DNA of 64,000 nucleotides, taken from positions 62,001 to 126,000 of the forward strand of contig SVLJ01000001.1 of NCBI GenBank assembly GCA_015067995.1, given 5' to 3'. This DNA is from Oscillospiraceae bacterium (GTDB lineage: Bacteria > Bacillota > Clostridia > Oscillospirales > Oscillospiraceae). The notes beneath the pieces were generated by a model. That model worked only from the letters and a program-made list of their open reading frames with translations. It was not told where the DNA came from and ran no database searches. Within the stretch, counting starts at the first letter, position 1. Every line of letters starts with the position of its first letter. A program made the translations under genes and the position numbers. Of this stretch, positions 1 through 64,000 are shown piece by piece.

Positions 1-300
<300 letters not shown>

Positions 301-310
301 ACACGATCAA

Positions 311-355
311 ACGAGTCTGCATGTGCGCTCAGCGTATATGCAGACTCGTTTCTGT
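311..355 (+). terminator. Terminator after lysS
   Basis: A perfect 12-bp stem (311-322 with 338-349) closes a 15-base loop and is followed by TTTCTGTT, the usual form of an intrinsic terminator. Confidence 0.85.
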
Positions 356-432
356 TAATGAGACTGTAGAGTATTTGCATCTGCATGTTCTGACAGGTTT
401 TATATTTTAATAAGTATATGCGTACTATTTTC

Positions 433-461
433 TTGACAATCAGAAAAGATACCTTTATTAT
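433..461 (+). promoter_or_regulatory. Sigma-A-type promoter for the methylase-dprA-topA run
   Basis: TTGACA at 433-438 and TATTAT at 456-461 are separated by exactly 17 bases. Transcription would start near 468, leaving a leader of about 115 bases before the GTG start at 582. It is the only strong promoter I see before the run of co-directed genes that follows. Confidence 0.82.
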
Positions 462-581
462 ATAGGCGTTTAGACTGCAGAATTATGCACATTTGTTGCA
501 AGAATGGCATCAGGATGCGGAAAATGTTATGTTGCGGTGCTGCCGACAACAGATCCATGGCGAAACAGGAGGCGATCAGCG

Positions 582-1346
582 GTGGAGAGAATTACAAGTC
601 GGACAAATCCATTGTGTACCCATCTTCGCAAGCTGGGCGCTTCAGCTTCTTACCGGCACAGAGAAGGGCAGTTACTTTGTGACAGTCCCAAATTGGTTGC
701 AGAGGCTGTTCGGTGGTGTCCTGAATCGATCAAAACTGTGGTTTGCACGCAGGGAATGGAAGTGCCTGCGCTTCCGAAGAGTGTCCGCGTGGTAGAGGTA
801 CCTGGCGATGTGATGGAGAGCATTTCGCCGGCGAAGACACCTCAGGGCGTGCTGGCGGTATGCTCCATTCCGGATCGGCCTATGCCTGCCAAGCTGGATG
901 GAAGTCATTATGTACTTCTGGATGGTGTGCAGGATCCTGGCAACGTGGGAACCATCCTGCGGACGGCAGATGCTTTCTGGGCAGACGGTTTGTTTCTGGT
1001 GAACGGCTGCGCGGATATCTGGAGTCCCAAAACTGTACGCGCGTCCATGGGAGCGGTATTCCGCTGCCCGGTATGGAATGCGGAGGCGGGGGATGTGATG
1101 GCGCTGTTCCGTGACAGTGGGATTCCTCTGTACGGAGCGGCGCTTCGGGATGACACTCTGGATGCAAGAGAAGTGGATTATACCCGTGCGGCAGTTGCCA
1201 TCGGCAGTGAGGGAAGCGGCCTTTCACGGCAGGTTCTTGAACTTTGTGACAGAACGATCCGAATCCCCATGCGGGATCGCTGCGAATCTCTGAATGCGGC
1301 TGCGGCGGCTACTGTGCTGCTGTGGGAAATGTCCAACAGCCGTTGA
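582..1346 (+). CDS. TrmH/SpoU-family RNA 2'-O-methyltransferase
   Basis: The product (254 residues) is a SPOUT-fold methyltransferase that would transfer a methyl group from S-adenosylmethionine to a ribose 2'-OH in tRNA or rRNA. The N-terminal substrate-binding segment starts ERITSRTNPL. The C-terminal half carries LLDGVQDPGNVGTILRTADAF (motif 1, near residues 105-125), IGSEGSGLS (motif 2) and IPMRDRCESLNAAAAATVLLWE (motif 3), which form the trefoil-knot cofactor site. The frame is open back to 504, but the family N-terminus begins at the GTG at 582, which has AGGAGG at 567-572 with a 9-base spacer. The exact RNA target cannot be read from sequence; RlmB-like 23S rRNA methylation is one possibility. 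It heads the dprA-topA unit. Confidence 0.9.
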   Translation: MERITSRTNPLCTHLRKLGASASYRHREGQLLCDSPKLVAEAVRWCPESIKTVVCTQGMEVPALPKSVRVVEVPGDVMESISPAKTPQGVLAVCSIPDRPMPAKLDGSHYVLLDGVQDPGNVGTILRTADAFWADGLFLVNGCADIWSPKTVRASMGAVFRCPVWNAEAGDVMALFRDSGIPLYGAALRDDTLDAREVDYTRAAVAIGSEGSGLSRQVLELCDRTIRIPMRDRCESLNAAAAATVLLWEMSNSR

Positions 1347-1365
1347 ATACAAAAGGGGGAAGAGA

Positions 1366-2541
1366 ATGTCTGGCTTGAAATATTGGATCTGGCTGGCAGA
1401 ACTGCCGGGCCTGCGCAGTCAGACACGCTTGTCGCTTTTGGAGTATTTTGGAGACCCGGAGAATATTTATTGTGCAGATGCCGGAGAAATTTTTCTGGTA
1501 GAGAATATGACCCGGGAACAGGCTGCGGTGCTGGAGAACAAATCTCTGTCCAATGCGGAAAGAATTCTGGGCGAATGCCGCAGGCTGCGGCTGCGGATTC
1601 TGACACTGCAGGATGCGGATTATCCGGATCGTCTGAGGAATATTTACGATCCGCCCTGCGTGTTGTATGTAAAGGGGCACATGCCTGCGTTTGATGAAGA
1701 GGTAGCCGTGGCGGTGGTAGGGACCAGAGACGCTACGCCATATGGTGTCCAGTGTGCGGATAAGATCGCCGGACAGCTGGCTGCAGGCGGCGCGGTAGTG
1801 GTTTCCGGTCTTGCTCGCGGTATTGACACCATGGCGATTCGTGCGGCTCTGCGCTCCGGCGGTGTGACTGTGGGCGTTCTTGGCGGCGGTGTTGATGTGA
1901 TCTATCCGCCGGAGAACCGTTATCTTTACGAGGATGTCGCAGCTTCCGGTGCGTTGATCAGCGAGTATCCGCCAGGCACGGAAGCCAAAGGAAAACACTT
2001 TCCTGTGCGCAACAGGATCATTTCCGGCTTGTGTGCCGCCACACTGGTGGTGGAAGCGCCGGAGGGCAGCGGCGCATTGATCACAGCGGATCGTGCCATT
2101 GAGCAGAGTCGTGATCTGTACGCGGTTCCGGGTCCCATTGATGCCAGAGAAAGCGTCGGCTGCAATCGCCTGATCCGTCAGGGAGCGGGACTGGTGACCT
2201 GCGGGTGGGATATCCTGCAGGACTATCAGGCGCGATTCCCGGGAAAACTCCGTTGTGAAGAGGGAAGACCGCAGCCGACTGAGGAACGGAAACCGGCAGA
2301 GTCGGCAAAAAAACTGCCGCGAATGCTGGATGTTCATAAGGAGGGCGCGGCACTTTCGGACGATCAGCTGGTGGTCCTGCGTGCCCTGACGGATGAACCG
2401 ATATTGTTGGATGATCTGATCGATCTGGTACAGATCCCTGCCAGACGTGTGTTATCGGCGCTGACAATGTTGGAAATGGATGAATATGTGCTGCAGTATC
2501 CCGGCAAGCGATATGCCAGGAATGTGCTGTTAAGCGAATAA
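1366..2541 (+). CDS. dprA: DNA-processing protein DprA
   Basis: DprA (391 residues) binds incoming single-stranded DNA and loads RecA during natural transformation. The Rossmann-like core shows VVGTRDATPYG near residue 117, SGLARGIDTMA near 147 and the GSGALITADRA signature. A winged-helix domain closes the protein (PARRVLSALTMLEMDEYV). The frame is open from 1294, but ATG 1366 is preceded by a purine-rich AGGGGGA and matches the family start. The gene lies 19 bases after the methylase and 36 bases before topA, the common dprA-topA arrangement of Firmicutes. No other competence gene is in the window, so actual transformability is unknown. Confidence 0.95.
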   Translation: MSGLKYWIWLAELPGLRSQTRLSLLEYFGDPENIYCADAGEIFLVENMTREQAAVLENKSLSNAERILGECRRLRLRILTLQDADYPDRLRNIYDPPCVLYVKGHMPAFDEEVAVAVVGTRDATPYGVQCADKIAGQLAAGGAVVVSGLARGIDTMAIRAALRSGGVTVGVLGGGVDVIYPPENRYLYEDVAASGALISEYPPGTEAKGKHFPVRNRIISGLCAATLVVEAPEGSGALITADRAIEQSRDLYAVPGPIDARESVGCNRLIRQGAGLVTCGWDILQDYQARFPGKLRCEEGRPQPTEERKPAESAKKLPRMLDVHKEGAALSDDQLVVLRALTDEPILLDDLIDLVQIPARRVLSALTMLEMDEYVLQYPGKRYARNVLLSE

Positions 2542-2577
2542 AACCGGCCCGCAGAAGGCGGGTATCTGGAGGTACCT

Positions 2578-4890
2578 ATGGCAAAGCAGAATCTGGTCAT
2601 CGTGGAGTCTCCTGCGAAGGCCAAAACCATTAAAAAATATTTGGGCAGTGATTTTGAAGTGAAGGCCTGTATGGGTCATCTGCGTGACCTGCCCAAGAGT
2701 GTCATCGGCGTGGATCTGGAAAATGATTTTGAGCCGGAATACAAGCCCATTAAAGGAAAAGAAGATATTATCAGCGACCTGAAAAAATCTGCTGGTGCAG
2801 CTGATACCGTGTATCTCGCCACTGACCCTGACCGTGAGGGTGAGGCGATCTCCTGGCATCTGAAGACGCTGCTGGAGCTTCCGGACGAGAAGACCAAGCG
2901 GGTGACATTCAATGAAATTACCAAGAGTGTTGTGCAGGAAAGCATCCGCGATCCCCGAAGCATTGATCAGAATCTGGTGGATGCCCAGCAGGCGCGGCGC
3001 ATTTTGGACCGCATCGTGGGTTATAAGATCTCGCCGGTTATGTGGAAGAAGATAAAACCCAAGCTGTCTGCAGGCCGTGTTCAGTCGGTAGCTACCAGAA
3101 TGGTGGATGACCGTGATGCTGAGATCGAAGCATTTCAGCCCGAGGAGTATTGGACATTGGATGCGAAACTGGCAGTGGCCAATAAGCCCCAGAGTGCCTT
3201 TGAGGCTCATTATTATGGGAAAGACGGCAAAAAGGCTGAACTGAAAAACCAGGGAGAGGTAGACGCTGTGATCCGTGAGGTGGAGCAGGAGTCCTTCCTT
3301 GTGAAAAGTGTAAAACGCGCAGATAAGCAGCGCAGTCCTTCTCCGCCCTTTACCACCTCCACCATGCAGCAGGAAGCTTCCCGCAAGCTCAGCATGACGC
3401 CTCGACGCACTATGGCCATTGCGCAGCAGCTGTATGAGGGCGTCGATATTGCTGGAGAAGGCACTGTGGGTCTGATTACCTACATGAGAACGGACTCACT
3501 GCGCATCAGCGAAGAGGCACTGACGTCTGTTCGGAAGTTTATCTCTGGCCGCTACGGTCAGGCATATTGCCCGACCTCTGCCCGCCGCTATAAGGCTAAG
3601 GCCAATGCACAGGATGCCCACGAGGCTATTCGCCCCAGTAATGTGGAACTGACTCCCGAAAGAGTGCGCGGCGATCTGACCAATGAGCAGTATCGGCTCT
3701 ATCGCCTGATCTGGAGCCGCTATGTGGCCTGCCAGATGTCCAATGCCGTGTATGACAGCATAGCGGTGGAAATAGCGGCGGGAAGCCACAGCTTCCGCGC
3801 CAGTTCCAGCAGCCTGAAGTTCTCCGGCTATACCGCCGTATATGAAGAGGGCCGTGATGAGGACAAGGAAGAGAAGGTCTCCGCCTTGCCGGAACTGCAT
3901 GAAAATGATGGGCTGGACAATCTGGGATTTGCTCAGGAGCAGCACTTTACACAGCCGCCTGCCCATTATACCGATGCCACACTGATCCGCGCCATGGAGG
4001 AACAGGGAATCGGCAGACCTTCCACGTATGCTCCCACGGTTTCCACGATTCTGGATAAGCGGTATGTGAAGAAGGATGGCAAGTATCTGGTGATCACCAA
4101 TCTTGGCAGAGCCGTGACGGAGTGGATGAAGGAATATTTTGCGGACATTGAAGAACTGAAATTCACTGCAGGAATGGAGCAGAAGCTGGATGCGGTGGAG
4201 GAAGGCAGCGTTGTTTGGAAGGATGTTCTGCGTGACTTCTACTACGATGGCTTCGAAGAGCGTCTGAAGGCAGCGGAATCCGGTGAGCGCAAAATGGTGC
4301 CTCCCACCGTCAGCGATGAGATATGTCCGGTATGCGGCAAGAATCTGGTGGAGAAGGATGGCAAATTCGGTCCATTCCTTGCCTGTCCCGGATACCCTGA
4401 TTGTACGTTTACCATGCCGCTGGTGGAAGTGATGCCTGGTCGCTGTCCCAAATGCGGCGGCCGTTTGATGAAGCGCACCGGCACCAGCAAGCAGGGAAAG
4501 CAGTATACCTATCATTGCTGCGAATATACCACGGCTCGCGCAGGTGAGGAAAAATGTGACTTTATGACCTGGGATGTGCCGGTGAAGGACGATTGTCCTG
4601 TTTGTGGTCAGACGATGTTTAAACGAGCCGGCAAGGGCTTCAAGAAACCCTTCTGCATCAATGCTGCCTGCAGCAATTTCCTTCCGGAAGAAAAGCGCGG
4701 CTATCCCAAGGGCAAGGGAACAGAAGAGAAGGGTGAGGCTGAAACGGCCGCATCTGCCAAAAAGACGACGAAAAAGACCGCAGGGAAGTCTGCCGCGGCG
4801 AAGAAAACCACTGCGAAAAGCACTAAGAAAACCACTGCGAAGAAGACTTCCGGCAAGACAGCAAAGAAAAACGCGGATGCCGGTGAATGA
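2578..4890 (+). CDS. topA: DNA topoisomerase I
   Basis: This type IA topoisomerase (770 residues) relaxes negative supercoils. The TOPRIM domain is at the N-terminus (VIVESPAKAKTI; TDPDREGEAISWH near residue 83). The active-site tyrosine is in GLITYMRTDSLR at about residue 302. Three four-cysteine zinc ribbons follow from about residue 583 (CPVCGKN, CPKCGGR, CPVCGQT). The last about 60 residues are an unstructured Lys/Ala/Thr-rich tail of repeated KKTTAKK-like units resembling histone H1 tails, which probably adds nonspecific DNA affinity. AGGAGGT...ATG fits the start. It is followed 30 bases later by trmFO. Confidence 0.98.
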   Translation: MAKQNLVIVESPAKAKTIKKYLGSDFEVKACMGHLRDLPKSVIGVDLENDFEPEYKPIKGKEDIISDLKKSAGAADTVYLATDPDREGEAISWHLKTLLELPDEKTKRVTFNEITKSVVQESIRDPRSIDQNLVDAQQARRILDRIVGYKISPVMWKKIKPKLSAGRVQSVATRMVDDRDAEIEAFQPEEYWTLDAKLAVANKPQSAFEAHYYGKDGKKAELKNQGEVDAVIREVEQESFLVKSVKRADKQRSPSPPFTTSTMQQEASRKLSMTPRRTMAIAQQLYEGVDIAGEGTVGLITYMRTDSLRISEEALTSVRKFISGRYGQAYCPTSARRYKAKANAQDAHEAIRPSNVELTPERVRGDLTNEQYRLYRLIWSRYVACQMSNAVYDSIAVEIAAGSHSFRASSSSLKFSGYTAVYEEGRDEDKEEKVSALPELHENDGLDNLGFAQEQHFTQPPAHYTDATLIRAMEEQGIGRPSTYAPTVSTILDKRYVKKDGKYLVITNLGRAVTEWMKEYFADIEELKFTAGMEQKLDAVEEGSVVWKDVLRDFYYDGFEERLKAAESGERKMVPPTVSDEICPVCGKNLVEKDGKFGPFLACPGYPDCTFTMPLVEVMPGRCPKCGGRLMKRTGTSKQGKQYTYHCCEYTTARAGEEKCDFMTWDVPVKDDCPVCGQTMFKRAGKGFKKPFCINAACSNFLPEEKRGYPKGKGTEEKGEAETAASAKKTTKKTAGKSAAAKKTTAKSTKKTTAKKTSGKTAKKNADAGE

Positions 4891-4920
4891 CGCCGGCCCC
4901 TTCGTGGAAGAGGACAAATT

Positions 4921-6228
4921 ATGAAAGTAACAGTAATCGGTGCCGGACTTGCCGGCAGTGAAGCTGCCTGGCAGCTGGCGCAGCGAGGGATCGATGTAGA
5001 GCTCTGGGAGATGAAGCCGCTGAAGCGCACTCCTGCCCATGTGACCGATGATTTCGCAGAGCTGTGCTGCTCCAACTCCCTGAGATCTGATCAGCTGGAG
5101 AATGCGGTGGGACTTCTGAAAGAGGAAATGCGCCGACTGGGATCTCTGATTCTGGAGTGCGCAGAGGCAACCCGTGTGCCGTCCGGCGGCGCTCTTGCGG
5201 TGGATCGTAACGGATTTGCCGCCATGGTGACGGAGAAGATTCGCTCCCATCCCCGCATTACCGTATGTGAGGGGGAGGTGACGGAGCTTCCTCAGGGCGA
5301 GGTGATCGTTGCCAGCGGCCCCCTGACCTCAGATGCTCTGGCAGAGCATCTGCAGACGCTGCTGGGTGCGAATACAGATCTCCACTTTTTTGATGCGGCC
5401 GCACCGTTGGTGACGGCGGAGAGCATCGATATGGAGAACGCCTGGATGGGCTCCCGTTATGACAAGGGAACGGCGGACTATGTGAACTGCCCCATGAACA
5501 AGGACGAGTATGATGCCTTCTGGGAGGCTCTGACCACAGCGCAGGAGGCGGAGGTTCACGGCTTTGAGGATGGCATGGTGTTTGAAGGCTGTATGCCGGT
5601 GGAGGTCATGGCCCGCCGCGGTCACGATACATTGCTGTATGGCCCTCTGAAAGCCCGTGGTCTGGATGATCCCAGAACCGGACGCTGGCCCTATGCGGTG
5701 GTGCAGCTGCGCCGGGACAATACGGATGGCACGATCTATAATCTGGTGGGCTTTCAGACCCACCTGCGATTCCCTGAGCAGAAGCGTGTGTTTTCCATGA
5801 TCCCCGCCCTGCGTAACGCGGAATTTGTTCGCTATGGTGTGATGCACCGCAATACCTTTCTGGATTCCCCCAGACTGCTGAACCGCTACTACCAGCTGAA
5901 GACACAGCCCCGCATCTCCTTTGCTGGACAGATGACCGGCGTGGAGGGCTATGTGGAGTCTGCGGCATCCGGTTTTCTGGTCGGCGTGGAGACGGCGCGG
6001 CGTCTGCGCGGCATGGCACCGGTGGATTTCCCGCAGGAAACAGCAATCGGTGCTCTGGGCCTGTATGTCAGCAATCAGAGTGTGACGCAGTTCCAGCCCA
6101 TGAATATCAATTTTGGTATTATTCCGGCATTGGGACACAAGGTAAAGGGAAAGCGCAATAAGAATGCGGAGATTTCGGCCAGAGCATTGGCTGTGATCGA
6201 TGCGCTGCGCGAGGAGGTTCTGAAATGA
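4921..6228 (+). CDS. trmFO: Methylenetetrahydrofolate-tRNA (uracil-54-C5)-methyltransferase
   Basis: TrmFO (435 residues) makes ribothymidine at position 54 of tRNAs using methylenetetrahydrofolate and FADH2. The N-terminal FAD-binding motif is [19 protein letters not shown], followed by the GidA-like CCSNSLR segment. The C-terminal part has the family motif [14 protein letters not shown] in the form [18 protein letters not shown]. The length equals the family norm. It follows topA, a widespread Firmicutes neighbour pair, and overlaps plsX by four bases (ATGA), so the two are probably translationally coupled. Confidence 0.97.
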
Positions 6229-7259
6229 AGATCATTGTAGATGCCATGGGCGGCGACAATGCGCCGGGTGCGATTGTTGAAGGCGCACTGCAGGCCAATC
6301 GTGAGCTGGGCGTTGATATTCTGCTGGTAGGTCGTACGGAAGCTATTCTGAAGGCTATGGAAGCGGCAGATGTGAAGGAACTTCCTTCCGGTGTGGAAAT
6401 CCACAACGCAACCGAAGTGATTGAGATCGAGGATGACGCAGCCACGGCCTTCAAGAAGAAAAAGGATTCTTCTATGACCGTTGGACTGACGCTGCTGCGC
6501 GACGGAGTGGGTGATGCATTTGTGTCTGCCGGTTCCACCGGCGCGCTGCTTTCCGGCTCTACGTTGTTGGTAAAGCGCATCCGCGGCATCCGTCGTGCGG
6601 CCATGGCGCCGACAGCTCCGGTTTTTGGCGGACGTGCCATTCTGTGTGACTGCGGCGCCAACGCGGAATGTACGCCGGAATATCTGCTGCAGTTTGCCTA
6701 TCTGGCCAGCCTGTATGCCCAGAAAACGCTGGGCGTGGCAAGCCCCAGAGTAGGCCTGCTGAATATTGGTTCCGAGCGGGAAAAGGGCGATTCCCTGCGT
6801 CTGGCAGTTTATCCGCTGCTGGAGGAAGCCCATGCTGCCGGACGGATCAACTTCATCGGCAACATTGAGGGCAATACTGCTATGATGGGCGCTGCGGATG
6901 TCATCGTGGCAGACGGCTATTCCGGCAACATCTTCCTGAAGAGTGTGGAAGGGGCCGGTAAGCTGATGGCCAAGGAAATGAAGAATATGTTTATGCACAG
7001 TGCCAAGACCAAGGTGGCTGCGCTGCTGATGAAAGAACGGATTGCGGAATTCAAGAAGATTCTGGATCCCAATGAAGTGGGCGGCGTGCCCTTCCTGGGA
7101 ATCTGTAAGCCCGTTATCAAGGCGCATGGCTCATCCAATGCATGGGCGATCCGCAATGCGGTGCGTCAGGCCAGAGATTTCGCCCAGAGTACATACATCG
7201 AAGATGTACAGGCGAATATCGAATTTATGAAAGTAAGCGTTCCGGCAGAAAATGCCTGA
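6225..7259 (+). CDS. plsX: Phosphate acyltransferase PlsX
   Basis: PlsX (344 residues) converts acyl-ACP and phosphate to acyl-phosphate, the donor for glycerol-3-phosphate acylation in phospholipid synthesis. It opens with the conserved [19 protein letters not shown] and contains [13 protein letters not shown] near residue 100 and [16 protein letters not shown] near residue 225, all typical of the family. The gene overlaps trmFO by ATGA and is followed by acpP, whose product supplies its acyl-ACP substrate. A FapR gene was not seen here. Confidence 0.97.
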
Positions 7260-7267
7260 TTTCCCTA

Positions 7268-7297
7268 TTGACAGAAGAACTGGTATTGCCGTATGAT
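7268..7297 (+). promoter_or_regulatory. Promoter upstream of acpP
   Basis: TTGACA at 7268-7273 and TATGAT at 7292-7297 are 18 bases apart, placing the start about 36 bases before acpP. This would let acpP be expressed at a higher level than the upstream genes. Confidence 0.6.
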
Positions 7298-7316
7298 TAC
7301 CCCAGTAATGATACCA
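7281..7316. promoter_or_regulatory. Inverted repeats over the acpP promoter, possible operator
   Basis: Two nested inverted repeats lie here: ATTAC (7296-7300) with GTAAT (7305-7309), and TGGTAT (7281-7286) with ATACCA (7311-7316). The first overlaps the end of the predicted -10 box. A regulator of fatty-acid or phospholipid genes could bind; no regulator gene in the window can be matched to it. Confidence 0.35.
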
Positions 7317-7340
7317 ATATCCGGTAAGGAGAATTGAACA

Positions 7341-7586
7341 ATGACAATGGAAGAAATTTTCAAGAAAATGCAGGAACTGGTGGCTGAGCAGTTTGCCACC
7401 GAACCCGAGGAAGTGACCATGGAGACTTCTTTTGAAGAAGATCTGGGTGCTGATTCTGTGGATCTGGTGGAGCTGGTCATGGCCATGGAAGAGGAATTCG
7501 ATGTGGGCGAGATCCAGGAGGATGAGATGCCTGCCATCAAGACCGTGGGTGACGCAGTCCGCTATCTGGCTGCAAAGGTAAAATAA
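7341..7586 (+). CDS. acpP: Acyl carrier protein
   Basis: ACP (81 residues, acidic) carries growing acyl chains on a phosphopantetheine arm. The attachment serine is in the DSVD motif of EEDLGADSVDLVELVMAME at about residue 38 (the usual form is DSLD; here Val replaces Leu). A good AAGGAG site precedes the ATG. It sits between plsX and rnc, the common plsX-acpP-rnc order, and has its own predicted promoter in front. Confidence 0.97.
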   Translation: MTMEEIFKKMQELVAEQFATEPEEVTMETSFEEDLGADSVDLVELVMAMEEEFDVGEIQEDEMPAIKTVGDAVRYLAAKVK

Positions 7587-7592
7587 TCATAA

Positions 7593-7614
7593 ACGCCCCG
7601 CGAAAGCGGGGCGT
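7593..7614 (+). other. GAAA-tetraloop hairpin between acpP and rnc
   Basis: A 9-bp GC-rich stem (7593-7601 with 7606-7614) closes a GAAA tetraloop. There is no U run after it, so it is more likely a transcript-stabilising or partial termination structure than a full terminator. Confidence 0.6.
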
Positions 7615-7636
7615 CCTCATGGAAAGAAGGCGTCTT

Positions 7637-8314
7637 ATGCAGGAACTGGAGAAAAAACTGAATTATAGGTTTCGTGACCGGGGGCTGCTCAGTGAGGCGT
7701 TGAATCATAGTTCCTATGCCAACGAACACCGCAGCGCAAATATCCGGAGCAACGAGCGTCTGGAGTTTCTTGGTGACTCTGTCCTTGGTTTTGTGACGGC
7801 GGAGTTCCTGTTTGCCAGACATCCTGATTTGCCGGAGGGGGACCTGACACGTATCCGCGCAGCGCTGGTATGCGAACAGAGTCTGCATGAGGTAGCGCAG
7901 AAGCTGGAGCTGGGGCGCTATCTGAAGCTGGGGCGCGGCGAAGAAAGCGGCGGCGGTCGGCAGCGCCCATCCATTTTGGCAGATGCCACCGAGGCTGTGT
8001 TTGCGGCTGTCTATCTTGATGGCGGCATTGCGGAAGCATCTGCGCTGATTCACAGAGTACTGCTGGACACGGAGAAAGAGGAGGCTGTTGAAGAGCGTCG
8101 GCGAGACTATAAAACGGCGCTTCAGGAGCTGGTGCAGCGCCAGTCCGGCCAGGAACTGTTCTATCGTATGATCGGTGCCTCCGGCCCTGATCACTGCAAG
8201 GTTTTTGAGGCTGAGGTTTGCCTGAACGGCAAGCGTGTAGGTACGGGAACAGGCCACAGCAAAAAAGAAGCGGAGCAGGCGGCTGCAGCTGCAGCTCTGC
8301 AGGTGTTGGCTTGA
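7637..8314 (+). CDS. rnc: Ribonuclease III
   Basis: RNase III (225 residues) cuts double-stranded RNA in rRNA and mRNA processing. The catalytic signature NERLEFLGDSVLG is at residues 39-51 and the second acidic cluster is DATEAVFAAVYLDGG. A double-stranded-RNA-binding domain fills the last about 70 residues (DYKTALQELVQ to KKEAEQAAAAAALQ). An in-frame ATG at 7619 is also possible, but it lies directly against the upstream hairpin without a ribosome binding site, whereas ATG 7637 has AGAAGG at 7625-7630. Confidence 0.96.
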   Translation: MQELEKKLNYRFRDRGLLSEALNHSSYANEHRSANIRSNERLEFLGDSVLGFVTAEFLFARHPDLPEGDLTRIRAALVCEQSLHEVAQKLELGRYLKLGRGEESGGGRQRPSILADATEAVFAAVYLDGGIAEASALIHRVLLDTEKEEAVEERRRDYKTALQELVQRQSGQELFYRMIGASGPDHCKVFEAEVCLNGKRVGTGTGHSKKEAEQAAAAAALQVLA

Positions 8315-8323
8315 ATGAAAATG

Positions 8324-8371
8324 AGCGGATCGTATTTGACGGATTGCACGTTGGATACGATTCGCTTTTTT
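8324..8371 (+). terminator. Terminator after rnc
   Basis: A 12-bp stem with one G-U pair (8324-8335 with 8355-8366) is followed by six T residues. It ends the plsX-acpP-rnc unit. Confidence 0.85.
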
Positions 8372-8418
8372 GTGACAGAGATATTCAGGATTTATGACTG
8401 GTATTTGCGCGTATGCTG

Positions 8419-8427
8419 TGGTATAGT
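8419..8427 (+). promoter_or_regulatory. Extended -10 promoter for uppP
   Basis: TGGTATAGT is an extended -10 element 45 bases before uppP. No good -35 hexamer is seen at normal spacing, as is common for TGn promoters. Confidence 0.5.
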
Positions 8428-8472
8428 TTATGATAGAAGTGTTATAAGCATTACATTGAGGAGGGAGCTACT

Positions 8473-9303
8473 ATGTCTTGGATTGCTGCTGTTATCATGG
8501 GCCTTGTTCAAGGTGTTGCAGAATTCTTGCCAATCTCCAGTTCCGGTCATCTTGCCATTGCCGGCGAATTGCTGGGAGCAACCACGGACATCCCTGAATT
8601 TTTTGATGTTCTTCTGCATTTGGGGACGTTAATCGCTGTGTTTATCTTTTACTGGACGGATATTCTGGATATGATCCGGGAGTTCATTGCCGGAGTTCGG
8701 GATCTGACACAGCACAAAACGCCTGTCCCTGTTCCTCCTGCGCGGAGGTTGATCCTTCTTTTGATCATTGCCACCCTGCCTCTTGTTTTGGTGCTGCCCA
8801 TCAAGGACTACATAGAGAGAATGAGCGGCAATATGTATTTTGTGGCGTTGGCCCTGATGATGACAGGCTGCCTGCTGTTTCTCAGTGACCGTGTCCGGAA
8901 GGGGCGGAAGAATGAGAGAACGGCTTCAATGATGGACGCACTTCTTATTGGCTTTGCACAGGCGCTTGCTACCTGCCCTGGAATCTCCCGCTCGGGCACG
9001 ACCATTACCGCCGGCTGTCTTGTGGGACTGGATCGTAGATTTGCGGTGCGCTTTTCCTTTTTGATGTCCATTCCCGCTGTGCTGGGTGCGAATCTTCTCA
9101 GTCTGCTGGATGTAATGGAGACTGGTGTAAATTGGCCGGAGGTGCCGGCTTATCTGCTTGGTGTTGCAGTGGCTGCTGTCAGCGGATATGCGTGTCTACG
9201 GCTGCTGAAGTTGATTGCAGAGAAGGGCCGCTTTGGCTGGTTTGCATATTATTGCTGGGGAATAGGCCTGGTAACGATGTTTCTGACCGTGATCATGAAA
9301 TGA
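8473..9303 (+). CDS. uppP: Undecaprenyl-diphosphatase UppP (BacA family)
   Basis: This integral membrane enzyme (276 residues) dephosphorylates undecaprenyl pyrophosphate, recycling the lipid carrier of peptidoglycan and teichoic-acid synthesis; extra copies give bacitracin tolerance. Both family signatures are present: GLVQGVAEFLPISSSGHL near residues 12-29 and ALATCPGISRSGTT near 160-175. Hydrophobic segments alternate along the whole length. It has its own promoter and GAGGAGGGAG ribosome site, and lies 40 bases before ftsK. Confidence 0.96.
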   Translation: MSWIAAVIMGLVQGVAEFLPISSSGHLAIAGELLGATTDIPEFFDVLLHLGTLIAVFIFYWTDILDMIREFIAGVRDLTQHKTPVPVPPARRLILLLIIATLPLVLVLPIKDYIERMSGNMYFVALALMMTGCLLFLSDRVRKGRKNERTASMMDALLIGFAQALATCPGISRSGTTITAGCLVGLDRRFAVRFSFLMSIPAVLGANLLSLLDVMETGVNWPEVPAYLLGVAVAAVSGYACLRLLKLIAEKGRFGWFAYYCWGIGLVTMFLTVIMK

Positions 9304-9343
9304 TAGACTGTGTCAAGGAAAGCAAGTATAAGGGGGTTGAATC

Positions 9344-11932
9344 GTGAGCGGTTCTACACAGAAGAAATCTGCTGCAGAAAAAAAGACTGCTGCAGGCAGT
9401 AAGCGGAAACCGGAACAAAAACCACCGGTTCGTCGTGAAATATGGGCACTGGTGTTGTTAGCTCTGGCTCTTTTTGTAGTGGTGAGTTATTTTGGCGGCG
9501 AGGCTGTCTTTGTTGATATTGTCGCAAAGCTGCTGAAGGGTATACTGGGATATGGCTACTGGCTGACGGCACCGGCAATGCTGATTGCGGGCATTATCCT
9601 GCTTTTCCACCGCGGCCGGCCTGTCTATCTGCGGGTTATATGCGCATTGCTGCTGCCGCTGATCGGAAGCTCCCTGTGCCATATGATACTGGTGGAACCT
9701 GCTGCATCGGAGAGCATCATAAAAGATCTCTGGAACGCAGGCCTTGCCGTTAAAAGCGGCGGTGTCATCGCCGGAGGACTGGCGATAATCTTTGTGAAAC
9801 TGTTTTCCAAAGTGGCGTCGATTATCATTTTTATGGCGGTGTTTGTGGCGGCTGGCATGATGGCCTGCAAAATCTCTCTGCTGGAGTTGGTTGAGCGATA
9901 TCGCAACCGTCCCCGCTATGAAGAAGTGCCCGAACCCGAGCCTGCACCGCCGCCAAGGAAAAAAGAACCGGCTATTCGGACGGTTCAGACCACCGGGAAA
10001 ACTTCCCGTGCAGACTTCGACATTCCGTTGGATGGAGAAGAACTTCCGGCGAAACCCGAAGAGCCCAAAGAGGAAAAGAAGAGTGGTATTCTGACCGGCT
10101 TCTTCCGCCAGAAGTCCTCGGAGCAGAAGACGCCGGGGCAGCTGCTTCACGAGCAGGAGGTGTCTGTTCAGCCGGAACCTGCTGAGGTGGAAATGGAATA
10201 TGAACCGGAACCTGAACCAGAGCCGGTGCAGCCTGTTCCTGTTGTGCCTCTGACTCCGGTTGTTGCTGCCAAGCCCGCGGATACTCCTGTAGTGAAGACA
10301 GAAACTCCGGAGAGCAAAAAAGAGACCGCAAAGCAGGTGGCGGAAGCCACAGCCGAAGTGACATCTGCCATTGAGGAAAAGCTGGCAGAGGAGGAAGCTG
10401 TGTACCATTTCCCGCCTCTGACGTTGCTGAATGCCAATCGCGGAGGCAACTATGCAGAAGCTGGTGCGGAGGTGCGGAACAATTCCCGCCGTTTGGCTGA
10501 GGCACTGGCCAGCTTTGGCGTAGATGCGACGCCGGGCGATGTTGTGCGCGGTCCCTCTGTTACCCGCTATGAGTTTACGCTGGATCAGGGAGTCAAGCTC
10601 AGCAAGGTTACGAACCTGGCTGTGGATATTGCGTTGGCGCTGGGCGCACCCAGTGTACGCATCGCGCCCATTCCGGATAAGATTTCCGTGGTGGGTATTG
10701 AGGTTCCCAACAAGCAGGTAAGCTCCGTGCTGATTCGGGATGTGTTGGAATCCCGGGAGTTCACAAATCATCGATCCACAACGGCTTTTGCCGTGGGCAA
10801 GGACATCGGCGGCAACAATGTGGTGGGCAGTATTCAGAAGCTGCCCCATGTGCTGATTGCAGGTACCACCGGTTCCGGTAAGTCGGTGTGCACGAACTCT
10901 CTGATCATCAGCTTGCTGTACAAGTCTTCTCCGGAGGACGTTCGCTTTATCATGGTGGACCCCAAAATGGTGGAACTGGCGCCGTACAACGGTATTCCGC
11001 ATCTGCTGATTCCGGTAGTCACTGATCCTAAGAAGGCCGCCGGAGCACTGCAGTGGGCGGTTTTCGAAATGATGAAGCGTTACCGTATCTTCTCTGAGAA
11101 TAATGTGAAGGATCTGGAAGGCTATAACGCGTTGGCAAAAACCAGAGAGGATCTGGAGCATCTTCCTTCTGTTGTGGTGGTTATTGACGAGCTGGCTGAC
11201 CTGATGCTGGTGGCGGCGAAGGAAGTGGAAGAGTCCATCTGCCGCGTGGCACAGATGGGACGAGCTTCCGGTATGCATCTGGTCATTGCCACCCAGCGTC
11301 CCTCTACGGACGTTATCACAGGCTTGATGAAAGCAAATATTCCCAGCCGCATTGCCTTCGCGGTAGCTTCCTCGTTGGAATCCCGCATCATCATCGATGT
11401 TCAGGGCGCAGAGAAGCTTGTTGGCAAGGGCGATATGCTGTATGCACCGCTGGGTGAAGGAAAGCGTCGAATTCAGGGCTGCTTTATCACACCGGAGGAA
11501 ATTGAAAAGGTCGTCGAATATGTCAAACAGGGCGGCGAAGTCAAGTACTCTGATGAAGTCATTCAGAAGATAGAGGAATCCATGGCGGAGAAGGAGAGAG
11601 CGAAGGGAAGCGGCAATGCACCTGCGTCTCAGACAGATCCTGCAGGAGATTTTGACGAGCTTCTGCCTGCCGCAGTGGAGGTGGTGCTGGAAACGGGGCA
11701 GGCATCGGTTTCTATGCTCCAGCGCCGTCTGAAGCTGGGTTATTCCCGCGCTGCGCGATTGGTAGATCAGATGGAGGAACGAGGCATTGTGGGTCCGTTT
11801 GAGGGCTCCAAACCCCGTCAGCTGCTCATCAGTAAGGAACGCTGGCAGGAACTGCAGATGGCAGGCGGCCTTGGCGCGGACCTCTCTGATTCGTCCGCCG
11901 GAACCGGAGCGGCCGGAACGTCGGATATGTGA
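9344..11932 (+). CDS. ftsK: DNA translocase FtsK/SpoIIIE
   Basis: This septal DNA pump (862 residues) moves chromosomes through the closing division or sporulation septum. The N-terminus has a basic leader and several membrane segments within about residues 31-170. A Pro/Glu-rich linker runs to about residue 345. The motor follows, with Walker A GTTGSGKSV near residue 507, Walker B VVVVIDELADLM and the IATQRPSTDVITG segment. The C-terminal gamma winged helix (SVSMLQRRLKLGYSRAARLVDQMEERGIVGP) recognises KOPS/SRS-type sites. The start is GTG with AAGGGGG upstream. In a spore former one such protein usually serves both division and forespore chromosome transfer. Confidence 0.96.
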   Translation: MSGSTQKKSAAEKKTAAGSKRKPEQKPPVRREIWALVLLALALFVVVSYFGGEAVFVDIVAKLLKGILGYGYWLTAPAMLIAGIILLFHRGRPVYLRVICALLLPLIGSSLCHMILVEPAASESIIKDLWNAGLAVKSGGVIAGGLAIIFVKLFSKVASIIIFMAVFVAAGMMACKISLLELVERYRNRPRYEEVPEPEPAPPPRKKEPAIRTVQTTGKTSRADFDIPLDGEELPAKPEEPKEEKKSGILTGFFRQKSSEQKTPGQLLHEQEVSVQPEPAEVEMEYEPEPEPEPVQPVPVVPLTPVVAAKPADTPVVKTETPESKKETAKQVAEATAEVTSAIEEKLAEEEAVYHFPPLTLLNANRGGNYAEAGAEVRNNSRRLAEALASFGVDATPGDVVRGPSVTRYEFTLDQGVKLSKVTNLAVDIALALGAPSVRIAPIPDKISVVGIEVPNKQVSSVLIRDVLESREFTNHRSTTAFAVGKDIGGNNVVGSIQKLPHVLIAGTTGSGKSVCTNSLIISLLYKSSPEDVRFIMVDPKMVELAPYNGIPHLLIPVVTDPKKAAGALQWAVFEMMKRYRIFSENNVKDLEGYNALAKTREDLEHLPSVVVVIDELADLMLVAAKEVEESICRVAQMGRASGMHLVIATQRPSTDVITGLMKANIPSRIAFAVASSLESRIIIDVQGAEKLVGKGDMLYAPLGEGKRRIQGCFITPEEIEKVVEYVKQGGEVKYSDEVIQKIEESMAEKERAKGSGNAPASQTDPAGDFDELLPAAVEVVLETGQASVSMLQRRLKLGYSRAARLVDQMEERGIVGPFEGSKPRQLLISKERWQELQMAGGLGADLSDSSAGTGAAGTSDM

Positions 11933-11933
11933 T

Positions 11934-11969
11934 TTTGAACGGGTGGGCAGACATGCCCACCCGTTCAAA
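11934..11969 (+). terminator. 16-bp perfect hairpin after ftsK
   Basis: A perfect 16-bp inverted repeat (11934-11949 with 11954-11969) closes a GACA loop immediately after the stop codon. The U run is poor, but position and stability support a termination role. Confidence 0.75.
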
Positions 11970-11997
11970 GAAACTTAATGTTTTGTACGTTAGTATA

Positions 11998-12026
11998 TTG
12001 ACAAACCCAACATTCTGGATTAAACT
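11998..12026 (+). promoter_or_regulatory. Promoter for the aminotransferase gene
   Basis: TTGACA at 11998-12003 is followed after 17 bases by TAAACT at 12021-12026. The about 75-base AT-rich leader after it contains three TTAAA-type repeats (12020-12052) whose role is unknown. Confidence 0.6.
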
Positions 12027-12105
12027 TTGTTTAAATTCGCTTAAACTTTTAAATGTGGTTATAGACGTATTCTAACTTACTATATTGTTTTGAGAGGGTG
12101 TTTTT

Positions 12106-13296
12106 ATGAAGTTTTCTGAAAAAATCCAGCGGTGCGGACTGTCTCCCATGCGCAAGTTCACTCCTTATGCAGTGAAGGCCAAGGAAGCAGGAAAGAAGAT
12201 CTATCATTTGAATATCGGTCAGCCGGATATCGAGACGCCGCCGGTGTTCTTCGATGCCATCACCAATTTCCGCGAGGCAGTTCTGGCCTATGCACCTTCT
12301 CCCGGTATTCCCGCTTATCTGGAGGCTGTGCGCGGCTATTATGCCAAGCTTGGCATTGCTCTTGAGACCAGTGACATTCTGGCTACTACCGGCGGCAGTG
12401 AGGCGCTGCAGATCGCACTGAGCTGCATTCTGGATCCCGGCGATGAGATTCTGGTTCCCGAGCCCTTCTATCCTAACTACAATACCTTCGTGAACCTCAC
12501 CGGCGGCAAGATCACTCCCATTCCCACCTCTCCTGAGGAAGGCTATTTCTATGCCGACCGTGAGCGCATCGTTTCCCGCATCAACGAGAATACCCGCGCC
12601 ATCCTGCTCAGCAACCCCGGTAATCCCACTGGCGTGATCCTCAGCAGAGAAGAGGCTCGCCTGATTGCGGACATTGCCAAGGAGTATGGCCTGTTCCTGA
12701 TTGCAGACGAGGTCTATCGTGAGTTCGTTTATAACGGCGAGATCACGGTCAGCATGGCTTCCTTCGAGGACGTGCAGGAGAACGTGATCCTCATTGACTC
12801 TGTTTCCAAGCGCTTCTCCGCTTGTGGTGCCCGTATCGGCGCTGTGATCTCCCGCAATAAGGAGTTTATGGCACAGGCTATGAAGATCTGCCAGGGCCGT
12901 CTGTGCTCCGCTACGCTGGATCAGGTGGGTGCAGCTGAGCTGTATACCGTTGGACCCGAGTACTTCCTTGCACAGCGTGACGAGTATCGCCGCCGTCGTG
13001 ACACGGTTATGTCCAAGCTGGCACAAATCCCCGGCGTGATCTGCAAGCAGCCTGAAGGCGCTTTCTATGTGATGGCCGCTCTTCCTGTGGACGATGCTGA
13101 TAAGTTCCAGCTGTGGCTGCTGGAGGAATTCCAGGACAACGGCGACACCGTGATGTTTGCACCCGGCGAGCCTTTCTATGCCACTCCTGGCAAGGGCAAG
13201 AACGAGATCCGCATTGCTTATGTGCTGAAGCAGGCTGATCTGGAACGTGCCATGGATCTGCTGGCCTTGGGCATTGAGGCTTATAACAAGCGGTAA
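12106..13296 (+). CDS. Pyridoxal-phosphate aminotransferase, class I (aspartate aminotransferase-like)
   Basis: This fold-type I PLP enzyme (396 residues) moves an amino group between an amino acid and a 2-oxo acid. Visible landmarks are YHLNIGQPDIETP near residue 28, the cofactor loop TTGGSEALQIAL near 95, SNPGNPTGVI near 168 and the Schiff-base lysine in SVSKRFSACGARIG (about Lys235), followed by the conserved arginine region NEIRIAY near the C-terminus. It most resembles the aspartate/aromatic subfamily used as AspAT in Clostridia, but substrate choice cannot be settled here. Its codons are strongly biased, suggesting high expression. A strong promoter lies upstream and a Dabb gene follows after two bases. 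Confidence 0.93.
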   Translation: MKFSEKIQRCGLSPMRKFTPYAVKAKEAGKKIYHLNIGQPDIETPPVFFDAITNFREAVLAYAPSPGIPAYLEAVRGYYAKLGIALETSDILATTGGSEALQIALSCILDPGDEILVPEPFYPNYNTFVNLTGGKITPIPTSPEEGYFYADRERIVSRINENTRAILLSNPGNPTGVILSREEARLIADIAKEYGLFLIADEVYREFVYNGEITVSMASFEDVQENVILIDSVSKRFSACGARIGAVISRNKEFMAQAMKICQGRLCSATLDQVGAAELYTVGPEYFLAQRDEYRRRRDTVMSKLAQIPGVICKQPEGAFYVMAALPVDDADKFQLWLLEEFQDNGDTVMFAPGEPFYATPGKGKNEIRIAYVLKQADLERAMDLLALGIEAYNKR

Positions 13297-13298
13297 AC

Positions 13299-13577
13299 AT
13301 GATTCGTCATATCGTGATGTGGAAGTTCCGCCCCGGCACGGAGGAGGAACAGAAGCAGTTTCTGGACGGACTGCGTGGTTTGCAGGGTGTCATTCCGGAA
13401 CTGCTGAAGTGCGAAGTTGCTGTGGCTGTAGGCGACAGCTATGATGCTGTGCTGGTTTCTGAGTTTGCGTCTCTGGAGGCCTTGCAGAGCTATAAGACCG
13501 ATCCGCGGCATCAGGCGGTATCTGCCCTGTGCAAGTCCATCCGGACAGACAGAGCGGCTGTGGATTACGAATTCTAA
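13299..13577 (+). CDS. Dabb (stress-responsive A/B barrel) family protein
   Basis: This small protein (92 residues) has the dimeric alpha/beta-barrel pattern of the Dabb family: MIRHIVMWKFRPG at the start, a central AVGDSYDAVLVSEFASLEALQSYKTDPRHQ and a short C-terminal helix. Members are structural relatives of stress-induced plant proteins and some monooxygenases; no reaction can be assigned. It starts two bases after the aminotransferase stop and ends at a strong terminator, so it is almost certainly co-transcribed with it. Confidence 0.88.
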   Translation: MIRHIVMWKFRPGTEEEQKQFLDGLRGLQGVIPELLKCEVAVAVGDSYDAVLVSEFASLEALQSYKTDPRHQAVSALCKSIRTDRAAVDYEF

Positions 13578-13581
13578 ACAG

Positions 13582-13609
13582 AGAAGGACGGGCATCTGCC
13601 CGTCCTTCT
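13582..13609. terminator. Bidirectional terminator between Dabb and ZIP genes
   Basis: A perfect inverted repeat (13582-13594 with 13597-13609) sits between converging genes. Plus-strand RNA continues with TTAT and the minus-strand copy is also flanked by a short pyrimidine stretch, so it can serve both genes. Confidence 0.82.
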
Positions 13610-13627
13610 TATGCTATTTGCAATTGC

Positions 13628-14380
13628 TTATCCCAGCAGCACATCCGTTGCCAGCATGATGCAGAAGCCTGCCAGAAGTGCATAGGTGGCTCCCCGCTCA
13701 TTACCGTGTGCGTGGGTTTCAGGAATCATTTCATCACTGATCACATACAGCATGGTGCCGCCTGCAAAAGCCAGCGCAAAGGGAAGAATGGCCGAGGCAA
13801 TGCTGACTGCAAAGTAACCGATCAGCGTTCCTGCCACCTCCACAAGGCCGGTGATCATGGCGCTAATAAATGTCTTGCGGGCGGAAACACCGGCAGCCAG
13901 CATGGGACCGATGATGACCATGCCTTCGGGAATATTCTGCAGAGCAATGCCGCCTGCAATGATCAGTGCCTGAGACGTATCGCCGGAGCCGAAGCCAACG
14001 CCTGCGGCGATTCCCTCCGGAAGATTGTGGATCGCAATAGCTGCCACGAACAGCAATACTTTGCTGAGATTGGCATTGTGGTGTTCTTCTGTATCATTGC
14101 CAACCAACCTGTGCAGATGCGGTACCAGCTTGTCGATAAGGTTAAGACAGACTGCGCCTGCAAAGACTCCTGCAATGGTAATCAGGAGTCCGTACTTACC
14201 GCCGTACTCCAGTGATGGGAGCACCAATCCAAGCACTGCGGCGGCCAGCATAACACCGGCGGCAAAGGAAAGCACGATGTCTGAAAAATGGTGAGATACT
14301 TTTTTGAATGCAAAGCCGATGAGGGAGCCGAATATGGTAGCGCCGCCGACACCTATTGCGGTCAGTAATACAAGCTTCAA
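13628..14380 (-). CDS. ZIP-family metal transporter
   Basis: This membrane protein (250 residues, about eight hydrophobic helices) would import zinc or another divalent metal. The two ZIP metal-site motifs are clear: IAIHNLPEGIAAGVGFG in helix IV and IALQNIPEGMVIIGP in helix V. A His-rich loop (PHLHRLVGNDTEEHHN) lies between helices III and IV. The start is TTG at 14378-14380 with AAAGGAGG upstream. It lies 45 bases downstream of the flavodiiron gene on the same strand with no clear terminator between them, so the two may share a transcript; metal supply to the diiron enzyme is a possible link (inference). Confidence 0.92.
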   Translation of the reverse strand: MKLVLLTAIGVGGATIFGSLIGFAFKKVSHHFSDIVLSFAAGVMLAAAVLGLVLPSLEYGGKYGLLITIAGVFAGAVCLNLIDKLVPHLHRLVGNDTEEHHNANLSKVLLFVAAIAIHNLPEGIAAGVGFGSGDTSQALIIAGGIALQNIPEGMVIIGPMLAAGVSARKTFISAMITGLVEVAGTLIGYFAVSIASAILPFALAFAGGTMLYVISDEMIPETHAHGNERGATYALLAGFCIMLATDVLLG

Positions 14381-14425
14381 ATGCAGCGCCTCCTTTACAT
14401 GAATGATGGTATCTGAAAAGTGAGA

Positions 14426-16216
14426 TTATTTGATTTCCTCGAAATCAGCTGCACCGTGCTTGCAAAGGGGGCAGATGAAGTCTTCGGGAAGCGTTTCGCC
14501 CTCATAAACGTAGCCGCACACCTTGCAGACGAAGCCCTTCTTGCCCTGCGTCTGGGGCTTGGGCTTCACATGATTCTGATAATAGGTGTAGGTCATGGTG
14601 TTCTTGTCAGAGAGCACTCTGGCCTCCGTGATGGAGCAGATAAACATTCCGTGGGTATCCAGATCCACATACTGTTCCACCTTTAGAGACATAAAGGCAT
14701 TGATATATCGGGAAAGGAAGACCAGACCGTTATCGGAGCGGAGAAGTTCGTCACCGGCGAATTTATCCACATTTCTGCCGCTGACAAAACCGAACTTTTC
14801 GAAGACGGAGAAGGGAGCATCTTCCGTCAGACAGTTGATATTCAGCTTACCACTTTGCTTGATGACATGATGAGAGTAGTTGTCCTTGTTGATGGTCACG
14901 GCGATTCTGTTGGGAGTGCTGGTGACCTGAGAGACGGTGTTGACAATGAGACCATTGTCCTTTTTTCCATCGTGAGAAGTGACGACATACAGGCCGTAGC
15001 CGATCCGGAACAGGGCACTGAGATCGCTCTTGTTGGCAGTGGAATCCTGACGGGCCAGATACTCCTTGCACAGTTCGTTCACCAGAGCATCCAGCTGCGC
15101 GGAACTTTCCTCGTTCAGAGCGGACATGATCTTTACAGTAGTGTCAGCGAAGGTGAGGTTTTTGCTCTTTTCCAGCATGCCGCGCATAACCTTTGCGGCG
15201 AGAGGCGCCCAGCTGCCGTTTTCGATAAGTGCCACGGTGCGGTTGCTGTAGTTGCGCTCTGTCAGATGGTGAATGAAGTCCCGCATAAAGGGAAAAATCT
15301 CTGCATTGTAGGTAGTGGTTGCCAACACGAGCTTGCTGAAACGGAAGGCGTCTTCCACAGCTTCCGCCATGTCGCATCTGGCCAGATCGTTCACCACTAC
15401 CTTGGGACAGCCGTTAGCTTTCAGCTTTTCGGCCAGCTGCATGACGGCTTTTCTGGTATTTCCATAGACGGAGGTGTAGGCGATAACAATGCCTTCTTCC
15501 TCCGGCTGATAGCTGGACCAGATGTTGTACAGATTCAGATAATAGCCGAGGTTTTCAGTGAGAATGGGGCCGTGGAGGGGGCAGATGGTCTGAATATCCA
15601 GACCGGCGGCCTTCTTCAGCAGATTCTGAACCTGCATGCCGTACTTGCCGACGATACCGATGTAGTAGCGTCTGGCTTCGCATGCCCAGTCTTCCTCCAC
15701 ATCCAGAGCGCCGAACTTTCCGAAACCGTCGGCGGAGAAGAGGACTTTGTCGGTGCTGTCATAGGTGACGATCACTTCAGGCCAGTGCACCATAGGCGCG
15801 GTGACAAAGGTGAGCTGATGCTTGCCCAGAGAAAGTGTGCTGCCCTCACCAACCACCAGCTGCTTGTCTGTAAAATCGGTGCCGAAGAAGTTCTTCATCA
15901 TCTGGAAGGCTTTGGCGGAAGAGACAATGGTGGCTTCCGGATAGGCCTTTGCGAAATTGCGGATATTGGCAGAATGATCCGGTTCCATGTGCTGAACGAT
16001 CAGATAGTCTGGCGTTCTGTCTCCCAGTGTGTTCTGGATATTGTCCAGCCACTCATGGGTGAAGGCGGCATCCACAGTATCAAAGATGGCGATTTTCTCG
16101 TCCATGATGGCGTAGGAATTATAGGACATACCGTTGGGGACGACATACTGGCCCTCAAACAGATCGATCTGATGATCGTTGACACCGATATATCGAATGT
16201 CGTTTGTAATGTGCAT
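14426..16216 (-). CDS. Flavodiiron protein fused to flavin reductase and rubredoxin
   Basis: This 596-residue protein combines four parts: a metallo-beta-lactamase-like diiron domain (residues 1 to about 250, ligands in HMEPDH at 76-81, later VHWPEV and CPLHGP), a flavodoxin domain (AYTSVYGNTRKAVMQLAEKL near 258), a flavin-reductase-like FMN domain (about 405-555, YVVTSHDGKKDNGLIVNTVSQ) and a C-terminal rubredoxin (CKVCGYVYEG and CPLCKHG). Flavodiiron proteins reduce O2 to water or NO to N2O in anaerobes; the fused domains would supply electrons internally. GGAGGT precedes the ATG and a good promoter lies upstream. The NAD(P)H-oxidising partner is not certain from sequence. Confidence 0.95.
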   Translation of the reverse strand: MHITNDIRYIGVNDHQIDLFEGQYVVPNGMSYNSYAIMDEKIAIFDTVDAAFTHEWLDNIQNTLGDRTPDYLIVQHMEPDHSANIRNFAKAYPEATIVSSAKAFQMMKNFFGTDFTDKQLVVGEGSTLSLGKHQLTFVTAPMVHWPEVIVTYDSTDKVLFSADGFGKFGALDVEEDWACEARRYYIGIVGKYGMQVQNLLKKAAGLDIQTICPLHGPILTENLGYYLNLYNIWSSYQPEEEGIVIAYTSVYGNTRKAVMQLAEKLKANGCPKVVVNDLARCDMAEAVEDAFRFSKLVLATTTYNAEIFPFMRDFIHHLTERNYSNRTVALIENGSWAPLAAKVMRGMLEKSKNLTFADTTVKIMSALNEESSAQLDALVNELCKEYLARQDSTANKSDLSALFRIGYGLYVVTSHDGKKDNGLIVNTVSQVTSTPNRIAVTINKDNYSHHVIKQSGKLNINCLTEDAPFSVFEKFGFVSGRNVDKFAGDELLRSDNGLVFLSRYINAFMSLKVEQYVDLDTHGMFICSITEARVLSDKNTMTYTYYQNHVKPKPQTQGKKGFVCKVCGYVYEGETLPEDFICPLCKHGAADFEEIK

Positions 16217-16252
16217 AACGATGTACCTCCAGGTCAGTTTGTTTGTAATGCA

Positions 16253-16281
16253 AGTATAAATGATGGCGGATCATTTTTCAA
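16253..16281 (-). promoter_or_regulatory. Promoter of the flavodiiron gene
   Basis: Reading the minus strand, TTGAAA (16276-16281) and TATACT (16253-16258) are separated by 17 bases. The leader to the ATG is about 30 bases. Confidence 0.75.
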
Positions 16282-16328
16282 TGGTATGGAAACTGGTTTT
16301 CTCTGAGTTTTTGCAGGAAATATTACAG

Positions 16329-16368
16329 AAAAACAAGTCGACGAGACGAGGAAATCCCTCGCCTCGTC
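16329..16368 (-). terminator. Terminator after spoVAE
   Basis: A 12-bp stem (16340-16351 with 16357-16368) pairs fully only in the minus-strand RNA, where one pair becomes G-U. It is followed on that strand by a U-rich run (16329-16336). Confidence 0.8.
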
Positions 16369-16379
16369 ATATTTTCGCG

Positions 16380-16736
16380 TCAGCGTTTGTCACTGGGACG
16401 GAACAAAAGTGCAATCAGAACAGCGAACACAACTGCGGCGGTAATTCCACCGGAAGCGGCTGTGAGACCACCTGTAAAGACGCCCAACCAGCCGGACTCT
16501 GCGACGGCTTTTTTTACGCCTTTTGCAAGAAGGAAACCGAAGCCTGTCAGGGGAATGCTGGCTCCGGCACCGCCCCAGTCTGCGATGGGTTGATAGATAC
16601 CCGTGCCGCCAAGAATCACGCCGGTCACCACATAGCCTGTGAGAATACGCGCAGGTGTCAGCTTTGTTTTATCAATGAGGATCTGACCGATGGCACATAG
16701 AATTCCTCCGCAGAGAAATGCTTTGAGATACTCCAT
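16380..16736 (-). CDS. spoVAE: Stage V sporulation protein AE
   Basis: SpoVAE (118 residues) is a membrane part of the SpoVA channel that moves dipicolinic acid into the forespore and out again on germination. The sequence has the family pattern: hydrophobic N-terminus with FLCGGILCAIGQILID, then TPARILTGYVVTGVILGG, a central GAGASIPLTGFGFLLAKG and a C-terminal membrane segment ending in a short charged tail. The frame opens earlier, but the ATG at 16736 has GGAGG seven bases upstream. It lies 20 bases downstream of spoVAD. Confidence 0.95.
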   Translation of the reverse strand: MEYLKAFLCGGILCAIGQILIDKTKLTPARILTGYVVTGVILGGTGIYQPIADWGGAGASIPLTGFGFLLAKGVKKAVAESGWLGVFTGGLTAASGGITAAVVFAVLIALLFRPSDKR

Positions 16737-16756
16737 GATAATACCTCCGAAACAAA

Positions 16757-17779
16757 TCAGTTTAAGGGGTCTGAACAGATGCACACCGCATGGCAGATGC
16801 CTGGGATGGATTCTCCCTGAAAGCTGGAAGTAGGGGAGAGAAGAGCACCTGTTGGCGCGAAGAGGATTTTCTTCCATTTGCCGGAATGCATGCGGGGGAG
16901 CAGATGTGCATTCAGCACTGCGGCACTGCAGCCGCAGCCGGAAGCACCGCAGTGCATGTCCTGCTTCTTCAGATCATACAGCAGCATTCCGCAGTCCTGA
17001 TAGCGATCCCCGAGCTCCACGCCGTCTTTGCGAAAGAAGTCCAGTACGATTTCGCGTCCCAGCTTACCCAGATCTCCGGTGATGATCAGGTCATAATCAT
17101 CGGGAGCGGTTTTGGTGTCCCGAAAGAACGCTGAGAGGGTATCGTAGGCTGCGGGAGCCATGGCGGCGCCCATGTTGCTGACGTCATTGATTCCCTTGTC
17201 CACGATTTTCCCGCAGGTAACATGGGTGATATGCGGTCCGCCTCCGCTGGCAGCCAGAATGGTACAGCCGGCAGCTGTGGCAGTCCACTGCGCAGAAGGG
17301 GGACGCTGGCTGCCATAAGGGACAGGCATGCGGTACTGACGTTCTGCGGTGCAAAAATGGGAGGAGGTCATAGCTGCGGCATGCTGAGCAAAGCCGCTGT
17401 CAATGAGCATAGCGGCCAGAGAAAGTCCTTCACCCATGGTGGAACAGGCACTATACAGCCCGTAGAAAGGGAGATTGGAGTCCCGCAGAGAGAAAGCAGA
17501 ACCGATGCACTGGTTCAGCAAATCGCCTGCAAATACATAGTCCAGCTGGTTTTTCCGGAGACCGGCCTTGGAAAGTGCGGTTTCCAAAGCTTTCTTCTGC
17601 ATCGTCGACTCGCCCTGTTCCCATGTTTTCTGGCCGAACATGGAGTCCTGCTCCAACAGATCAAAGCTGTCGGCCAGAGGCCCCTGAGATTCCAATTTTC
17701 CACCAACAGCCGCGAAGCCCACTATGGATGGAGAGGATGGTAAGACCACGGTTTGTCTTCCCATGCGCTTATTCTTCAT
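16757..17779 (-). CDS. spoVAD: Stage V sporulation protein AD
   Basis: SpoVAD (340 residues) is the thiolase-fold, soluble dipicolinic-acid-binding part of the SpoVA machinery on the spore inner membrane. Family segments include FAGDLLNQCIGSAFSLRD, GLYSACSTMGEGL, the NMGAAMAPAAYDTL region and a Cys/Gly-rich CGASGCGCSAAVLN near the C-terminus. The frame is open to 17797, but the ATG at 17779 has GAGGTGA in front while the earlier one has no ribosome site. The usual upstream partner spoVAC is not adjacent: the next gene upstream reads the other way. Confidence 0.96.
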   Translation of the reverse strand: MKNKRMGRQTVVLPSSPSIVGFAAVGGKLESQGPLADSFDLLEQDSMFGQKTWEQGESTMQKKALETALSKAGLRKNQLDYVFAGDLLNQCIGSAFSLRDSNLPFYGLYSACSTMGEGLSLAAMLIDSGFAQHAAAMTSSHFCTAERQYRMPVPYGSQRPPSAQWTATAAGCTILAASGGGPHITHVTCGKIVDKGINDVSNMGAAMAPAAYDTLSAFFRDTKTAPDDYDLIITGDLGKLGREIVLDFFRKDGVELGDRYQDCGMLLYDLKKQDMHCGASGCGCSAAVLNAHLLPRMHSGKWKKILFAPTGALLSPTSSFQGESIPGICHAVCICSDPLN

Positions 17780-17883
17780 GAGGCTCACCTCGTTCATGAT
17801 TTACGGTAGGATTCCCGGTTTTCCCAGAATTATCAGAATTTCGCATCTATGATCCATTGAATGGGAATATGGTGACAAAACTC

Positions 17884-17912
17884 TGTACATGAAGCTGGAA
17901 AAGTGTTAAAAT
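17884..17912 (+). promoter_or_regulatory. Promoter for the zinc-ribbon/nhaC pair
   Basis: TGTACA at 17884-17889 and TAAAAT at 17907-17912 are 17 bases apart, followed by an AT-rich stretch and AAGGAG at 17933-17938. Confidence 0.5.
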
Positions 17913-17948
17913 ATTAAGTTAACGAATAAATTAAGGAGTACGGTCGTG

Positions 17949-18563
17949 ATGGAAGAGATGAGAACATTTGGATATATTTGCCCTGCCTGTGGAAAGCGTG
18001 TTTTAGGCAGCCGAAGCGTATTTGCCCTGGAAGCCTCCAACGCGGAAGTGGAGTGTGGCTGCGGCGGAAGTGCGCTGCGTGTGGAGTTTGACGGACAGCG
18101 CTACCGTGTATATGTGCCCTGCGGTCTGTGCGGCGAGACCCATGTGGCAGTTTGCACGCAGGAACAGCTGATCTCGGGTTCCGGAATCGGTCTGAGTTGT
18201 GCAAAGACAAAGCAGTTCAGCTGCTATATCGGCGATGAAGGCACGGTGGAAAAGCGGCTGCAGGAACTGGAAATCCTTTCTCAAAAGGAGAAGCAAAGAG
18301 AAGGGGAAGAGCAGCCGGAAGTGTTTGTGGACAGCATCATTATGTATGAAGTCCTCTCGGAACTGAAGGATATCGCTGCCCGTCCGGGCGGCATCACCTG
18401 TGGCTGCGGCGGCAATCGGTACGGAATGGATGTGCGGCGCAGTGCAGTGGATCTGGTCTGCCATGACTGCGGTGCCAAGCTGCGGATTCCGGCAGTGACG
18501 GACAGCGATCTGGATGATCTGTGCTGTCATATGAAACTTGTGATACCCGGAGGGAAAACATGA
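17949..18563 (+). CDS. Cys-rich zinc-ribbon-like protein of unknown function
   Basis: I do not recognise a named family. The protein (204 residues) has paired cysteines at the N-terminus (CPACGKR, CGCGGS, CGLCGETH) and again at the C-terminus (CGCGGNRYG, CHDCGAKL), which look like two zinc ribbons joined by a Lys/Glu-rich helical linker around residues 100-120. No membrane segment is evident, so it is probably cytosolic and may bind nucleic acid or protein. Either GTG 17946 or ATG 17949 could start it after AAGGAG. The last base overlap (ATGA) with the NhaC gene suggests tight coupling, which is the only functional hint. Confidence 0.8.
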   Translation: MEEMRTFGYICPACGKRVLGSRSVFALEASNAEVECGCGGSALRVEFDGQRYRVYVPCGLCGETHVAVCTQEQLISGSGIGLSCAKTKQFSCYIGDEGTVEKRLQELEILSQKEKQREGEEQPEVFVDSIIMYEVLSELKDIAARPGGITCGCGGNRYGMDVRRSAVDLVCHDCGAKLRIPAVTDSDLDDLCCHMKLVIPGGKT

Positions 18564-19882
18564 TCCTCTGCTTTGCGTTGTTTATGGCGGCGGTAGTCGC
18601 CTGTCTGGTGACGGGGAAATCTCTGGTCTGGGCCATTCTGTGGGGGCTGTGCCTGTTTTTCGCACTGGGACTGCGGCGGGGGTACAGCACCAGAGAACTG
18701 TTTGCTATGGCCTGGAAAAAAGGAAAGAGCGCACTCATCGTGGTTCCGGTCTTTTTGATGATCGGTATGGTCACCGGACTGTGGCGCTCCAGCGGTACGA
18801 TTTCATTCTTTCTCTATCATGGCCTGAAAGGGATTGATCCCACATGGTTTGTGCTGATGGCTTTCCTGCTGTCGGCGGCGCTGTCCTTTGCGCTGGGTAC
18901 ATCCTATGGCGTCTGCGGAACGGCCGGTGTTGTGCTGATGACCCTTGCCCGCAGCGGCGGCGTTTCGATAGCTGTGACAGCCGGTGCGGTGATTTCCGGT
19001 GCCTATTTTGGAGATCGCTGTTCGCCAATGTCGTCCTGTGCCAATCTGGTGGCGGCCTGTACAGGGACTAAGCTTTACAGCAATGTTAAGGAAATGCTGA
19101 AGACTGCTTTGCTGCCCACGCTGCTGACCATTGCATTTTACGGAGTGCTTTCTGTGCGAAACCCCATCACTGAGGTGGACGCGGCAACACTGGATGCACT
19201 GCAGGCACACTTCTATCTCACCTGGCCGGTGATGATCCCTGTGGCTATGATGCTGGTACTTCCTCTGCTGAAGCTGCCGGTCAAGTGGGCCATGACTGCC
19301 AGCGCTGCTGCGGCGTTACTGGTGTCTGTGCTTCTGCAGGAAATGCCGCTGATGGATGCGCTGCGCACAGCGATCTTTGGCTTTGCGCCGGAGCAGCCGG
19401 AACTTTCCATCCTATCCGGAGGCGGTCTGATGTCCATGACAACGGCATCTGTTATTGTATTTGTAACCAGTTTGTATTCCGGTATTCTTGAGGGGATTGA
19501 GGCACTCCTGCCCGCCAAGAAAACGGTTGACCGGCTGGCGGATCAAATTGGCCTTTTCCCCGCTATGACGCTGGTCAGTGCGTTGGTGGTGATGGTTTTC
19601 TGCAATCAGAGTGTTATGGTCATCATGGATGAGCAGCTGTTGGGCGAGAGCTATGAAAAGCGAGGCGGAAGCCGTATGGAACGGGCGATGGACATTGCCA
19701 ATTCCGGTGTTACCATTGCGGGATTGGTTCCCTGGAGCATTGCCATTTCCGTACCGCTGACGATGCTGGGGGCCGAATATTCTGCGGTTCCGTTTGCGGC
19801 ATTGCTGTATTTGATCCCGTTGTGCTATCTGTTTACCAGAAGATTCTTTTTGCCGTCCCAGCGTCTTTGGAGGGCAGAGTAA
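18560..19882 (+). CDS. NhaC-family Na+/H+ antiporter
   Basis: This membrane protein (440 residues, about eleven hydrophobic helices) belongs to the NhaC/ion-transporter superfamily that exchanges Na+ for protons. Typical segments are FALGTSYGVCGTAGVVLMTLA near residue 110, GAYFGDRCSPMSSCANLVA near 150 and the helix break NSGVTIAGLVPWSIA near 390. The chosen ATG overlaps the preceding stop codon and has GGAGGG upstream. Malate- or amino-acid-coupled members exist in this family, so the exact pair of substrates is uncertain. Sodium handling would fit the predicted Na+-type ATP synthase at 55-62 kb. Confidence 0.88.
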   Translation: MILCFALFMAAVVACLVTGKSLVWAILWGLCLFFALGLRRGYSTRELFAMAWKKGKSALIVVPVFLMIGMVTGLWRSSGTISFFLYHGLKGIDPTWFVLMAFLLSAALSFALGTSYGVCGTAGVVLMTLARSGGVSIAVTAGAVISGAYFGDRCSPMSSCANLVAACTGTKLYSNVKEMLKTALLPTLLTIAFYGVLSVRNPITEVDAATLDALQAHFYLTWPVMIPVAMMLVLPLLKLPVKWAMTASAAAALLVSVLLQEMPLMDALRTAIFGFAPEQPELSILSGGGLMSMTTASVIVFVTSLYSGILEGIEALLPAKKTVDRLADQIGLFPAMTLVSALVVMVFCNQSVMVIMDEQLLGESYEKRGGSRMERAMDIANSGVTIAGLVPWSIAISVPLTMLGAEYSAVPFAALLYLIPLCYLFTRRFFLPSQRLWRAE

Positions 19883-19910
19883 TGAAAACTGAATTGCGAG
19901 GAATGATACG

Positions 19911-21080
19911 ATGATCGCCTTGTTGGCACGAGCTTTGATCAAAGATACTGAGCAAAAAACGTCTGCGCAGATACGGCAGGCTTATGGTATGCTGTGCGGC
20001 GCTGCCGGTGTGGCGCTGAATATTCTGCTGTTTATCGGCAAAGTTCTGGCTGGTGTATTGTCCGGATCCATTGCCGTTACAGCGGATGCGTTCAACAACT
20101 TATCCGATGCTGCTTCTTCTGTGGTGATGCTTCTGGGATTTCGCCTGGGCGGACAGAAGGCGGATCGGGACCATCCCTTTGGACACGGGCGATTTGAGTA
20201 TCTGTCCGGCCTGGTAGTGGCTATGCTGATCGTGCTGATGGGATTTGAACTGGCGAAGACCTCGTTGGATAAGATCCTGCATCCCCATCCGGTGGAGGCA
20301 GGCGGCATGATCGTGGTGATCCTGCTGGGCTCTATTGCCGTAAAGTTTTATATGTTCCTTTATAACCGTGCATACGGTAAGCGATTTGACTCTGGTGCCA
20401 TGCTGGCTACAGCCACGGATTCTTTGTCCGACTGTGCCGCTACGACAGTGGTTCTGGCGGCAACTCTTGTAGGACACTATACCACGCTGCAGATTGATGG
20501 TTGGTGCGGTATTCTGGTGGCGCTGCTGATTTTCTGGTCTGGTATCAAGGCGGGGAAAGAGACGCTGGATCCGCTGCTGGGTACGCCGCCTGCACCGGAA
20601 TATGTGGAACAGATCCGTGAGCTGGTTATGGCGCACGATACCGTGATCGGCATTCACGATCTGGTGGTTCATGATTACGGTCCCGGGCGCTGTATGATTT
20701 CGCTCCATGCGGAGGTCTCCTCTGCGGGCGATGTGCTGGAGATCCATGATGTGATCGATAACATTGAAAAGGAACTGCAGGAAATCCTGGGCTGTGAGGC
20801 AGTGATCCACATGGATCCTGTTGTTACGGACGATGGGATTACCGGTGAGACCCGGGAAAAAGTTGCAGCGCTGGTACATTGCATTGATGATGCCATTTCT
20901 ATCCATGACTTCCGGATGGTAGCTGGGCCGACGCATACCAATGTGATTTTTGATGCTGTGGTACCGTTTGGCTTCCGTTTGAAGGACGAGGAAGTACGCC
21001 GTAAGATTGAGACGGCGGTGCGAACGCTGGATGGAAATTTCCATGCAGTGGTGAATGTGGAGCATTCTTATGCCGGATAA
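19911..21080 (+). CDS. Cation diffusion facilitator (CDF) metal exporter
   Basis: This 389-residue protein has six hydrophobic helices followed by a long cytosolic tail. Metal-site motifs are TADAFNNLSDAASS in helix II, DHPFGHGRFEYLSG after helix III and ATDSLSDCAATT in helix V (D and D/N pattern of the transport site). The C-terminal ferredoxin-like dimerisation domain (about 215-300) is followed by a second similar stretch, longer than in minimal CDFs. It would export Zn, Fe or Mn in exchange for protons. GAGGA precedes the ATG; it follows nhaC by 28 bases and ends at a terminator. Confidence 0.93.
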   Translation: MIALLARALIKDTEQKTSAQIRQAYGMLCGAAGVALNILLFIGKVLAGVLSGSIAVTADAFNNLSDAASSVVMLLGFRLGGQKADRDHPFGHGRFEYLSGLVVAMLIVLMGFELAKTSLDKILHPHPVEAGGMIVVILLGSIAVKFYMFLYNRAYGKRFDSGAMLATATDSLSDCAATTVVLAATLVGHYTTLQIDGWCGILVALLIFWSGIKAGKETLDPLLGTPPAPEYVEQIRELVMAHDTVIGIHDLVVHDYGPGRCMISLHAEVSSAGDVLEIHDVIDNIEKELQEILGCEAVIHMDPVVTDDGITGETREKVAALVHCIDDAISIHDFRMVAGPTHTNVIFDAVVPFGFRLKDEEVRRKIETAVRTLDGNFHAVVNVEHSYAG

Positions 21081-21084
21081 AAAA

Positions 21085-21115
21085 CAGGGGAGAGGGCCAA
21101 ATGCTCTCTCCCCTG
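21085..21115. terminator. Bidirectional terminator between CDF and ArsC-like genes
   Basis: A 13-bp stem with one wobble pair (21085-21097 with 21103-21115) lies between converging genes. The minus-strand RNA ends in six U residues, making it a strong terminator for the ArsC-like gene. Confidence 0.85.
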
Positions 21116-21138
21116 AAACGTTATGTCTGAATGGGAAA

Positions 21139-21474
21139 TTACTCCCAGGTCTGCCAGATCTCCGGATGATACCCAACGGTAGCCTCTTTTCCATTGCGGA
21201 CGATGGGCGCATTGAAAAGTTCCGGATACATTAGAAGCTTTTCCTCCTGTGCGTCCGGCGTGATGTATGCCATATACAGCTCATCATAAGCGCGGCATTT
21301 GGTGTTGACCAGTGCCTCGAAACCAACTTTTCTCTTGACGGCGTCATACTCTCTGGGAGATAATCCTTTTGAGGCAAGGTCGATATATTGATATTTGATT
21401 CTGCGTTCTTTGAACCAGCGCTCTGCTTTTTTTGTGTCAAAGGATTTGGACGAGCCGAAAATCTGAATATTCAT
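21139..21474 (-). CDS. ArsC/Spx-fold protein lacking the catalytic cysteine
   Basis: The protein (111 residues) matches the ArsC/Spx/YffB thioredoxin-like fold: a beta strand and helix at the start (IQIFGSSKSFDTKKAERWF), IKYQYIDLASKGLS, and the cis-proline-like NAPIVRNGKEATVGYHPE near residue 90. In arsenate reductases and Spx the position before DT..KKA is cysteine; here it is Ser-Phe, so redox catalysis of the usual type is unlikely. The frame opens earlier, but the ATG at 21474 has GGGGAG upstream and fits the fold. A binding or regulatory role is possible. Confidence 0.82.
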   Translation of the reverse strand: MNIQIFGSSKSFDTKKAERWFKERRIKYQYIDLASKGLSPREYDAVKRKVGFEALVNTKCRAYDELYMAYITPDAQEEKLLMYPELFNAPIVRNGKEATVGYHPEIWQTWE

Positions 21475-21522
21475 ACAGATACTCCCCGATATCAATGATT
21501 TTGCAAGAAAGGTGTGTTTTCT

Positions 21523-22239
21523 ATGGAAGAGAAGATCCGGAAATTGAAAGAACTGGTGGACAGCAGCCAGAGCATTGTCTTCTTCGGCGGAGCCGGCGTC
21601 AGCACAGAATCCGGAATTCCGGATTTCCGCAGCACAGATGGTCTGTATCATCAGGAATGGAAGTTCTCTCCTGAGACAATTTTAAGCCATACCTTCTATG
21701 AATGCAACCCCGAAGAATTTTTTCGCTTTTACCGTGCGAAGATGCTGGCACCGGATGCGCAGCCCAACGACGCCCACCGCAAGCTGGCAGAATGGGAGCA
21801 GCAGGGAAAACTGAAGGCAGTCATTACCCAGAATATTGATGGACTTCATCAAAAGGCCGGCAGCCGGAACGTGCTGGAGCTGCACGGCAGTGTTCTGCGC
21901 AATTTTTGTGAACGCTGTGGGAGATTCTATGATGTGGAGTTCATTCTGAAGGGGAGTGGCGTACCTCATTGTGAGTGCGGCGGCAGGGTGAAGCCGGATG
22001 TGGTCCTTTATGAGGAGGGCTTGGATCAGAACACCATTGAGCGTTCCGTGCGGGCAATCTCTGAGGCGGATGTGCTGATCATCGGTGGTACATCCCTGAA
22101 TGTATATCCGGCGGCGGGGTTGATCAATTATTACCGGGGAAACAAGCTGGTTCTGATCAATAAGTCTGCTGTCGCAAGAGATTTGGCGGCAAATTTGGTG
22201 ATCACCGATCCGATCGGAGAGGTGCTTTCGCAGATATAA
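21523..22239 (+). CDS. NAD-dependent protein deacylase (sirtuin)
   Basis: This Sir2-family enzyme (238 residues) removes acetyl or related acyl groups from lysines using NAD+. The order of motifs is standard: FFGGAGVSTESGIPDFRS near residues 20-37, ITQNIDGLHQKAG near 104, catalytic histidine in LELHGS near 122, zinc-binding CERC and CEC, and GTSLNVYPAAGL near 188. The GTG three codons upstream is possible, but ATG 21523 is better placed relative to AAAGG. Clostridial relatives are usually single cytosolic copies controlling metabolic enzymes; the substrate is unknown here. Confidence 0.95.
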   Translation: MEEKIRKLKELVDSSQSIVFFGGAGVSTESGIPDFRSTDGLYHQEWKFSPETILSHTFYECNPEEFFRFYRAKMLAPDAQPNDAHRKLAEWEQQGKLKAVITQNIDGLHQKAGSRNVLELHGSVLRNFCERCGRFYDVEFILKGSGVPHCECGGRVKPDVVLYEEGLDQNTIERSVRAISEADVLIIGGTSLNVYPAAGLINYYRGNKLVLINKSAVARDLAANLVITDPIGEVLSQI

Positions 22240-22244
22240 CCACT

Positions 22245-22278
22245 TTTTGGGTGTCCGATCTTGTTCGGGCACCCAAAA
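22245..22278 (+). terminator. Terminator after the sirtuin gene
   Basis: A 14-bp stem with one wobble pair (22245-22258 with 22265-22278) closes a six-base loop just after the stop codon; the U run is weak. Confidence 0.65.
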
Positions 22279-22340
22279 TTCGGAAAACTGCAACCCTTTC
22301 GGTGTGTTCAAAAAAACTTGCGAAAAATAGAAAATTAAGG

Positions 22341-22369
22341 TTGACAAATCCGCTGGTTCTTTATATAAT
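22341..22369 (+). promoter_or_regulatory. Consensus promoter of the tRNA-Leu cluster
   Basis: TTGACA (22341-22346) and TATAAT (22364-22369) are both perfect and separated by exactly 17 bases. The first tRNA begins 33 bases downstream. Confidence 0.93.
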
Positions 22370-22402
22370 AATCAGGCAGTCTTCCCCCGGGAACAGAGAT
22401 TT

Positions 22403-22488
22403 GCGGCTGTGCTGGAACTGGTAGACAGGCCAGCTTGAGGTGCTGGTGTCGATTCGACGTGTGGGTTCAAGTCCCGTCAGCCGCACCA
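22403..22488 (+). tRNA. tRNA-Leu (anticodon GAG)
   Basis: The 86-base cloverleaf has a 7-bp acceptor stem (GCGGCTG with CAGCCGC), encoded CCA end, a seven-base anticodon loop TTGAGGT between CCAGC and GCTGG, and the long variable arm of class II tRNAs. The T loop GGTTCAAGTCC is intact. Confidence 0.95.
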
Positions 22489-22515
22489 GTTTTCCAACTG
22501 GTTCCCAATAAATGC

Positions 22516-22603
22516 GCGCGAGTGGTGGAATTGGCAGACTCGCTAGATTCAGGTTCTAGTGTCCTTTACGGACGTGCGGGTTCAAGTCCCGCCTCGCGCA
22601 CCA
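22516..22603 (+). tRNA. tRNA-Leu (anticodon CAG), copy 1
   Basis: The 88-base class II tRNA has acceptor GCGCGAG paired with CTCGCGC, anticodon loop TTCAGGT between CTAGA and TCTAG, a long variable arm and encoded CCA. It is identical to the copy at 22666-22753. Confidence 0.95.
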
Positions 22604-22605
22604 TA

Positions 22606-22633
22606 AACCCATCGGAAGTGATTCCGGTGGGTT
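22606..22633 (+). other. Hairpin between the two tRNA-Leu(CAG) copies
   Basis: A 12-bp stem with one wobble (22606-22617 with 22622-22633) closes a GTGA loop two bases after the first copy's CCA. There is no U run, so it may slow readthrough or guide processing rather than stop transcription. Confidence 0.5.
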
Positions 22634-22665
22634 CCCTTGAGGGGAAGTAAAGTTTATATTGATAC

Positions 22666-22753
22666 GCGCGAGTGGTGGAATTGGCAGACTCGCTAGATTC
22701 AGGTTCTAGTGTCCTTTACGGACGTGCGGGTTCAAGTCCCGCCTCGCGCACCA
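22666..22753 (+). tRNA. tRNA-Leu (anticodon CAG), copy 2
   Basis: This gene repeats the 88 bases at 22516-22603 exactly, offset by 150 bases. No separate promoter at correct spacing was found, so it probably depends on the promoter at 22341. Confidence 0.95.
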
Positions 22754-22792
22754 AAGAAAAGCAACCATCTTACGATGGTTGCTTTTCTTTGG
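22751..22792 (+). terminator. Terminator of the tRNA cluster
   Basis: A 19-bp perfect stem (22751-22769 with 22774-22792) with a TTAC loop starts in the CCA end of the last tRNA; its right arm carries the T-rich stretch. Confidence 0.85.
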
Positions 22793-22828
22793 TATGAGGT
22801 ATTGTGAAGAATCCGGCTGAAATCAGGG

Positions 22829-22857
22829 TTTTCAAATGTGCGAGTGTGTGCTATACT
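22829..22857 (+). promoter_or_regulatory. Promoter of the M20 amidohydrolase gene
   Basis: TTTTCA at 22829-22834 and TGC-TATACT ending at 22857 are separated by 17 bases, an extended -10 promoter. The leader of about 100 bases holds small inverted repeats but no recognised riboswitch. Confidence 0.6.
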
Positions 22858-22966
22858 TTCGTAAGTGAAATATCTTGATGTCAAGTAAAGCCATTTACCG
22901 TATAAGACATTTTACAGGGAACTCAATCAAAAAACATAAACGAAAGTGAAAGGGCGTTATTCTACT

Positions 22967-24280
22967 ATGGCTGATATTAATCAGAGAATCATCGAAATGG
23001 TCGACGGCATGGAGAAGGAACTGGTTGCCTGCCGCCGCGACTTCCACCTCCACGCCGAGAGCGGCTGGTTTGAGATGCGTACATCTTCTTTGATTGCCCG
23101 CCGTCTGACTGAGCTTGGTTATGAAGTTTTGGTCGGTGAGCAGGTTTGTAAATCCGATGCCCGTATGGGTCTTCCTTCGGAGGAAGCTCTGGAGGCTCAT
23201 TATCAGAAGGCTCTCACCCAGGGAGCCGATCCTGAGTTTGTTGTGCCGACCCGCGGTGGTCATACCGGCGTTATCGGCATTATGAAGTGTGGTGAAGGTC
23301 CCACTGTTGCCATGCGTTTTGACATCGATGCCCTCGGTGTCATTGAGGATGCCGGCGATGAGCACCGTCCTGCCCACGAGGGTTTTGGCTCCATGAATCC
23401 CGGCATGATGCACGCGTGCGGCCACGACGGCCACGCTACTATCGGTCTGGGCGTTGCCCGTGTGTTGGCTTCGCTGAAGGATGAACTGCACGGCACCTTC
23501 AAGCTGATTTTCCAGCCTGCTGAGGAAGGTGTTCGCGGCGCTAAATCCATCGTTGAAAATGGCCATCTGGACGGCGTTCAGTATTTCCTGGGTTCCCACG
23601 TGGGAGGCCTGCGTCCGGGTGATCCTGGTATGATTGCTCCCGGCAGCTATGGTTCTCTGGCCACTACCAAGTATGATGTTGTCTTCCGAGGCCGCTCCGC
23701 TCACGCCGGCGCCGCTCCTCACGTGGGCAAGAACGTCATGCTGGCGGCTGCCACCGCCGTTCTCAATCTGTACTCCATTCCCCGTCATGGCAAGGGCATT
23801 ACCCGTATCAATGTGGGTACCCTGAACGCTGGCAGCGGTCGTAACGTGATTGCCGACGAAGCCAAGATGGAGATTGAGGTTCGCGGTGAGAACACGGAAA
23901 TCAACCAGTATGTGTCTGACTACGCTGTCTCTGTGCTGGAGAATGCTGCCAAGATGCACGGCTGTACCTGCGAAATCAAGCTGATGGGTGCTGCAGACTC
24001 CCTCAGCAGTGATCGTGAGTTGGCTGAGCGTGTCGGAAAGATCTGTCAGGAAAAGTTGAATATTCCTGTTTGCGCCCAGCTTATGATCCGTGGCGGCGGC
24101 AGCGAGGATGTTTCCTACATGATGAACCGCGTTCAAGAGCAGGGTGGTCAGGCTACCTTTATGCGCATCCTCAGCCAGCAGTATGCTCCCGCTCACAACC
24201 GACGCTTCGACTTCGATGAGGTTGTTCTGAGCAATGCTGTTAAGATTTTTTGCGCTGCCGTGTACGATATTCTGAAGTAA
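22967..24280 (+). CDS. M20-family amidohydrolase (AbgA-like)
   Basis: This zinc-dependent hydrolase (437 residues) resembles the p-aminobenzoyl-glutamate hydrolase/aminoacylase branch of peptidase family M20, which removes the acyl part of N-acyl amino acids or dipeptide-like compounds. Metal-binding motifs are RRDFHLHAESGW near residue 23, MHACGHDGHATIGLG near 150 and FQPAEEGVRGA near 185; the dimerisation domain contains RGRSAHAGAAPHVGKN. Its codon usage is strongly biased, suggesting high expression. ATG 22967 was preferred over GTG 22946 because it gives the usual family N-terminus, although spacing to AAAGGG is about 12 bases. Confidence 0.9.
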   Translation: MADINQRIIEMVDGMEKELVACRRDFHLHAESGWFEMRTSSLIARRLTELGYEVLVGEQVCKSDARMGLPSEEALEAHYQKALTQGADPEFVVPTRGGHTGVIGIMKCGEGPTVAMRFDIDALGVIEDAGDEHRPAHEGFGSMNPGMMHACGHDGHATIGLGVARVLASLKDELHGTFKLIFQPAEEGVRGAKSIVENGHLDGVQYFLGSHVGGLRPGDPGMIAPGSYGSLATTKYDVVFRGRSAHAGAAPHVGKNVMLAAATAVLNLYSIPRHGKGITRINVGTLNAGSGRNVIADEAKMEIEVRGENTEINQYVSDYAVSVLENAAKMHGCTCEIKLMGAADSLSSDRELAERVGKICQEKLNIPVCAQLMIRGGGSEDVSYMMNRVQEQGGQATFMRILSQQYAPAHNRRFDFDEVVLSNAVKIFCAAVYDILK

Positions 24281-24315
24281 TTCTGCTCTTTTCAATATAC
24301 CGCTCCGTAAAACCA

Positions 24316-24351
24316 AAGAAAAACAGTCATCGTGAGATGACTGTTTTTCTT
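24316..24351. terminator. Bidirectional terminator between amidohydrolase and dehydrogenase genes
   Basis: A perfect 16-bp stem (24316-24331 with 24336-24351) with a GTGA loop ends in TTTTTCTT on the plus strand and AAGAAAAA on the other arm, so it can terminate both converging genes. Confidence 0.88.
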
Positions 24352-24378
24352 CATTATGGGAGTGCAATTTTTCGGTGG

Positions 24379-25446
24379 TTATTTCTCCGCAAGCTTTCGG
24401 ATTACCTCGTCGCCCACCTGACCGGTGGTGGCTGTGCCGCCAAGATCAGGAGTGAGGTATTTCTTCTCTGTCAGGATCTCTTCGATGATCTCGATCAGGC
24501 GATTCGCCCAGTTCTGATACCCGAAGAATTCCAGCATCTGGCTGGCAGACCAGACCGTTGCCAGAGGATTGGCGATTTGCTGTCCTGCAATGTCGGGAGC
24601 CGAACCGTGGATAGGCTCAAACATGGAGGGGAAATTTCTCTCCGGATTCAGGTTTGCGCCTGCTGCCAGTCCCATGCCGCCCGCAATCGCTGCTCCCAGA
24701 TCCGTCAGAATATCGCCGAACAGGTTGGAGGTGACAACCACCTGAAAACGTCCGGGATCCTTTACCATAAACATACTTGCGGCATCGACGAGATACGTGT
24801 GGGTCTCCACAGCGGGATACTCCTTTGACACTTCGGCGAAGATCTGATCCCAGAACACCATGGAATAGTTCAGTGCATTGCCTTTGCTGATGCTGGTCAG
24901 GCTGCGCTTCTGTGCCTGTGCGACTTCAAACGCATAACGGATGATCCGCTCACAGCCGTGGCGGGAAAATACACCGTCCTGAATGACGACCTCGTTGGGT
25001 TTGCCCTTATAGAGCCAGCTTCCGCTTCCGGCATATTCGCCCTCGCTGTTTTCGCGGACGAACAGCATGTCGATATCTTCGACGGCGGCATCCTTTAAGG
25101 GACAGGGGGCACCGTTTAACAGCTTTACTGGGCGCAGGTTCACATACTGGTCAAAGCCTTTTCGAATGGTCAGCAGAAGATCCCAGAGGGAGATGTGATC
25201 GGGTACGCCGGGGGCGCCTACGGCACCGAGGAAGATGGCATCATGCTCGGCAAGCTGGTCCATGCCGTCTTCGGCCATCATTCTGCCGGTTTTTCGATAG
25301 TACTCACAGCCCCAGGGATACTGGGTAAATGCAAAGGAAAACGTGCCGTCTATTGCGGCGACCGCATTCAGAACTTTAACACCCTCGGCAATTACCTCCG
25401 GGCCGATGCCATCGCCGCCGATGACAGCTACTTTGTACGTTTTCAT
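24379..25446 (-). CDS. D-malate/tartrate dehydrogenase (decarboxylating), isocitrate-dehydrogenase family
   Basis: This 355-residue enzyme belongs to the beta-decarboxylating dehydrogenases related to 3-isopropylmalate dehydrogenase. It opens with KVAVIGGDGIGPEV. The segment GVPDHISLWDLLLTIRKGFDQYVNLRPVKLL is typical of D-malate/tartrate dehydrogenases rather than LeuB or Icd. The metal-site region TSNLFGDILTDLGAAIAGGMGLA and the NAD-binding EPIHGSAPDIAGQ follow. It likely oxidises D-malate to pyruvate and CO2 with NAD+. AGGAGG precedes the ATG at 25446, and a near-consensus promoter lies upstream. No leu gene is nearby, which also argues against LeuB. Confidence 0.9.
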   Translation of the reverse strand: MKTYKVAVIGGDGIGPEVIAEGVKVLNAVAAIDGTFSFAFTQYPWGCEYYRKTGRMMAEDGMDQLAEHDAIFLGAVGAPGVPDHISLWDLLLTIRKGFDQYVNLRPVKLLNGAPCPLKDAAVEDIDMLFVRENSEGEYAGSGSWLYKGKPNEVVIQDGVFSRHGCERIIRYAFEVAQAQKRSLTSISKGNALNYSMVFWDQIFAEVSKEYPAVETHTYLVDAASMFMVKDPGRFQVVVTSNLFGDILTDLGAAIAGGMGLAAGANLNPERNFPSMFEPIHGSAPDIAGQQIANPLATVWSASQMLEFFGYQNWANRLIEIIEEILTEKKYLTPDLGGTATTGQVGDEVIRKLAEK

Positions 25447-25480
25447 GTCGAAGCCTCCTGAAAGTTCGGATATCGACTTC

Positions 25481-25509
25481 ATTATAAAGGCATGCTTCGC
25501 ATTTGTGAA
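25481..25509 (-). promoter_or_regulatory. Promoter of the D-malate/tartrate dehydrogenase gene
   Basis: On the minus strand TTCACA (25504-25509) and TATAAT (25481-25486) are 17 bases apart, so this gene is transcribed separately from the MATE gene upstream. Confidence 0.75.
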
Positions 25510-25527
25510 ATAGAATTCTTCTAATGC

Positions 25528-26877
25528 TCATGCTTGTTCGGAAGGTGCCTGGGAATTATACTTGGTCAGCCATTTGCCTCTGGCGTAATGTACGGCAAAG
25601 ATTACCGCTCTGAACAGCCAGTCACATCCCATGGCGACCCATACGCCGATGAGGCCGAATTCCATAACTTCTCCAAAAACAAAGCTCAGTCCTACACGGA
25701 AGATCCACATGGAGAGGATAGAGATGGCCATAGGATAGCGGACGTCGCTTGCCGCGCGGAATGCGTTGGTCAGCGTAAACGCGGCTGGCCATACGGTGCA
25801 TACCATGACGCTGTGCATCAGCAGAAGCTGCACACCCAGAGCTGTGGATTCCTCGGAGAGATGATACAAGCCGACAAACTCCCAGGAGAAGAGACAAAGA
25901 GGGACAGACATTGCAATGTTGAACAGGTAGGTGGCAGCAACCAGTTTTTTCGCGTAGTGTCTCGCCTGAGAGAATTCTCCTGCGCCGATACATCTGCCTA
26001 TCACGACAGTCATGGCCAATCCCATGGCACCTCCAGGGATATATTGCAGCGCGGTCAGGGGATTGGCGGCTGCGTTGGCTGCGATTTGCACAGTGCCGAA
26101 GGTGGAAATCAGACTTTGGGTGATGACTTTCCCGAATTGGAACATTCCGTTTTCAATACCGTTGGGAATGCCGATCTGACAGATGGGTTTGATCAGGGAC
26201 CATTGCGGACGGAAAGCAAAAAGGTTTTCCACGGGAATGGGGCTTTTGGGTGTGCAGGTACAAAGGAGCATAATGACTGCTCCGGCTACACGGGAAATCA
26301 GTGTTGCAATGGCAGCACCGGCAGCGCCCAAATGGAGTATATAGATGAGAATCGCGTTTCCGGCGAGATTGAGTGCATTGATGACGATGGATGTGTACAG
26401 TGACGTTTTGGAATTGCCACCGGCCCTGAAAATGGCAGAACAGGCGTTGTGAATGCCGAGGAAGGGATATGAAAGAGCGGTGTACAGGAAGTACACCTGC
26501 GCATTTTTCATAATCTCGGAAGGAATGGCTCCAAATATCAGGCTTAGGATCGCATCCCGGAAAATGGCGGCCAGGGTCGTTGTCAGAAACGCTGCCAAGA
26601 ACACGACCCAGATCAGCTGTTTTGCGGCAGCCTTTGCACGGGAAAAGTTTTTGCATCCCAGAGACTGCGATATGGTAACAGCTCCGCCGGCGGCCAGAGC
26701 GGAAAACACATATATCAACAGATTGTTGACGGTATTGACAAGGGAAACACCGGAAACAGCAGCTTCTCCTGCACTGGATACCATCACGGAGTCCAGCATG
26801 CCGACGGTCACAGCTAACGTCTGCTGAAGCAGCAAAGGAACGATGATTCCGGACAGATCCCGCTTTGAAAACAGCAC
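25528..26877 (-). CDS. MATE-family efflux transporter
   Basis: This 449-residue membrane protein has about twelve hydrophobic helices and belongs to the MATE drug/Na+ or drug/H+ antiporters. Family traits include MLDSVMVSSAGEAAVSGVSL near residue 27, a repeated half with PGGAMGLAMTVVIGRCIGAGE near 280, and FRAGGNSKTSLYTSIVINALN. The start is GTG with GGAGGT. It is divergent from an AraC-type regulator, a layout that often means local control. A plus-strand TATAAT-like -10 for this gene lies at 26912-26917 (reading minus), with no good -35. Confidence 0.93.
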   Translation of the reverse strand: MLFSKRDLSGIIVPLLLQQTLAVTVGMLDSVMVSSAGEAAVSGVSLVNTVNNLLIYVFSALAAGGAVTISQSLGCKNFSRAKAAAKQLIWVVFLAAFLTTTLAAIFRDAILSLIFGAIPSEIMKNAQVYFLYTALSYPFLGIHNACSAIFRAGGNSKTSLYTSIVINALNLAGNAILIYILHLGAAGAAIATLISRVAGAVIMLLCTCTPKSPIPVENLFAFRPQWSLIKPICQIGIPNGIENGMFQFGKVITQSLISTFGTVQIAANAAANPLTALQYIPGGAMGLAMTVVIGRCIGAGEFSQARHYAKKLVAATYLFNIAMSVPLCLFSWEFVGLYHLSEESTALGVQLLLMHSVMVCTVWPAAFTLTNAFRAASDVRYPMAISILSMWIFRVGLSFVFGEVMEFGLIGVWVAMGCDWLFRAVIFAVHYARGKWLTKYNSQAPSEQA

Positions 26878-26959
26878 GGCAGCTTACCTCCCAGCTTTTG
26901 AATATGTCTGTATTATAGCGACAAAACCCAGCCGCTGTTAGAAGCATGCATATAACAAC

Positions 26960-26988
26960 TTGTCCAAAAGATAGATTTGTGCTATTGT
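26960..26988 (+). promoter_or_regulatory. Promoter of the AraC-type regulator gene
   Basis: TTGTCC (26960-26965) and TATTGT (26983-26988, preceded by TGC) are 17 bases apart, about 20 bases before the start codon. The divergent MATE -10 lies some 45 bases away, so both promoters share one control region. Confidence 0.6.
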
Positions 26989-27009
26989 AGCAGACAAGGG
27001 GGTGACAGC

Positions 27010-27738
27010 ATGTTTCAAATGGGGTGCACTGCATATCAGGTGAATCATCTTCCAATGCATTCACATAAGGTATATGAGATCACTGCGTATTACCATGGAA
27101 GCGGAACGGTTTACACAACAGCAGGCGACATTCCTGTGATGGCCGGAATGATCACGATTATGCCTCCGGGAATACTGCACCAGGCAGTATCTTCCTGTGA
27201 TCTGGAAAGCATCCATATATCCGGTGATTTCCGGGGCGTTTTTCATTTGGAAAAACCGGTTCTGATCACAGACAATGCGGAGGGAGAGGGACAGCAGCTG
27301 CTCTGGATGCTTTACCGCAATCGCTCCGCAGGCGGCGACTATGTCTCTGCTCTGTGCAATGCGATGGCGCATTTTCTCCTGCAGAATCTGGCTGCGGAGG
27401 ATGCCATCAGTCAGACAGTGCGAAAAATCGTGGGAGAAATCACAGACAATTATCACAACAGCAATCTTTCTCTACATGCGCTGCTGAATAGAAGCGGTTA
27501 TGCAGAGGATTATATTCGTGCTCACTTTAAACGGATTACCGGAAAAACACCCACGATGTTTCTCCATAACTTGCGTGTCAAACAGGCTTGCTATTTGATC
27601 GAGGTCTATCGCAATACAATGTCTCTTTCTGAGATTGCCGCTCAGTGCGGATATACGGATTATGTATTCTTTTCCAAAAAATTCAGATCCATCACAGGTG
27701 TCTCACCGCGGGAATACAAGAGTACGCTGCAGACATGA
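27010..27738 (+). CDS. AraC-family transcriptional regulator
   Basis: This 242-residue regulator has an N-terminal cupin-like sensing domain (MHSHKVYEITAYYHGSGTVY, then VMAGMITIMPPGILHQ) and a C-terminal double helix-turn-helix domain from about residue 145. The second HTH carries the family signature SEIAAQCGYTDYVFFSKKFR followed by GVSPREYK. ATG 27010 follows GGGGGTGA. It is transcribed away from the MATE pump and probably controls it in response to a small molecule. The base composition is slightly poorer in GC than neighbours. Confidence 0.93.
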   Translation: MFQMGCTAYQVNHLPMHSHKVYEITAYYHGSGTVYTTAGDIPVMAGMITIMPPGILHQAVSSCDLESIHISGDFRGVFHLEKPVLITDNAEGEGQQLLWMLYRNRSAGGDYVSALCNAMAHFLLQNLAAEDAISQTVRKIVGEITDNYHNSNLSLHALLNRSGYAEDYIRAHFKRITGKTPTMFLHNLRVKQACYLIEVYRNTMSLSEIAAQCGYTDYVFFSKKFRSITGVSPREYKSTLQT

Positions 27739-27739
27739 C

Positions 27740-27796
27740 CACGAGGGAAATGTCTTCCGAAATGTATTCGGGAGGCATTTCCCTCGTGTATTTCTT
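27740..27796. terminator. Terminator after the AraC-type gene
   Basis: A 13-bp outer stem (27740-27752 with 27776-27788) encloses an inner eight-base stem, followed by TATTTCTTAT. It lies between converging genes. Confidence 0.8.
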
Positions 27797-28169
27797 ATAA
27801 GATCAGCAGCAATCCGAGCGCGAACAGAAGTTCTTCGTCAGCATCCTCTTTAAAAAGCAGGAACAACAGCAACAGCAGCAAAAGATCGCCGGTATCTACA
27901 TTTTCCAGATGAAAACGATCCAATAGCCGCCGAAGCGTTCCAGAGAAGCTGTCATCACATCTGCTGCCGGATGGCTGGGGTGGCGGCGGAGCTGGCATTT
28001 GCGGAGGCGACTTGATGTGTGATGTGTTTTGGTGCTCCTGTTTTTGCTGTGCCATATCTGGAAAGGCAGGGGGCTTCTCGGATTCTGCTGACGATGTGGG
28101 CGCGGGCGGTTCGGTCTCCGGGATGCGGGTGTAAACGCCGCGGTCGTTGCGAATATAGCGGTTATACAC
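27795..28169 (-). CDS. Unknown protein with Pro-rich middle and leucine-run C-terminus
   Basis: I do not recognise a named family. The 124-residue product begins with a YNRYIRN motif, continues with a Pro/Gln-rich low-complexity stretch (about residues 20-75) and ends in a very hydrophobic segment with seven consecutive leucines (DTGDLLLLLLLFLLFKED, about 97-114) followed by a second hydrophobic patch. The GTG at 28169 with GGGAGG seven bases upstream is the best start, two bases after the previous stop. It is the last gene of a three-gene set of small proteins that resemble adaptor or assembly factors more than enzymes. Confidence 0.7.
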   Translation of the reverse strand: MYNRYIRNDRGVYTRIPETEPPAPTSSAESEKPPAFPDMAQQKQEHQNTSHIKSPPQMPAPPPPQPSGSRCDDSFSGTLRRLLDRFHLENVDTGDLLLLLLLFLLFKEDADEELLFALGLLLIL

Positions 28170-28171
28170 CG

Positions 28172-28552
28172 TCAGCCCTCCCAACCTGCAAATAGTTTCT
28201 TCCCGATGTGCAGCAGCTTTGCCAACTGCAGGGCACGCTCCACCCGTGCCTGCCGTTCCTGCTTCAGATATGGACGCAGTGCATACAGAAGGGTTCTGGC
28301 GCTTGAATTGCAGTCAGAACCCAATTCCTGAATGACAGGCAGCAGCCGCATCAGCAGCTTGGGATCCAGGCCGCCTGTCAGCGAGGAAAGAATATCTCCG
28401 CCGGGCACCGATGGCGCTGGCTGAGGTGGGGACGGCGGTGGCTGCTTGGACTGAGCGGATGCTCCAGAAAGAGTCTGTGCCATTTGCATGATTTGCGCCA
28501 TACGATCCGGATCGGACAACAGCGCATTCAGTTTTTCATCAAATTCCGACAC
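28172..28552 (-). CDS. Unknown helical protein, middle gene of a three-gene set
   Basis: The 126-residue product is not recognised. It has an amphipathic helix at the N-terminus (FDEKLNALLSDPDRMAQIMQMA), a Pro/Ser linker, and a helical C-terminal half rich in Leu and Arg (LLMRLLPVIQELG, then LYALRPYLKQERQARVERAL). The N-terminal pattern resembles that of the next gene upstream (MIRQVMTSPEGAALAKRI), so both may contain related short helical repeats. The start is GTG with AGGAGG. Spacing of 18 bases from the upstream gene and 2 bases to the downstream gene supports one operon. Confidence 0.75.
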   Translation of the reverse strand: MSEFDEKLNALLSDPDRMAQIMQMAQTLSGASAQSKQPPPSPPQPAPSVPGGDILSSLTGGLDPKLLMRLLPVIQELGSDCNSSARTLLYALRPYLKQERQARVERALQLAKLLHIGKKLFAGWEG

Positions 28553-28570
28553 GCTGCTGCCTCCTGCATG

Positions 28571-28828
28571 TTATTTTTGCGCGGCGTCACTGATGCGTTT
28601 TGCCAGCGCCGCGCCTTCAGGACTTGTCATGACCTGCCGGATCATCTGCACCATTTCATTAATGTTGCCTCTGGAAGCGTTCTGAGCGGCTCTTTGCAGC
28701 GCGGCTCCCTGATCGGCTTGTGTCAGCATTTCCATGAGCCGATGGCCATCCCGAGACTGAAACAGCGCCTGAGCGGCGGCTGGGTTTGCCTGAAGGGCTT
28801 CTATGGTTCGTTTCATGTTCTCGTCCAT
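28571..28828 (-). CDS. Unknown small helical protein, first gene of a three-gene set
   Basis: The 85-residue product is predicted to be all-helical, with a Gln/Ala-rich first half (TIEALQANPAAAQALFQS) and a C-terminal MVQMIRQVMTSPEGAALAKRI. No catalytic motif or membrane segment is present. The frame opens earlier, but the ATG at 28828 has GGAAGGAG at proper distance. It follows the nth terminator and begins the small operon that ends at 27795. A -10-like TATACT/TACAAT stretch lies 30-45 bases upstream on the minus strand, without a clear -35. Confidence 0.72.
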   Translation of the reverse strand: MDENMKRTIEALQANPAAAQALFQSRDGHRLMEMLTQADQGAALQRAAQNASRGNINEMVQMIRQVMTSPEGAALAKRISDAAQK

Positions 28829-28888
28829 ACGCATACTCCTTCCGATTGACCGAAGCTGGATCGATTGTACAGTACAGTATATGTACGG

Positions 28889-28921
28889 GAAAAGAAAATG
28901 TGTCTGCCAATCGGCAGACAC
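28889..28921 (-). terminator. Terminator after nth
   Basis: A perfect 9-bp stem (28900-28908 with 28913-28921) with an AATC loop is followed on the minus strand by ATTTTCTTTT. Confidence 0.85.
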
Positions 28922-28930
28922 ACTGTGCGA

Positions 28931-29569
28931 TTATTTGCTTTTTTTTCCTGTGCTGCAGTCATTGCGCAAAGGACAGACTTCGCACCTGGGGGAGCGTGCG
29001 CTGCAGATATCCCGGCCGAACAGTACCATTCGATGGCAGAAATCCGAGGATTCCTCCGGCGGCAGAACCTCCCGCAGCTGACGCTCCACCTGCAGAGGAT
29101 CCTTGCTGCCGTCGGTGAGTCCCAGACGTCCGGTGATGCGGATGCAGTGTGTGTCACACACGTAGGCGGGCTGATGATAAATATCGCCCAAAATCAAATT
29201 GGCTGTTTTGCGTCCGATGCCGGGGAGGGAAATCAACTCCTCCATAGTACCGGGAACCTTTCCGCCGTGCTTTTCCAGCAGCATCTGTGCACAGGCCACC
29301 AGATCTCTGGACTTGGCGTTGTAAAAACCGCAGGAATGGATATATTTTCCTACTTCTGCCGGATCTGCTTCCGCAAAGCTCTCAAGTGTGGGGAAGCGCT
29401 CAAACAGTGCAGGCGTGATCATGTTCACTCTGGCATCTGTGCACTGGGCGGACAGCCGTACGGCGAACAGAAGCTCGTAATCCTTCTCATACTGCAATGA
29501 GCAGAGTGCGTCCGGATACAGTTCCTTCAGGTTTTCAATGATGCGCTTGACGGCGGCCCTGGATTTCAT
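28931..29569 (-). CDS. nth: Endonuclease III
   Basis: Endonuclease III (212 residues) removes oxidised pyrimidines from DNA and nicks the abasic site. The helix-hairpin-helix is LISLPGIGRKTANLILG near residue 110, with the catalytic lysine in it and the catalytic aspartate in VCDTHCIRI. The [4Fe-4S] cluster ligands follow the C-x6-C-x2-C-x5-C spacing near the C-terminus (CSARSPRCEVCPLRNDC). AGGAGG lies nine bases before the ATG at 29569. It is divergent from rarA, another genome-maintenance gene. Confidence 0.97.
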   Translation of the reverse strand: MKSRAAVKRIIENLKELYPDALCSLQYEKDYELLFAVRLSAQCTDARVNMITPALFERFPTLESFAEADPAEVGKYIHSCGFYNAKSRDLVACAQMLLEKHGGKVPGTMEELISLPGIGRKTANLILGDIYHQPAYVCDTHCIRITGRLGLTDGSKDPLQVERQLREVLPPEESSDFCHRMVLFGRDICSARSPRCEVCPLRNDCSTGKKSK

Positions 29570-29642
29570 GAGTTGATCCTCCTGGAATATGTTTTTTTGA
29601 CAGTATACCAGAAGAAACAAGGGATTTCGAGAGGAAATACAG

Positions 29643-29671
29643 TGGAAAATGAGAAAAAACTGTGGTAAAAT
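29643..29671 (+). promoter_or_regulatory. Promoter of rarA
   Basis: TGGAAA at 29643-29648 and TGG-TAAAAT ending at 29671 are separated by 17 bases. Confidence 0.55.
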
Positions 29672-29704
29672 AAAATGTCAACATTCTGGAAGGAGGCGAA
29701 TGAT

Positions 29705-30967
29705 ATGCACAGACCGCTGGCGGATGAAATTCGCCCCAAAACGCTGGATGAAGTGGTAGGACAGCGCCATCTCATTGCCAAGGGTGCCGTGCTGCGCCGT
29801 CTCATCGAGAGCGGTACATCTGCCAATATGGTGTTCTATGGGCCTTCCGGCACAGGAAAGACAACTGTGGCAAATATCATTGCCAAGAGCACCAGCAAGA
29901 CACTTTATCGCCTTAATGCCACGACAGCATCATTGCAGGATGTAAAGGACATCATTGCGGATATGGATACCCTGATGGCGCCGGGCGGTATTCTGCTGTA
30001 TCTGGATGAGATCCAGTATTTCAATAAAAAGCAGCAGCAGAGTTTGCTGGAGTTTATGGAAAACGGAAAGCTGACGCTGATTGCATCCACCACGGAAAAT
30101 CCATATTTTTATGTATATAATGCGCTGCTGTCCCGCAGTACGGTATTTGAATTCAAGCCGGTGTCGGCGGAAGATATGTGTCCGGCTGTGGAGCGCGGAC
30201 TGATGATTCAGAAGGAGCGAAGCAGCTTGCCCTTGGAGTGGGAAAGCGGTGTTCCCATGCAGATCGCGCAGGCCTGCGGCGGTGATGTGCGGAAAGCCAT
30301 CAATGCCGTGGAGTTGTTGTGTCAAGCGGCACAGCCTTGTGACGGAAAGTTAGTACTGACAAGTGAAGATGCTTCACAGCTTGCGCAGCGCAGCGCAATG
30401 CGCTATGATCGGGATGGAGATTCTCATTATGATATCCTCTCTGCACTGCAAAAGTCCATTCGCGGTTCGGATCCGGACGCAGCGGTGCATTATCTGGGCC
30501 GCTTGTTGGAGGCCGGGGATTTGTTGTCTCCGTGTCGGCGCCTGCTGGTGATTGCGGCAGAGGATGTGGGTCTTGCCTATCCACAGGCAATTGTGATTAC
30601 AAAGGCCTGTGTGGATGCGGCGGTGCAGTTGGGGTTACCGGAGGCTCGGCTTCCGCTGGCAGAGGCGGCCGTGCTGCTGGCTACGGCGCCAAAGTCCAAT
30701 TCTGCCCATGACGCCATCAATGCCGCCATGACGGATTTGAAAAAAGGAAAGACGGGTGATATTCCCAGGCAGCTCCAGAATGTCCATGCGGATACAACCG
30801 GTTTTGACAATCGTCAGAACTATCTGTATCCTCATGCCTATCCCAATCATTGGGTGGAGCAGCAGTATCTGCCAGACGCATTGAAGGGCGTTTGCTACTA
30901 CGAATACGGTGACAACAAAACTGAGCAGGCTGCACGTACTTATTGGGAACGCATCAAGGGAAAGTGA
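29705..30967 (+). CDS. rarA: Replication-associated recombination protein RarA/MgsA
   Basis: This AAA+ ATPase (420 residues) acts at stalled replication forks. The RarA opening RPLADEIRPKTLDEVVGQRHL is followed by Walker A YGPSGTGKTT near residue 45, Walker B LLYLDEIQYFNK and sensor 1 IASTTENPYF. The C-terminal tetramerisation domain includes AAEDVGLAYPQA and the final NYLYPHAYPNHWVEQQYLPD, diagnostic for the family. ATG 29705 has AAGGAGG; the earlier ATG at 29675 has no ribosome site. Its 3' end overlaps the converging S1 gene by 14 bases. Confidence 0.96.
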   Translation: MHRPLADEIRPKTLDEVVGQRHLIAKGAVLRRLIESGTSANMVFYGPSGTGKTTVANIIAKSTSKTLYRLNATTASLQDVKDIIADMDTLMAPGGILLYLDEIQYFNKKQQQSLLEFMENGKLTLIASTTENPYFYVYNALLSRSTVFEFKPVSAEDMCPAVERGLMIQKERSSLPLEWESGVPMQIAQACGGDVRKAINAVELLCQAAQPCDGKLVLTSEDASQLAQRSAMRYDRDGDSHYDILSALQKSIRGSDPDAAVHYLGRLLEAGDLLSPCRRLLVIAAEDVGLAYPQAIVITKACVDAAVQLGLPEARLPLAEAAVLLATAPKSNSAHDAINAAMTDLKKGKTGDIPRQLQNVHADTTGFDNRQNYLYPHAYPNHWVEQQYLPDALKGVCYYEYGDNKTEQAARTYWERIKGK

Positions 30968-31892
30968 ATGTCGTTTCAATGGCAGCCTTTTCGTAATTGG
31001 GCGGGGAATAGACCCAGTGGGCGATTTGCCCGTCTGTGATCTGATAACGGATGGCGGCGGGAATTTCTTTGTCCGGCAGACTGCGGATGATCTGTAGTTT
31101 GATTTTCATGCGTTCCGGGCGAATACTTTTGATGTATACAGAGACGCGATCGCCGGGAGCGATGCCTTCTTTCCATTCCGCCAGACCTGAGAGATTGGGC
31201 GTCAGCTCAATGAAGCACCCATAGTCTTTGACTGCGCGGACGATGCCCGGAACAGTTTCTCCCGGCTGAAAAAGGCTGGCATTTTCCAGCCAGGTTCCCA
31301 GCAATTCCTTGTGAGACAAGGTAAAACGTGGGATAGCGGGATTTACGGCGGCAATGACAGACAGAATTTTTTGCCCGATATGAAAACGCTGGGATGGGTG
31401 CTTGATCCGTGAGAACGAGATGTTTTCGATGGGCAGCATAGCGATAATGCCGCAGCCGATATCGGCAAAGGCACCAAAGCTTTCCAGATGTGTGATTCTT
31501 GCGGAAATTACGGTGCCGGGAGTATAGTGCTTTAGAAAATAGTCTTTGGCGGTTTCCTGTGCCCGGCGGCGTGAGAGAAGGATGCGCGGTGCGCCTCGCT
31601 GATCGGCATCAATTCCGGTGACCTGAAAGCATACCGGATTGCCGACGCAGGTGAGCAGCGAGATGTCGCGGCCGGCGCCGCTGATCCAGGGAGACAGGGC
31701 TTCTTCCCTTGGGATCATGCCCTCCATGTTACCCAATGAGACGTGGAGTGTGCGATTAACGCCGCAGCGAAGGACGGGGCCTTCCAGAATGGTTCCGTTT
31801 TCCCGGGCGGAGCGCAGCGCTGCAATGTCATAAGCGGCCGAGGGACGGAATCCCTCGGGCAGATAAAGATGGTTGATTGGCAAATATCTCAT
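30954..31892 (-). CDS. S1-domain RNA-binding protein
   Basis: The 312-residue product carries two S1-like OB-fold domains: PGTVISARITHLESFGAFADIGCGIIAMLPIEN (about residues 122-155) and GIVRAVKDYGCFIELTPNLSGLAEW (about 215-240). The N-terminal about 110 residues (YLPEGFRPSAAYDIAALRSARENG) are shared with clostridial S1-related proteins of unknown role. It is shorter than ribosomal protein S1 and lacks its repeated domains, so it is probably a translation or RNA-turnover accessory factor. The start ATG has GGAAGGGA. It converges on rarA and overlaps its end. Confidence 0.85.
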   Translation of the reverse strand: MRYLPINHLYLPEGFRPSAAYDIAALRSARENGTILEGPVLRCGVNRTLHVSLGNMEGMIPREEALSPWISGAGRDISLLTCVGNPVCFQVTGIDADQRGAPRILLSRRRAQETAKDYFLKHYTPGTVISARITHLESFGAFADIGCGIIAMLPIENISFSRIKHPSQRFHIGQKILSVIAAVNPAIPRFTLSHKELLGTWLENASLFQPGETVPGIVRAVKDYGCFIELTPNLSGLAEWKEGIAPGDRVSVYIKSIRPERMKIKLQIIRSLPDKEIPAAIRYQITDGQIAHWVYSPPNYEKAAIETTFTFP

Positions 31893-32013
31893 TCCCTTCC
31901 TTGTATTTTGGCAGACAGCTATGGGCGGGGATATAACCGAAAACCGCTGCATGGGGCGATGGGATCAGACTATCCTATGCGCTGTTTTCGGCGGGATTGA
32001 CAGGAGGAGTATA

Positions 32014-32205
32014 ATGGATTTACATTTGCATGATATTGTGGAACTGAAAAAACCCCATCCCTGCGGCAGTGTCACGTGGGAGATTTTGCGCGTGGGTATG
32101 GATATCAAACTGAAATGCTGCGGCTGCGGTCATGAGCTGATGCTTCCCAGAAGCCGCTGTGAAAAGAGTATCAAAAAGATCCTGGAGGAAAAAGGACATG
32201 AATAA
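32014..32205 (+). CDS. DUF951-family protein
   Basis: This 63-residue protein is a clear DUF951 member: DIVELKKPHPCGSVTWEILRVG followed by a CCGCGHELMLPRS zinc-knuckle-like segment. The function is unknown; the family is common in Firmicutes and may bind nucleic acid. AGGAGG precedes ATG 32014. The stop overlaps the start of the 29-residue membrane miniprotein, whose ribosome site lies in the last codons of this gene. Confidence 0.92.
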   Translation: MDLHLHDIVELKKPHPCGSVTWEILRVGMDIKLKCCGCGHELMLPRSRCEKSIKKILEEKGHE

Positions 32206-32287
32206 GTTTACCCGTGGCATGGCAATGGCGCTGATCATTATTCTGGTACTGTCGATGCTGTCATCGCTGATTGTACCCTTCCTGTAA
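32198..32287 (+). CDS. 29-residue membrane miniprotein (Prli42/DUF4044-like)
   Basis: This very short frame begins with ATG overlapping the DUF951 stop region. It has GGAGG at 32184-32188 with a nine-base spacer, better than many long genes here. The product has a basic N-terminus (MNKFTRG) and one membrane helix (ALIIILVLSMLSSLIVPFL). The layout and the VLSMLSSL core resemble Prli42/DUF4044 miniproteins of Firmicutes, one of which anchors the Listeria stressosome. No stressosome genes are in the window, so the role is inferred only from resemblance. It ends just before a strong terminator. Confidence 0.7.
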   Translation: MNKFTRGMAMALIIILVLSMLSSLIVPFL

Positions 32288-32311
32288 TGATCCTGTTACC
32301 CCGGCGCATAG

Positions 32312-32348
32312 AAAGAGGACGCTTCCGTTGGGAGGCGTCCTCTTTTTG
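32312..32348 (+). terminator. Terminator after the DUF951/miniprotein unit
   Basis: A 15-bp stem with one wobble pair (32312-32326 with 32331-32345) closes a GTTG loop and ends in TTTTT. Confidence 0.9.
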
Positions 32349-32380
32349 CGACGTCTTTTACAGAATCACACGGGTATAAT
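32346..32380 (+). promoter_or_regulatory. Possible spoIIG-type promoter
   Basis: A perfect TATAAT lies at 32375-32380, 23 bases before spoIIGA. The only -35-like element, TTGCGA (32346-32351), is 23 bases away, a wide spacing reminiscent of the Spo0A-activated spoIIG promoter of Bacillus, but no good 0A box was identified. Confidence 0.4.
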
Positions 32381-32403
32381 AATGGCGGACAGGGGGATGA
32401 AGG

Positions 32404-33354
32404 ATGACGATAGTATACATAGACAGCGTTTTTCTGCTGAATGCATTGATGGATGCCATTGTGCTGCTGGCAACAGCCCATTTGGGAGGAATATCCGTAA
32501 AGAGAGGACGGTGCTTTTGGGCGGCCGTGCTTGGAGGATGCTATGCTGCGGCAGTATTTCTGCCTGGTGCGAAGAGCTTGGGTAGCCTGCCGGGAAAGCT
32601 TACAGCAGGTATTCTGATGGTGCTGATCGCATTTGTCGGCGAACGCCGTATGCTGCGCCTGATCCTGTTGTTTTTTGCCGTGTCCTGCGGACTGGCGGGT
32701 TGTGTGATGGCCTTGGGGATGATTGCGGGTGGGGTTCCTGCAGAGAACGGTATATTCTATACCAATGTGGATGCCGGCGTTCTGTTGATTGCCTCCGCTG
32801 CTGCGTATATTGTGCTGACGGTAGTATTTCGCGCATCGGCAGCCAACCGAGTGAAAGGTTTGCTGATACCGGTAACGCTGGCGTGGGATGACAGACGGGT
32901 ACATCTGACCGCATTGTGCGACACGGGGAATGCGCTGCGTGATCCTGCTACTGGGCGTCCGGTATTGATAGCAGAAACTCTGCAGGTTCGGGAACTTTTT
33001 CCTGCGGAGCTGCGTCCGCTGTTATCGTCCGGACCCCTGTATTCGCCGGCGGATATGCTGGGGAGGCTGGGAGAAGTGCGTACGCGGTTTCGCCTGCTCC
33101 CATATCAAGCTATCGGTGTTACTGGCAGAATGCTTCTGGCTGTTCGGACAGATTGGGGAGAAGTGGGAGGGAGACGATACGACCGACTGATGGTGGCCTT
33201 GTCGCCGACAGGACTGGGGGACGGATTTACAGCGTTGTGGGGAACATGGGAAAGGAGTGACGGATATGAAAAGCGTTATGGAGTATCTGAGACTGCTGGT
33301 GGAAGTGCTGGGGGTAACACCGCAGCAGACCGTGTTTTACATCTGCGGAAGTGA
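32404..33354 (+). CDS. spoIIGA: Sigma-E processing peptidase SpoIIGA
   Basis: SpoIIGA (316 residues) is the membrane aspartic protease that cuts pro-sigma-E in the mother cell. Five hydrophobic helices fill the first about 150 residues, starting with [20 protein letters not shown]. The protease half contains the active-site motif [12 protein letters not shown] (Asp near residue 178). The core ends at [16 protein letters not shown]; the frame then continues for about 30 residues into sigE in another frame, an overlap of 89 bases. A frameshift near the end cannot be excluded, but total length is normal for the family. Confidence 0.93.
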
Positions 33355-33970
33355 TGTTCTTCCACCGCCGTTGCCTCGTGACAGGGAGGCGGAACTTCTG
33401 GAACGGCTGGGCGAAAATGCCGCGCGTGCAGAACTGATCGAGCACAATCTTCGCTTGGTTGTGTATATTGCTCGGCGGTTTGAAAATACCGGGGTCAATA
33501 TTGAGGACTTGATTTCCATCGGGACCATTGGCCTGATCAAGGCGGTGGAAACGTATCAGCCGTCGAAAAACATTAAGCTGGCTACCTATGCATCCCGCTG
33601 TATCGAGAATGAGATCCTGATGTATCTGCGCAAGAACGCCAACCGCAAAGGGGAAATTTCTTTTGACGAGCCGCTGAATACCGATTGGGACGGAAACGAA
33701 CTGCTGCTCAGTGATGTGCTGGGCACAGACGCGGATGTGGTGATGCGCCCTATTGAGGAGGATGCCGAGCGGAGCCTGCTGATGACTGCCATGCAGGTGC
33801 TCTCTGAACGTGAAAAGCAGATCATTACCATGCGCTTTGGCCTGGACGGGAAGACAGAACGCACGCAAAAGGAAGTGGCGGATCTGATGGGGATCTCCCA
33901 GTCCTATATATCCAGATTGGAGAAACGTATTATTTCCAGACTCAGGAAGGAAATGCTGCGTCTGTCCTGA
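33266..33970 (+). CDS. sigE: RNA polymerase sporulation sigma factor E
   Basis: Sigma-E (234 residues) directs early mother-cell transcription. The N-terminus carries an amphipathic pro-sequence before the conserved [14 protein letters not shown], matching the processing region cut by SpoIIGA. Region 2 ([34 protein letters not shown]) and region 4 ([14 protein letters not shown] and the [24 protein letters not shown]) are complete. ATG 33266 has AAAGGAG nine bases upstream; GTG 33257 is less likely. The start lies inside the end of spoIIGA. Confidence 0.97.
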
Positions 33971-34012
33971 TGGACTTTTCCCGGGAAAGTGCGGTAAACG
34001 TACCTGCCGGAC

Positions 34013-34041
34013 TTGACAAAATTCCGGGAGTGGCATATAAT
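34013..34041 (+). promoter_or_regulatory. Consensus promoter of valS
   Basis: TTGACA (34013-34018) and TATAAT (34036-34041) are separated by exactly 17 bases. Transcription would start near 34048 at the 5' end of the T-box leader. Confidence 0.92.
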
Positions 34042-34049
34042 ATTTGGCA

Positions 34050-34315
34050 ATATTGCTACTGCAATGATGGGAAGCAGTAACCGTGCGGCGGATGCACAGA
34101 GAGGGAACGGATGGTGCAAGTTCCTGTGAAGCCGGCGGAGAAGTCGTCCCGGAGCATTGCGCTGAACAGAAAGCCAGTAAGCGTCAACGGAGGCCCACCG
34201 TTATCGGGGCAGCGGCGTTATTACGCCGAATGAGTGCGGGAGATTCCCGAATTCAGGTGGTACCACGGACTGTTGTTCGTCCTGAGCCTATTGGCTCAGG
34301 GCGTTTTTTGTTGTC
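34050..34315 (+). promoter_or_regulatory. T-box leader of valS (valine-responsive)
   Basis: The leader has the conserved T-box sequence AGGTGGTACCACGG at 34255-34268, followed by an alternative terminator. The upstream stem I region contains the AGAGAGGGAACGG-type block and a GAAGTC-GTCC segment in which GTC at 34143-34145 is the likely valine specifier codon. Uncharged tRNA-Val would pair with the specifier and with the TGG of the T-box, favour the antiterminator and allow valS transcription. The specifier was placed by eye from the usual GAA-NNN context. Confidence 0.9.
34278..34309 (+). terminator. T-box-controlled terminator before valS
   Basis: An 11-bp stem (34278-34288 with 34293-34303) closes a TATT loop and is followed by six T residues. 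It competes with the T-box antiterminator. Confidence 0.9.
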
Positions 34316-34357
34316 GAAATAAAGAACAGCTATGTTCAAAAGATAGGAGAATTGATC

Positions 34358-36988
34358 ATGAGAAACGAACTCCCCAAGGTGTATGATCCCCAGCAGGTGG
34401 AAAGCCGCATCTATCAGATGTGGATGGATGGCAACTGCTTCAATGGTGATCCCGATCCCAAGAAGAAGCCCTTTTCCATTTCTATGCCGCCTCCCAATGT
34501 CACCGGTCAGCTGCACATGGGTCATGCTCTGGACTGCACTCTGCAGGACATTTTGGTCCGCTTCAAGCGTATGCAAGGCTATTCTACTCTGTGGCTGCCC
34601 GGTGTTGATCATGCCGGCATCTCTACGCAGGTAAAGGTTGAGGAAGAACTGCGCGTGAAGGAGGGCAAGTCCCGTTATGATCTGGGCCGTGAGAAGTTCC
34701 TCCAGCGCGTCTGGAAGTGGAAGGAAGAATACGGCAACCGCATCGTGGAGCAGCAGAAGAAAATGGGCGTTTCCTGCGACTGGAATCGCGCTCGCTTCAC
34801 CATGGACGAGGGCCTTTCCAAGGCTGTCCGCGAGGTCTTTGTCAATCTGTACGAGAAGGATCTGATCTACAAGGGAAGCCGTATCATCAACTGGTGTCCT
34901 CACTGTATCACGGCGCTTTCTGACGCTGAGGTGGAGTATCAGGACAAGCCCGGCCACCTGTGGTATATCCGCTATCCTCTTGCTGACGGCAGTGGCGATA
35001 TCACCATCGCCACCACTCGTCCCGAGACCATGCTGGCGGATACCGGCGTGGCCGTAAACCCCGAGGATGAAAACTTCAAGCACCTGATTGGCAAGAAGTG
35101 CATCCTGCCCATTATGAATCGCGAGATCCCCGTCGTGGGCGATGAGTATTGCGAAATTGGCTTTGGTACCGGTGCAGTCAAGATGACCCCCGCTCACGAT
35201 CCCAATGACTTTGAGGTGGGTCTGCGCCACAATCTGGAGGTGATCCGCTGCATTGCTGATAACGGTACCATCAATGAGAACGGCGGCAAGTACGAGGGTA
35301 TGGATCGCTACGAGTGCCGCAAACAGATCGTGAAGGATCTGGAGGAGCAGGGCTATCTGGTGAAGGCTGAGCCCTACAGCCACAATGTTGGCACCTGCTA
35401 CCGCTGTCACAACGATGTGGAGCCTCTGATCTCCGCACAGTGGTTCGTGAAGATGGAGCCTCTGGCCAAGGAAGCTCTGCGCGTGGTGAAGGACGGCGAG
35501 GTGAAGTTTGTTCCCGAGCGTTTCTCCAAGACCTATATCAACTGGATGGAGAATGTCCATGACTGGTGTATTTCCCGTCAGCTCTGGTGGGGACATCAGA
35601 TTCCCGCATGGTACTGCGACGAGTGCGGCCATATCAATGTGGATCGCGAAGATCCTACCAAGTGCGCCAAGTGCGGCTGTACCAGCCTGACCCGGGACGA
35701 GGATGTGCTGGATACCTGGTTCTCCTCCGCACTGTGGCCCTTCTCTACGCTGGGCTGGCCTGAAAAGACAAAGGAGCTGGACTTCTACTATCCCAACTCC
35801 GTCATGGTCACTGGTTATGACATCATCTTCTTCTGGGTTGCCCGCATGATCTTCTCCGGATGTGAGCAGATGAAGGATATTCCGTTCCACACCGTGCTGA
35901 TCCACGGTCTGGTTCGTGACGACAAGGGCCGCAAGATGTCCAAGTCTCTGGGCAACGGCATCGATCCTTTGGAGATGGCAGAGAAGTACGGTGCTGACGC
36001 ACTGCGCTTCAACCTGATCACCGGCAACTCTCCCGGCAATGACACACGCTTCTATACCGAGAAGTGCGAGGCTATGCGCAACTTTGCCAACAAGATCTGG
36101 AACGCATCCCGCTTCCTGCAGATGAACCTGACCATCGAAAAGTGTGCTCTGCCCGAGAAGCTGGAGCTGGAGGATAAGTGGGTTCTCACCAAGCTGAACA
36201 CCCTGATCCGTGAAGTTACCGAGAATCTGGACAGCTACGAGATCGGTGTGGCGTCTGCCAAGGTCTATGACTTTATCTGGGATACCTACTGCGACTGGTA
36301 TATCGAGCTGACCAAGACCCGTATGAACGGCGACAATGCCGAGTCCAAGCTGGCTGCTGAGAACGTGCTGTGCTATGTGCTCACCGAGATTCTGAAGCTC
36401 ATGCATCCCTTTATGCCGTTCATTACTGAGGAGATCTGGCAGGCACTGCCCCATGAGGGTGATTACCTGATGACCTCCCAGTGGCCTGTCTACCGTGAGG
36501 AGCTGAACTTCCGCACTGAGGCCGATGCAATGGAGGCAGTTATGGACGCCATCCGCGCTGTCCGTGCACGCCGCGCCGAAATGAATGTGCCGCCCTCCAA
36601 GAAGACCGAGATGATCCTGGTCACCGGTGAGCCCGCTATCTTTGAGCAGGCAACCCATTTCATCAGCCGTCTTGCTTATGCTGAGAAGATCACCATCTGT
36701 GATCAGGCTCCTGAGGAGCTGAGTGGTCTTGTGAACATCGTTACCCACAAGGCTAACGTCTATATTCCCCTCAATGAGCTGGTGGATTTCAAGGCTGAAC
36801 TGGAGCGCATCGCTAAGGAGAAGGAAAAGGCTGAAAACGGTCTGCGCATCACTATGGCGAAGCTGAGCAACGAAAAATTTGTTGCCAATGCACCGGAGGC
36901 TGTGGTCAATGCAGAGCGGGAAAAGGCAGAAAAGTACCGCCAGATGATCGCCAAGCTGGAAGAGTCTGCAAAGGCCATGCAGGGCTGA
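34358..36988 (+). CDS. valS: Valyl-tRNA synthetase
   Basis: ValS (876 residues) charges tRNA-Val in the cytosol. The class I motifs are [16 protein letters not shown] (HMGH at residues 53-56) and [11 protein letters not shown] near residue 525. The CP1 editing domain contains [17 protein letters not shown] and DPNDFEVG; a zinc-binding insert with [10 protein letters not shown] and CAKCGC is seen near 415. A C-terminal coiled coil ([18 protein letters not shown] to [12 protein letters not shown]) is typical. The start is ATG 34358 after TAGGAGA. Regulation is by the T-box leader. Confidence 0.98.
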
Positions 36989-37018
36989 TAAACAGCGAAA
37001 AATGTAAGATAAATACAG

Positions 37019-37062
37019 AAAGTCCGGGGCGTCCGCAATTTTGCGGATGCCCCGGACTTTTT
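37019..37062 (+). terminator. Terminator after valS
   Basis: A stem of about 18 bp with one wobble (37019-37037 with 37042-37060) is followed by T residues; it is the strongest hairpin in this part of the window. Confidence 0.9.
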
Positions 37063-37150
37063 CGACAAAAAAGAGGAAAGCGGACATGTTATCATCGTCC
37101 CAGACGAAAGCGGCAGAGTCCGCAGAAAATACAGCGAAGGAAGAAGGAAC

Positions 37151-37456
37151 ATGGAGATTACAGCCAAAAGCACAGACAGGAATCTGCTCTTGCAGTTTTC
37201 CGGCGAATTGGATCATCATGCTGCCCGGGATACCATTCGGGAAGTGGAACTGGCCATTGATGCGGCTTTGCCGCGAAATCTGGTGTTGGATATGGAGGGT
37301 GTGACGTTTATGGACAGCTCAGGGATCGCAGTAATCCTGCGTGCACACCGACGAATGCAGCATCTGAATGGCAGTATGATGGTCTGTCATGTGCCAAGAC
37401 AGGCAAAACGAGTGCTGGACGCAGCGGGTGTCGGCAGACTGGTCAGAATCCAATGA
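37151..37456 (+). CDS. spoIIAA: Anti-sigma-F factor antagonist SpoIIAA
   Basis: SpoIIAA (101 residues) is the STAS-domain anti-anti-sigma factor that frees sigma-F in the forespore. The phosphorylation serine is in FMDSSGIAVILRAHR near residue 58, and the opening beta strand LLLQFSGELDHHAA is typical. A purine-rich AAGGAAGAAGG site precedes the ATG. It starts the classic spoIIAA-spoIIAB-sigF operon. A sigma-H promoter would be expected between 37063 and 37150, but I could not identify convincing -35 and -10 elements. Confidence 0.96.
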   Translation: MEITAKSTDRNLLLQFSGELDHHAARDTIREVELAIDAALPRNLVLDMEGVTFMDSSGIAVILRAHRRMQHLNGSMMVCHVPRQAKRVLDAAGVGRLVRIQ

Positions 37457-37469
37457 GGGGGAGAGTAGC

Positions 37470-37919
37470 ATGAAACAAAAGATATCCAACTACATAACGC
37501 TGGAATTTCTCAGCCGCAGTACCAATGAAGGGTTTGCCAGAACTGCTGTCGCCTGTTTTGCGGCCCAGATGGATCCTACATTAAATGAACTGGAGGACAT
37601 CAAAACCGCAGTCAGTGAAGCGGTGACCAATGCCATTGTCCATGCATATCCGGTGTCTTTGGGGAAGGTTACGGTAAAAGCTGCTGTCTGTGAAGGAAAT
37701 CTTCTGGAGATTACCGTGAAAGATCGCGGGCGCGGCATACCGGATATCGACAAGGCGCGTCAGCCCATGTATACCACCGGCGGAGAGGAGCGAAGCGGCA
37801 TGGGCTTTACCATTATGGAGAGCTTCATGGATCGGGTATCCGTCCGGTCGGTGCTGGGAAAGGGGACAACTGTTGTTATGCGCAAGAAGTTGGCGGCCAG
37901 ACGTTCTGCGGTAAAATGA
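37470..37919 (+). CDS. spoIIAB: Anti-sigma F factor / serine kinase SpoIIAB
   Basis: SpoIIAB (149 residues) is the GHKL-fold kinase that holds sigma-F inactive and phosphorylates SpoIIAA. ATP-site motifs are the N box EDIKTAVSEAVTNAIVHAYP near residue 40, the G1 box VKDRGRGIPDIDKARQPM near 85, and ERSGMGFTIMESFMD near 113. ATG 37470 follows AGGGGGAGAG. It is 13 bases after spoIIAA and overlaps sigF by four bases (ATGA). Confidence 0.97.
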   Translation: MKQKISNYITLEFLSRSTNEGFARTAVACFAAQMDPTLNELEDIKTAVSEAVTNAIVHAYPVSLGKVTVKAAVCEGNLLEITVKDRGRGIPDIDKARQPMYTTGGEERSGMGFTIMESFMDRVSVRSVLGKGTTVVMRKKLAARRSAVK

Positions 37920-38626
37920 GTACGCAGTCCACAATGGAGCTGCTGCGAGCAGCACAGGAAGGGGACAGCGATGCCTGTGAGCGGGCTGTTCGGGAAAACA
38001 GTGGTCTGATCTGGAGTATTGTACGGCGCTATTATGGCCGGGGTGTGGAACCGGACGATCTTTACCAGCTGGGGTGCCTGGGTTTTTTGAAGGCAGTACA
38101 GGGATTTGACTTCTCCTATGGGACTTGTTTTTCCACGTATGCAGTACCGAAGATCGCTGGAGAGATTCGCCGCTTTCTCCGTGACAATGGAAGCGTTAAA
38201 GTTGGACGCAGCATAAGGGAGAAAGCATATCTGCTTTACAGCGCGAGAGAAAAGCTGCAGCAGATGGAGGGCAAGGAACCGACCCTTTCGGAGCTTGCTG
38301 AACTGACGGGGATGACACCGGAGGAGATCGCTCAGGTGGAGATCGCAACAGATATACCGGAGTCACTGCAGGCGGAGAATGAAGATGGCCTCTCACTGGA
38401 GGGAGTGCTGGGGACAGATGCGCCGGAAGATGCGCTTGTGGAGCGGATTGCTCTGCGGGAGGCTGTTGAGCAACTGCCGGAAAAGGAGAAGATGACGATT
38501 TTGCTCCGTTACTATCGAGGATTTACACAGGCGCAGACGGCGCGGGTGCTTCAGGTGTCTCAGGTGCAGATATCCCGTCTGGAGCGTAAGGGATTGCTTC
38601 GGCTTCGAACGCAGTTTGAGGAATAA
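37916..38626 (+). CDS. sigF: RNA polymerase sporulation sigma factor F
   Basis: Sigma-F (236 residues) starts forespore-specific transcription after septation. Region 2 contains YYGRGVEPDDLYQLGCLGFLKAVQGFD, region 3 GSVKVGRSIREKAYLL, and region 4 LPEKEKMTILLRYYRGFTQAQ with the HTH RVLQVSQVQISRLERKGL. The length and the third-gene position after spoIIAA-AB separate it from sigma-G. The last 104 bases overlap the converging DUF4130 gene, so the transcripts are partly antisense. Confidence 0.96.
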   Translation: MSTQSTMELLRAAQEGDSDACERAVRENSGLIWSIVRRYYGRGVEPDDLYQLGCLGFLKAVQGFDFSYGTCFSTYAVPKIAGEIRRFLRDNGSVKVGRSIREKAYLLYSAREKLQQMEGKEPTLSELAELTGMTPEEIAQVEIATDIPESLQAENEDGLSLEGVLGTDAPEDALVERIALREAVEQLPEKEKMTILLRYYRGFTQAQTARVLQVSQVQISRLERKGLLRLRTQFEE

Positions 38627-39371
38627 ACCAGGATGCACCCTGAAATTCGGTCATGGTGTTCCAGAACCGCTTCGGCATCTGTGTCATACGGCATCGCGGA
38701 TTTTCTCGCTCCTTGATGGCAATCGTATCATAGAAGCGTTTCCAAAGAAGCCGATAGGCGGCTTCCTGTGTGTCCGGCTTTGCCATTTCAAATTGTTCCA
38801 GAGGAGTGATTGCGGATTTGCCGGAGGAATAGAAAAGTACCTCTCGATATGTCCGATCATAGATAAAAAAAGTCTCATTATAGTAACGGGAACAGAAATG
38901 ACTGCGAAGCAGAGGGAGAACGCGGTTTTTCGGTTCAATTTCGCTGCCGAGTACGCCGTTCAGGTCTGAGAAACGCACAAATCCTTTAAGTAGATGTGCT
39001 TCGCCGTTCATGGCACGGATGGCTTTGATAATGGGATAGAGAGTAGGATCGGTCATGCTGCGCAGAAAGCCGGGGCCATCCCTCAAAAGAGTACGAATCA
39101 TCTGGTAGAGATGCATCTCTCGTTGAGGCAAACAGGTCAAAAAACCGCGCCGCAGGATTTGCCCTGCATCCTGTGAAAGAGCAAATACCTTGCGGTAAAC
39201 ACGGTTGGCGTGCTCCTGAACTGTCTGGATATACCGGGTATCGTAAAGAGTGGGTTCAAAGTCCTCATCGCTGACAATAGCGGTGAGGACTTCGTGTTTG
39301 GCATAGCTTTCAAAGACGCAGCAGAGAAAGCCTTCAAAGCTGCCGTCATAGCAATATATCAGAGGCGTCAT
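38523..39371 (-). CDS. TIGR03915/DUF4130 family protein, probable DNA-damage partner of the radical SAM gene
   Basis: The 282-residue product begins YCYDGSFEGFLCCVFESYA and contains YDTRYIQTVQEHANRVYRK, the pattern of the TIGR03915 (DUF4130) family, which is always near a radical-SAM/HhH gene and is predicted to work on DNA. A conserved core runs to MPKRFWNTMTEFQ near residue 242. The last about 35 residues, Pro/Ala-rich, are encoded antisense to the sigF 3' end and look like an accidental extension. It starts 10 bases after the radical SAM gene and belongs to the LexA-box operon. Confidence 0.88.
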   Translation of the reverse strand: MTPLIYCYDGSFEGFLCCVFESYAKHEVLTAIVSDEDFEPTLYDTRYIQTVQEHANRVYRKVFALSQDAGQILRRGFLTCLPQREMHLYQMIRTLLRDGPGFLRSMTDPTLYPIIKAIRAMNGEAHLLKGFVRFSDLNGVLGSEIEPKNRVLPLLRSHFCSRYYNETFFIYDRTYREVLFYSSGKSAITPLEQFEMAKPDTQEAAYRLLWKRFYDTIAIKERENPRCRMTQMPKRFWNTMTEFQGASWFIPQTAFEAEAIPYAPDGISAPETPEAPAPSAPV

Positions 39372-39381
39372 ATACTACCTT

Positions 39382-40650
39382 TCAGACTGCGTGATCGAAA
39401 AGGGACAACTGTTGGAATTGTGGATGCGGCAGGGAAGAACGTTCTGCGGCAATCAGATTCTGCAGCAGGCTGTCCGGAGTAAACCGCAGACCGGGAATGG
39501 TTCTGTGACTGGCGGTGAGAAAATACTGGGCTCGTTTCATCACCACTCCCAGCTTTTTCAGATCGTCTGCATGCAGCGGCCCTATGCGGCGTGCCGCAAG
39601 GATACGCTTGGCGGAAGTTACGCCGATGCCAGGAACGCGCAGCAGTGCTTCGTAATCTGCTGTATTGACTTCCACAGGGAAGAAATCCAGGTGTGCCAAA
39701 GCCCAGCTGCACTTGGGATCTACCAGCGGATTGAAATCGGAATTTTGCTCATCCAGCAGCTCCTCGGCACGAAAACCATAGAAACGCAGCAGCCAGTCGG
39801 CCTGATAGAGCCGATGCTCCCGCAGCAGCGGCGGTTTTACATCCTTTGCCGGAAGAAGTGCGTGTTCCACCACGGGGACATATGCAGAATAAAATACCCG
39901 CTTTAGGCGATATTTGTCATACAGTCCCTGTGTCAGCCGCAGGATGTGAAAGTCGCTGTCCTGTGTGGCGCCTACGATCAGCTGGGTGCTTTGTCCGGCG
40001 GGAGCAAACCGGGGTGTGTGCCGGTATTTGACCAGTTCCTCTTTATTCTGCTGGGTGGCAGTGTCGATTTGACGCATGGGAGTAAGGATTGCCTGTTTGG
40101 TTTTGTCCGGTGCCAGAAGCTTCAGTCCTGCTTCGGACGGAAGTTCAATGTTCACGGACAGGCGATCTGCCAACAGACCCAACTGTTCCACCAGTTCCGG
40201 AGCTGTACCGGGAATGGTTTTGGCGTGGATATAACCGTTGAAGCGGTATTGCTCCCGCAGAAGGCGCAATGTGCGGATCATCAGTTCGGTTGTATAGTCC
40301 GGACTGCGGTATACGCCGGAGGAGAGGAAGAGTCCTTCGATATAATTACGGCGGTAAAACTGGATGGTCAGATCGGCCAGTTCTTCCGGTGAGAACATGG
40401 CGCGCGTGGTCTCGTTGCTGCGCCGGTTCACGCAATACTTGCAGTCGAATACGCAGCGATTGGTCATCAGTACTTTCAGCAGAGTAACGCAGCGGCCGTC
40501 TGCTGAAAATGTGTGACAGCAGCCGGCCAGCGAAGAAGATGTGTTTCCGATATATCCTTGTTTTGAACCGCGACGTGCGCCGCTGGATGTACAGGCAGCA
40601 TCATATTTGGCTGCGTCGGTGAGTACCGTCAGTTTCTCGAGCAGATCCAT
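39382..40650 (-). CDS. Putative DNA modification/repair radical SAM protein with C-terminal helix-hairpin-helix (TIGR03916 type)
   Basis: The 422-residue protein has the radical SAM cluster motif CVFDCKYC (Cys66, Cys70, Cys73) followed by VNRRSNETTRAMFSPEEL, and a C-terminal HhH DNA-binding domain (ALLRVPGIGVTSAKRILAARR, about 338-358). The family is annotated as a putative DNA modification or repair enzyme; no reaction is established. Extra cysteines lie in AGCCHTFSADGRC upstream of the cluster motif. No ribosome site is seen before the ATG, so translation is probably coupled to the 43-residue gene ending seven bases upstream. Expression appears LexA-controlled. Confidence 0.92.
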   Translation of the reverse strand: MDLLEKLTVLTDAAKYDAACTSSGARRGSKQGYIGNTSSSLAGCCHTFSADGRCVTLLKVLMTNRCVFDCKYCVNRRSNETTRAMFSPEELADLTIQFYRRNYIEGLFLSSGVYRSPDYTTELMIRTLRLLREQYRFNGYIHAKTIPGTAPELVEQLGLLADRLSVNIELPSEAGLKLLAPDKTKQAILTPMRQIDTATQQNKEELVKYRHTPRFAPAGQSTQLIVGATQDSDFHILRLTQGLYDKYRLKRVFYSAYVPVVEHALLPAKDVKPPLLREHRLYQADWLLRFYGFRAEELLDEQNSDFNPLVDPKCSWALAHLDFFPVEVNTADYEALLRVPGIGVTSAKRILAARRIGPLHADDLKKLGVVMKRAQYFLTASHRTIPGLRFTPDSLLQNLIAAERSSLPHPQFQQLSLFDHAV

Positions 40651-40656
40651 CGGTCA

Positions 40657-40788
40657 TCAGCGAGCGGCAACTGCCCGGCGACGATTGTGCTGCTTTGCAG
40701 GGCGTTCGATTATATCGATAATCCGAAACAGCTGCGCAGCCAGTGTAGTGATTCCCATAACCGTAAAGAAAAATGCCCAACCTGTCAT
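40657..40788 (-). CDS. 43-residue LexA-controlled membrane miniprotein
   Basis: This short frame is the first gene after the LexA-box promoter. ATG at 40788 has GAGGT seven bases upstream and the stop lies seven bases before the radical SAM start. The product has one hydrophobic helix (WAFFFTVMGITTLAAQLF) directly at the N-terminus, a short acidic turn (IIDIIERP) and a basic tail (HNRRRAVAAR). SOS-induced single-helix proteins such as YneA and SosA delay cell division in other Firmicutes; this one is shorter and not recognisably homologous, so that role is only a hypothesis. It could alternatively be a leader peptide for coupling. Confidence 0.65.
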   Translation of the reverse strand: MTGWAFFFTVMGITTLAAQLFRIIDIIERPAKQHNRRRAVAAR

Positions 40789-40804
40789 ATTGAAAACCTC
40801 CAAT

Positions 40805-40818
40805 CGAACAAATGTCCT
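40805..40818. promoter_or_regulatory. LexA box 1 (one core mismatch)
   Basis: CGAACAAATGTCCT fits GAAC-N4-GTTC with one mismatch and lies just downstream of the predicted start point. Confidence 0.6.
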
Positions 40819-40829
40819 AATATGACTAT

Positions 40830-40858
40830 ACTATAACCCGAACAAGTGTTCTTGTCAA
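40830..40858 (-). promoter_or_regulatory. Promoter of the LexA-controlled operon
   Basis: On the minus strand TTGACA (40853-40858) and TATAGT (40830-40835) are separated by exactly 17 bases. The spacer holds a perfect LexA box, so bound repressor would block polymerase. Confidence 0.88.
40839..40852. promoter_or_regulatory. LexA box 2 (perfect core)
   Basis: CGAACAAGTGTTCT matches the Gram-positive SOS box CGAAC-N4-GTTC exactly and occupies the promoter spacer. Confidence 0.85.
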
Positions 40859-40866
40859 TAGAAAAT

Positions 40867-40880
40867 CGAAAAAATGTTCG
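40867..40880. promoter_or_regulatory. LexA box 3 (one core mismatch)
   Basis: CGAAAAAATGTTCG fits with one mismatch and lies about nine bases upstream of the -35 element. Centre-to-centre distance to box 2 is 28 bases; to box 1 from box 2 it is 34. Confidence 0.55.
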
Positions 40881-40888
40881 ATTTCTTG

Positions 40889-40928
40889 AAAAAAGTCTGC
40901 CGGAAGAACAGTGCGTTCTTCCGGCAGA
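40889..40928 (-). terminator. Terminator after the threonine aldolase gene
   Basis: A perfect 14-bp stem (40896-40909 with 40915-40928) is followed on the minus strand by CTTTTTT. It separates the aldolase transcript from the LexA operon. Confidence 0.9.
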
Positions 40929-40957
40929 TGTAAGAAGCTTGTTGTAAAGGTGGGAGG

Positions 40958-41986
40958 TCAGCGGCATTTGGCCAGATCGGCCAGGAAGGCATCCACTGCC
41001 TCGGCAGGTGTTGTCCAGCTGGTGACAAGGCGGATGAGGGTGTTGTCCGCGTCGATGGCGTGATCGATTTCAAAAGTATAGTTTTCCTGCAGCTGCTGAA
41101 TAACCGTGTTGGGGAAGATTGGGAAGAATAGGTTGGAAGAAGAGGGAATGGGGATCTCGTAGCCCATTTCCAGAATACCCTGACGGAGACGGTCTGCCAT
41201 AGTGTTGGCATGACTGGCAAGCTGGAAATAGAGATCATCCTTCAGCAGCTCCAGGAACTGAATCCCCAGCAGACGGCCTTTTGCCAGTATGGCGCCCCGT
41301 TGCTTCATATGCCAGCGGAACTGTGCCTGCAGGGCGGGATTTGTCAGAACAATGGCTTCTCCCAGAAGGGCGCCGTTTTTAGTGCCGCCGATGGTAAATG
41401 CATCGGTCAAGACTGCCAGATCCGCAAGGGTCAGGTCACCGTTGGAAGCGGCCAGAGCGGAGCCGAGCCGGGCTCCGTCCAAGTAGAGATACAGGCCCAG
41501 GGCATCGCAGCATTCACGCAGGGCGGTGAGCTCTGCCTTTGTGTAGATGGCACCCATTTCCGTGGCGTTGGAGATGTACACGATTTTGGGGTGTACCATC
41601 ATTTCGGTGGAATGCTCACTGCATACGCTGCGGATCATATCCGGAGTCAGCTTGCTGGAGTCACTGGGGACGGCGCAGACCTTGTGAGAGGTTCCCTCGA
41701 TAGCGCCTGCTTCATGGACGTTGATGTGTCCGGTGTGGGCTGAGATCACCGCCTCAAAGGAGCGCAGTGCTGCATGGATCACCAGTAGGTTTGCCTGTGT
41801 GCCGCCGGAGACGAAATGTACATCAGCAGAGGGGGCGGCGCATTTGTTGCGGATCAGTTCCACCGCCTCCTGGCAGAAGGGGTCATAGCCGTAGCCGGCA
41901 GACTGGGTATAGTTACAGTCGCTCAGTGCCTGCAGGATTCTGGGATGTGCACCTTCGCTGTAATCGTTCTGAAAGCGATAGATCAT
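40958..41986 (-). CDS. ltaE: Low-specificity L-threonine aldolase
   Basis: This fold-type I PLP enzyme (342 residues) splits threonine to glycine and acetaldehyde. Landmarks are FVSGGTQANLLV near residue 58, EGTSHKVCAV, LYLDGARLGSAL near 168 and the cofactor lysine in TIGGTKNGAL near 199. The opening RFQNDYSEGAHP is typical of the clostridial branch. GAGGTGA precedes the ATG. The gene has its own terminator and no obvious partner nearby. Confidence 0.94.
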   Translation of the reverse strand: MIYRFQNDYSEGAHPRILQALSDCNYTQSAGYGYDPFCQEAVELIRNKCAAPSADVHFVSGGTQANLLVIHAALRSFEAVISAHTGHINVHEAGAIEGTSHKVCAVPSDSSKLTPDMIRSVCSEHSTEMMVHPKIVYISNATEMGAIYTKAELTALRECCDALGLYLYLDGARLGSALAASNGDLTLADLAVLTDAFTIGGTKNGALLGEAIVLTNPALQAQFRWHMKQRGAILAKGRLLGIQFLELLKDDLYFQLASHANTMADRLRQGILEMGYEIPIPSSSNLFFPIFPNTVIQQLQENYTFEIDHAIDADNTLIRLVTSWTTPAEAVDAFLADLAKCR

Positions 41987-42049
41987 GTTTATTTCACCTC
42001 AAAATAATGTCAAAAATCGCAAATTGCGAGAAGGAAATCTGTTTTCTGC

Positions 42050-42079
42050 TTGCAATCATACCTGATGATGGGGAATAAT
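42050..42079 (+). promoter_or_regulatory. Promoter of the MBOAT/DHHW operon
   Basis: TTGCAA (42050-42055) and AATAAT (42074-42079) are 18 bases apart. The resulting leader of about 140 bases includes a possible small reading frame at 42096. Confidence 0.5.
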
Positions 42080-42095
42080 ACAAGAGAGTTGCACG

Positions 42096-42191
42096 ATGCT
42101 GAGAAAAAATTTATCCATGCGGGAACTTTTGGTGTCGGAGTTACGTCATATAGCAGGGAATCTCAAAAGGAAACAGGCGGAAAGTCTGTGA
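42096..42191 (+). CDS. Possible 31-residue leader peptide
   Basis: A short ATG frame lies in the leader of the acyltransferase gene and encodes a basic peptide (MLRKNLSMRELL to KRKQAESL). The ribosome site is weak (GAGAG), and no family is recognised. It may be noncoding; it is recorded because it fills most of the leader. Confidence 0.22.
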   Translation: MLRKNLSMRELLVSELRHIAGNLKRKQAESL

Positions 42192-42228
42192 AGCGATAAA
42201 AAGAAATGTTTCAGGAGGAGAGAATAAA

Positions 42229-43623
42229 GTGGTATTCAGTTCGCTTACATTTATGTTTGCCTATCTGGTGGTGACACTGGCAGTCTATTTTGCCGCGCCG
42301 CTGCGTTGGCGAAACCTTGTACTGCTGATCGTAAGCCTGTTTTTCTATGGATGGGGCGAACCGGTCTATATCCTTATCATGTTCCTGTCCACCGTCATCG
42401 ACTATACTCATGGTCTGCTGGTGGAGAAGTACCGGCATGATGACAAGAAGGCGCGCTGGTTTGTGGGACAGAGCGTGGTGTTTAACCTGCTTCTGCTGGG
42501 CTTCTTCAAGTATTATGACTTCATTGTGACGAACCTTTCCCTGATCCCTGGTATCGATATCGAGCCTCTTGGAATCCCGCTTCCCATCGGTATCTCCTTC
42601 TTTACCTTCCAGACTATGAGCTACACCATTGACGTCTATCGCAAGGATGCTCCGGCGCAGAGGAATATCGTGAATTTTGGTGCATTTGTAACCATGTTCC
42701 CGCAGCTGATTGCCGGTCCCATCGTCAAGTACAAGACGGTGGCGGAAGACCTGAATCACCGCGTTTACACCACGGAGAACTTCGCCCTTGGTGTCCGACG
42801 TTTCTGCGTTGGTTTCGCCAAGAAGGTGCTGTTGGCTAACTCGGTGGGTGCTCTGTGGGATGCATCTCTGGCGGCGCAGGGTGACGGTACGCTGACTGTG
42901 GTGGGCGGCTGGCTGGGCCTGCTGGCCTATACCTTCCAGATTTATTTCGATTTCTCCGGTTATTCCGATATGGCCATTGGTCTGGGACAAGTCTTTGGTT
43001 TCCGGTTTGAAGAGAACTTTAACTATCCGTATCAGGCAAACTCTATCACTGATTTCTGGCGCCGCTGGCACATCTCCATGGGCAGCTGGTTCCGTGAGTA
43101 TCTGTACATTCCTCTGGGCGGAAACCGCGGCGGAACGATGAAGGCGCTGCGCAATACCTTTATTGTGTGGCTGGCCACCGGTATCTGGCACGGCGCCAGC
43201 TGGAACTTCATCCTGTGGGGACTCTACTTCGGTGTTCTGCTTGTGCTGGAAAAATATGTTCTGCGCAATGCGCTGGCAAAAATGCCGATGATCCTCAAGC
43301 ATATGTACACGCTGTTTCTGGTGATGGTGGGCTGGGGTCTCTTTGCCATTGAAGATCTTGGCCGATGTGGTGCGTATCTGAAGATCTGTTTCGGCGGCGG
43401 TGAGCTGTGGAGTGCAGCCAATGGCTATGATCTGCGCAGCTATCTGGCAACCCTTGTGATTTTGGCGGTGTCCTCTACCACACTGGGCAGGACTGTCTGG
43501 CATCGACTGCCTGAAAAAGTGCAGAAGGTGGCCACTCCGGTGCTTATGCTGACCAGCCTGCTGATCGGAACCGCCTATCTGGTTTCCGGCAGCTACAATC
43601 CGTTCCTGTATTTCCGTTTCTGA
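42229..43623 (+). CDS. MBOAT-family O-acyltransferase (AlgI/DltB-like)
   Basis: This membrane-bound acyltransferase (464 residues) moves acyl groups, usually acetyl, onto extracellular polymers. About ten hydrophobic helices are present; family marks are FPQLIAGPIVKY near 160, DFSGYSDMAIGLGQVFGF near 243, NFNYPYQANSITDFWRRWHISMG near 262 and the catalytic histidine in TGIWHGASWNFILWG near 325. GTG start with AGGAGG 10 bases upstream. The next gene, an AlgJ/X-like DHHW protein, is the usual extracytoplasmic partner, so together they probably O-acetylate a cell-wall or capsule glycan. Confidence 0.95.
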   Translation: MVFSSLTFMFAYLVVTLAVYFAAPLRWRNLVLLIVSLFFYGWGEPVYILIMFLSTVIDYTHGLLVEKYRHDDKKARWFVGQSVVFNLLLLGFFKYYDFIVTNLSLIPGIDIEPLGIPLPIGISFFTFQTMSYTIDVYRKDAPAQRNIVNFGAFVTMFPQLIAGPIVKYKTVAEDLNHRVYTTENFALGVRRFCVGFAKKVLLANSVGALWDASLAAQGDGTLTVVGGWLGLLAYTFQIYFDFSGYSDMAIGLGQVFGFRFEENFNYPYQANSITDFWRRWHISMGSWFREYLYIPLGGNRGGTMKALRNTFIVWLATGIWHGASWNFILWGLYFGVLLVLEKYVLRNALAKMPMILKHMYTLFLVMVGWGLFAIEDLGRCGAYLKICFGGGELWSAANGYDLRSYLATLVILAVSSTTLGRTVWHRLPEKVQKVATPVLMLTSLLIGTAYLVSGSYNPFLYFRF

Positions 43624-43639
43624 GAGGAGGGAGTCAATC

Positions 43640-44758
43640 ATGACAAAAGCATACAGTCGTTTTATCACTATTTTGTTCTGCGGCTTCATTGGCGGCATGT
43701 TTTTCCTGTCGCTGCTCCTTCCGGATCGCGAGCGCTCTGAGACGGAGAACCGTTTGCTGGCCCAGTGGCCGGAGTTTTCCTGGGAAACGCTGAAGTCCGG
43801 TGAATTTACCGATGGTGTGGAGGAATACATTGCCGACCAGTTTCCCCTGCGTGATGCCTGGACAGGCGTCAAGGCCCGTGTGGAGCAGCTCATCGGCAAA
43901 ACAGAGTTTAACGATGTTTATCTGGCGGGAGATACCCTGATCTCCAAGGTAGAGACACCGGACAGCGCACTGGTGGACAAAAATTTCGGTTATATTCAAA
44001 GTATGGCAGATAAGACCGATGCCAAGGTGCATCTGGGACTGATCCCCTCCGCGGCGGAGATCTGGCGTGACCGTTTGCCTGCCGGCGCTTACAGTTGGGA
44101 TCAGACACTGCTGCTGGAGATGGCGGAAAAGACCGGTCTGAATACTGTGGATTTCCTGACTGCTCTGAAGGAGCATGCGGGAGAAGAGATCTTCTACCGC
44201 ACGGACCATCACTGGACCACTCTGGGCGCTTATTACGGCTATGTGGCGATCATGGAGGCTCTGGGAAGAGGCAATGAGGTGCTGTCCATGGACAGCTTTA
44301 CCCCGGAAGTGGTCACCACTGCGTTTGACGGCACACTGTATTCCAATTCCGGTATCCATTGGCTTAAGTCCGATAAGATGGAATACTGGGTGAAGGAAGA
44401 TGGACTGACAGTTACCTCCTGGCGTACAGGAAAAGAAGAGATCGCTTCCCTTTATGACCGCAGTTACTTGTCTGTAAAGGATAAGTACTCGTCATTTCTT
44501 GGCGGCAATCAGCCCTTGTGTGTCATCCGTAATGAGAATGCAGCGGGCGGAAAACTGATGATTATCCGCGATTCCTATACAGATTCTGTGGCACCCTTCC
44601 TGGCACAGCACTTCTCTGAGGTGCATCTGCTGGATCTGCGTCAGTATCGAGCATCCATGGTGAACTATGCCCGTGAGAACGTGATTGATGACATTCTGGT
44701 GATGTACAGCGTTCCCAATTTCATTACCGATGTAAATATGGTGTTTATGGGTCTGTGA
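43640..44758 (+). CDS. DHHW-family (AlgX/AlgJ-like) extracytoplasmic protein
   Basis: The 372-residue protein has an N-terminal signal anchor (ITILFCGFIGGMFFLSLLL), then a SGNH-hydrolase-like domain with the diagnostic RTDHHWTTLGAYYGY near residue 190 and a late IIRDSYTDSVAPFL near 312. Such proteins take acyl groups delivered by an MBOAT partner and place them on a polysaccharide. GAGGAGGGAG precedes the ATG, 16 bases after the acyltransferase stop. The operon ends at a strong terminator. Confidence 0.92.
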   Translation: MTKAYSRFITILFCGFIGGMFFLSLLLPDRERSETENRLLAQWPEFSWETLKSGEFTDGVEEYIADQFPLRDAWTGVKARVEQLIGKTEFNDVYLAGDTLISKVETPDSALVDKNFGYIQSMADKTDAKVHLGLIPSAAEIWRDRLPAGAYSWDQTLLLEMAEKTGLNTVDFLTALKEHAGEEIFYRTDHHWTTLGAYYGYVAIMEALGRGNEVLSMDSFTPEVVTTAFDGTLYSNSGIHWLKSDKMEYWVKEDGLTVTSWRTGKEEIASLYDRSYLSVKDKYSSFLGGNQPLCVIRNENAAGGKLMIIRDSYTDSVAPFLAQHFSEVHLLDLRQYRASMVNYARENVIDDILVMYSVPNFITDVNMVFMGL

Positions 44759-44764
44759 TGACTG

Positions 44765-44798
44765 CAACGCCCCGCTCTTTTGAGCGGGGCGTTGGTTT
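44765..44798 (+). terminator. Terminator after the acyltransferase operon
   Basis: A perfect 13-bp GC-rich stem (44765-44777 with 44782-44794) with a TTTT loop is followed by GTTTG. Confidence 0.85.
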
Positions 44799-44826
44799 GT
44801 GCCTGAGAAAGAAGGCAAACAAGATA

Positions 44827-44855
44827 TTGACCACGAGGTTTTTTTCGCCTACAAT
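44827..44855 (+). promoter_or_regulatory. Promoter of pcrA
   Basis: TTGACC (44827-44832) and TACAAT (44850-44855) are 17 bases apart, with a T-rich spacer. The leader is about 70 bases. Confidence 0.75.
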
Positions 44856-44930
44856 ACCATCAGTTAACGTATCGAAGCCGCTGTCTGTTTTGCCGGACGG
44901 CGACATGAGCTTTAAAGGAACCGGTGAATT

Positions 44931-47471
44931 ATGACAAAAGAGCGTTTTATCAAGGCCCGGCGTGCGGTGATCGCCCGGGATTTTCGGCGGTTGAACCCCA
45001 TGCAGCGTCAGGCGGCGCTGGCAACGGAAGGGCCGCTTTTGCTGCTGGCCGGTGCCGGCAGCGGCAAGACCACTGTGCTGATTCAGCGTGTTTATAATCT
45101 GCTGACATACGGACGAGGCAGTGATTGTGAGGAAATTCCTGCCGGTGTTACAGAGGATGATCTCCTGTTTCTGGAGAATTATCCTGCCGTGCCCACACCT
45201 GAGGAGCAGATGCGTGCGCGGCGGCTGTGTGCGGTAGAACCGGCGCCGCCCTGGTCGGTGCTGGCGATCACGTTTACCAACAAAGCAGCCGGTGAGCTGA
45301 AGGAGCGTTTGGCCGCTCGTCTCGGCCCGGCTGCCAACGATGTGTGGGCGTCTACGTTCCATTCTGCCTGCGTTCGGATTTTGCGCCGTTACATTGACCG
45401 TCTGGGCTTTGAAAAGGATTTTACGATTTACGATACCGATGACTGCAAGCGAGTCATTCGTGATATTGTAAAAGAAATGAATCTGGATGAGAAAGCCTTT
45501 GGCCATCGTGAGGTTATGGGCATCATCAGCAATGCCAAGGATCGATATGAGACGCCGGAACAGTTTGCAGCGGCCAATGCGTCTTCCAATGACTGGAAAA
45601 TGACACGCATAGCGAAAATATACTCCCAGTATGCGGAGAAGCTCCGCAGCGCCAATGCTTTGGACTTTGATGATCTGATTTTCCATACGGTGACCCTGCT
45701 GCGAGCCTGTCCGGATGTGCTGGAGTATTACCAGAACAAATTCCGCTATATTCTGGTTGACGAGTATCAGGATACCAACCATCTGCAGTATCTGCTGACC
45801 AGCTTGCTGGCAGGCGGCAGAAAAAATTTGTGCGTGGTGGGCGATGATGACCAGTCCATTTATCGTTTCCGCGGTGCCAATATCGAGAATATTCTCGGTT
45901 TCGAGAAGCAGTATAAAAATGCCCGTACCATCCGCTTGGAACAGAATTATCGCTCCACCCAGAATATTCTGGACGCAGCCAACGCTGTCATCAAGAATAA
46001 TCTGGGCCGAAAGGGGAAGACCCTGTGGACGGACAACGGCGAAGGCAGCAAAGTGGCGGTCCGCACTGTGTTCAGTGAGAGTGACGAGGCCAATTTCGTG
46101 GTGGGGGATATCCTTATGGGCCGCAACCGCGGCCGGAACTTCCGCGAAAATGCAATTTTGTATCGCACCAACGCCCAGTCCAACGCATTGGAATATGCGT
46201 TGAAGCGCAATGGCCTGCCTTATAAAGTAGTAGGCGGCACCAAGTTCTTTGACCGCACTGAAATCAAGGATATACTGGCCTATCTCTGTGTTCTGAATAA
46301 CCCTATGGACGACTTGCGTCTGCGGCGGATCATCAATGTGCCTGCCCGTGCAATCGGAAATACCACGGTAGAGAAGGTGCAGGTGGTAGCGGCGTCGCAG
46401 GGTGCATCCCTTTATGAGATTGTCCGGAATGCGGATTTGTTCCCGGAATTGAAGTCTGCTGCGGCTAAGCTGATGAAGTTTGCGGATCTTATTGATGACT
46501 TGCGGCGACTGGGCGGGGAGCTGGCGCTGCCGGAATTCTATGATGCCGTTTGTGACCGCACCGGCTATATCCGTGCTCTGGAAGAGAAAAACGATATGGA
46601 GAGCCGCGGACGCATTGAAAACGTGCAGGAACTCAAGTCCAACATTATGGGTTTCCTGGAGCAGCAGCCTGAGGATCCTACGCTGTCCGGCTTCCTCAAC
46701 GAAATTGCTCTGTATACGGATCTGGACGCACTGGAAGGCAGCGATGACTGCGTTACCATGATGACTATGCACGCGGCCAAGGGCCTGGAGTTTCCTGCGG
46801 TATATGTTGTGGGTATGGAAGAGGGACTGTTTCCCAGCGCAAATGCGGTTTACAATGCGGAAGAACTGGAAGAAGAGCGCCGACTTTGCTATGTTGCCAT
46901 GACCCGAGCCAAGGAACTGCTGACCATGACCAATGCCCGCCAGCGTATGCTGTACGGTAAGACAACGCCCTGCAGACCATCCCGCTTTTTGGAAGAGATC
47001 CCGGAGGAGAATATGGAGTGGCACGGTAAACCGCAGCCTCGTGTGGAGCGTTCCGGATGGGATGATGGCTGGGGCGACAGCAGCTGGGAACATTCCGACT
47101 ATGGAAGCCGGAGCAGCTATGGTGGAGGCTATGGCGGGTATTCCTCGGGACGAGGAGGGGACAGTGAAAACCGGTTTTCCGACCGCTCTGATCACTTCTG
47201 GTCTGACAGCCCCAGAGGCGATTATCGAACTGCTCGTACTGCGCAGGAAAAGAAAACGGCCGCCGGTTTGGAAAAGCATCAGGCGTCTGCTGCACCACAG
47301 CAGCTGCAGTTGCAGGTGGGCGATATGGTAGAGCATACCGCATTTGGCAGGGGAGAGGTGCTTTCTCTCAAACCTATGGGCGGAGACGCCATGCTGGAAG
47401 TGAAGTTCGACAGTGGTGCAACCAAGAAGTTGATGCTGAAGGCAGCCGGTGTTTACATGAAAAAACTGTAA
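44931..47471 (+). CDS. pcrA: ATP-dependent DNA helicase PcrA/UvrD
   Basis: This superfamily 1A helicase (846 residues) unwinds DNA 3'-5' in repair and replication restart. Motifs in order: LNPMQRQAAL and Walker A LAGAGSGKTT near residue 41, ITFTNKAAGELKERL near 113, ILVDEYQDTNHLQY near 275, VVGDDDQSIYRFRGA near 303, RLEQNYRSTQNIL near 335, VMTMHAAKGLEFPAVYV near 605 and CYVAMTRAK near 650. An acidic insertion of about 45 residues follows motif I. The C-terminal region has a Gly/Ser/Tyr-rich linker (about 710-755) before a Tudor-like end (GDMVEHTAFGRGEV). Weak ribosome site; own promoter. Confidence 0.97.
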   Translation: MTKERFIKARRAVIARDFRRLNPMQRQAALATEGPLLLLAGAGSGKTTVLIQRVYNLLTYGRGSDCEEIPAGVTEDDLLFLENYPAVPTPEEQMRARRLCAVEPAPPWSVLAITFTNKAAGELKERLAARLGPAANDVWASTFHSACVRILRRYIDRLGFEKDFTIYDTDDCKRVIRDIVKEMNLDEKAFGHREVMGIISNAKDRYETPEQFAAANASSNDWKMTRIAKIYSQYAEKLRSANALDFDDLIFHTVTLLRACPDVLEYYQNKFRYILVDEYQDTNHLQYLLTSLLAGGRKNLCVVGDDDQSIYRFRGANIENILGFEKQYKNARTIRLEQNYRSTQNILDAANAVIKNNLGRKGKTLWTDNGEGSKVAVRTVFSESDEANFVVGDILMGRNRGRNFRENAILYRTNAQSNALEYALKRNGLPYKVVGGTKFFDRTEIKDILAYLCVLNNPMDDLRLRRIINVPARAIGNTTVEKVQVVAASQGASLYEIVRNADLFPELKSAAAKLMKFADLIDDLRRLGGELALPEFYDAVCDRTGYIRALEEKNDMESRGRIENVQELKSNIMGFLEQQPEDPTLSGFLNEIALYTDLDALEGSDDCVTMMTMHAAKGLEFPAVYVVGMEEGLFPSANAVYNAEELEEERRLCYVAMTRAKELLTMTNARQRMLYGKTTPCRPSRFLEEIPEENMEWHGKPQPRVERSGWDDGWGDSSWEHSDYGSRSSYGGGYGGYSSGRGGDSENRFSDRSDHFWSDSPRGDYRTARTAQEKKTAAGLEKHQASAAPQQLQLQVGDMVEHTAFGRGEVLSLKPMGGDAMLEVKFDSGATKKLMLKAAGVYMKKL

Positions 47472-47475
47472 AAAG

Positions 47476-47524
47476 ATCTCCGAAGAACCGCTCAAAATAC
47501 AAGAGAGGTTCTTCGGAGATTTTG
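47476..47524. terminator. Bidirectional terminator between pcrA and HAD genes
   Basis: A perfect 14-bp stem (47476-47489 with 47507-47520) is flanked by TTTT on the plus side and by AAAAA (U run on the minus side), so both converging genes can end here. Confidence 0.85.
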
Positions 47525-47525
47525 C

Positions 47526-48164
47526 TCATGCGTTCAGCAATTCTTCAAAACTCCTGATATACTCATCGCAGAGGCTGCGCATAGCCTCCTCATCTGCGGC
47601 GAAGAAGCTGTCGTAGACGCCGATGATGCGCATTCCGGCGTTTTTTGCGCCTTTGCAGGCAGACAGAGAGTCGTCAAAGACCGTACAGTCCTCAGGAGCA
47701 ACGCTGTGCTGTTCTGCGACAGCCAACCAGATGGCTGGGTCCTTTTTCTCCAGTCCCAGTTCTTGAGCGAAAGTGATGCTTTCGAAATAATCCGTCAGCG
47801 CAAGATGCTGCATAGCAGTATAACAGTGCTCCGGAACACTGGATGTCACCAGAGCCATTCGTTTTCCTTCGGTACGGCACTGCTGCAGGTATTCCCGGAC
47901 GCCTGCCTTGATCGAGACTGTGGAATAGAGCCCCTTGGCCAGCTCCATCCATTCCTGCATGATTTCTTCACAGGATTCTTCCAGGGAGCAGAATTCCTTG
48001 GTGAATTTTGCTGCCAGAGGAAAAATGGTATGCGCCACGCCTTCGTAGTAAGCTTTGGAGTATTCTATCCCACGGCGCTCCAGAAAACGAACGTCCACAT
48101 CCTTCCAGATTCCGTTGGAGTCGATTAAGGTTCCGTCCATATCCAATAAAAGAAGTTTTGACAC
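47526..48164 (-). CDS. HAD-superfamily phosphatase, beta-phosphoglucomutase-like
   Basis: The 212-residue enzyme has the four HAD motifs: catalytic DMDGTLIDS near residue 8, ALVTSS near 104, a lysine in LEKKDPAIW near 138, and CTVFDDSLSACKGAKNAGM near 160. The helical cap between motifs 1 and 2 places it with beta-phosphoglucomutase-like phosphatases. Motif 4 has DDS rather than the more common EDS. The substrate is unknown. GTG start with AAGGAG; it follows the 3-methyladenine glycosylase gene by four bases. Confidence 0.88.
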   Translation of the reverse strand: MSKLLLLDMDGTLIDSNGIWKDVDVRFLERRGIEYSKAYYEGVAHTIFPLAAKFTKEFCSLEESCEEIMQEWMELAKGLYSTVSIKAGVREYLQQCRTEGKRMALVTSSVPEHCYTAMQHLALTDYFESITFAQELGLEKKDPAIWLAVAEQHSVAPEDCTVFDDSLSACKGAKNAGMRIIGVYDSFFAADEEAMRSLCDEYIRSFEELLNA

Positions 48165-48168
48165 GTTG

Positions 48169-48798
48169 TTATTCTCCTTTTTTTAACAGGAATCGCCAGG
48201 GAAGATTCTTATCTTCTCCGGCATAATCTACACCGATGCGCGGTCCACATTGAAGAATCTCGCGCACTGTGATGGCAGAACGCGAGAGTCCGATATCCTC
48301 GGGAGAATCGCAGAGAAACAGTTCGTTTCCAGTGAGATCCATTGCGTTTTGAACTACAGAAAGGGAAAGAGCTTTACAGACTTTTCCGGGACCATTCATG
48401 AAGTTTTTACGCTGATAGGGAGACATTTCGCTGCAGCTGTTCAGACCGAAACGCGCTTTGCACATTCTGTCCGTTCCATATATGGGTTCTGCACCCCGCA
48501 GCAGTACAGCGGAAGGCTCTCCTTCCGGTTCCGTGACGAAATTCAGACAATGGTGCATTCCGTAAACAAAGTAAATATATGCATGGCCGGGAGGGCCGAA
48601 CATAACAGCGTTTCGGTTTGTTTTGCGGTAACCGAAAGCGTGACAGGCTCGGTCACAGCGCCCAACATAGGCTTCTGTTTCCGTGATACGGCATACCAGT
48701 ATTTCTGCACCGATACGCCTGACCAGATATTTTCCCAGAAGAGTGCGGGCGATTTCCACTGTGTCTCCATTGTAAAACTCCCGGGCGAGTATTGCCAT
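48169..48798 (-). CDS. mpg: DNA-3-methyladenine glycosylase (AAG/MPG family)
   Basis: This base-excision-repair glycosylase (209 residues) removes alkylated and deaminated purines. Family features are ARTLLGKYLVRR near residue 17, ITETEAYVGRCDRACHAFG with the catalytic glutamate, GHAYIYFVYGMHHCLNFVTE near 71 and the late IGVDYAGEDKNLPWRF. ATG 48798 has GGAGG upstream. It is co-transcribed with the HAD gene and divergent from the EamA transporter gene. Confidence 0.95.
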   Translation of the reverse strand: MAILAREFYNGDTVEIARTLLGKYLVRRIGAEILVCRITETEAYVGRCDRACHAFGYRKTNRNAVMFGPPGHAYIYFVYGMHHCLNFVTEPEGEPSAVLLRGAEPIYGTDRMCKARFGLNSCSEMSPYQRKNFMNGPGKVCKALSLSVVQNAMDLTGNELFLCDSPEDIGLSRSAITVREILQCGPRIGVDYAGEDKNLPWRFLLKKGE

Positions 48799-48891
48799 TT
48801 TACGCCTCCGATGATACAATTCCTTTGTATTCTACAGCACCGCTGCGATTTGACCCGGGTGGGTCGTGATGAAGTGCTGAGCTTGACGGAA

Positions 48892-48921
48892 ATTATAACA
48901 TGTAGCGTACTTTCTATGCAA
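48892..48921 (-). promoter_or_regulatory. Promoter of mpg
   Basis: On the minus strand a TGT-TATAAT extended -10 (hexamer 48892-48897) has TTGCAT 18 bases upstream (48916-48921). Confidence 0.55.
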
Positions 48922-48953
48922 TAGGCGGACATGTTGGAAAGGCTGGAAACCAT

Positions 48954-49868
48954 ATGAATCGATCTTTTTTCCATAATGCCTGTGCGATCCTTACTGCAAT
49001 GATTTGGGGCTTTGCGTTTGTAACGCAAAGCATGGGTGCCATGTATGTGGGGCCGTTTACCGTCAATGCAGTGCGATCTGTCATTGCTGTAGTTTTTCTG
49101 ACATTTCTTGTGCTTTTTCTGCGGAAGCACCGCGGAGAGAGCTGGGCGACATCTCTGGAAAAGAATCCCCACTACCTGCGGGATTTGCTGTTGGGAGGCG
49201 TTTGCTGCGGTGCTGCGCTGACCATTGCCACCAACCTGCAGCAGAAGGGAATTGAGACCACTACTTCCGGCAAAGCCGGATTTCTCACGGCGATGTACAT
49301 TGTGATTGTACCGCTTTTTGGGCTGGTACAGAAGAAGCGGGTGGGGAAATCCGTTTGGCTGGGAGTTGCCGCTGCAGTGGCAGGGTTGTATTTCCTTTGT
49401 ATCCAACAGGACTTTACCGTTGCTGTGGGCGATTTTTATATTATGCTTTGCGCGGTGTTTTTTGCTGTGCAGATTCTTCTGGTCGATCATTTCGTGGTGA
49501 ATGTTGACAGCGTGGAGCTGTCGCTGATACAGTTTCTTACGGTAGCTGTCATTTCCACCATATTCATGCTGACCATGGAAAAGCCCGAGATCACAGCCAT
49601 CCGTGCAGCCATGTGGCCGCTGCTGTATCTGGGCGTTTTTTCCAGCGGTATTGCCTATACGCTGCAGATCGTAGCGCAGAAGGGATCGAACCCAACGGTC
49701 ATCTCCATTCTGATGAGTCTGGAATCGGTGTTCGCGGTCATTGGCGGCGCACTGTTCCTGAAAGATCAGCTGAGCGGCAGGGAATACTTTGGATGTCTGC
49801 TGATGATGGCGGCTGTTGTATTGGCCCAGCTTCCGGATAAAAACGCTTCCGAAAAAACAGCGGAGTGA
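48954..49868 (+). CDS. EamA/DMT-family transporter
   Basis: This membrane protein (304 residues) has the ten-helix, two-EamA-repeat pattern of drug/metabolite transporters. It starts with FFHNACAILTAMIWGFAFVTQSMGAMYVGP; the repeats are visible in ETTTSGKAGFLTAMYIVIVP and in the C-terminal GSNPTVISILMSLESVFAVIGG. The substrate is unknown. The ribosome site is modest (GGAAAGG). It ends at a good terminator just before the IS element. Confidence 0.92.
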   Translation: MNRSFFHNACAILTAMIWGFAFVTQSMGAMYVGPFTVNAVRSVIAVVFLTFLVLFLRKHRGESWATSLEKNPHYLRDLLLGGVCCGAALTIATNLQQKGIETTTSGKAGFLTAMYIVIVPLFGLVQKKRVGKSVWLGVAAAVAGLYFLCIQQDFTVAVGDFYIMLCAVFFAVQILLVDHFVVNVDSVELSLIQFLTVAVISTIFMLTMEKPEITAIRAAMWPLLYLGVFSSGIAYTLQIVAQKGSNPTVISILMSLESVFAVIGGALFLKDQLSGREYFGCLLMMAAVVLAQLPDKNASEKTAE

Positions 49869-49876
49869 TTGCATAT

Positions 49877-49909
49877 CCGCGCTGCAGAGAGATCTGCGGC
49901 GCGGTTTTT
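49877..49909 (+). terminator. Terminator after the EamA transporter gene
   Basis: A 12-bp stem with one wobble (49877-49888 with 49893-49904), loop GAGA, is followed by TTTTTG. Confidence 0.88.
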
Positions 49910-49931
49910 GCTGGAGCTTTAGCGGAAATAA

Positions 49932-49952
49932 ACCACCAGTTCAACTGGTGGT
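49932..49952 (+). repeat. Left-end subterminal hairpin of the IS element
   Basis: A 9-bp perfect stem (49932-49940 with 49944-49952) with a TCA loop, likely the TnpA recognition hairpin. Confidence 0.85.
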
Positions 49953-49978
49953 CGAAAAAAACACTTTAGTAAAAGGAA

Positions 49979-50038
49979 GAACCTCCTGTGTTAGAATGAG
50001 AGCGGTCTGGCAACCACACTCAAAAACACAGGAGGTTC
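49979..50038 (+). promoter_or_regulatory. Inverted repeat that would sequester the tnpA ribosome site
   Basis: A 14-base perfect inverted repeat (49979-49992 with 50025-50038) has AGGAGG in its right arm and ends next to the start codon. In mRNA it would hide the ribosome site, as described for IS200 transposase control. Confidence 0.8.
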
Positions 50039-50044
50039 ATGTCA

Positions 50045-50518
50045 ATGGATGACATCAAAAGTTTATCACACAGTAAGTGGCGGTGCAAGTATCACATCGT
50101 GTTTGCGCCCAAGTACCGAAGACAGGTAGTGTATGGGAAAATCAAGGCAGATGTAGGGAAAATCTTGCGAGAACTGAGTGAAAGAAAGGGAGTAGAGATT
50201 GTGGCGGCAGAATGCTGCCCCGATCATATCCATATGCTGGTGTGCATACCACCGCATTTGAGTGTGGCTCAGTATATGGGATACCTGAAAAGCAAGAGTA
50301 GCTTAATGATATTTGACCGGCACGCCAACCTAAAGTACAAATATGGAAACAGGCACTTTTGGTGCAGAGGGTATTATGTAGATACGGTTGGCAAGTATGA
50401 GAATGCGATAAAAGGATATATACAAAACCAACTGCAGGAGGATATCATGAGCGACCAGATTAGCTTGAAAGAATATATTGACCCGTTTACGGGTGAGCCG
50501 GTAAAAGAAGGCAAATAA
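50045..50518 (+). CDS. tnpA: IS200/IS605-family transposase TnpA
   Basis: The 157-residue Y1 HUH transposase cuts and joins single-stranded DNA at hairpin ends. The HUH motif is CCPDHIHMLVCIP near residue 60, and the nucleophile tyrosine is in the late YVDTVGKYENAIKGYIQNQ helix near 125. The opening KSLSHSKWRCKYHIVFAPKYRR is typical. ATG 50045 is nine bases from AGGAGG; ATG 50039 is only three bases away. The gene is complete and A-rich compared with neighbours, consistent with recent arrival. No tnpB is present. Confidence 0.95.
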   Translation: MDDIKSLSHSKWRCKYHIVFAPKYRRQVVYGKIKADVGKILRELSERKGVEIVAAECCPDHIHMLVCIPPHLSVAQYMGYLKSKSSLMIFDRHANLKYKYGNRHFWCRGYYVDTVGKYENAIKGYIQNQLQEDIMSDQISLKEYIDPFTGEPVKEGK

Positions 50519-50521
50519 AGA

Positions 50522-50624
50522 CAGCCCCCGAATAGGGGGCTGCCAGAGATAATCTTGTGGTTGTCAGATCTACTCGGTGCCCCCTTTAGGGGGCGACCAC
50601 AGGAGATAGGCCCTTATAGGGCCT
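50522..50624 (+). repeat. Three consecutive stem-loops in the right part of the IS element
   Basis: Stem 1 pairs 50522-50529 with 50535-50542. Stem 2 pairs 50579-50584 with 50589-50594, inside an outer TGTGGT/ACCACA stem (50556-50561 with 50596-50601). Stem 3 pairs 50608-50613 with 50619-50624. The first could terminate tnpA; the rest resemble a structured right-end RNA. Confidence 0.6.
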
Positions 50625-50628
50625 GGTC

Positions 50629-50653
50629 AAACCACGCGTTCAACGCGTGGTTT
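50629..50653 (+). repeat. Right-end subterminal hairpin of the IS element
   Basis: An 11-bp stem with a TCA loop (50629-50639 with 50643-50653) parallels the left-end hairpin. Confidence 0.85.
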
Positions 50654-50694
50654 TGATTGTGATATTTGTTTACAAATTCCGTGCAGAATCAATC

Positions 50695-50723
50695 TGTACA
50701 AGCAGCGGCGGGTGTGGTATAAT
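50695..50723 (+). promoter_or_regulatory. Promoter of tagA-tmk
   Basis: TGTACA (50695-50700) and TGG-TATAAT ending at 50723 are 17 bases apart, immediately after the IS element. Confidence 0.75.
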
Positions 50724-50766
50724 TCTATACTGTATGAGTATATGTTTTGTGTCTTGAGGTGTTTTT

Positions 50767-51489
50767 GTGCGTATCGATATATTGGGAATTGGATTTGACA
50801 ATGTTACCATGGAGGAAGCAGTATCTGCGGGTATGGAACTACTGCGCGGGGAGACTGTCGGCTATGTGGTTACGCCCAATCCGGAGATTGTAGAGGTGTG
50901 TCGGCAGGATTCTGCCGCTATGGATGCTGTCGCGGGTGCTGCTCTGGTGCTGCCGGACGGCATCGGTGTGGTAAAAGGCGCGGCGATTCTGGGCACGCCT
51001 TTGAAGAGCAGGGTTCCGGGGATCGAATTTGCCGCTGGGCTGATGGAGCGGATGGCAGAAAGCGGATACAGCCTGTTCCTGCTGGGCGCCAAGCCAGGCG
51101 TTGCGGAGGCAGCTGCGCAAAAGCTTACGGAGACATACCCAGGACTGCGAATTGCCGGAACCCATGACGGATATTTCAAGGAAGATGCTCCTGTGGTGGA
51201 GGAAATTGCTTCCAGCGGAGCGGATTGTGTTTTTGTGTGTCTGGGTGCACCGAAGCAGGAGCTGTGGATGAAAAAGAACGGACATGCCACCGGTGCGAAG
51301 CTGTTGTGCGGCCTTGGTGGAAGTTTGGACGTATTTGCCGGTGTCGTGGAGCGTGCTCCGAAATTCTGGTGTGATCATGGCCTTGAATGGTTCTACCGGC
51401 TGTGCAAGGAACCGAGGCGCATCGGACGCATGATGAAGCTGCCGCTGTTTTTGCTGCACGTGTATCAAGAGAAAGGAAAGCGCAGATGA
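50767..51489 (+). CDS. tagA: WecG/TagA/CpsF-family glycosyltransferase
   Basis: This 240-residue enzyme transfers N-acetylmannosamine or a similar sugar to a lipid-linked GlcNAc in teichoic-acid or polysaccharide synthesis at the inner membrane face. Family marks are VVTPNPEIVEVCR near residue 38, VLPDGIGVVKGA near 65, VPGIEFAAGLM near 88, LLGAKPGVAE near 110, FVCLGAPKQELWM near 158 and GGSLDVFAGVVERAPKF near 180. GTG start with GAGGT. It overlaps tmk by four bases, an unusual pairing. Assignment to TagA rather than other GT26 members is not certain. Confidence 0.9.
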   Translation: MRIDILGIGFDNVTMEEAVSAGMELLRGETVGYVVTPNPEIVEVCRQDSAAMDAVAGAALVLPDGIGVVKGAAILGTPLKSRVPGIEFAAGLMERMAESGYSLFLLGAKPGVAEAAAQKLTETYPGLRIAGTHDGYFKEDAPVVEEIASSGADCVFVCLGAPKQELWMKKNGHATGAKLLCGLGGSLDVFAGVVERAPKFWCDHGLEWFYRLCKEPRRIGRMMKLPLFLLHVYQEKGKRR

Positions 51490-52151
51490 AGGGGAAATTA
51501 ATTGTTTTTGAGGGAACAGACGGTTCCGGAAAGGCTACACAGACGGCAATGCTGTGTCAGCGGCTGGAACAGGAAGGAATCCCTTATCGGAAACTGACCT
51601 TCCCTCGCTACGGAAAGCCTTCTGCGGCCATGGTGGAGGAATATCTTCAGGGAAAACTGGGTAAAAAGCCAAGTGATGTAAATGCCTACGCGGCATCCAT
51701 GTTCTATGCCATGGACCGGTATGCCTCCTACAAGCAGGACTGGGGCGATTTCTATAATGCCGGCGGTCTGATTGTGGCGGATCGCTATACCACATCCAAT
51801 GCGGTTCATCAGGCATCCAAGCTGCCTGAGGAAGAGCGCCGGGAATTTTTGGAGTGGCTGTTTGATCTGGAGTACAGGCTTCTGGGATTGCCGGCGCCGG
51901 ATCTGGTGTTTTATCTTGACATGCCCACGGAAGTTACTGAGAAACTGATGCGCCGCAGGGAGATGGCAGAGGGCAGCGCTGCGGATATCCACGAACAGGA
52001 TGCCGCCTATCTGCGTGCATGCAGGGACAATGCCCGCGCCATTGCGGATGCCTGCGGATGGCGTATGGTCAATTGTGCCCGGGATGGCGAACCCCGTATG
52101 GTGGAGGATATTCACGGAGAGGTTTATAATCTGGTGACCGGTCTGCTGTAA
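51486..52151 (+). CDS. tmk: Thymidylate kinase
   Basis: Tmk (221 residues) phosphorylates dTMP to dTDP. The P loop is FEGTDGSGKATQ near residues 8-19, the substrate motif is IVADRYTTSNAVHQ near 97, and LVFYLDMPTEV lies near 139. The LID region carries RRREMAEGSAADIHEQDAAYL. The second lysine-containing GSGK is followed by Ala rather than the common Ser/Thr-Thr. ATGA overlap with tagA shows coupling. It ends before a hairpin. Confidence 0.95.
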   Translation: MKGKLIVFEGTDGSGKATQTAMLCQRLEQEGIPYRKLTFPRYGKPSAAMVEEYLQGKLGKKPSDVNAYAASMFYAMDRYASYKQDWGDFYNAGGLIVADRYTTSNAVHQASKLPEEERREFLEWLFDLEYRLLGLPAPDLVFYLDMPTEVTEKLMRRREMAEGSAADIHEQDAAYLRACRDNARAIADACGWRMVNCARDGEPRMVEDIHGEVYNLVTGLL

Positions 52152-52172
52152 GACTTGTCCTTTTCAACAGGC

Positions 52173-52203
52173 TGCAGAGGAGCGCCGCAAGCGCCCCTCT
52201 GCA
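52173..52203. terminator. Hairpin between tmk and the Cys-rich gene
   Basis: A stem of 8 and 4 bp with one mismatch (52173-52185 with 52191-52203) lies between converging genes. No clean U run, so termination is probable but not proven. Confidence 0.55.
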
Positions 52204-52216
52204 TGGATGGCGGAGG

Positions 52217-52360
52217 TCAGCAGCAGGGATTGCTGTTGTGATTTCCGCATTCGCAGTTGTTGCCGCCCCAACTGCCGCCGCAGCAGCAGAAGATCAGGAT
52301 GAGAATCAGGATCAGCCAGATGCAGGAGCAGTTGTTATTGTTGCCGGTAGAAAAGCACAT
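52217..52360 (-). CDS. 47-residue Cys/Asn-rich membrane miniprotein
   Basis: This minus-strand frame is too short for usual gene calling. It begins at ATG 52360, seven bases after GAGGTGA, and encodes an Asn/Cys-rich head (STGNNNNCSC), one hydrophobic helix (IWLILILILIF) and a Cys/Gly/Asn-rich tail (CCCGGSWGGNNCECGN). Eleven residues are cysteine. It resembles the small high-cysteine proteins annotated in Clostridia as chorion-class-like; their function is unknown. It is divergent from mltG and converges on tmk. Confidence 0.72.
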   Translation of the reverse strand: MCFSTGNNNNCSCIWLILILILIFCCCGGSWGGNNCECGNHNSNPCC

Positions 52361-52496
52361 ATATGTCACCTCGCTTACAGAATTCAAGATATTCTATGCA
52401 GCGTGCTGACGATGTGGGCATGACCGCGCAAAAAAATAATGGTGACATCAACCAGCGGCGGGCAATATCCGTTGCTGTATCGATAAGGAGGTTTCT

Positions 52497-53762
52497 ATGT
52501 CTGATTATCATAACGAAGATACTACCAGCTGGGATGCCAGACAGGTAAAGGAGGGTGCAGAAGCGGCGGCACAGCCGGAACCGGCGGAGGTGTCTTCTGA
52601 AAGCAAGCAGGAGGAGATGTCCTCCATGCCTGGGGAAGAACCTGAGCGGAAGGAGCGTGAACCCGTGACAAAAGGGAAGCGTCCCAGACAGAAGAAGGAA
52701 TACCGGCGCCGGAGAGGTGTGAATCCGGTACTCTATGTCATTATGGTGATGATCATATCCGGTCTTGCTGCCTGCATTGGCTGGCTTCTGATGGATGATG
52801 CCTGTTCGCTGAACAAACCCTGGGTGGAGGTATCCGTGCAGATCACAAAGCAGGATGATTTGAAGAGTATTGCCAGAAAGCTGAAAAACGCCGGTCTGGT
52901 GAATTATCCATGGTTCTTTGAACTGTTTGGTATGGTGGTTGGTGCGGAGGAAGATATCGGCGTGGGCACCTTTACGCTGAACAGCAATATGGACTATTTC
53001 TCTTTGGTGGACGGTATGTATGTCAAGACGTCCAAGCCGGTGGACAAACTGGAGACGGTGACGGTTTCCATTCCGGAGGGCTATACTGTTCGGGAAATTA
53101 TCCATCTGTTGGCTGATAAGGGAGTGAATACCGAGGAGAAGCTGACGGAGATTGCTCAGACGGCAGACTTTGACTACGAATTTATTGACAACGAGTCTGA
53201 GGACGTCTCCCGGCTGGAAGGATATCTCTTCCCGGACACCTACGAATTCTATGTGGGACACGATCCCAAGAGCGCCTTCGGCAAGCTGCTGAGCAACTTT
53301 AATAAGAAGATGACGGCAGAACGCAAGGGTGTCGCTGCGGACATGGGCCTCTCGGTGAAGGATATCGTGATTGTTGCGTCTCTGATTGAGAAGGAAACGG
53401 ATGGTACAGACCGTGAAAAGATTGCATCGGTGATTTATAATCGTCTGAAGGATACAGCCGGCAAGCACGGTACCAACGGTATTCTTGGCATTGATGCAGC
53501 TTTGCTGTATGTTCTGCCCGATGCCCATGGTGTGATTACGCAAGCGGATCTGGAGATGGATTCCCCCTATAATCTGCGTAAATATCCCGGACTTTCTCCG
53601 ACACCCATTGCCAATCCCGGCCTGGCATCCATTGACGCGGCGCTGCATCCCGCTGATACGGACTACTATTTCTATGCGCTGGGCAAGGATGGCCGGCATC
53701 ATTACTTCAAGACAATGAGAGAGCACACCGCATTTGTGCAGAGTGGTGAGTATGGTGGATAA
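52497..53762 (+). CDS. mltG: Endolytic murein transglycosylase MltG
   Basis: MltG (421 residues) cuts nascent glycan strands near the septum. A Glu/Lys-rich cytosolic N-terminus (residues 1-75) precedes one membrane helix (VLYVIMVMIISGLAACIGWLL). The YceG domain has a LysM-like part (LKSIARKLKNAGLV) and the catalytic glutamate in VIVASLIEKETDG near residue 300, followed by NRLKD and SPYNLRKYPGLSPTPIANPG. AAGGAGG precedes the ATG. It overlaps the U32 gene by about 11 bases. Confidence 0.95.
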   Translation: MSDYHNEDTTSWDARQVKEGAEAAAQPEPAEVSSESKQEEMSSMPGEEPERKEREPVTKGKRPRQKKEYRRRRGVNPVLYVIMVMIISGLAACIGWLLMDDACSLNKPWVEVSVQITKQDDLKSIARKLKNAGLVNYPWFFELFGMVVGAEEDIGVGTFTLNSNMDYFSLVDGMYVKTSKPVDKLETVTVSIPEGYTVREIIHLLADKGVNTEEKLTEIAQTADFDYEFIDNESEDVSRLEGYLFPDTYEFYVGHDPKSAFGKLLSNFNKKMTAERKGVAADMGLSVKDIVIVASLIEKETDGTDREKIASVIYNRLKDTAGKHGTNGILGIDAALLYVLPDAHGVITQADLEMDSPYNLRKYPGLSPTPIANPGLASIDAALHPADTDYYFYALGKDGRHHYFKTMREHTAFVQSGEYGG

Positions 53763-54981
53763 AAAGAAAATGCCGGAGCTGCTGGCTCCGGCGGGAGATT
53801 TTGAAAAGCTGAGAATGGCGGTCCTGTATGGAGCGGATGCTGTCTATCTGGCTGGAACCAGCTTCGGTATGCGCTCCTTTACCGGCAACTTTACGCCGGA
53901 GGAACTGCCGAAAGCTGTGAAGTATGCCCATGACCATGGCGTCCGGGTGCACTGCACAGTCAATACCATGCCCCGCAACGATGAGATCGTGCATTTGCCC
54001 GAACATCTGGAGCTTTTGCAGGATGCCGGAGTGGACGCCCTCATCATGGCGGATGTTGGTGTATTTACACTGGCGGGAAAGTATGCGCCCCGCTGTGAGC
54101 GCCATATCAGTACTCAGGCCAGCGTTTCCAACTATGAATGCGCCAGAGCCTGGTATGATCTGGGCGCTCAGCGGGTGATTCTGGCTCGTGAATTGAGTCT
54201 GAATGAGATCAGGGAGATTCGCGCCAGAACGCCACGTGAGCTGGAAATCGAGACATTTGTCCATGGCGCGATGTGCGTCAGCTATTCCGGCCGGTGCCTG
54301 CTGTCCAGCTATATGACCGGGCGGGACTCCAATCGCGGTGCCTGTGCGCAGCCCTGCCGCTATGAATATGCTCTGATGGAAGAAAAGCGTCCGGGAGAAT
54401 ATTTTCCGGTTTTCGAGGATGAAAAGGGCACTTATATCATGAATTCCCGGGATATGTGCATGATCGATCATCTGGATGATCTGATCGATGCGGGAATCGC
54501 CAGTCTCAAGATTGAAGGACGGGCCAAATCTGCCTATTATGCGGCCATCGTGACCGGAGCCTATCGCCACTGTCTGGATGCAGTGGCGGCAGGGAAGGAA
54601 ATCGACCCTGTTTGGCGTGATGAAGTGGAGCATGTCAGTCACCGACATTACTCCACCGGCTTTTTCTATGGTGAGCCGGGGCAGTATATCAGTAATTCCC
54701 GGTATATCCGGGAATGGCAGGTAGCGGCTATCATTACGGATTGTGATGAGGATGGAAATGCAACACTGTCGCTGCGCAATAAGTTCCGCGCCGGAGATGA
54801 AGTGGAGATTGTGGGACCGGATACCCGCCCCTTCCTGATGACGGTTCCTGAGATGCAGGACACGGACGGAAATGCTATCGAGGAAGCTCGTACGCCGCAG
54901 ATGACATTCAGAATGAAACTGCCTTGCCGGGTTCCGGCTATGTCCATTGTGCGCCGCAGCGTTGAATTGTCTGCCAGATAA
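53752..54981 (+). CDS. Peptidase U32-family protein (TrhP/RlhA-like)
   Basis: The 409-residue product carries the U32 signature ETFVHGAMCVSYSGRCLLS near residues 165-183, with further cysteines in GACAQPCRYEYA. It opens with PELLAPAGDFEKLRMAVLYGADAVYLAG. Family members are now linked to tRNA uridine-34 hydroxylation (TrhP) and related RNA hydroxylation rather than proteolysis. ATG 53752 lies in the last codons of mltG, which suggests coupling; GTG 53755 and ATG 53770 are alternatives. The C-terminal domain (GDEVEIVGPDTRPF) is present, so the protein is full length. Confidence 0.92.
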   Translation: MVDKKKMPELLAPAGDFEKLRMAVLYGADAVYLAGTSFGMRSFTGNFTPEELPKAVKYAHDHGVRVHCTVNTMPRNDEIVHLPEHLELLQDAGVDALIMADVGVFTLAGKYAPRCERHISTQASVSNYECARAWYDLGAQRVILARELSLNEIREIRARTPRELEIETFVHGAMCVSYSGRCLLSSYMTGRDSNRGACAQPCRYEYALMEEKRPGEYFPVFEDEKGTYIMNSRDMCMIDHLDDLIDAGIASLKIEGRAKSAYYAAIVTGAYRHCLDAVAAGKEIDPVWRDEVEHVSHRHYSTGFFYGEPGQYISNSRYIREWQVAAIITDCDEDGNATLSLRNKFRAGDEVEIVGPDTRPFLMTVPEMQDTDGNAIEEARTPQMTFRMKLPCRVPAMSIVRRSVELSAR

Positions 54982-55003
54982 CCGTTTGTACTTGCGATTT
55001 TTT

Positions 55004-55043
55004 ACCGTCGGACAGTTTATCGGGAACTGTCTGACGGTTTTTG
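55004..55043 (+). terminator. Terminator after the U32 gene
   Basis: A 14-bp stem with one wobble (55004-55017 with 55025-55038) is followed by TTTTTGC. Confidence 0.9.
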
Positions 55044-55328
55044 CATATGTTGCTGGAAAGTTTGCGCAATTTGCGGCAGTTAAAATTTCTAATATTAAAA
55101 TAAATAAATTATCTTGCGAAAAGCGATTTATTTCGCTAAAATGGGAATGAAACGTACGGGAAGAAGAAACACTGGGAAGAACGGATCACCCTGAAAAGCT
55201 TACAGCGCAAGGGCAAATCCATTCTTTTGTCGAAAAATGAATCCTTGCGACAAGCTTGCGACAAGAATACTGCATTAAGAAAAATGAATGTTACCTTTAT
55301 CGTGAGCTTAAAAAATACAGTTTCACAC
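55044..55328. other. AT-rich stretch without recognised genes
   Basis: The composition is clearly more AT-rich than neighbours. A direct repeat TTGCGACAAG occurs twice near 55244-55263, and AATTAAAATAAAT-type runs lie near 55080-55110. Open frames here lack ribosome sites and protein-like composition. It may be a remnant, an upstream regulatory region of the ATP synthase operon, or an unrecognised RNA. Confidence 0.5.
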
Positions 55329-55357
55329 TTGCACAATGGTATAGATTGGAATATAAT
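55329..55357 (+). promoter_or_regulatory. Promoter of the ATP synthase operon
   Basis: TTGCAC (55329-55334) and TATAAT (55352-55357) are 17 bases apart. The leader to the first gene is about 100 bases. Confidence 0.8.
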
Positions 55358-55464
55358 TCAAGCGTATTCACAGTTGCATGCTATAACAATTTTCAACAGA
55401 GTTTTTTGGCGTTTCCGTAAAATTCGGATATGCGGAGAATCGGAGAATGTCGGAGGAGGAGCCT

Positions 55465-55725
55465 ATGCACTCCATGTATAAATTTGTGCAGGGAATTACC
55501 TTTGTCGGGCAGCTGGGATTTATGATTGTTACTCCGCCACTGGTGCTTGTGTATCTGGCTTATCAGATGCAGCTTCACTTTGGACTGGGACCCTGGATCA
55601 TGGTTCTGGCGATTTTGATCGGCATTCTTTCGGCGATATCCAGTACATTCAGCACATTTTATAAAATGCTGAATAAAAAGAGACCCGCATCGGAAGAGAA
55701 GGATGAAGGGAATACGAAGTTGTGA
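55465..55725 (+). CDS. AtpZ/AtpI-type small ATP synthase accessory protein
   Basis: The 86-residue protein has two hydrophobic helices (FVQGITFVGQLGFMIVTPPLVLVYLAY and WIMVLAILIGILSAISSTFS) and a charged C-terminus. This fits the two-helix AtpZ/AtpI family at the head of F-type ATPase operons, thought to help c-ring assembly or Mg2+ uptake. ATG 55465 has GGAGGAGG; ATG 55447 lacks proper spacing. It is followed by a second, longer AtpI-like gene. Confidence 0.82.
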   Translation: MHSMYKFVQGITFVGQLGFMIVTPPLVLVYLAYQMQLHFGLGPWIMVLAILIGILSAISSTFSTFYKMLNKKRPASEEKDEGNTKL

Positions 55726-55741
55726 AGGAGGGACTGCGCAT

Positions 55742-56161
55742 TTGAATATACAAAAGGCGATCCTTGACGAAACCCGCCACATAACCATTGGTGTTTTGCT
55801 GGCGGATGTCGTTATGTGCATTGTATTTCTGCTGCTGGGACGATTCGATTACACAGTGGTGCTGGGCACGCTGTGGGGATCGATATTTGCTGTGGGGAAT
55901 TTTTTCTTCATGGGTCTTGGCGTACAGAAGGCGATGGACAAGGGGGACGGTGCGAAGCGTTATATGCAGAAGAACTATACGCTGCGTATGTGCGCTTGCG
56001 TTTTTGGCATGGCCGTCGGCGTTAAGGTGCCTGTTTTCCACAGTATTGCAGCGCTGATCCCGTTCCTGTTTCCGAAACTTGTGATCTACGCGATGCAGTT
56101 ATTCGGACATTACCGTCCCGGCGAAAAGAAATGCGAGGAAGGGGGGGAAAAAACAGAATGA
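55742..56161 (+). CDS. atpI: ATP synthase subunit I (AtpI family)
   Basis: The 139-residue protein has four hydrophobic helices, with GVLLADVVMCIVFLLLG first and VLGTLWGSIFAVGNFFFMGL next, the pattern of the ATP synthase I family that helps assemble the c ring. The probable start is TTG 55742, with AAGGAGG 10 bases upstream; an upstream GTG has no such site. It overlaps atpB by four bases (ATGA). Confidence 0.85.
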   Translation: MNIQKAILDETRHITIGVLLADVVMCIVFLLLGRFDYTVVLGTLWGSIFAVGNFFFMGLGVQKAMDKGDGAKRYMQKNYTLRMCACVFGMAVGVKVPVFHSIAALIPFLFPKLVIYAMQLFGHYRPGEKKCEEGGEKTE

Positions 56162-56901
56162 ATGTAGATATCAAAGGTGCACCGATATATTTTGAGATCC
56201 CGATTCTTGGTGGCATACCCATCTCCGCATCGCTTTTGGTGACATGGGGCGTCATGCTGGTCTTGACGGGACTATCCATCTGGCTGACACATGATTTGAA
56301 GGTGAAGAACATCTCCAAGCGTCAGGCGGCTGCAGAGTTTATCGTCAAAACAGCGGAAAACTTTGTGCATACCAATATGGGTGAAGCTTGGATGCATTAT
56401 ACGCCCTTTATTGCAGCGATTTTTGGCCTTTCTATCTTGGGAAGTCTTTCTTCGCTGCTGGGACTGTTCTCCCCAACAGCAGACATCTCTACCACTATGG
56501 CGTGGGCATTGGTGGTCTTCGTAATCATCACAGCCACCAAGCTTCGCACAAACGGCCTTGGCGGATACCTGAAGGGGTTCTGTGACCCGATTTTTGTCAT
56601 GGCTCCGTTCAATGTTTTGGGCGAAGTATTTACGCCAATCTCTATGGCGTTCCGTCATTTCGGCAACATCGTATCCGGAATGGTTATCTCTGCGCTGATC
56701 TATGCGGCACTGACGGTCGCAAACCAGGCTTTGTTCGGCCTGCTGCCGGGTGTCATCGGCGACTGGCTCGGCGCAATTCCGTTCCTGACGGTTGGCATTC
56801 CGGCCATCGTCTCTCTCTATTTTGACTGGTTCGGCAGCTTTATGCAGGCATTTATTTTCTGTATGCTGACCATGATGTTCATCGCCAGTGCGGCTGAATA
56901 A
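56158..56901 (+). CDS. atpB: F-type ATP synthase subunit a
   Basis: Subunit a (247 residues) forms the ion half-channels beside the c ring. Five to six hydrophobic helices are seen; the essential arginine is in SMAFRHFGNIVSGMVI near residue 168 and PFNVLGEVFTPIS lies just before it. A late AFIFCMLTMMFIASAAE completes the last helix. The ATG overlaps the atpI stop. It is followed 38 bases later by atpE. Confidence 0.96.
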   Translation: MNVDIKGAPIYFEIPILGGIPISASLLVTWGVMLVLTGLSIWLTHDLKVKNISKRQAAAEFIVKTAENFVHTNMGEAWMHYTPFIAAIFGLSILGSLSSLLGLFSPTADISTTMAWALVVFVIITATKLRTNGLGGYLKGFCDPIFVMAPFNVLGEVFTPISMAFRHFGNIVSGMVISALIYAALTVANQALFGLLPGVIGDWLGAIPFLTVGIPAIVSLYFDWFGSFMQAFIFCMLTMMFIASAAE

Positions 56902-56921
56902 ACAATACTCAAATAAATTAA

Positions 56922-57206
<285 letters not shown>

Positions 57207-57254
57207 GCGGGATCGTCCCCTTCGGCAAAGCTAAGAGAAAGGAGTGAACATAAA

Positions 57255-57758
57255 ATGAACTACCAATCGCTGGTCGAATTCCAGTATTGGACAGTGATCG
57301 GGCAGATTTGCAACCTGTTGCTGCAGATGTATCTGTTTAAGCGCTTTTTGTTCAAGCCTATCAAGAATATCCTGGCACAGCGTCAGAGTGAGGTGGACAG
57401 CACCTATGATGAGGCTGCAAAGGCAAAGGTAGATGCGGAAAACGCAAAGGCTGAGTATGAGAGCCACCTGCGCGAGGCGCGTGCTGAGGCTGCGGCTATC
57501 ACCAGTCGTGCAGTGGAGACCGCAAAGCGGCAGAGTGCTGAGCTGGTGAAGGCGGCTGAGGCCGAAACCGTTGCTCTGCGCGAGAAGGCTACCCGGGATA
57601 TTGAACTGGAGCGCCGGAAGGCCATGAATGAGGCCAAGGGCGAGATATCCTCTCTGGCTGTGGAGCTTGCTTCCAAGGTCGTGAAGAAGGAAATCGACCA
57701 GAAGGATCACGAAGCGCTTTTCGAACAGTTTATCGATGAATTGGGTGAAAAGCTATGA
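57255..57758 (+). CDS. atpF: F-type ATP synthase subunit b
   Basis: Subunit b (167 residues) is the peripheral stalk. One membrane helix near the N-terminus (TVIGQICNLLLQMYLFKRFLF) leads into a long charged coiled coil rich in Ala, Glu and Lys to the end (DAENAKAEYESHLREARAEAA and onward). AAAGGAG precedes the ATG, and the stop overlaps atpH by ATGA. No second b-type gene is seen. Confidence 0.96.
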   Translation: MNYQSLVEFQYWTVIGQICNLLLQMYLFKRFLFKPIKNILAQRQSEVDSTYDEAAKAKVDAENAKAEYESHLREARAEAAAITSRAVETAKRQSAELVKAAEAETVALREKATRDIELERRKAMNEAKGEISSLAVELASKVVKKEIDQKDHEALFEQFIDELGEKL

Positions 57759-58294
57759 CAAAGACAGCTAAGACCTATGGTGGTGCGCTGTATGATCTGG
57801 CAAAAGAAGAGGCACTTTGCGAAGAGCTTCTCAAGCAGCTGCAGCTGATCGCGGCAGTGTTTGATGAGAACCCCGAGTACCGTAAGCTGCTGCTGGAGCC
57901 TTCCATCCCGAAGGAAGAGCGCCGCAAGCTGCTGGATGACGCATGGCAGGAAAGGGTACACCCGTATGTCCTGAATTTCATGAAGATTCTTTGTGACAAT
58001 GGAACCGTCGGGCAGTTCGGCGACTGCGTCGAGGCGTTCCGCAAGCGTTATCATGCGGATGAAGGGATTATGGAAGTGCGTGCTGTCTGCGCAGCCCAGC
58101 TGCGCCCGGATCTGCAGGACAAGCTCCGCGAGAAGCTTGCGCGCATGACCGGCAAAAAAATCGAACTGACTGCCTGCGTGGACGAAAACCTGATCGGTGG
58201 TATCCGGCTGGAGCTGCCCGACCGCCAGTATGACGGCAGTGTGCAGCATCATCTCCACGAGATTGAGCGTCTTCTGCAGGGCTCTGCAGTATAA
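57755..58294 (+). CDS. atpH: F-type ATP synthase subunit delta
   Basis: Subunit delta (179 residues) joins the peripheral stalk to F1. The helical N-terminal domain opens AKTYGGALYDLAKEEALCEELLKQL; the C-terminal domain has GIMEVRAVCAAQLRPDLQDKLREKLA and ends with the GGIRLELPDRQYDGSVQHHL segment, a common delta signature (usually GG...R...D.V.D.S). Four-base overlap with atpF. Confidence 0.95.
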   Translation: MTKTAKTYGGALYDLAKEEALCEELLKQLQLIAAVFDENPEYRKLLLEPSIPKEERRKLLDDAWQERVHPYVLNFMKILCDNGTVGQFGDCVEAFRKRYHADEGIMEVRAVCAAQLRPDLQDKLREKLARMTGKKIELTACVDENLIGGIRLELPDRQYDGSVQHHLHEIERLLQGSAV

Positions 58295-58342
58295 GGCAGG
58301 GAACTGCCCAAAAGTAAAACAATACTGAAAGCTGGTGAGGCT

Positions 58343-59857
58343 ATGGAATTGAGACCGGAAGAGATTTCGAACATTATCCGTTCCCAAATCAAACATTATG
58401 AGACCCGCATCAATCAGTCTGAGACCGGCACCGTGATTCTGATCGGCGACGGTATCGCCCGTGCTGCCGGTTTGGAAGGCTGCATGGTCAATGAGCTGCT
58501 GGAGTTCCCCGGCGGCGTATATGGCATGGCCCAGAACCTGGAAGAGAACTCTGTTTCCATCGTTATGCTGGGCGACAACGAAGGTATTCGTGAAGGCGAT
58601 ACGGTGCGTCGTACCGGCCGCGTGGTGTCTGTTCCCGTTGGTGAGGCACTGATTGGCCGTGTTGTGGACGCGCTGGGCCAGCCTATTGACGGCAAGGGCC
58701 CCATCGACTGCGGCAAGTATGCCGCTATCGAGTCTCCTGCCCCCGGTATTCTGGAGCGCAAGAGCGTTTCTGTGCCCCTGCAGACCGGTATCAAGGCAAT
58801 CGACTCCATGATTCCCATTGGCCGCGGTCAGCGTGAGCTGATCATCGGCGATCGTCAGACCGGTAAGACCGCTCTGGCGGCAGATACCATCATCAACCAG
58901 CGCGGCAAGGACGTGATCTGCATCTATGTGGCCATCGGCCAGAAGCGTTCCACCGTTGCACAGCTGGTGAACACGCTGGAAGCCGGCGGCGCCATGGATT
59001 ACACCATCGTGGTCAGCGCCACTGCATCCGAGCTGGCGCCCCTGCAGTATATTGCTCCGTATTCCGGCTGCACCATGGGTGAGTACTTCATGCATCAGGG
59101 CAAAGATGTTCTGGTGATCTACGACGATCTGAGCAAGCATGCCACAGCTTATCGTGCCTTGTCTCTGCTGATCCGTCGTCCTCCCGGACGTGAGGCCTAT
59201 CCCGGCGACGTTTTCTATCTGCATTCCCGTTTGCTGGAGCGCGCGGCCCGTATGGCCCCTGAGTGCGGCGGCGGTTCTCTCACTGCACTGCCCATCATCG
59301 AGACCCAGGCCGGTGACGTTTCTGCATATATCCCCACCAACGTCATTTCCATCACCGATGGCCAGATATTCCTGGAGACCGAGCTGTTCCACTCCGGCGT
59401 TATGCCGGCAGTCAACCCCGGTATCTCCGTGTCCCGCGTAGGCGGTGCTGCACAGATCAAGGCCATGAAGAAGGTGGCTGGTCAGCTGAAGCTGCTTTAC
59501 TCCCAGTACCGTGAGCTGCAGGGCTTTGCTCAGTTTGGCTCCGATCTGGACCGCGATACCCGTGAGCGTCTTGCGCAGGGCGAGCGTATTGTGGAAGTGC
59601 TCAAGCAGGACCGCAACGCACCGGTTGACGTTGCCTATCAGGTTTGTATCCTCTTTGCGGTTATCGGCGGTTATCTGAAGGAAGTCCCCGTCGACAAGAT
59701 CCGTACCTTTGAAAAGGAACTCTATCCCTGGCTGGAGGCCAACTGCAGCGAAGTGCTGGAAGGCATCCGTACCACGGGTAATCTGTCTGCCGAGCACGAG
59801 GCGGCTCTCAAGAGCGGCATTGAGGCACGGGTGGCGGAGTTCATGGCAAATTTGTAA
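58343..59857 (+). CDS. atpA: F-type ATP synthase subunit alpha
   Basis: Alpha (504 residues) is the noncatalytic nucleotide-binding subunit of F1. Walker [11 protein letters not shown] is near residue 169, and the ATP synthase alpha/beta signature P-S-[V-like] is in [17 protein letters not shown] near 357. [25 protein letters not shown] near 280 is typical. It starts ATG with GGTGAGG. Codon usage shows strong bias, as in the rest of the operon. Confidence 0.98.
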
Positions 59858-59872
59858 GAAGGAGGCGCGTAC

Positions 59873-62522
<2,650 letters not shown>

Positions 62523-62586
62523 TAGAAGCTCTGCCGCAGGACATTCTGCATGAATGCTCTGTGGCAGAGTTCTTCATTGACAAGAT

Positions 62587-62626
62587 GAAAACACCCGTTT
62601 TCCACTGGAAAACGGGTGTTTTCTAT
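62587..62626. terminator. Bidirectional terminator between atpC and asnA
   Basis: A perfect 17-bp stem (62587-62603 with 62607-62623) has TTTTCT on the plus side and GAAAA on the other arm, between converging genes. A weaker cruciform (62525-62572) directly follows atpC. Confidence 0.88.
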
Positions 62627-62642
62627 GTAAAGTGCGTTCGCA

Positions 62643-63650
62643 TTACAGAAGTTGTACGCCAGCTTTTTTGCAGGTATCAATCGTATACTTATCCCACAGA
62701 CTGACCTGCACCTCGCCGATATGGCAGGCGCTCAGCAGCAGCATGCACAGGCGGGACTGGCCGATACCGCCGCCGATGGCCAGAGGCAGCTGGCCGTTCA
62801 GCAGCATCTGATGGAAGAGAAGGTTGCGGCGGTCATTGCAGCCACGCTCTGTCAGCTGACGATCCAGAGATTCTTCATCGACGCGGATGCCCATGGAGGA
62901 CAGCTCAAAGCGGCTTTCCAGAACGGGATTCCACATCAGAATATCACCGTTGAGCTCCCAGTCATCATAGTCAGGAGCGCGTCCGTCGTGAGGCTTGCCG
63001 GACTTCAGCTTCTTACCGATCTGCATCAGGAAGACTGTGCGGTGGATGCGGCAGATTTCTGTTTCCCGCTCGTTGGGAGTCAGATCGGGAAACATATCTT
63101 CCAGTTCCTGAGAGGTAATGAAGAATACTTCGCGCTCCGGCTTGAAGGTCAGAGCGGGGAACTGCATACGCAGAGCTGCGGAGGTATCGCAGATGGCACC
63201 TACAATATCCCGTACGGTTTCCTGCAGATAGTGGATGTTGCGGGATTCGCGGCTGATGTGCTTCTCCCAGTCCCACTGATCCACATAGATGGAGTGGAGG
63301 TTATCCACCTCCTCATCACGGCGGATGGCGTTCATGTTGGTATACAGGCCGGTGTCTACAGGGAACTCGTAGAGTTTCAGCGCCAGACGCTTCCACTTTG
63401 CCAGAGAATGCACCACAACGCCGTTGGTGCCAACGTCCGGAATATCAAAACAGACGGCACGCTCAATACCGTTCAGGTCATCGTTAAGACCAGTACCGCC
63501 ATCCACAAACAGAGGAGCGGACACACGGTGCAGGGAAAGTCTGGCACAGAGGTTGTGCTGGAAATCTGCATGAATGAATTCGATAGCACGCTGCAGCTCG
63601 TTGTTGGTCAGCGGCATTTTGTAACCTTCAGGAATGAAAACCTTGCTCAT
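62643..63650 (-). CDS. asnA: Aspartate-ammonia ligase (asparagine synthetase A)
   Basis: AsnA (335 residues) makes asparagine from aspartate and ammonia with ATP; its fold is that of class II aminoacyl-tRNA synthetases. Family features are AIEFIHADFQHNLCARLSLHRVSAPLF near the start, GTGLNDDLNGIERAVCFDI near 52, HSIYVDQWDWEKH near 118 and the late GGGIGQSRLCMLLL, a motif-3-like segment. The ribosome site is weak (AAAGGA, about 11 bases). The gene lies 48 bases downstream of gltX on the same strand, so the two may share a transcript. Confidence 0.97.
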   Translation of the reverse strand: MSKVFIPEGYKMPLTNNELQRAIEFIHADFQHNLCARLSLHRVSAPLFVDGGTGLNDDLNGIERAVCFDIPDVGTNGVVVHSLAKWKRLALKLYEFPVDTGLYTNMNAIRRDEEVDNLHSIYVDQWDWEKHISRESRNIHYLQETVRDIVGAICDTSAALRMQFPALTFKPEREVFFITSQELEDMFPDLTPNERETEICRIHRTVFLMQIGKKLKSGKPHDGRAPDYDDWELNGDILMWNPVLESRFELSSMGIRVDEESLDRQLTERGCNDRRNLLFHQMLLNGQLPLAIGGGIGQSRLCMLLLSACHIGEVQVSLWDKYTIDTCKKAGVQLL

Positions 63651-63698
63651 GGAGAATACATCCTTTATTCAGAATTCTAAGTGATGGATCGGTGTTGA

Positions 63699-64000
63699 TT
63701 ATCCCAGCTTTTCCAGACCGAGATTCAGACGGCGCAACGTCTCATCCTTGCCCAGAATGTGGCAGATCTCCACCGCGCCGCCGGGGGTAACCAGCTTGCC
63801 GGCGGCAGCAATGCGGACAGGCCACATCAGGGTGGCGTTCTTTACTTCCAGAGAAGCGGCCAGATTGATCAGCGCGTCGTGAACGGCTTCATTGGTCCAG
63901 CTGTCAATAGAGGTCAGAGCAGGGATGGCAGCTTTCAGCATGTCGCGGCAAATATCCGGATTGGTCTTGGACTTCTTGTTGGTGAAGAATTCGATGTCAT
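63699..64000 (-). CDS. gltX: Glutamyl-tRNA synthetase, C-terminal part (5' end outside window)
   Basis: The last 99 codons plus a split codon are present; the frame is open to the window edge. The sequence (TNPDICRDMLKAAIPAL, then HDALINLAASLEVKNATLMWPVRIAAAGKLVTPGGAVEICHILGKDETLRRL) matches the anticodon-binding domain of bacterial GluRS, the class I enzyme charging tRNA-Glu. In Clostridia it may also charge tRNA-Gln. The catalytic domain with HIGH and KMSKS lies outside the window, so the non-discriminating type cannot be judged. Confidence 0.92.
   Translation of the reverse strand, partial: DIEFFTNKKSKTNPDICRDMLKAAIPALTSIDSWTNEAVHDALINLAASLEVKNATLMWPVRIAAAGKLVTPGGAVEICHILGKDETLRRLNLGLEKLG

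What the first reader, a model, noticed from the sequence alone, without database searches (positions are those of the whole stretch)
38523..40880. LexA-controlled operon: 43-residue membrane protein, radical-SAM/HhH enzyme and TIGR03915/DUF4130 partner
Seen: on the minus strand a TTGACA-17-TATAGT promoter (40858-40830) has a perfect LexA box (40839-40852) in its spacer and two one-mismatch boxes on either side (40805-40818, 40867-40880). The transcript encodes a 43-residue single-helix protein, a CxxxCxxC radical SAM protein with a C-terminal HhH domain, and its usual DUF4130 companion, with gaps of 6 and 10 bases. Known: the two large families always travel together and are only predicted to act on DNA. 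Inference: they form an SOS-induced DNA repair or modification system whose reaction is undescribed, with a membrane miniprotein as an extra, possibly checkpoint, component.
Basis: partly seen in the sequence, partly recalled or inferred. Interest (0 to 1): 0.85.

Follow-up and report, generated by a model that had tools for sequence, protein, structure and literature searches.

The report
DNA-damage operon with conserved membrane miniprotein
In a group of gut bacteria, a DNA-damage-controlled gene set pairs a predicted DNA-repair enzyme with a tiny membrane protein whose relatives sit in virus-like replication modules beside a probable antisense RNA, suggesting that repair is coupled to a growth or division brake.

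Summary
Three LexA-type boxes flank and fill the promoter of a three-gene operon: a 43-aa single-helix protein, a TIGR03916 radical-SAM/HhH protein and a TIGR03915/DUF4130 protein. The genome has lexA with its own box. Boxes precede 78 of 80 close radical-SAM relatives (10.5 expected) and 74 of 90 sampled across Clostridia (4.4 expected), so SOS control of the enzyme looks class-wide; it is already in print as a prediction. The miniprotein is real (57 of 80 loci, purifying selection) but, as an operon gene, was seen only in two Oscillospiraceae clades. New here: it belongs to a family without a match in Pfam, NCBIfam or PHROGs, with relatives in prophage-like replication modules overlapped by a conserved antisense RNA, the TisB/IstR and DinQ/AgrB layout (the window copy has no such RNA). 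Also new: in 47 of 57 miniprotein loci the operon ends tail-to-tail inside a sigF-like gene of spoIIA, mostly by 113 bp, with no terminator-like site in 43 examined. Best reading: an SOS repair operon carrying a membrane peptide that slows growth or division. Toxicity, induction and enzyme activity are untested; the enzyme's reaction stays unknown.

The parts
40896..40928 (-). Intrinsic-terminator-like hairpin (15 pairs) after the upstream gene
40868..40879 (.). LexA-type box, 1 mismatch, upstream of the -35
40830..40858 (-). sigma-70-type promoter TTGACA-17-TATAGT
40840..40851 (.). LexA-type box, perfect GAAC-N4-GTTC, in the promoter spacer
   Evidence: usual box spacing in miniprotein loci 28-29 bp
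40806..40817 (.). LexA-type box, 1 mismatch, just past the expected transcription start
40657..40788 (-). 43-aa single-helix miniprotein, type 1 (QLFR-x-I-D-x-IERP motif, basic tail)
39382..40650 (-). TIGR03916 radical-SAM protein with C-terminal helix-hairpin-helix
38523..39371 (-). TIGR03915/DUF4130 protein; its last ca. 35 codons lie antisense to the 3' end of the sigF-like gene
38523..38626 (.). 104-bp tail-to-tail overlap of the DUF4130 gene and the sigF-like gene (113 bp in most overlapping relatives)
37916..38626 (+). SigF/SigG-like sporulation sigma factor (below the equivalog cut-offs; same gene order as in the annotated Pusillibacter locus)
37389..37919 (+). spoIIAB-like anti-sigma F frame (TIGR01925, 188.9 bits; profile match from residue 34, so the true start is probably near 37488)
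37151..37456 (+). spoIIAA-like anti-anti-sigma factor (TIGR00377 over cut-off, TIGR02886 below)

Best explanation
This is a LexA-repressed DNA-damage operon. LexA covers the promoter through the spacer box and two flanking boxes; damage releases it. The transcript makes (1) a membrane-inserted miniprotein, N-out/C-in by its Arg-rich tail, that acts as a brake on growth or division, a works-like counterpart of TisB, DinQ, SidA or YneA, and (2) a radical-SAM/HhH enzyme with its DUF4130 partner, which act on a damaged or modified base in DNA. Shown by sequence: boxes, their conservation, selection on the miniprotein, and its kinship with peptides of prophage-like replication modules overlapped by an antisense RNA. 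Inferred: that the peptide is growth-limiting (a gene kept under LexA in the host and under an antisense RNA in phage-like modules is one whose product must stay low), its topology, and the enzyme's action on DNA.
For: LexA boxes in 78 of 80 close relatives and 74 of 90 across Clostridia; lexA with its own box in the same genome. Miniprotein in 21 of 21 same-genus operons read and 57 of 80 loci; core pN/pS 0.29, codon-position variability 0.175/0.079/0.375. Of 24 other same-genus genomes, the 20 with the radical-SAM gene all have a miniprotein hit and the 4 without it (G003, G009, G010, G019) have none. Hydrophobic 17-residue stretch and a tail with median net charge +5 (range 0 to 7, 49 proteins). 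Kin profile to the non-operon copies at hhalign probability 99.4. 18 of 20 strong hits of the RNA model are followed at once by a miniprotein-family frame (11 of the 20 were in the model's training set, of the other 9, 7; two of the 18 recognised by eye only). In 7 of 12 such loci a long upstream frame overlaps the miniprotein start by 4 bp, so one mRNA probably crosses the RNA. DinQ/AgrB and TisB/IstR are LexA-controlled single-helix peptides with antisense RNAs (PMC3567139, passages).
Against: No antisense RNA at the operon copy: the RNA model's best window hit is 17.2 bits at 32260-32347, far from the operon. The radical-SAM gene does without a miniprotein in 23 of 80 close loci, and no miniprotein-family frame was seen in 90 class-wide upstream regions (3 unrelated hydrophobic frames). 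No toxicity, induction or localisation data. YneA needs its LysM domain, which the miniprotein lacks (PMC13396833, abstract). No family library searched names the peptide.
Confidence: 0.5

Rival explanations
1. The miniprotein is a membrane tether or regulator of the radical-SAM/DUF4130 pair, bringing the repair enzyme to the membrane or the replisome, rather than a brake.
For: First gene of the operon, close to the radical-SAM gene (gap 6 bp here; many relatives overlap it by 22 bp). Copies in prophage-like modules precede a replication initiator and a helicase-like protein, which fits a replication-membrane link.
Against: The pair occurs without it in 23 of 80 close loci and in the 90 class-wide regions read. 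The non-operon copies read have no radical-SAM neighbour that I saw.
Confidence: 0.2
2. The small frame is only a leader or translational-coupling device for the radical-SAM gene.
For: Start and stop are spaced so that translation could be coupled; the C-terminus varies and in many relatives runs into the next gene.
Against: Protein-level selection: pN/pS 0.29 in frame (1128 pairs), against 0.89 (28 pairs) and 2.6 (276 pairs) in the other two frames where those were open. The same peptide family occurs at unrelated loci.
Confidence: 0.08
3. The main selected effect of the arrangement is transcriptional: SOS transcription runs antisense into sigF and spoIIAB and holds back sporulation while DNA is damaged.
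For: Overlap of the 3' ends with the sigma gene in 41 of the 48 type-1 loci and 6 of the 7 type-2 loci in which that gene was found. Terminator-like site within 300 nt after either stop codon in 0 of 43 (control stretch before the operon: 20 of 43). A C. difficile lexA mutant sporulates less (PMC4689574, passages).
Against: Terminators are rare inside coding sequence anyway. The overlap is inherited within few clades, so it counts as few events. The fixed 113 bp may follow from conserved sigma-gene codons. 7 of 48 type-1 loci do not overlap. No transcript data.
Confidence: 0.2

Closest known systems
TIGR03916 + TIGR03915/DUF4130 pair (COG4277 and partner)
   Same: Both proteins pass the curated cut-offs; LexA control of CAC3343-CAC3344 in C. 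acetobutylicum and of COG1573-COG4277 in Bacteroidetes already predicted (PMC3828012, PMC8565304, passages)
   Different: Here a conserved miniprotein precedes the pair and the operon ends inside a sigF-like gene; none of 40 relatives has a TIGR03914 (UDG) match over the cut-off
DinQ/AgrB and TisB/IstR-1 of E. coli (SOS peptides with antisense RNA)
   Same: Very short single-helix protein, LexA boxes at the operon copy; non-operon relatives have a divergent ca. 70-nt RNA antisense to their probable mRNA
   Different: Operon copy lacks the RNA and is part of a repair operon; no sequence kinship shown; toxicity unknown
SOS division inhibitors YneA and SidA (SidA recalled)
   Same: SOS-controlled small single-pass membrane proteins
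   Different: No LysM or other extracellular domain; no divisome interaction tested
SplB (spore photoproduct lyase)
   Same: Radical-SAM DNA repair enzyme; a 2013 study links DUF4130 with SplB-like proteins and UDGs (PMC3765255, passages)
   Different: Our protein is in another NCBIfam family, with C-terminal HhH; substrate unknown; no direct comparison with SplB was made

Membership tests
LexA (SOS) regulon, Gram-positive type | GAAC-N4-GTTC-type box at the promoter, conserved in relatives | tested here: met
LexA (SOS) regulon, Gram-positive type | lexA gene in the genome | tested here: met
   TIGR00498, 213.4 bits
LexA (SOS) regulon, Gram-positive type | LexA binding and induction by DNA damage | not testable with these tools
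   needs binding assay and RNA-seq
TIGR03916 radical-SAM protein | Score over curated cut-off, CxxxCxxC, HhH | tested here: met
TIGR03916 radical-SAM protein | Fe-S cluster and SAM chemistry on DNA | not testable with these tools
   no assay
TIGR03915/DUF4130 | Score over curated cut-off | tested here: met
   208.5 bits against 112.25
Type I toxin-antitoxin peptide (TisB/DinQ kind) | Peptide under about 60 aa with one hydrophobic helix | tested here: met
   (hydropathy only)
Type I toxin-antitoxin peptide (TisB/DinQ kind) | Antisense RNA at the locus | tested here: not met
   Operon copy: no match of the RNA model near it, though another kind of RNA is not excluded; met only at non-operon relatives. 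So the window copy is not filed as a type I system
Type I toxin-antitoxin peptide (TisB/DinQ kind) | Peptide toxic when expressed | not testable with these tools
   no assay
YneA-type SOS division inhibitor | Transmembrane helix plus extracellular LysM domain | tested here: not met
   43 aa, no Pfam match; definition from the abstract of PMC13396833
DHH/RecJ superfamily (for DUF4130) | DHH-DHHA1 fold | tested here: inconclusive
DHH/RecJ superfamily (for DUF4130) | DHH motif | tested here: not met
   0 of 31 rows hold DHH

The most novel reading that the evidence does not exclude
A three-armed damage checkpoint. One LexA switch turns on a radical-SAM DNA repair pair, a membrane brake peptide of a new family shared with prophage-like replication modules (where a new antisense RNA guards it, a new type-I-like module), and antisense run-through that silences sigF so that a damaged cell neither divides nor sporulates. 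DUF4130 would be a degenerate RecJ/Cdc45-like fold that presents DNA to the radical-SAM enzyme.
Probability: 0.12. Interest if true: 0.82.

Novelty: new variant of a known kind. Interest (0 to 1): 0.6.

Why it matters
A class-wide SOS-controlled radical-SAM enzyme with no known reaction is a good target for a new DNA repair chemistry. The miniprotein family, without a match in the libraries searched, links host SOS control with prophage-like replication modules and an antisense RNA, so the question of what SOS membrane peptides do can be tested in common gut bacteria. The overlap with spoIIA offers a direct, testable wire between DNA damage and sporulation.
Full report
Observation. The window lies in a 2.3-Mb genome, G000. 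Its radical-SAM protein is nearest to those of Oscillibacter and Dysosmobacter (Oscillospiraceae). The genome has one lexA over the curated cut-off, starting 58 bp after a box CGAACAAATGTTTG.

LexA control. Of 40 relatives (own genome included) 28 carry the radical-SAM gene. All 21 same-genus loci read have boxes with <=1 mismatch in 330 bp upstream; of the 7 more distant ones 2 do. Of the best 80 of 264 confirmed loci in genome contigs, 78 have at least one box in 300 bp upstream (10.5 expected from dinucleotide shuffles), 61 have two or more (0.5 expected) and 44 a perfect one (0.63 expected). Usual spacing between boxes in miniprotein loci is 28-29 bp. Across the class, 118 of 245 genomes matched TIGR03916, 94 over the cut-off. 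I read 90 upstream regions of 250 bp or what the contig allowed, that is the places over the cut-off except the window's own and those in G797, G668, G712 and G581. Of these 74 have a box (4.4 expected), 15 have two or more (0.12 expected) and 12 a perfect one (0.15 expected); GAAC-ATAT-GTTT is common. Relatives are not independent, but the range of families makes one chance inheritance unlikely. SOS control of this family is already predicted in print: CAC3343-CAC3344 of C. acetobutylicum (PMC3828012, passages) and COG1573-COG4277 in Bacteroidetes, with earlier reports cited there (PMC8565304, passages).

Miniprotein. In 21 of 21 same-genus operons a 32-62-aa frame with the motif QLFR-x-(I/V)-D-x-IERP or a near variant stands between boxes and radical-SAM gene. 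In the 80 loci it is present in 57: 50 of type 1 and 7 of a diverged type 2 (the automatic call of L111 was removed and L087 added by hand). The two types align as profiles with probability 96.6. In the radical-SAM tree (quick method) type 1 (51 rows with the window), type 2 (7) and no-miniprotein (23) are three separate groups with SH-aLRT 98, 99 and 85, so gain or loss was rare. In 22 of the 23 without it a box lies 28-44 bp before the radical-SAM start. Over a 27-codon core of 48 type-1 genes pN/pS is 0.29 (1128 non-independent pairs), against 0.10 for a radical-SAM segment and 0.89 and 2.6 in the two other frames, computed on the 28 and 276 pairs open there. RefSeq lists the Pusillibacter copy as a hypothetical protein (WP_256315625.1). 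No family of Pfam or NCBIfam matched P0001, none of PHROGs matched four members, and 20 members gave only two stray NCBIfam matches at E 0.06 and 0.1.

The family beyond the operon. Profile A1 finds the miniprotein in 70 of 86 genus genomes and in 3 of 295 genomes drawn from the order (the own one, G095, and a spurious one); profile A3 in 7 of 200 of the family. Of the 24 other same-genus genomes, the 20 with the radical-SAM gene all have a hit and the 4 without it none. Many genomes have further copies. I fetched 20 further places; one proved to be an operon copy, 19 lie elsewhere. Eleven of the 19, and IMG/VR contig L180, share one layout: the miniprotein (29-43 aa) followed by a frame of 241-282 aa and one of 432-549 aa. 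PHROGs names the first of these a replication initiator in the two loci tested and the gene before the miniprotein an HTH regulator in the one tested; the second I read as a DnaB-like or loader-type helicase. Just upstream, on the other strand, lie a TTGC-TATAAT-type promoter and a ca. 70-nt transcript ending in a G+C-rich hairpin and T-run. Over 12 sequences, 9 of 16 predicted pairs have compensatory changes. A model of this RNA hits 28 of 86 genus genomes at E<=0.001, but many of these are weak; 20 places score 49 bits or more. Of these 20, 18 are followed at once by a miniprotein-family frame, two of them recognised by eye only. Eleven of the 20 were in the training set; of the other 9, 7. 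The two exceptions are a tandem copy before an HTH-like gene and one before an unrelated small frame. In 7 of 12 loci a long upstream frame overlaps the miniprotein start by exactly 4 bp, so one mRNA probably carries both and is complementary to the RNA; in the other 5 no such frame was found. This is the layout of DinQ/AgrB and TisB/IstR-1 (PMC3567139, passages). The other 8 of the 19 copies, including the window genome's own second copy (L129/L165), have no such RNA, nor has the operon copy.

Neighbourhood. The operon runs tail-to-tail into spoIIAA-, spoIIAB- and sigF-like genes. The sigma gene was found convergent near 48 of 50 type-1, 7 of 7 type-2 and 3 of 23 other loci; the 3' ends overlap in 41, 6 and 1 of these, by 113 bp in 38 type-1 loci and 104 bp in the window. 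In 43 overlapping loci no terminator-like site lies within 300 nt after either stop codon; the stretch before the operon has one in 20 of 43 on the same strand. Coding sequence rarely holds such sites, so this is weak support for read-through. A C. difficile lexA mutant filaments and sporulates less (PMC4689574, passages), which makes an SOS-sporulation link plausible.

Mechanism. Most likely: LexA release, then repair by the radical-SAM pair while the membrane peptide slows growth or division. The first step rests on conserved boxes and on printed predictions; the peptide's effect is inferred from its shape and relatives; the enzyme's chemistry is inferred from family domains alone. The antisense effect on sigF is a separate, weaker idea.

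Verdict. Confirmed as seen, already predicted in part, with a new miniprotein family, a new antisense-RNA association and a new overlap with spoIIA added here.

Noticed in passing
L160, L161, L162, L164, L166, L167, L169, L170, L171, L173, L174, L180: Prophage-like module: regulator-like frame, ca. 70-nt antisense RNA, miniprotein, replication initiator, helicase-like protein; the RNA hairpin covaries and has no Rfam match.
   Followed up: partly
window 37151-38626 and 38523-39371: SOS operon overlaps the sigF-like gene of a spoIIA-like operon tail-to-tail; overlap 113 bp in most overlapping relatives.
   Followed up: partly
L129/L165 (G000:C6:124676-124789, minus): Second miniprotein of 33 aa in the window's genome, before what reads like an NhaC-type antiporter gene; no LexA box with <=1 mismatch in 3.1 kb.
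   Followed up: no
L198, L199, L200, L201, L203: DUF4130 gene not beside a radical-SAM gene, following a histidine-kinase-like gene end, no LexA box.
   Followed up: no
L322 (NZ_AP023421.1, 504-kb plasmid pMM59_01): The whole operon with spoIIA neighbours lies on a record typed as a conjugative plasmid of Pusillibacter faecalis.
   Followed up: no
L226: Two copies of the antisense RNA in tandem, the second before an HTH-like gene and without a miniprotein.
   Followed up: no
window 27822-27833: Another perfect GAAC-N4-GTTC site in the window; its context was not examined.
   Followed up: no
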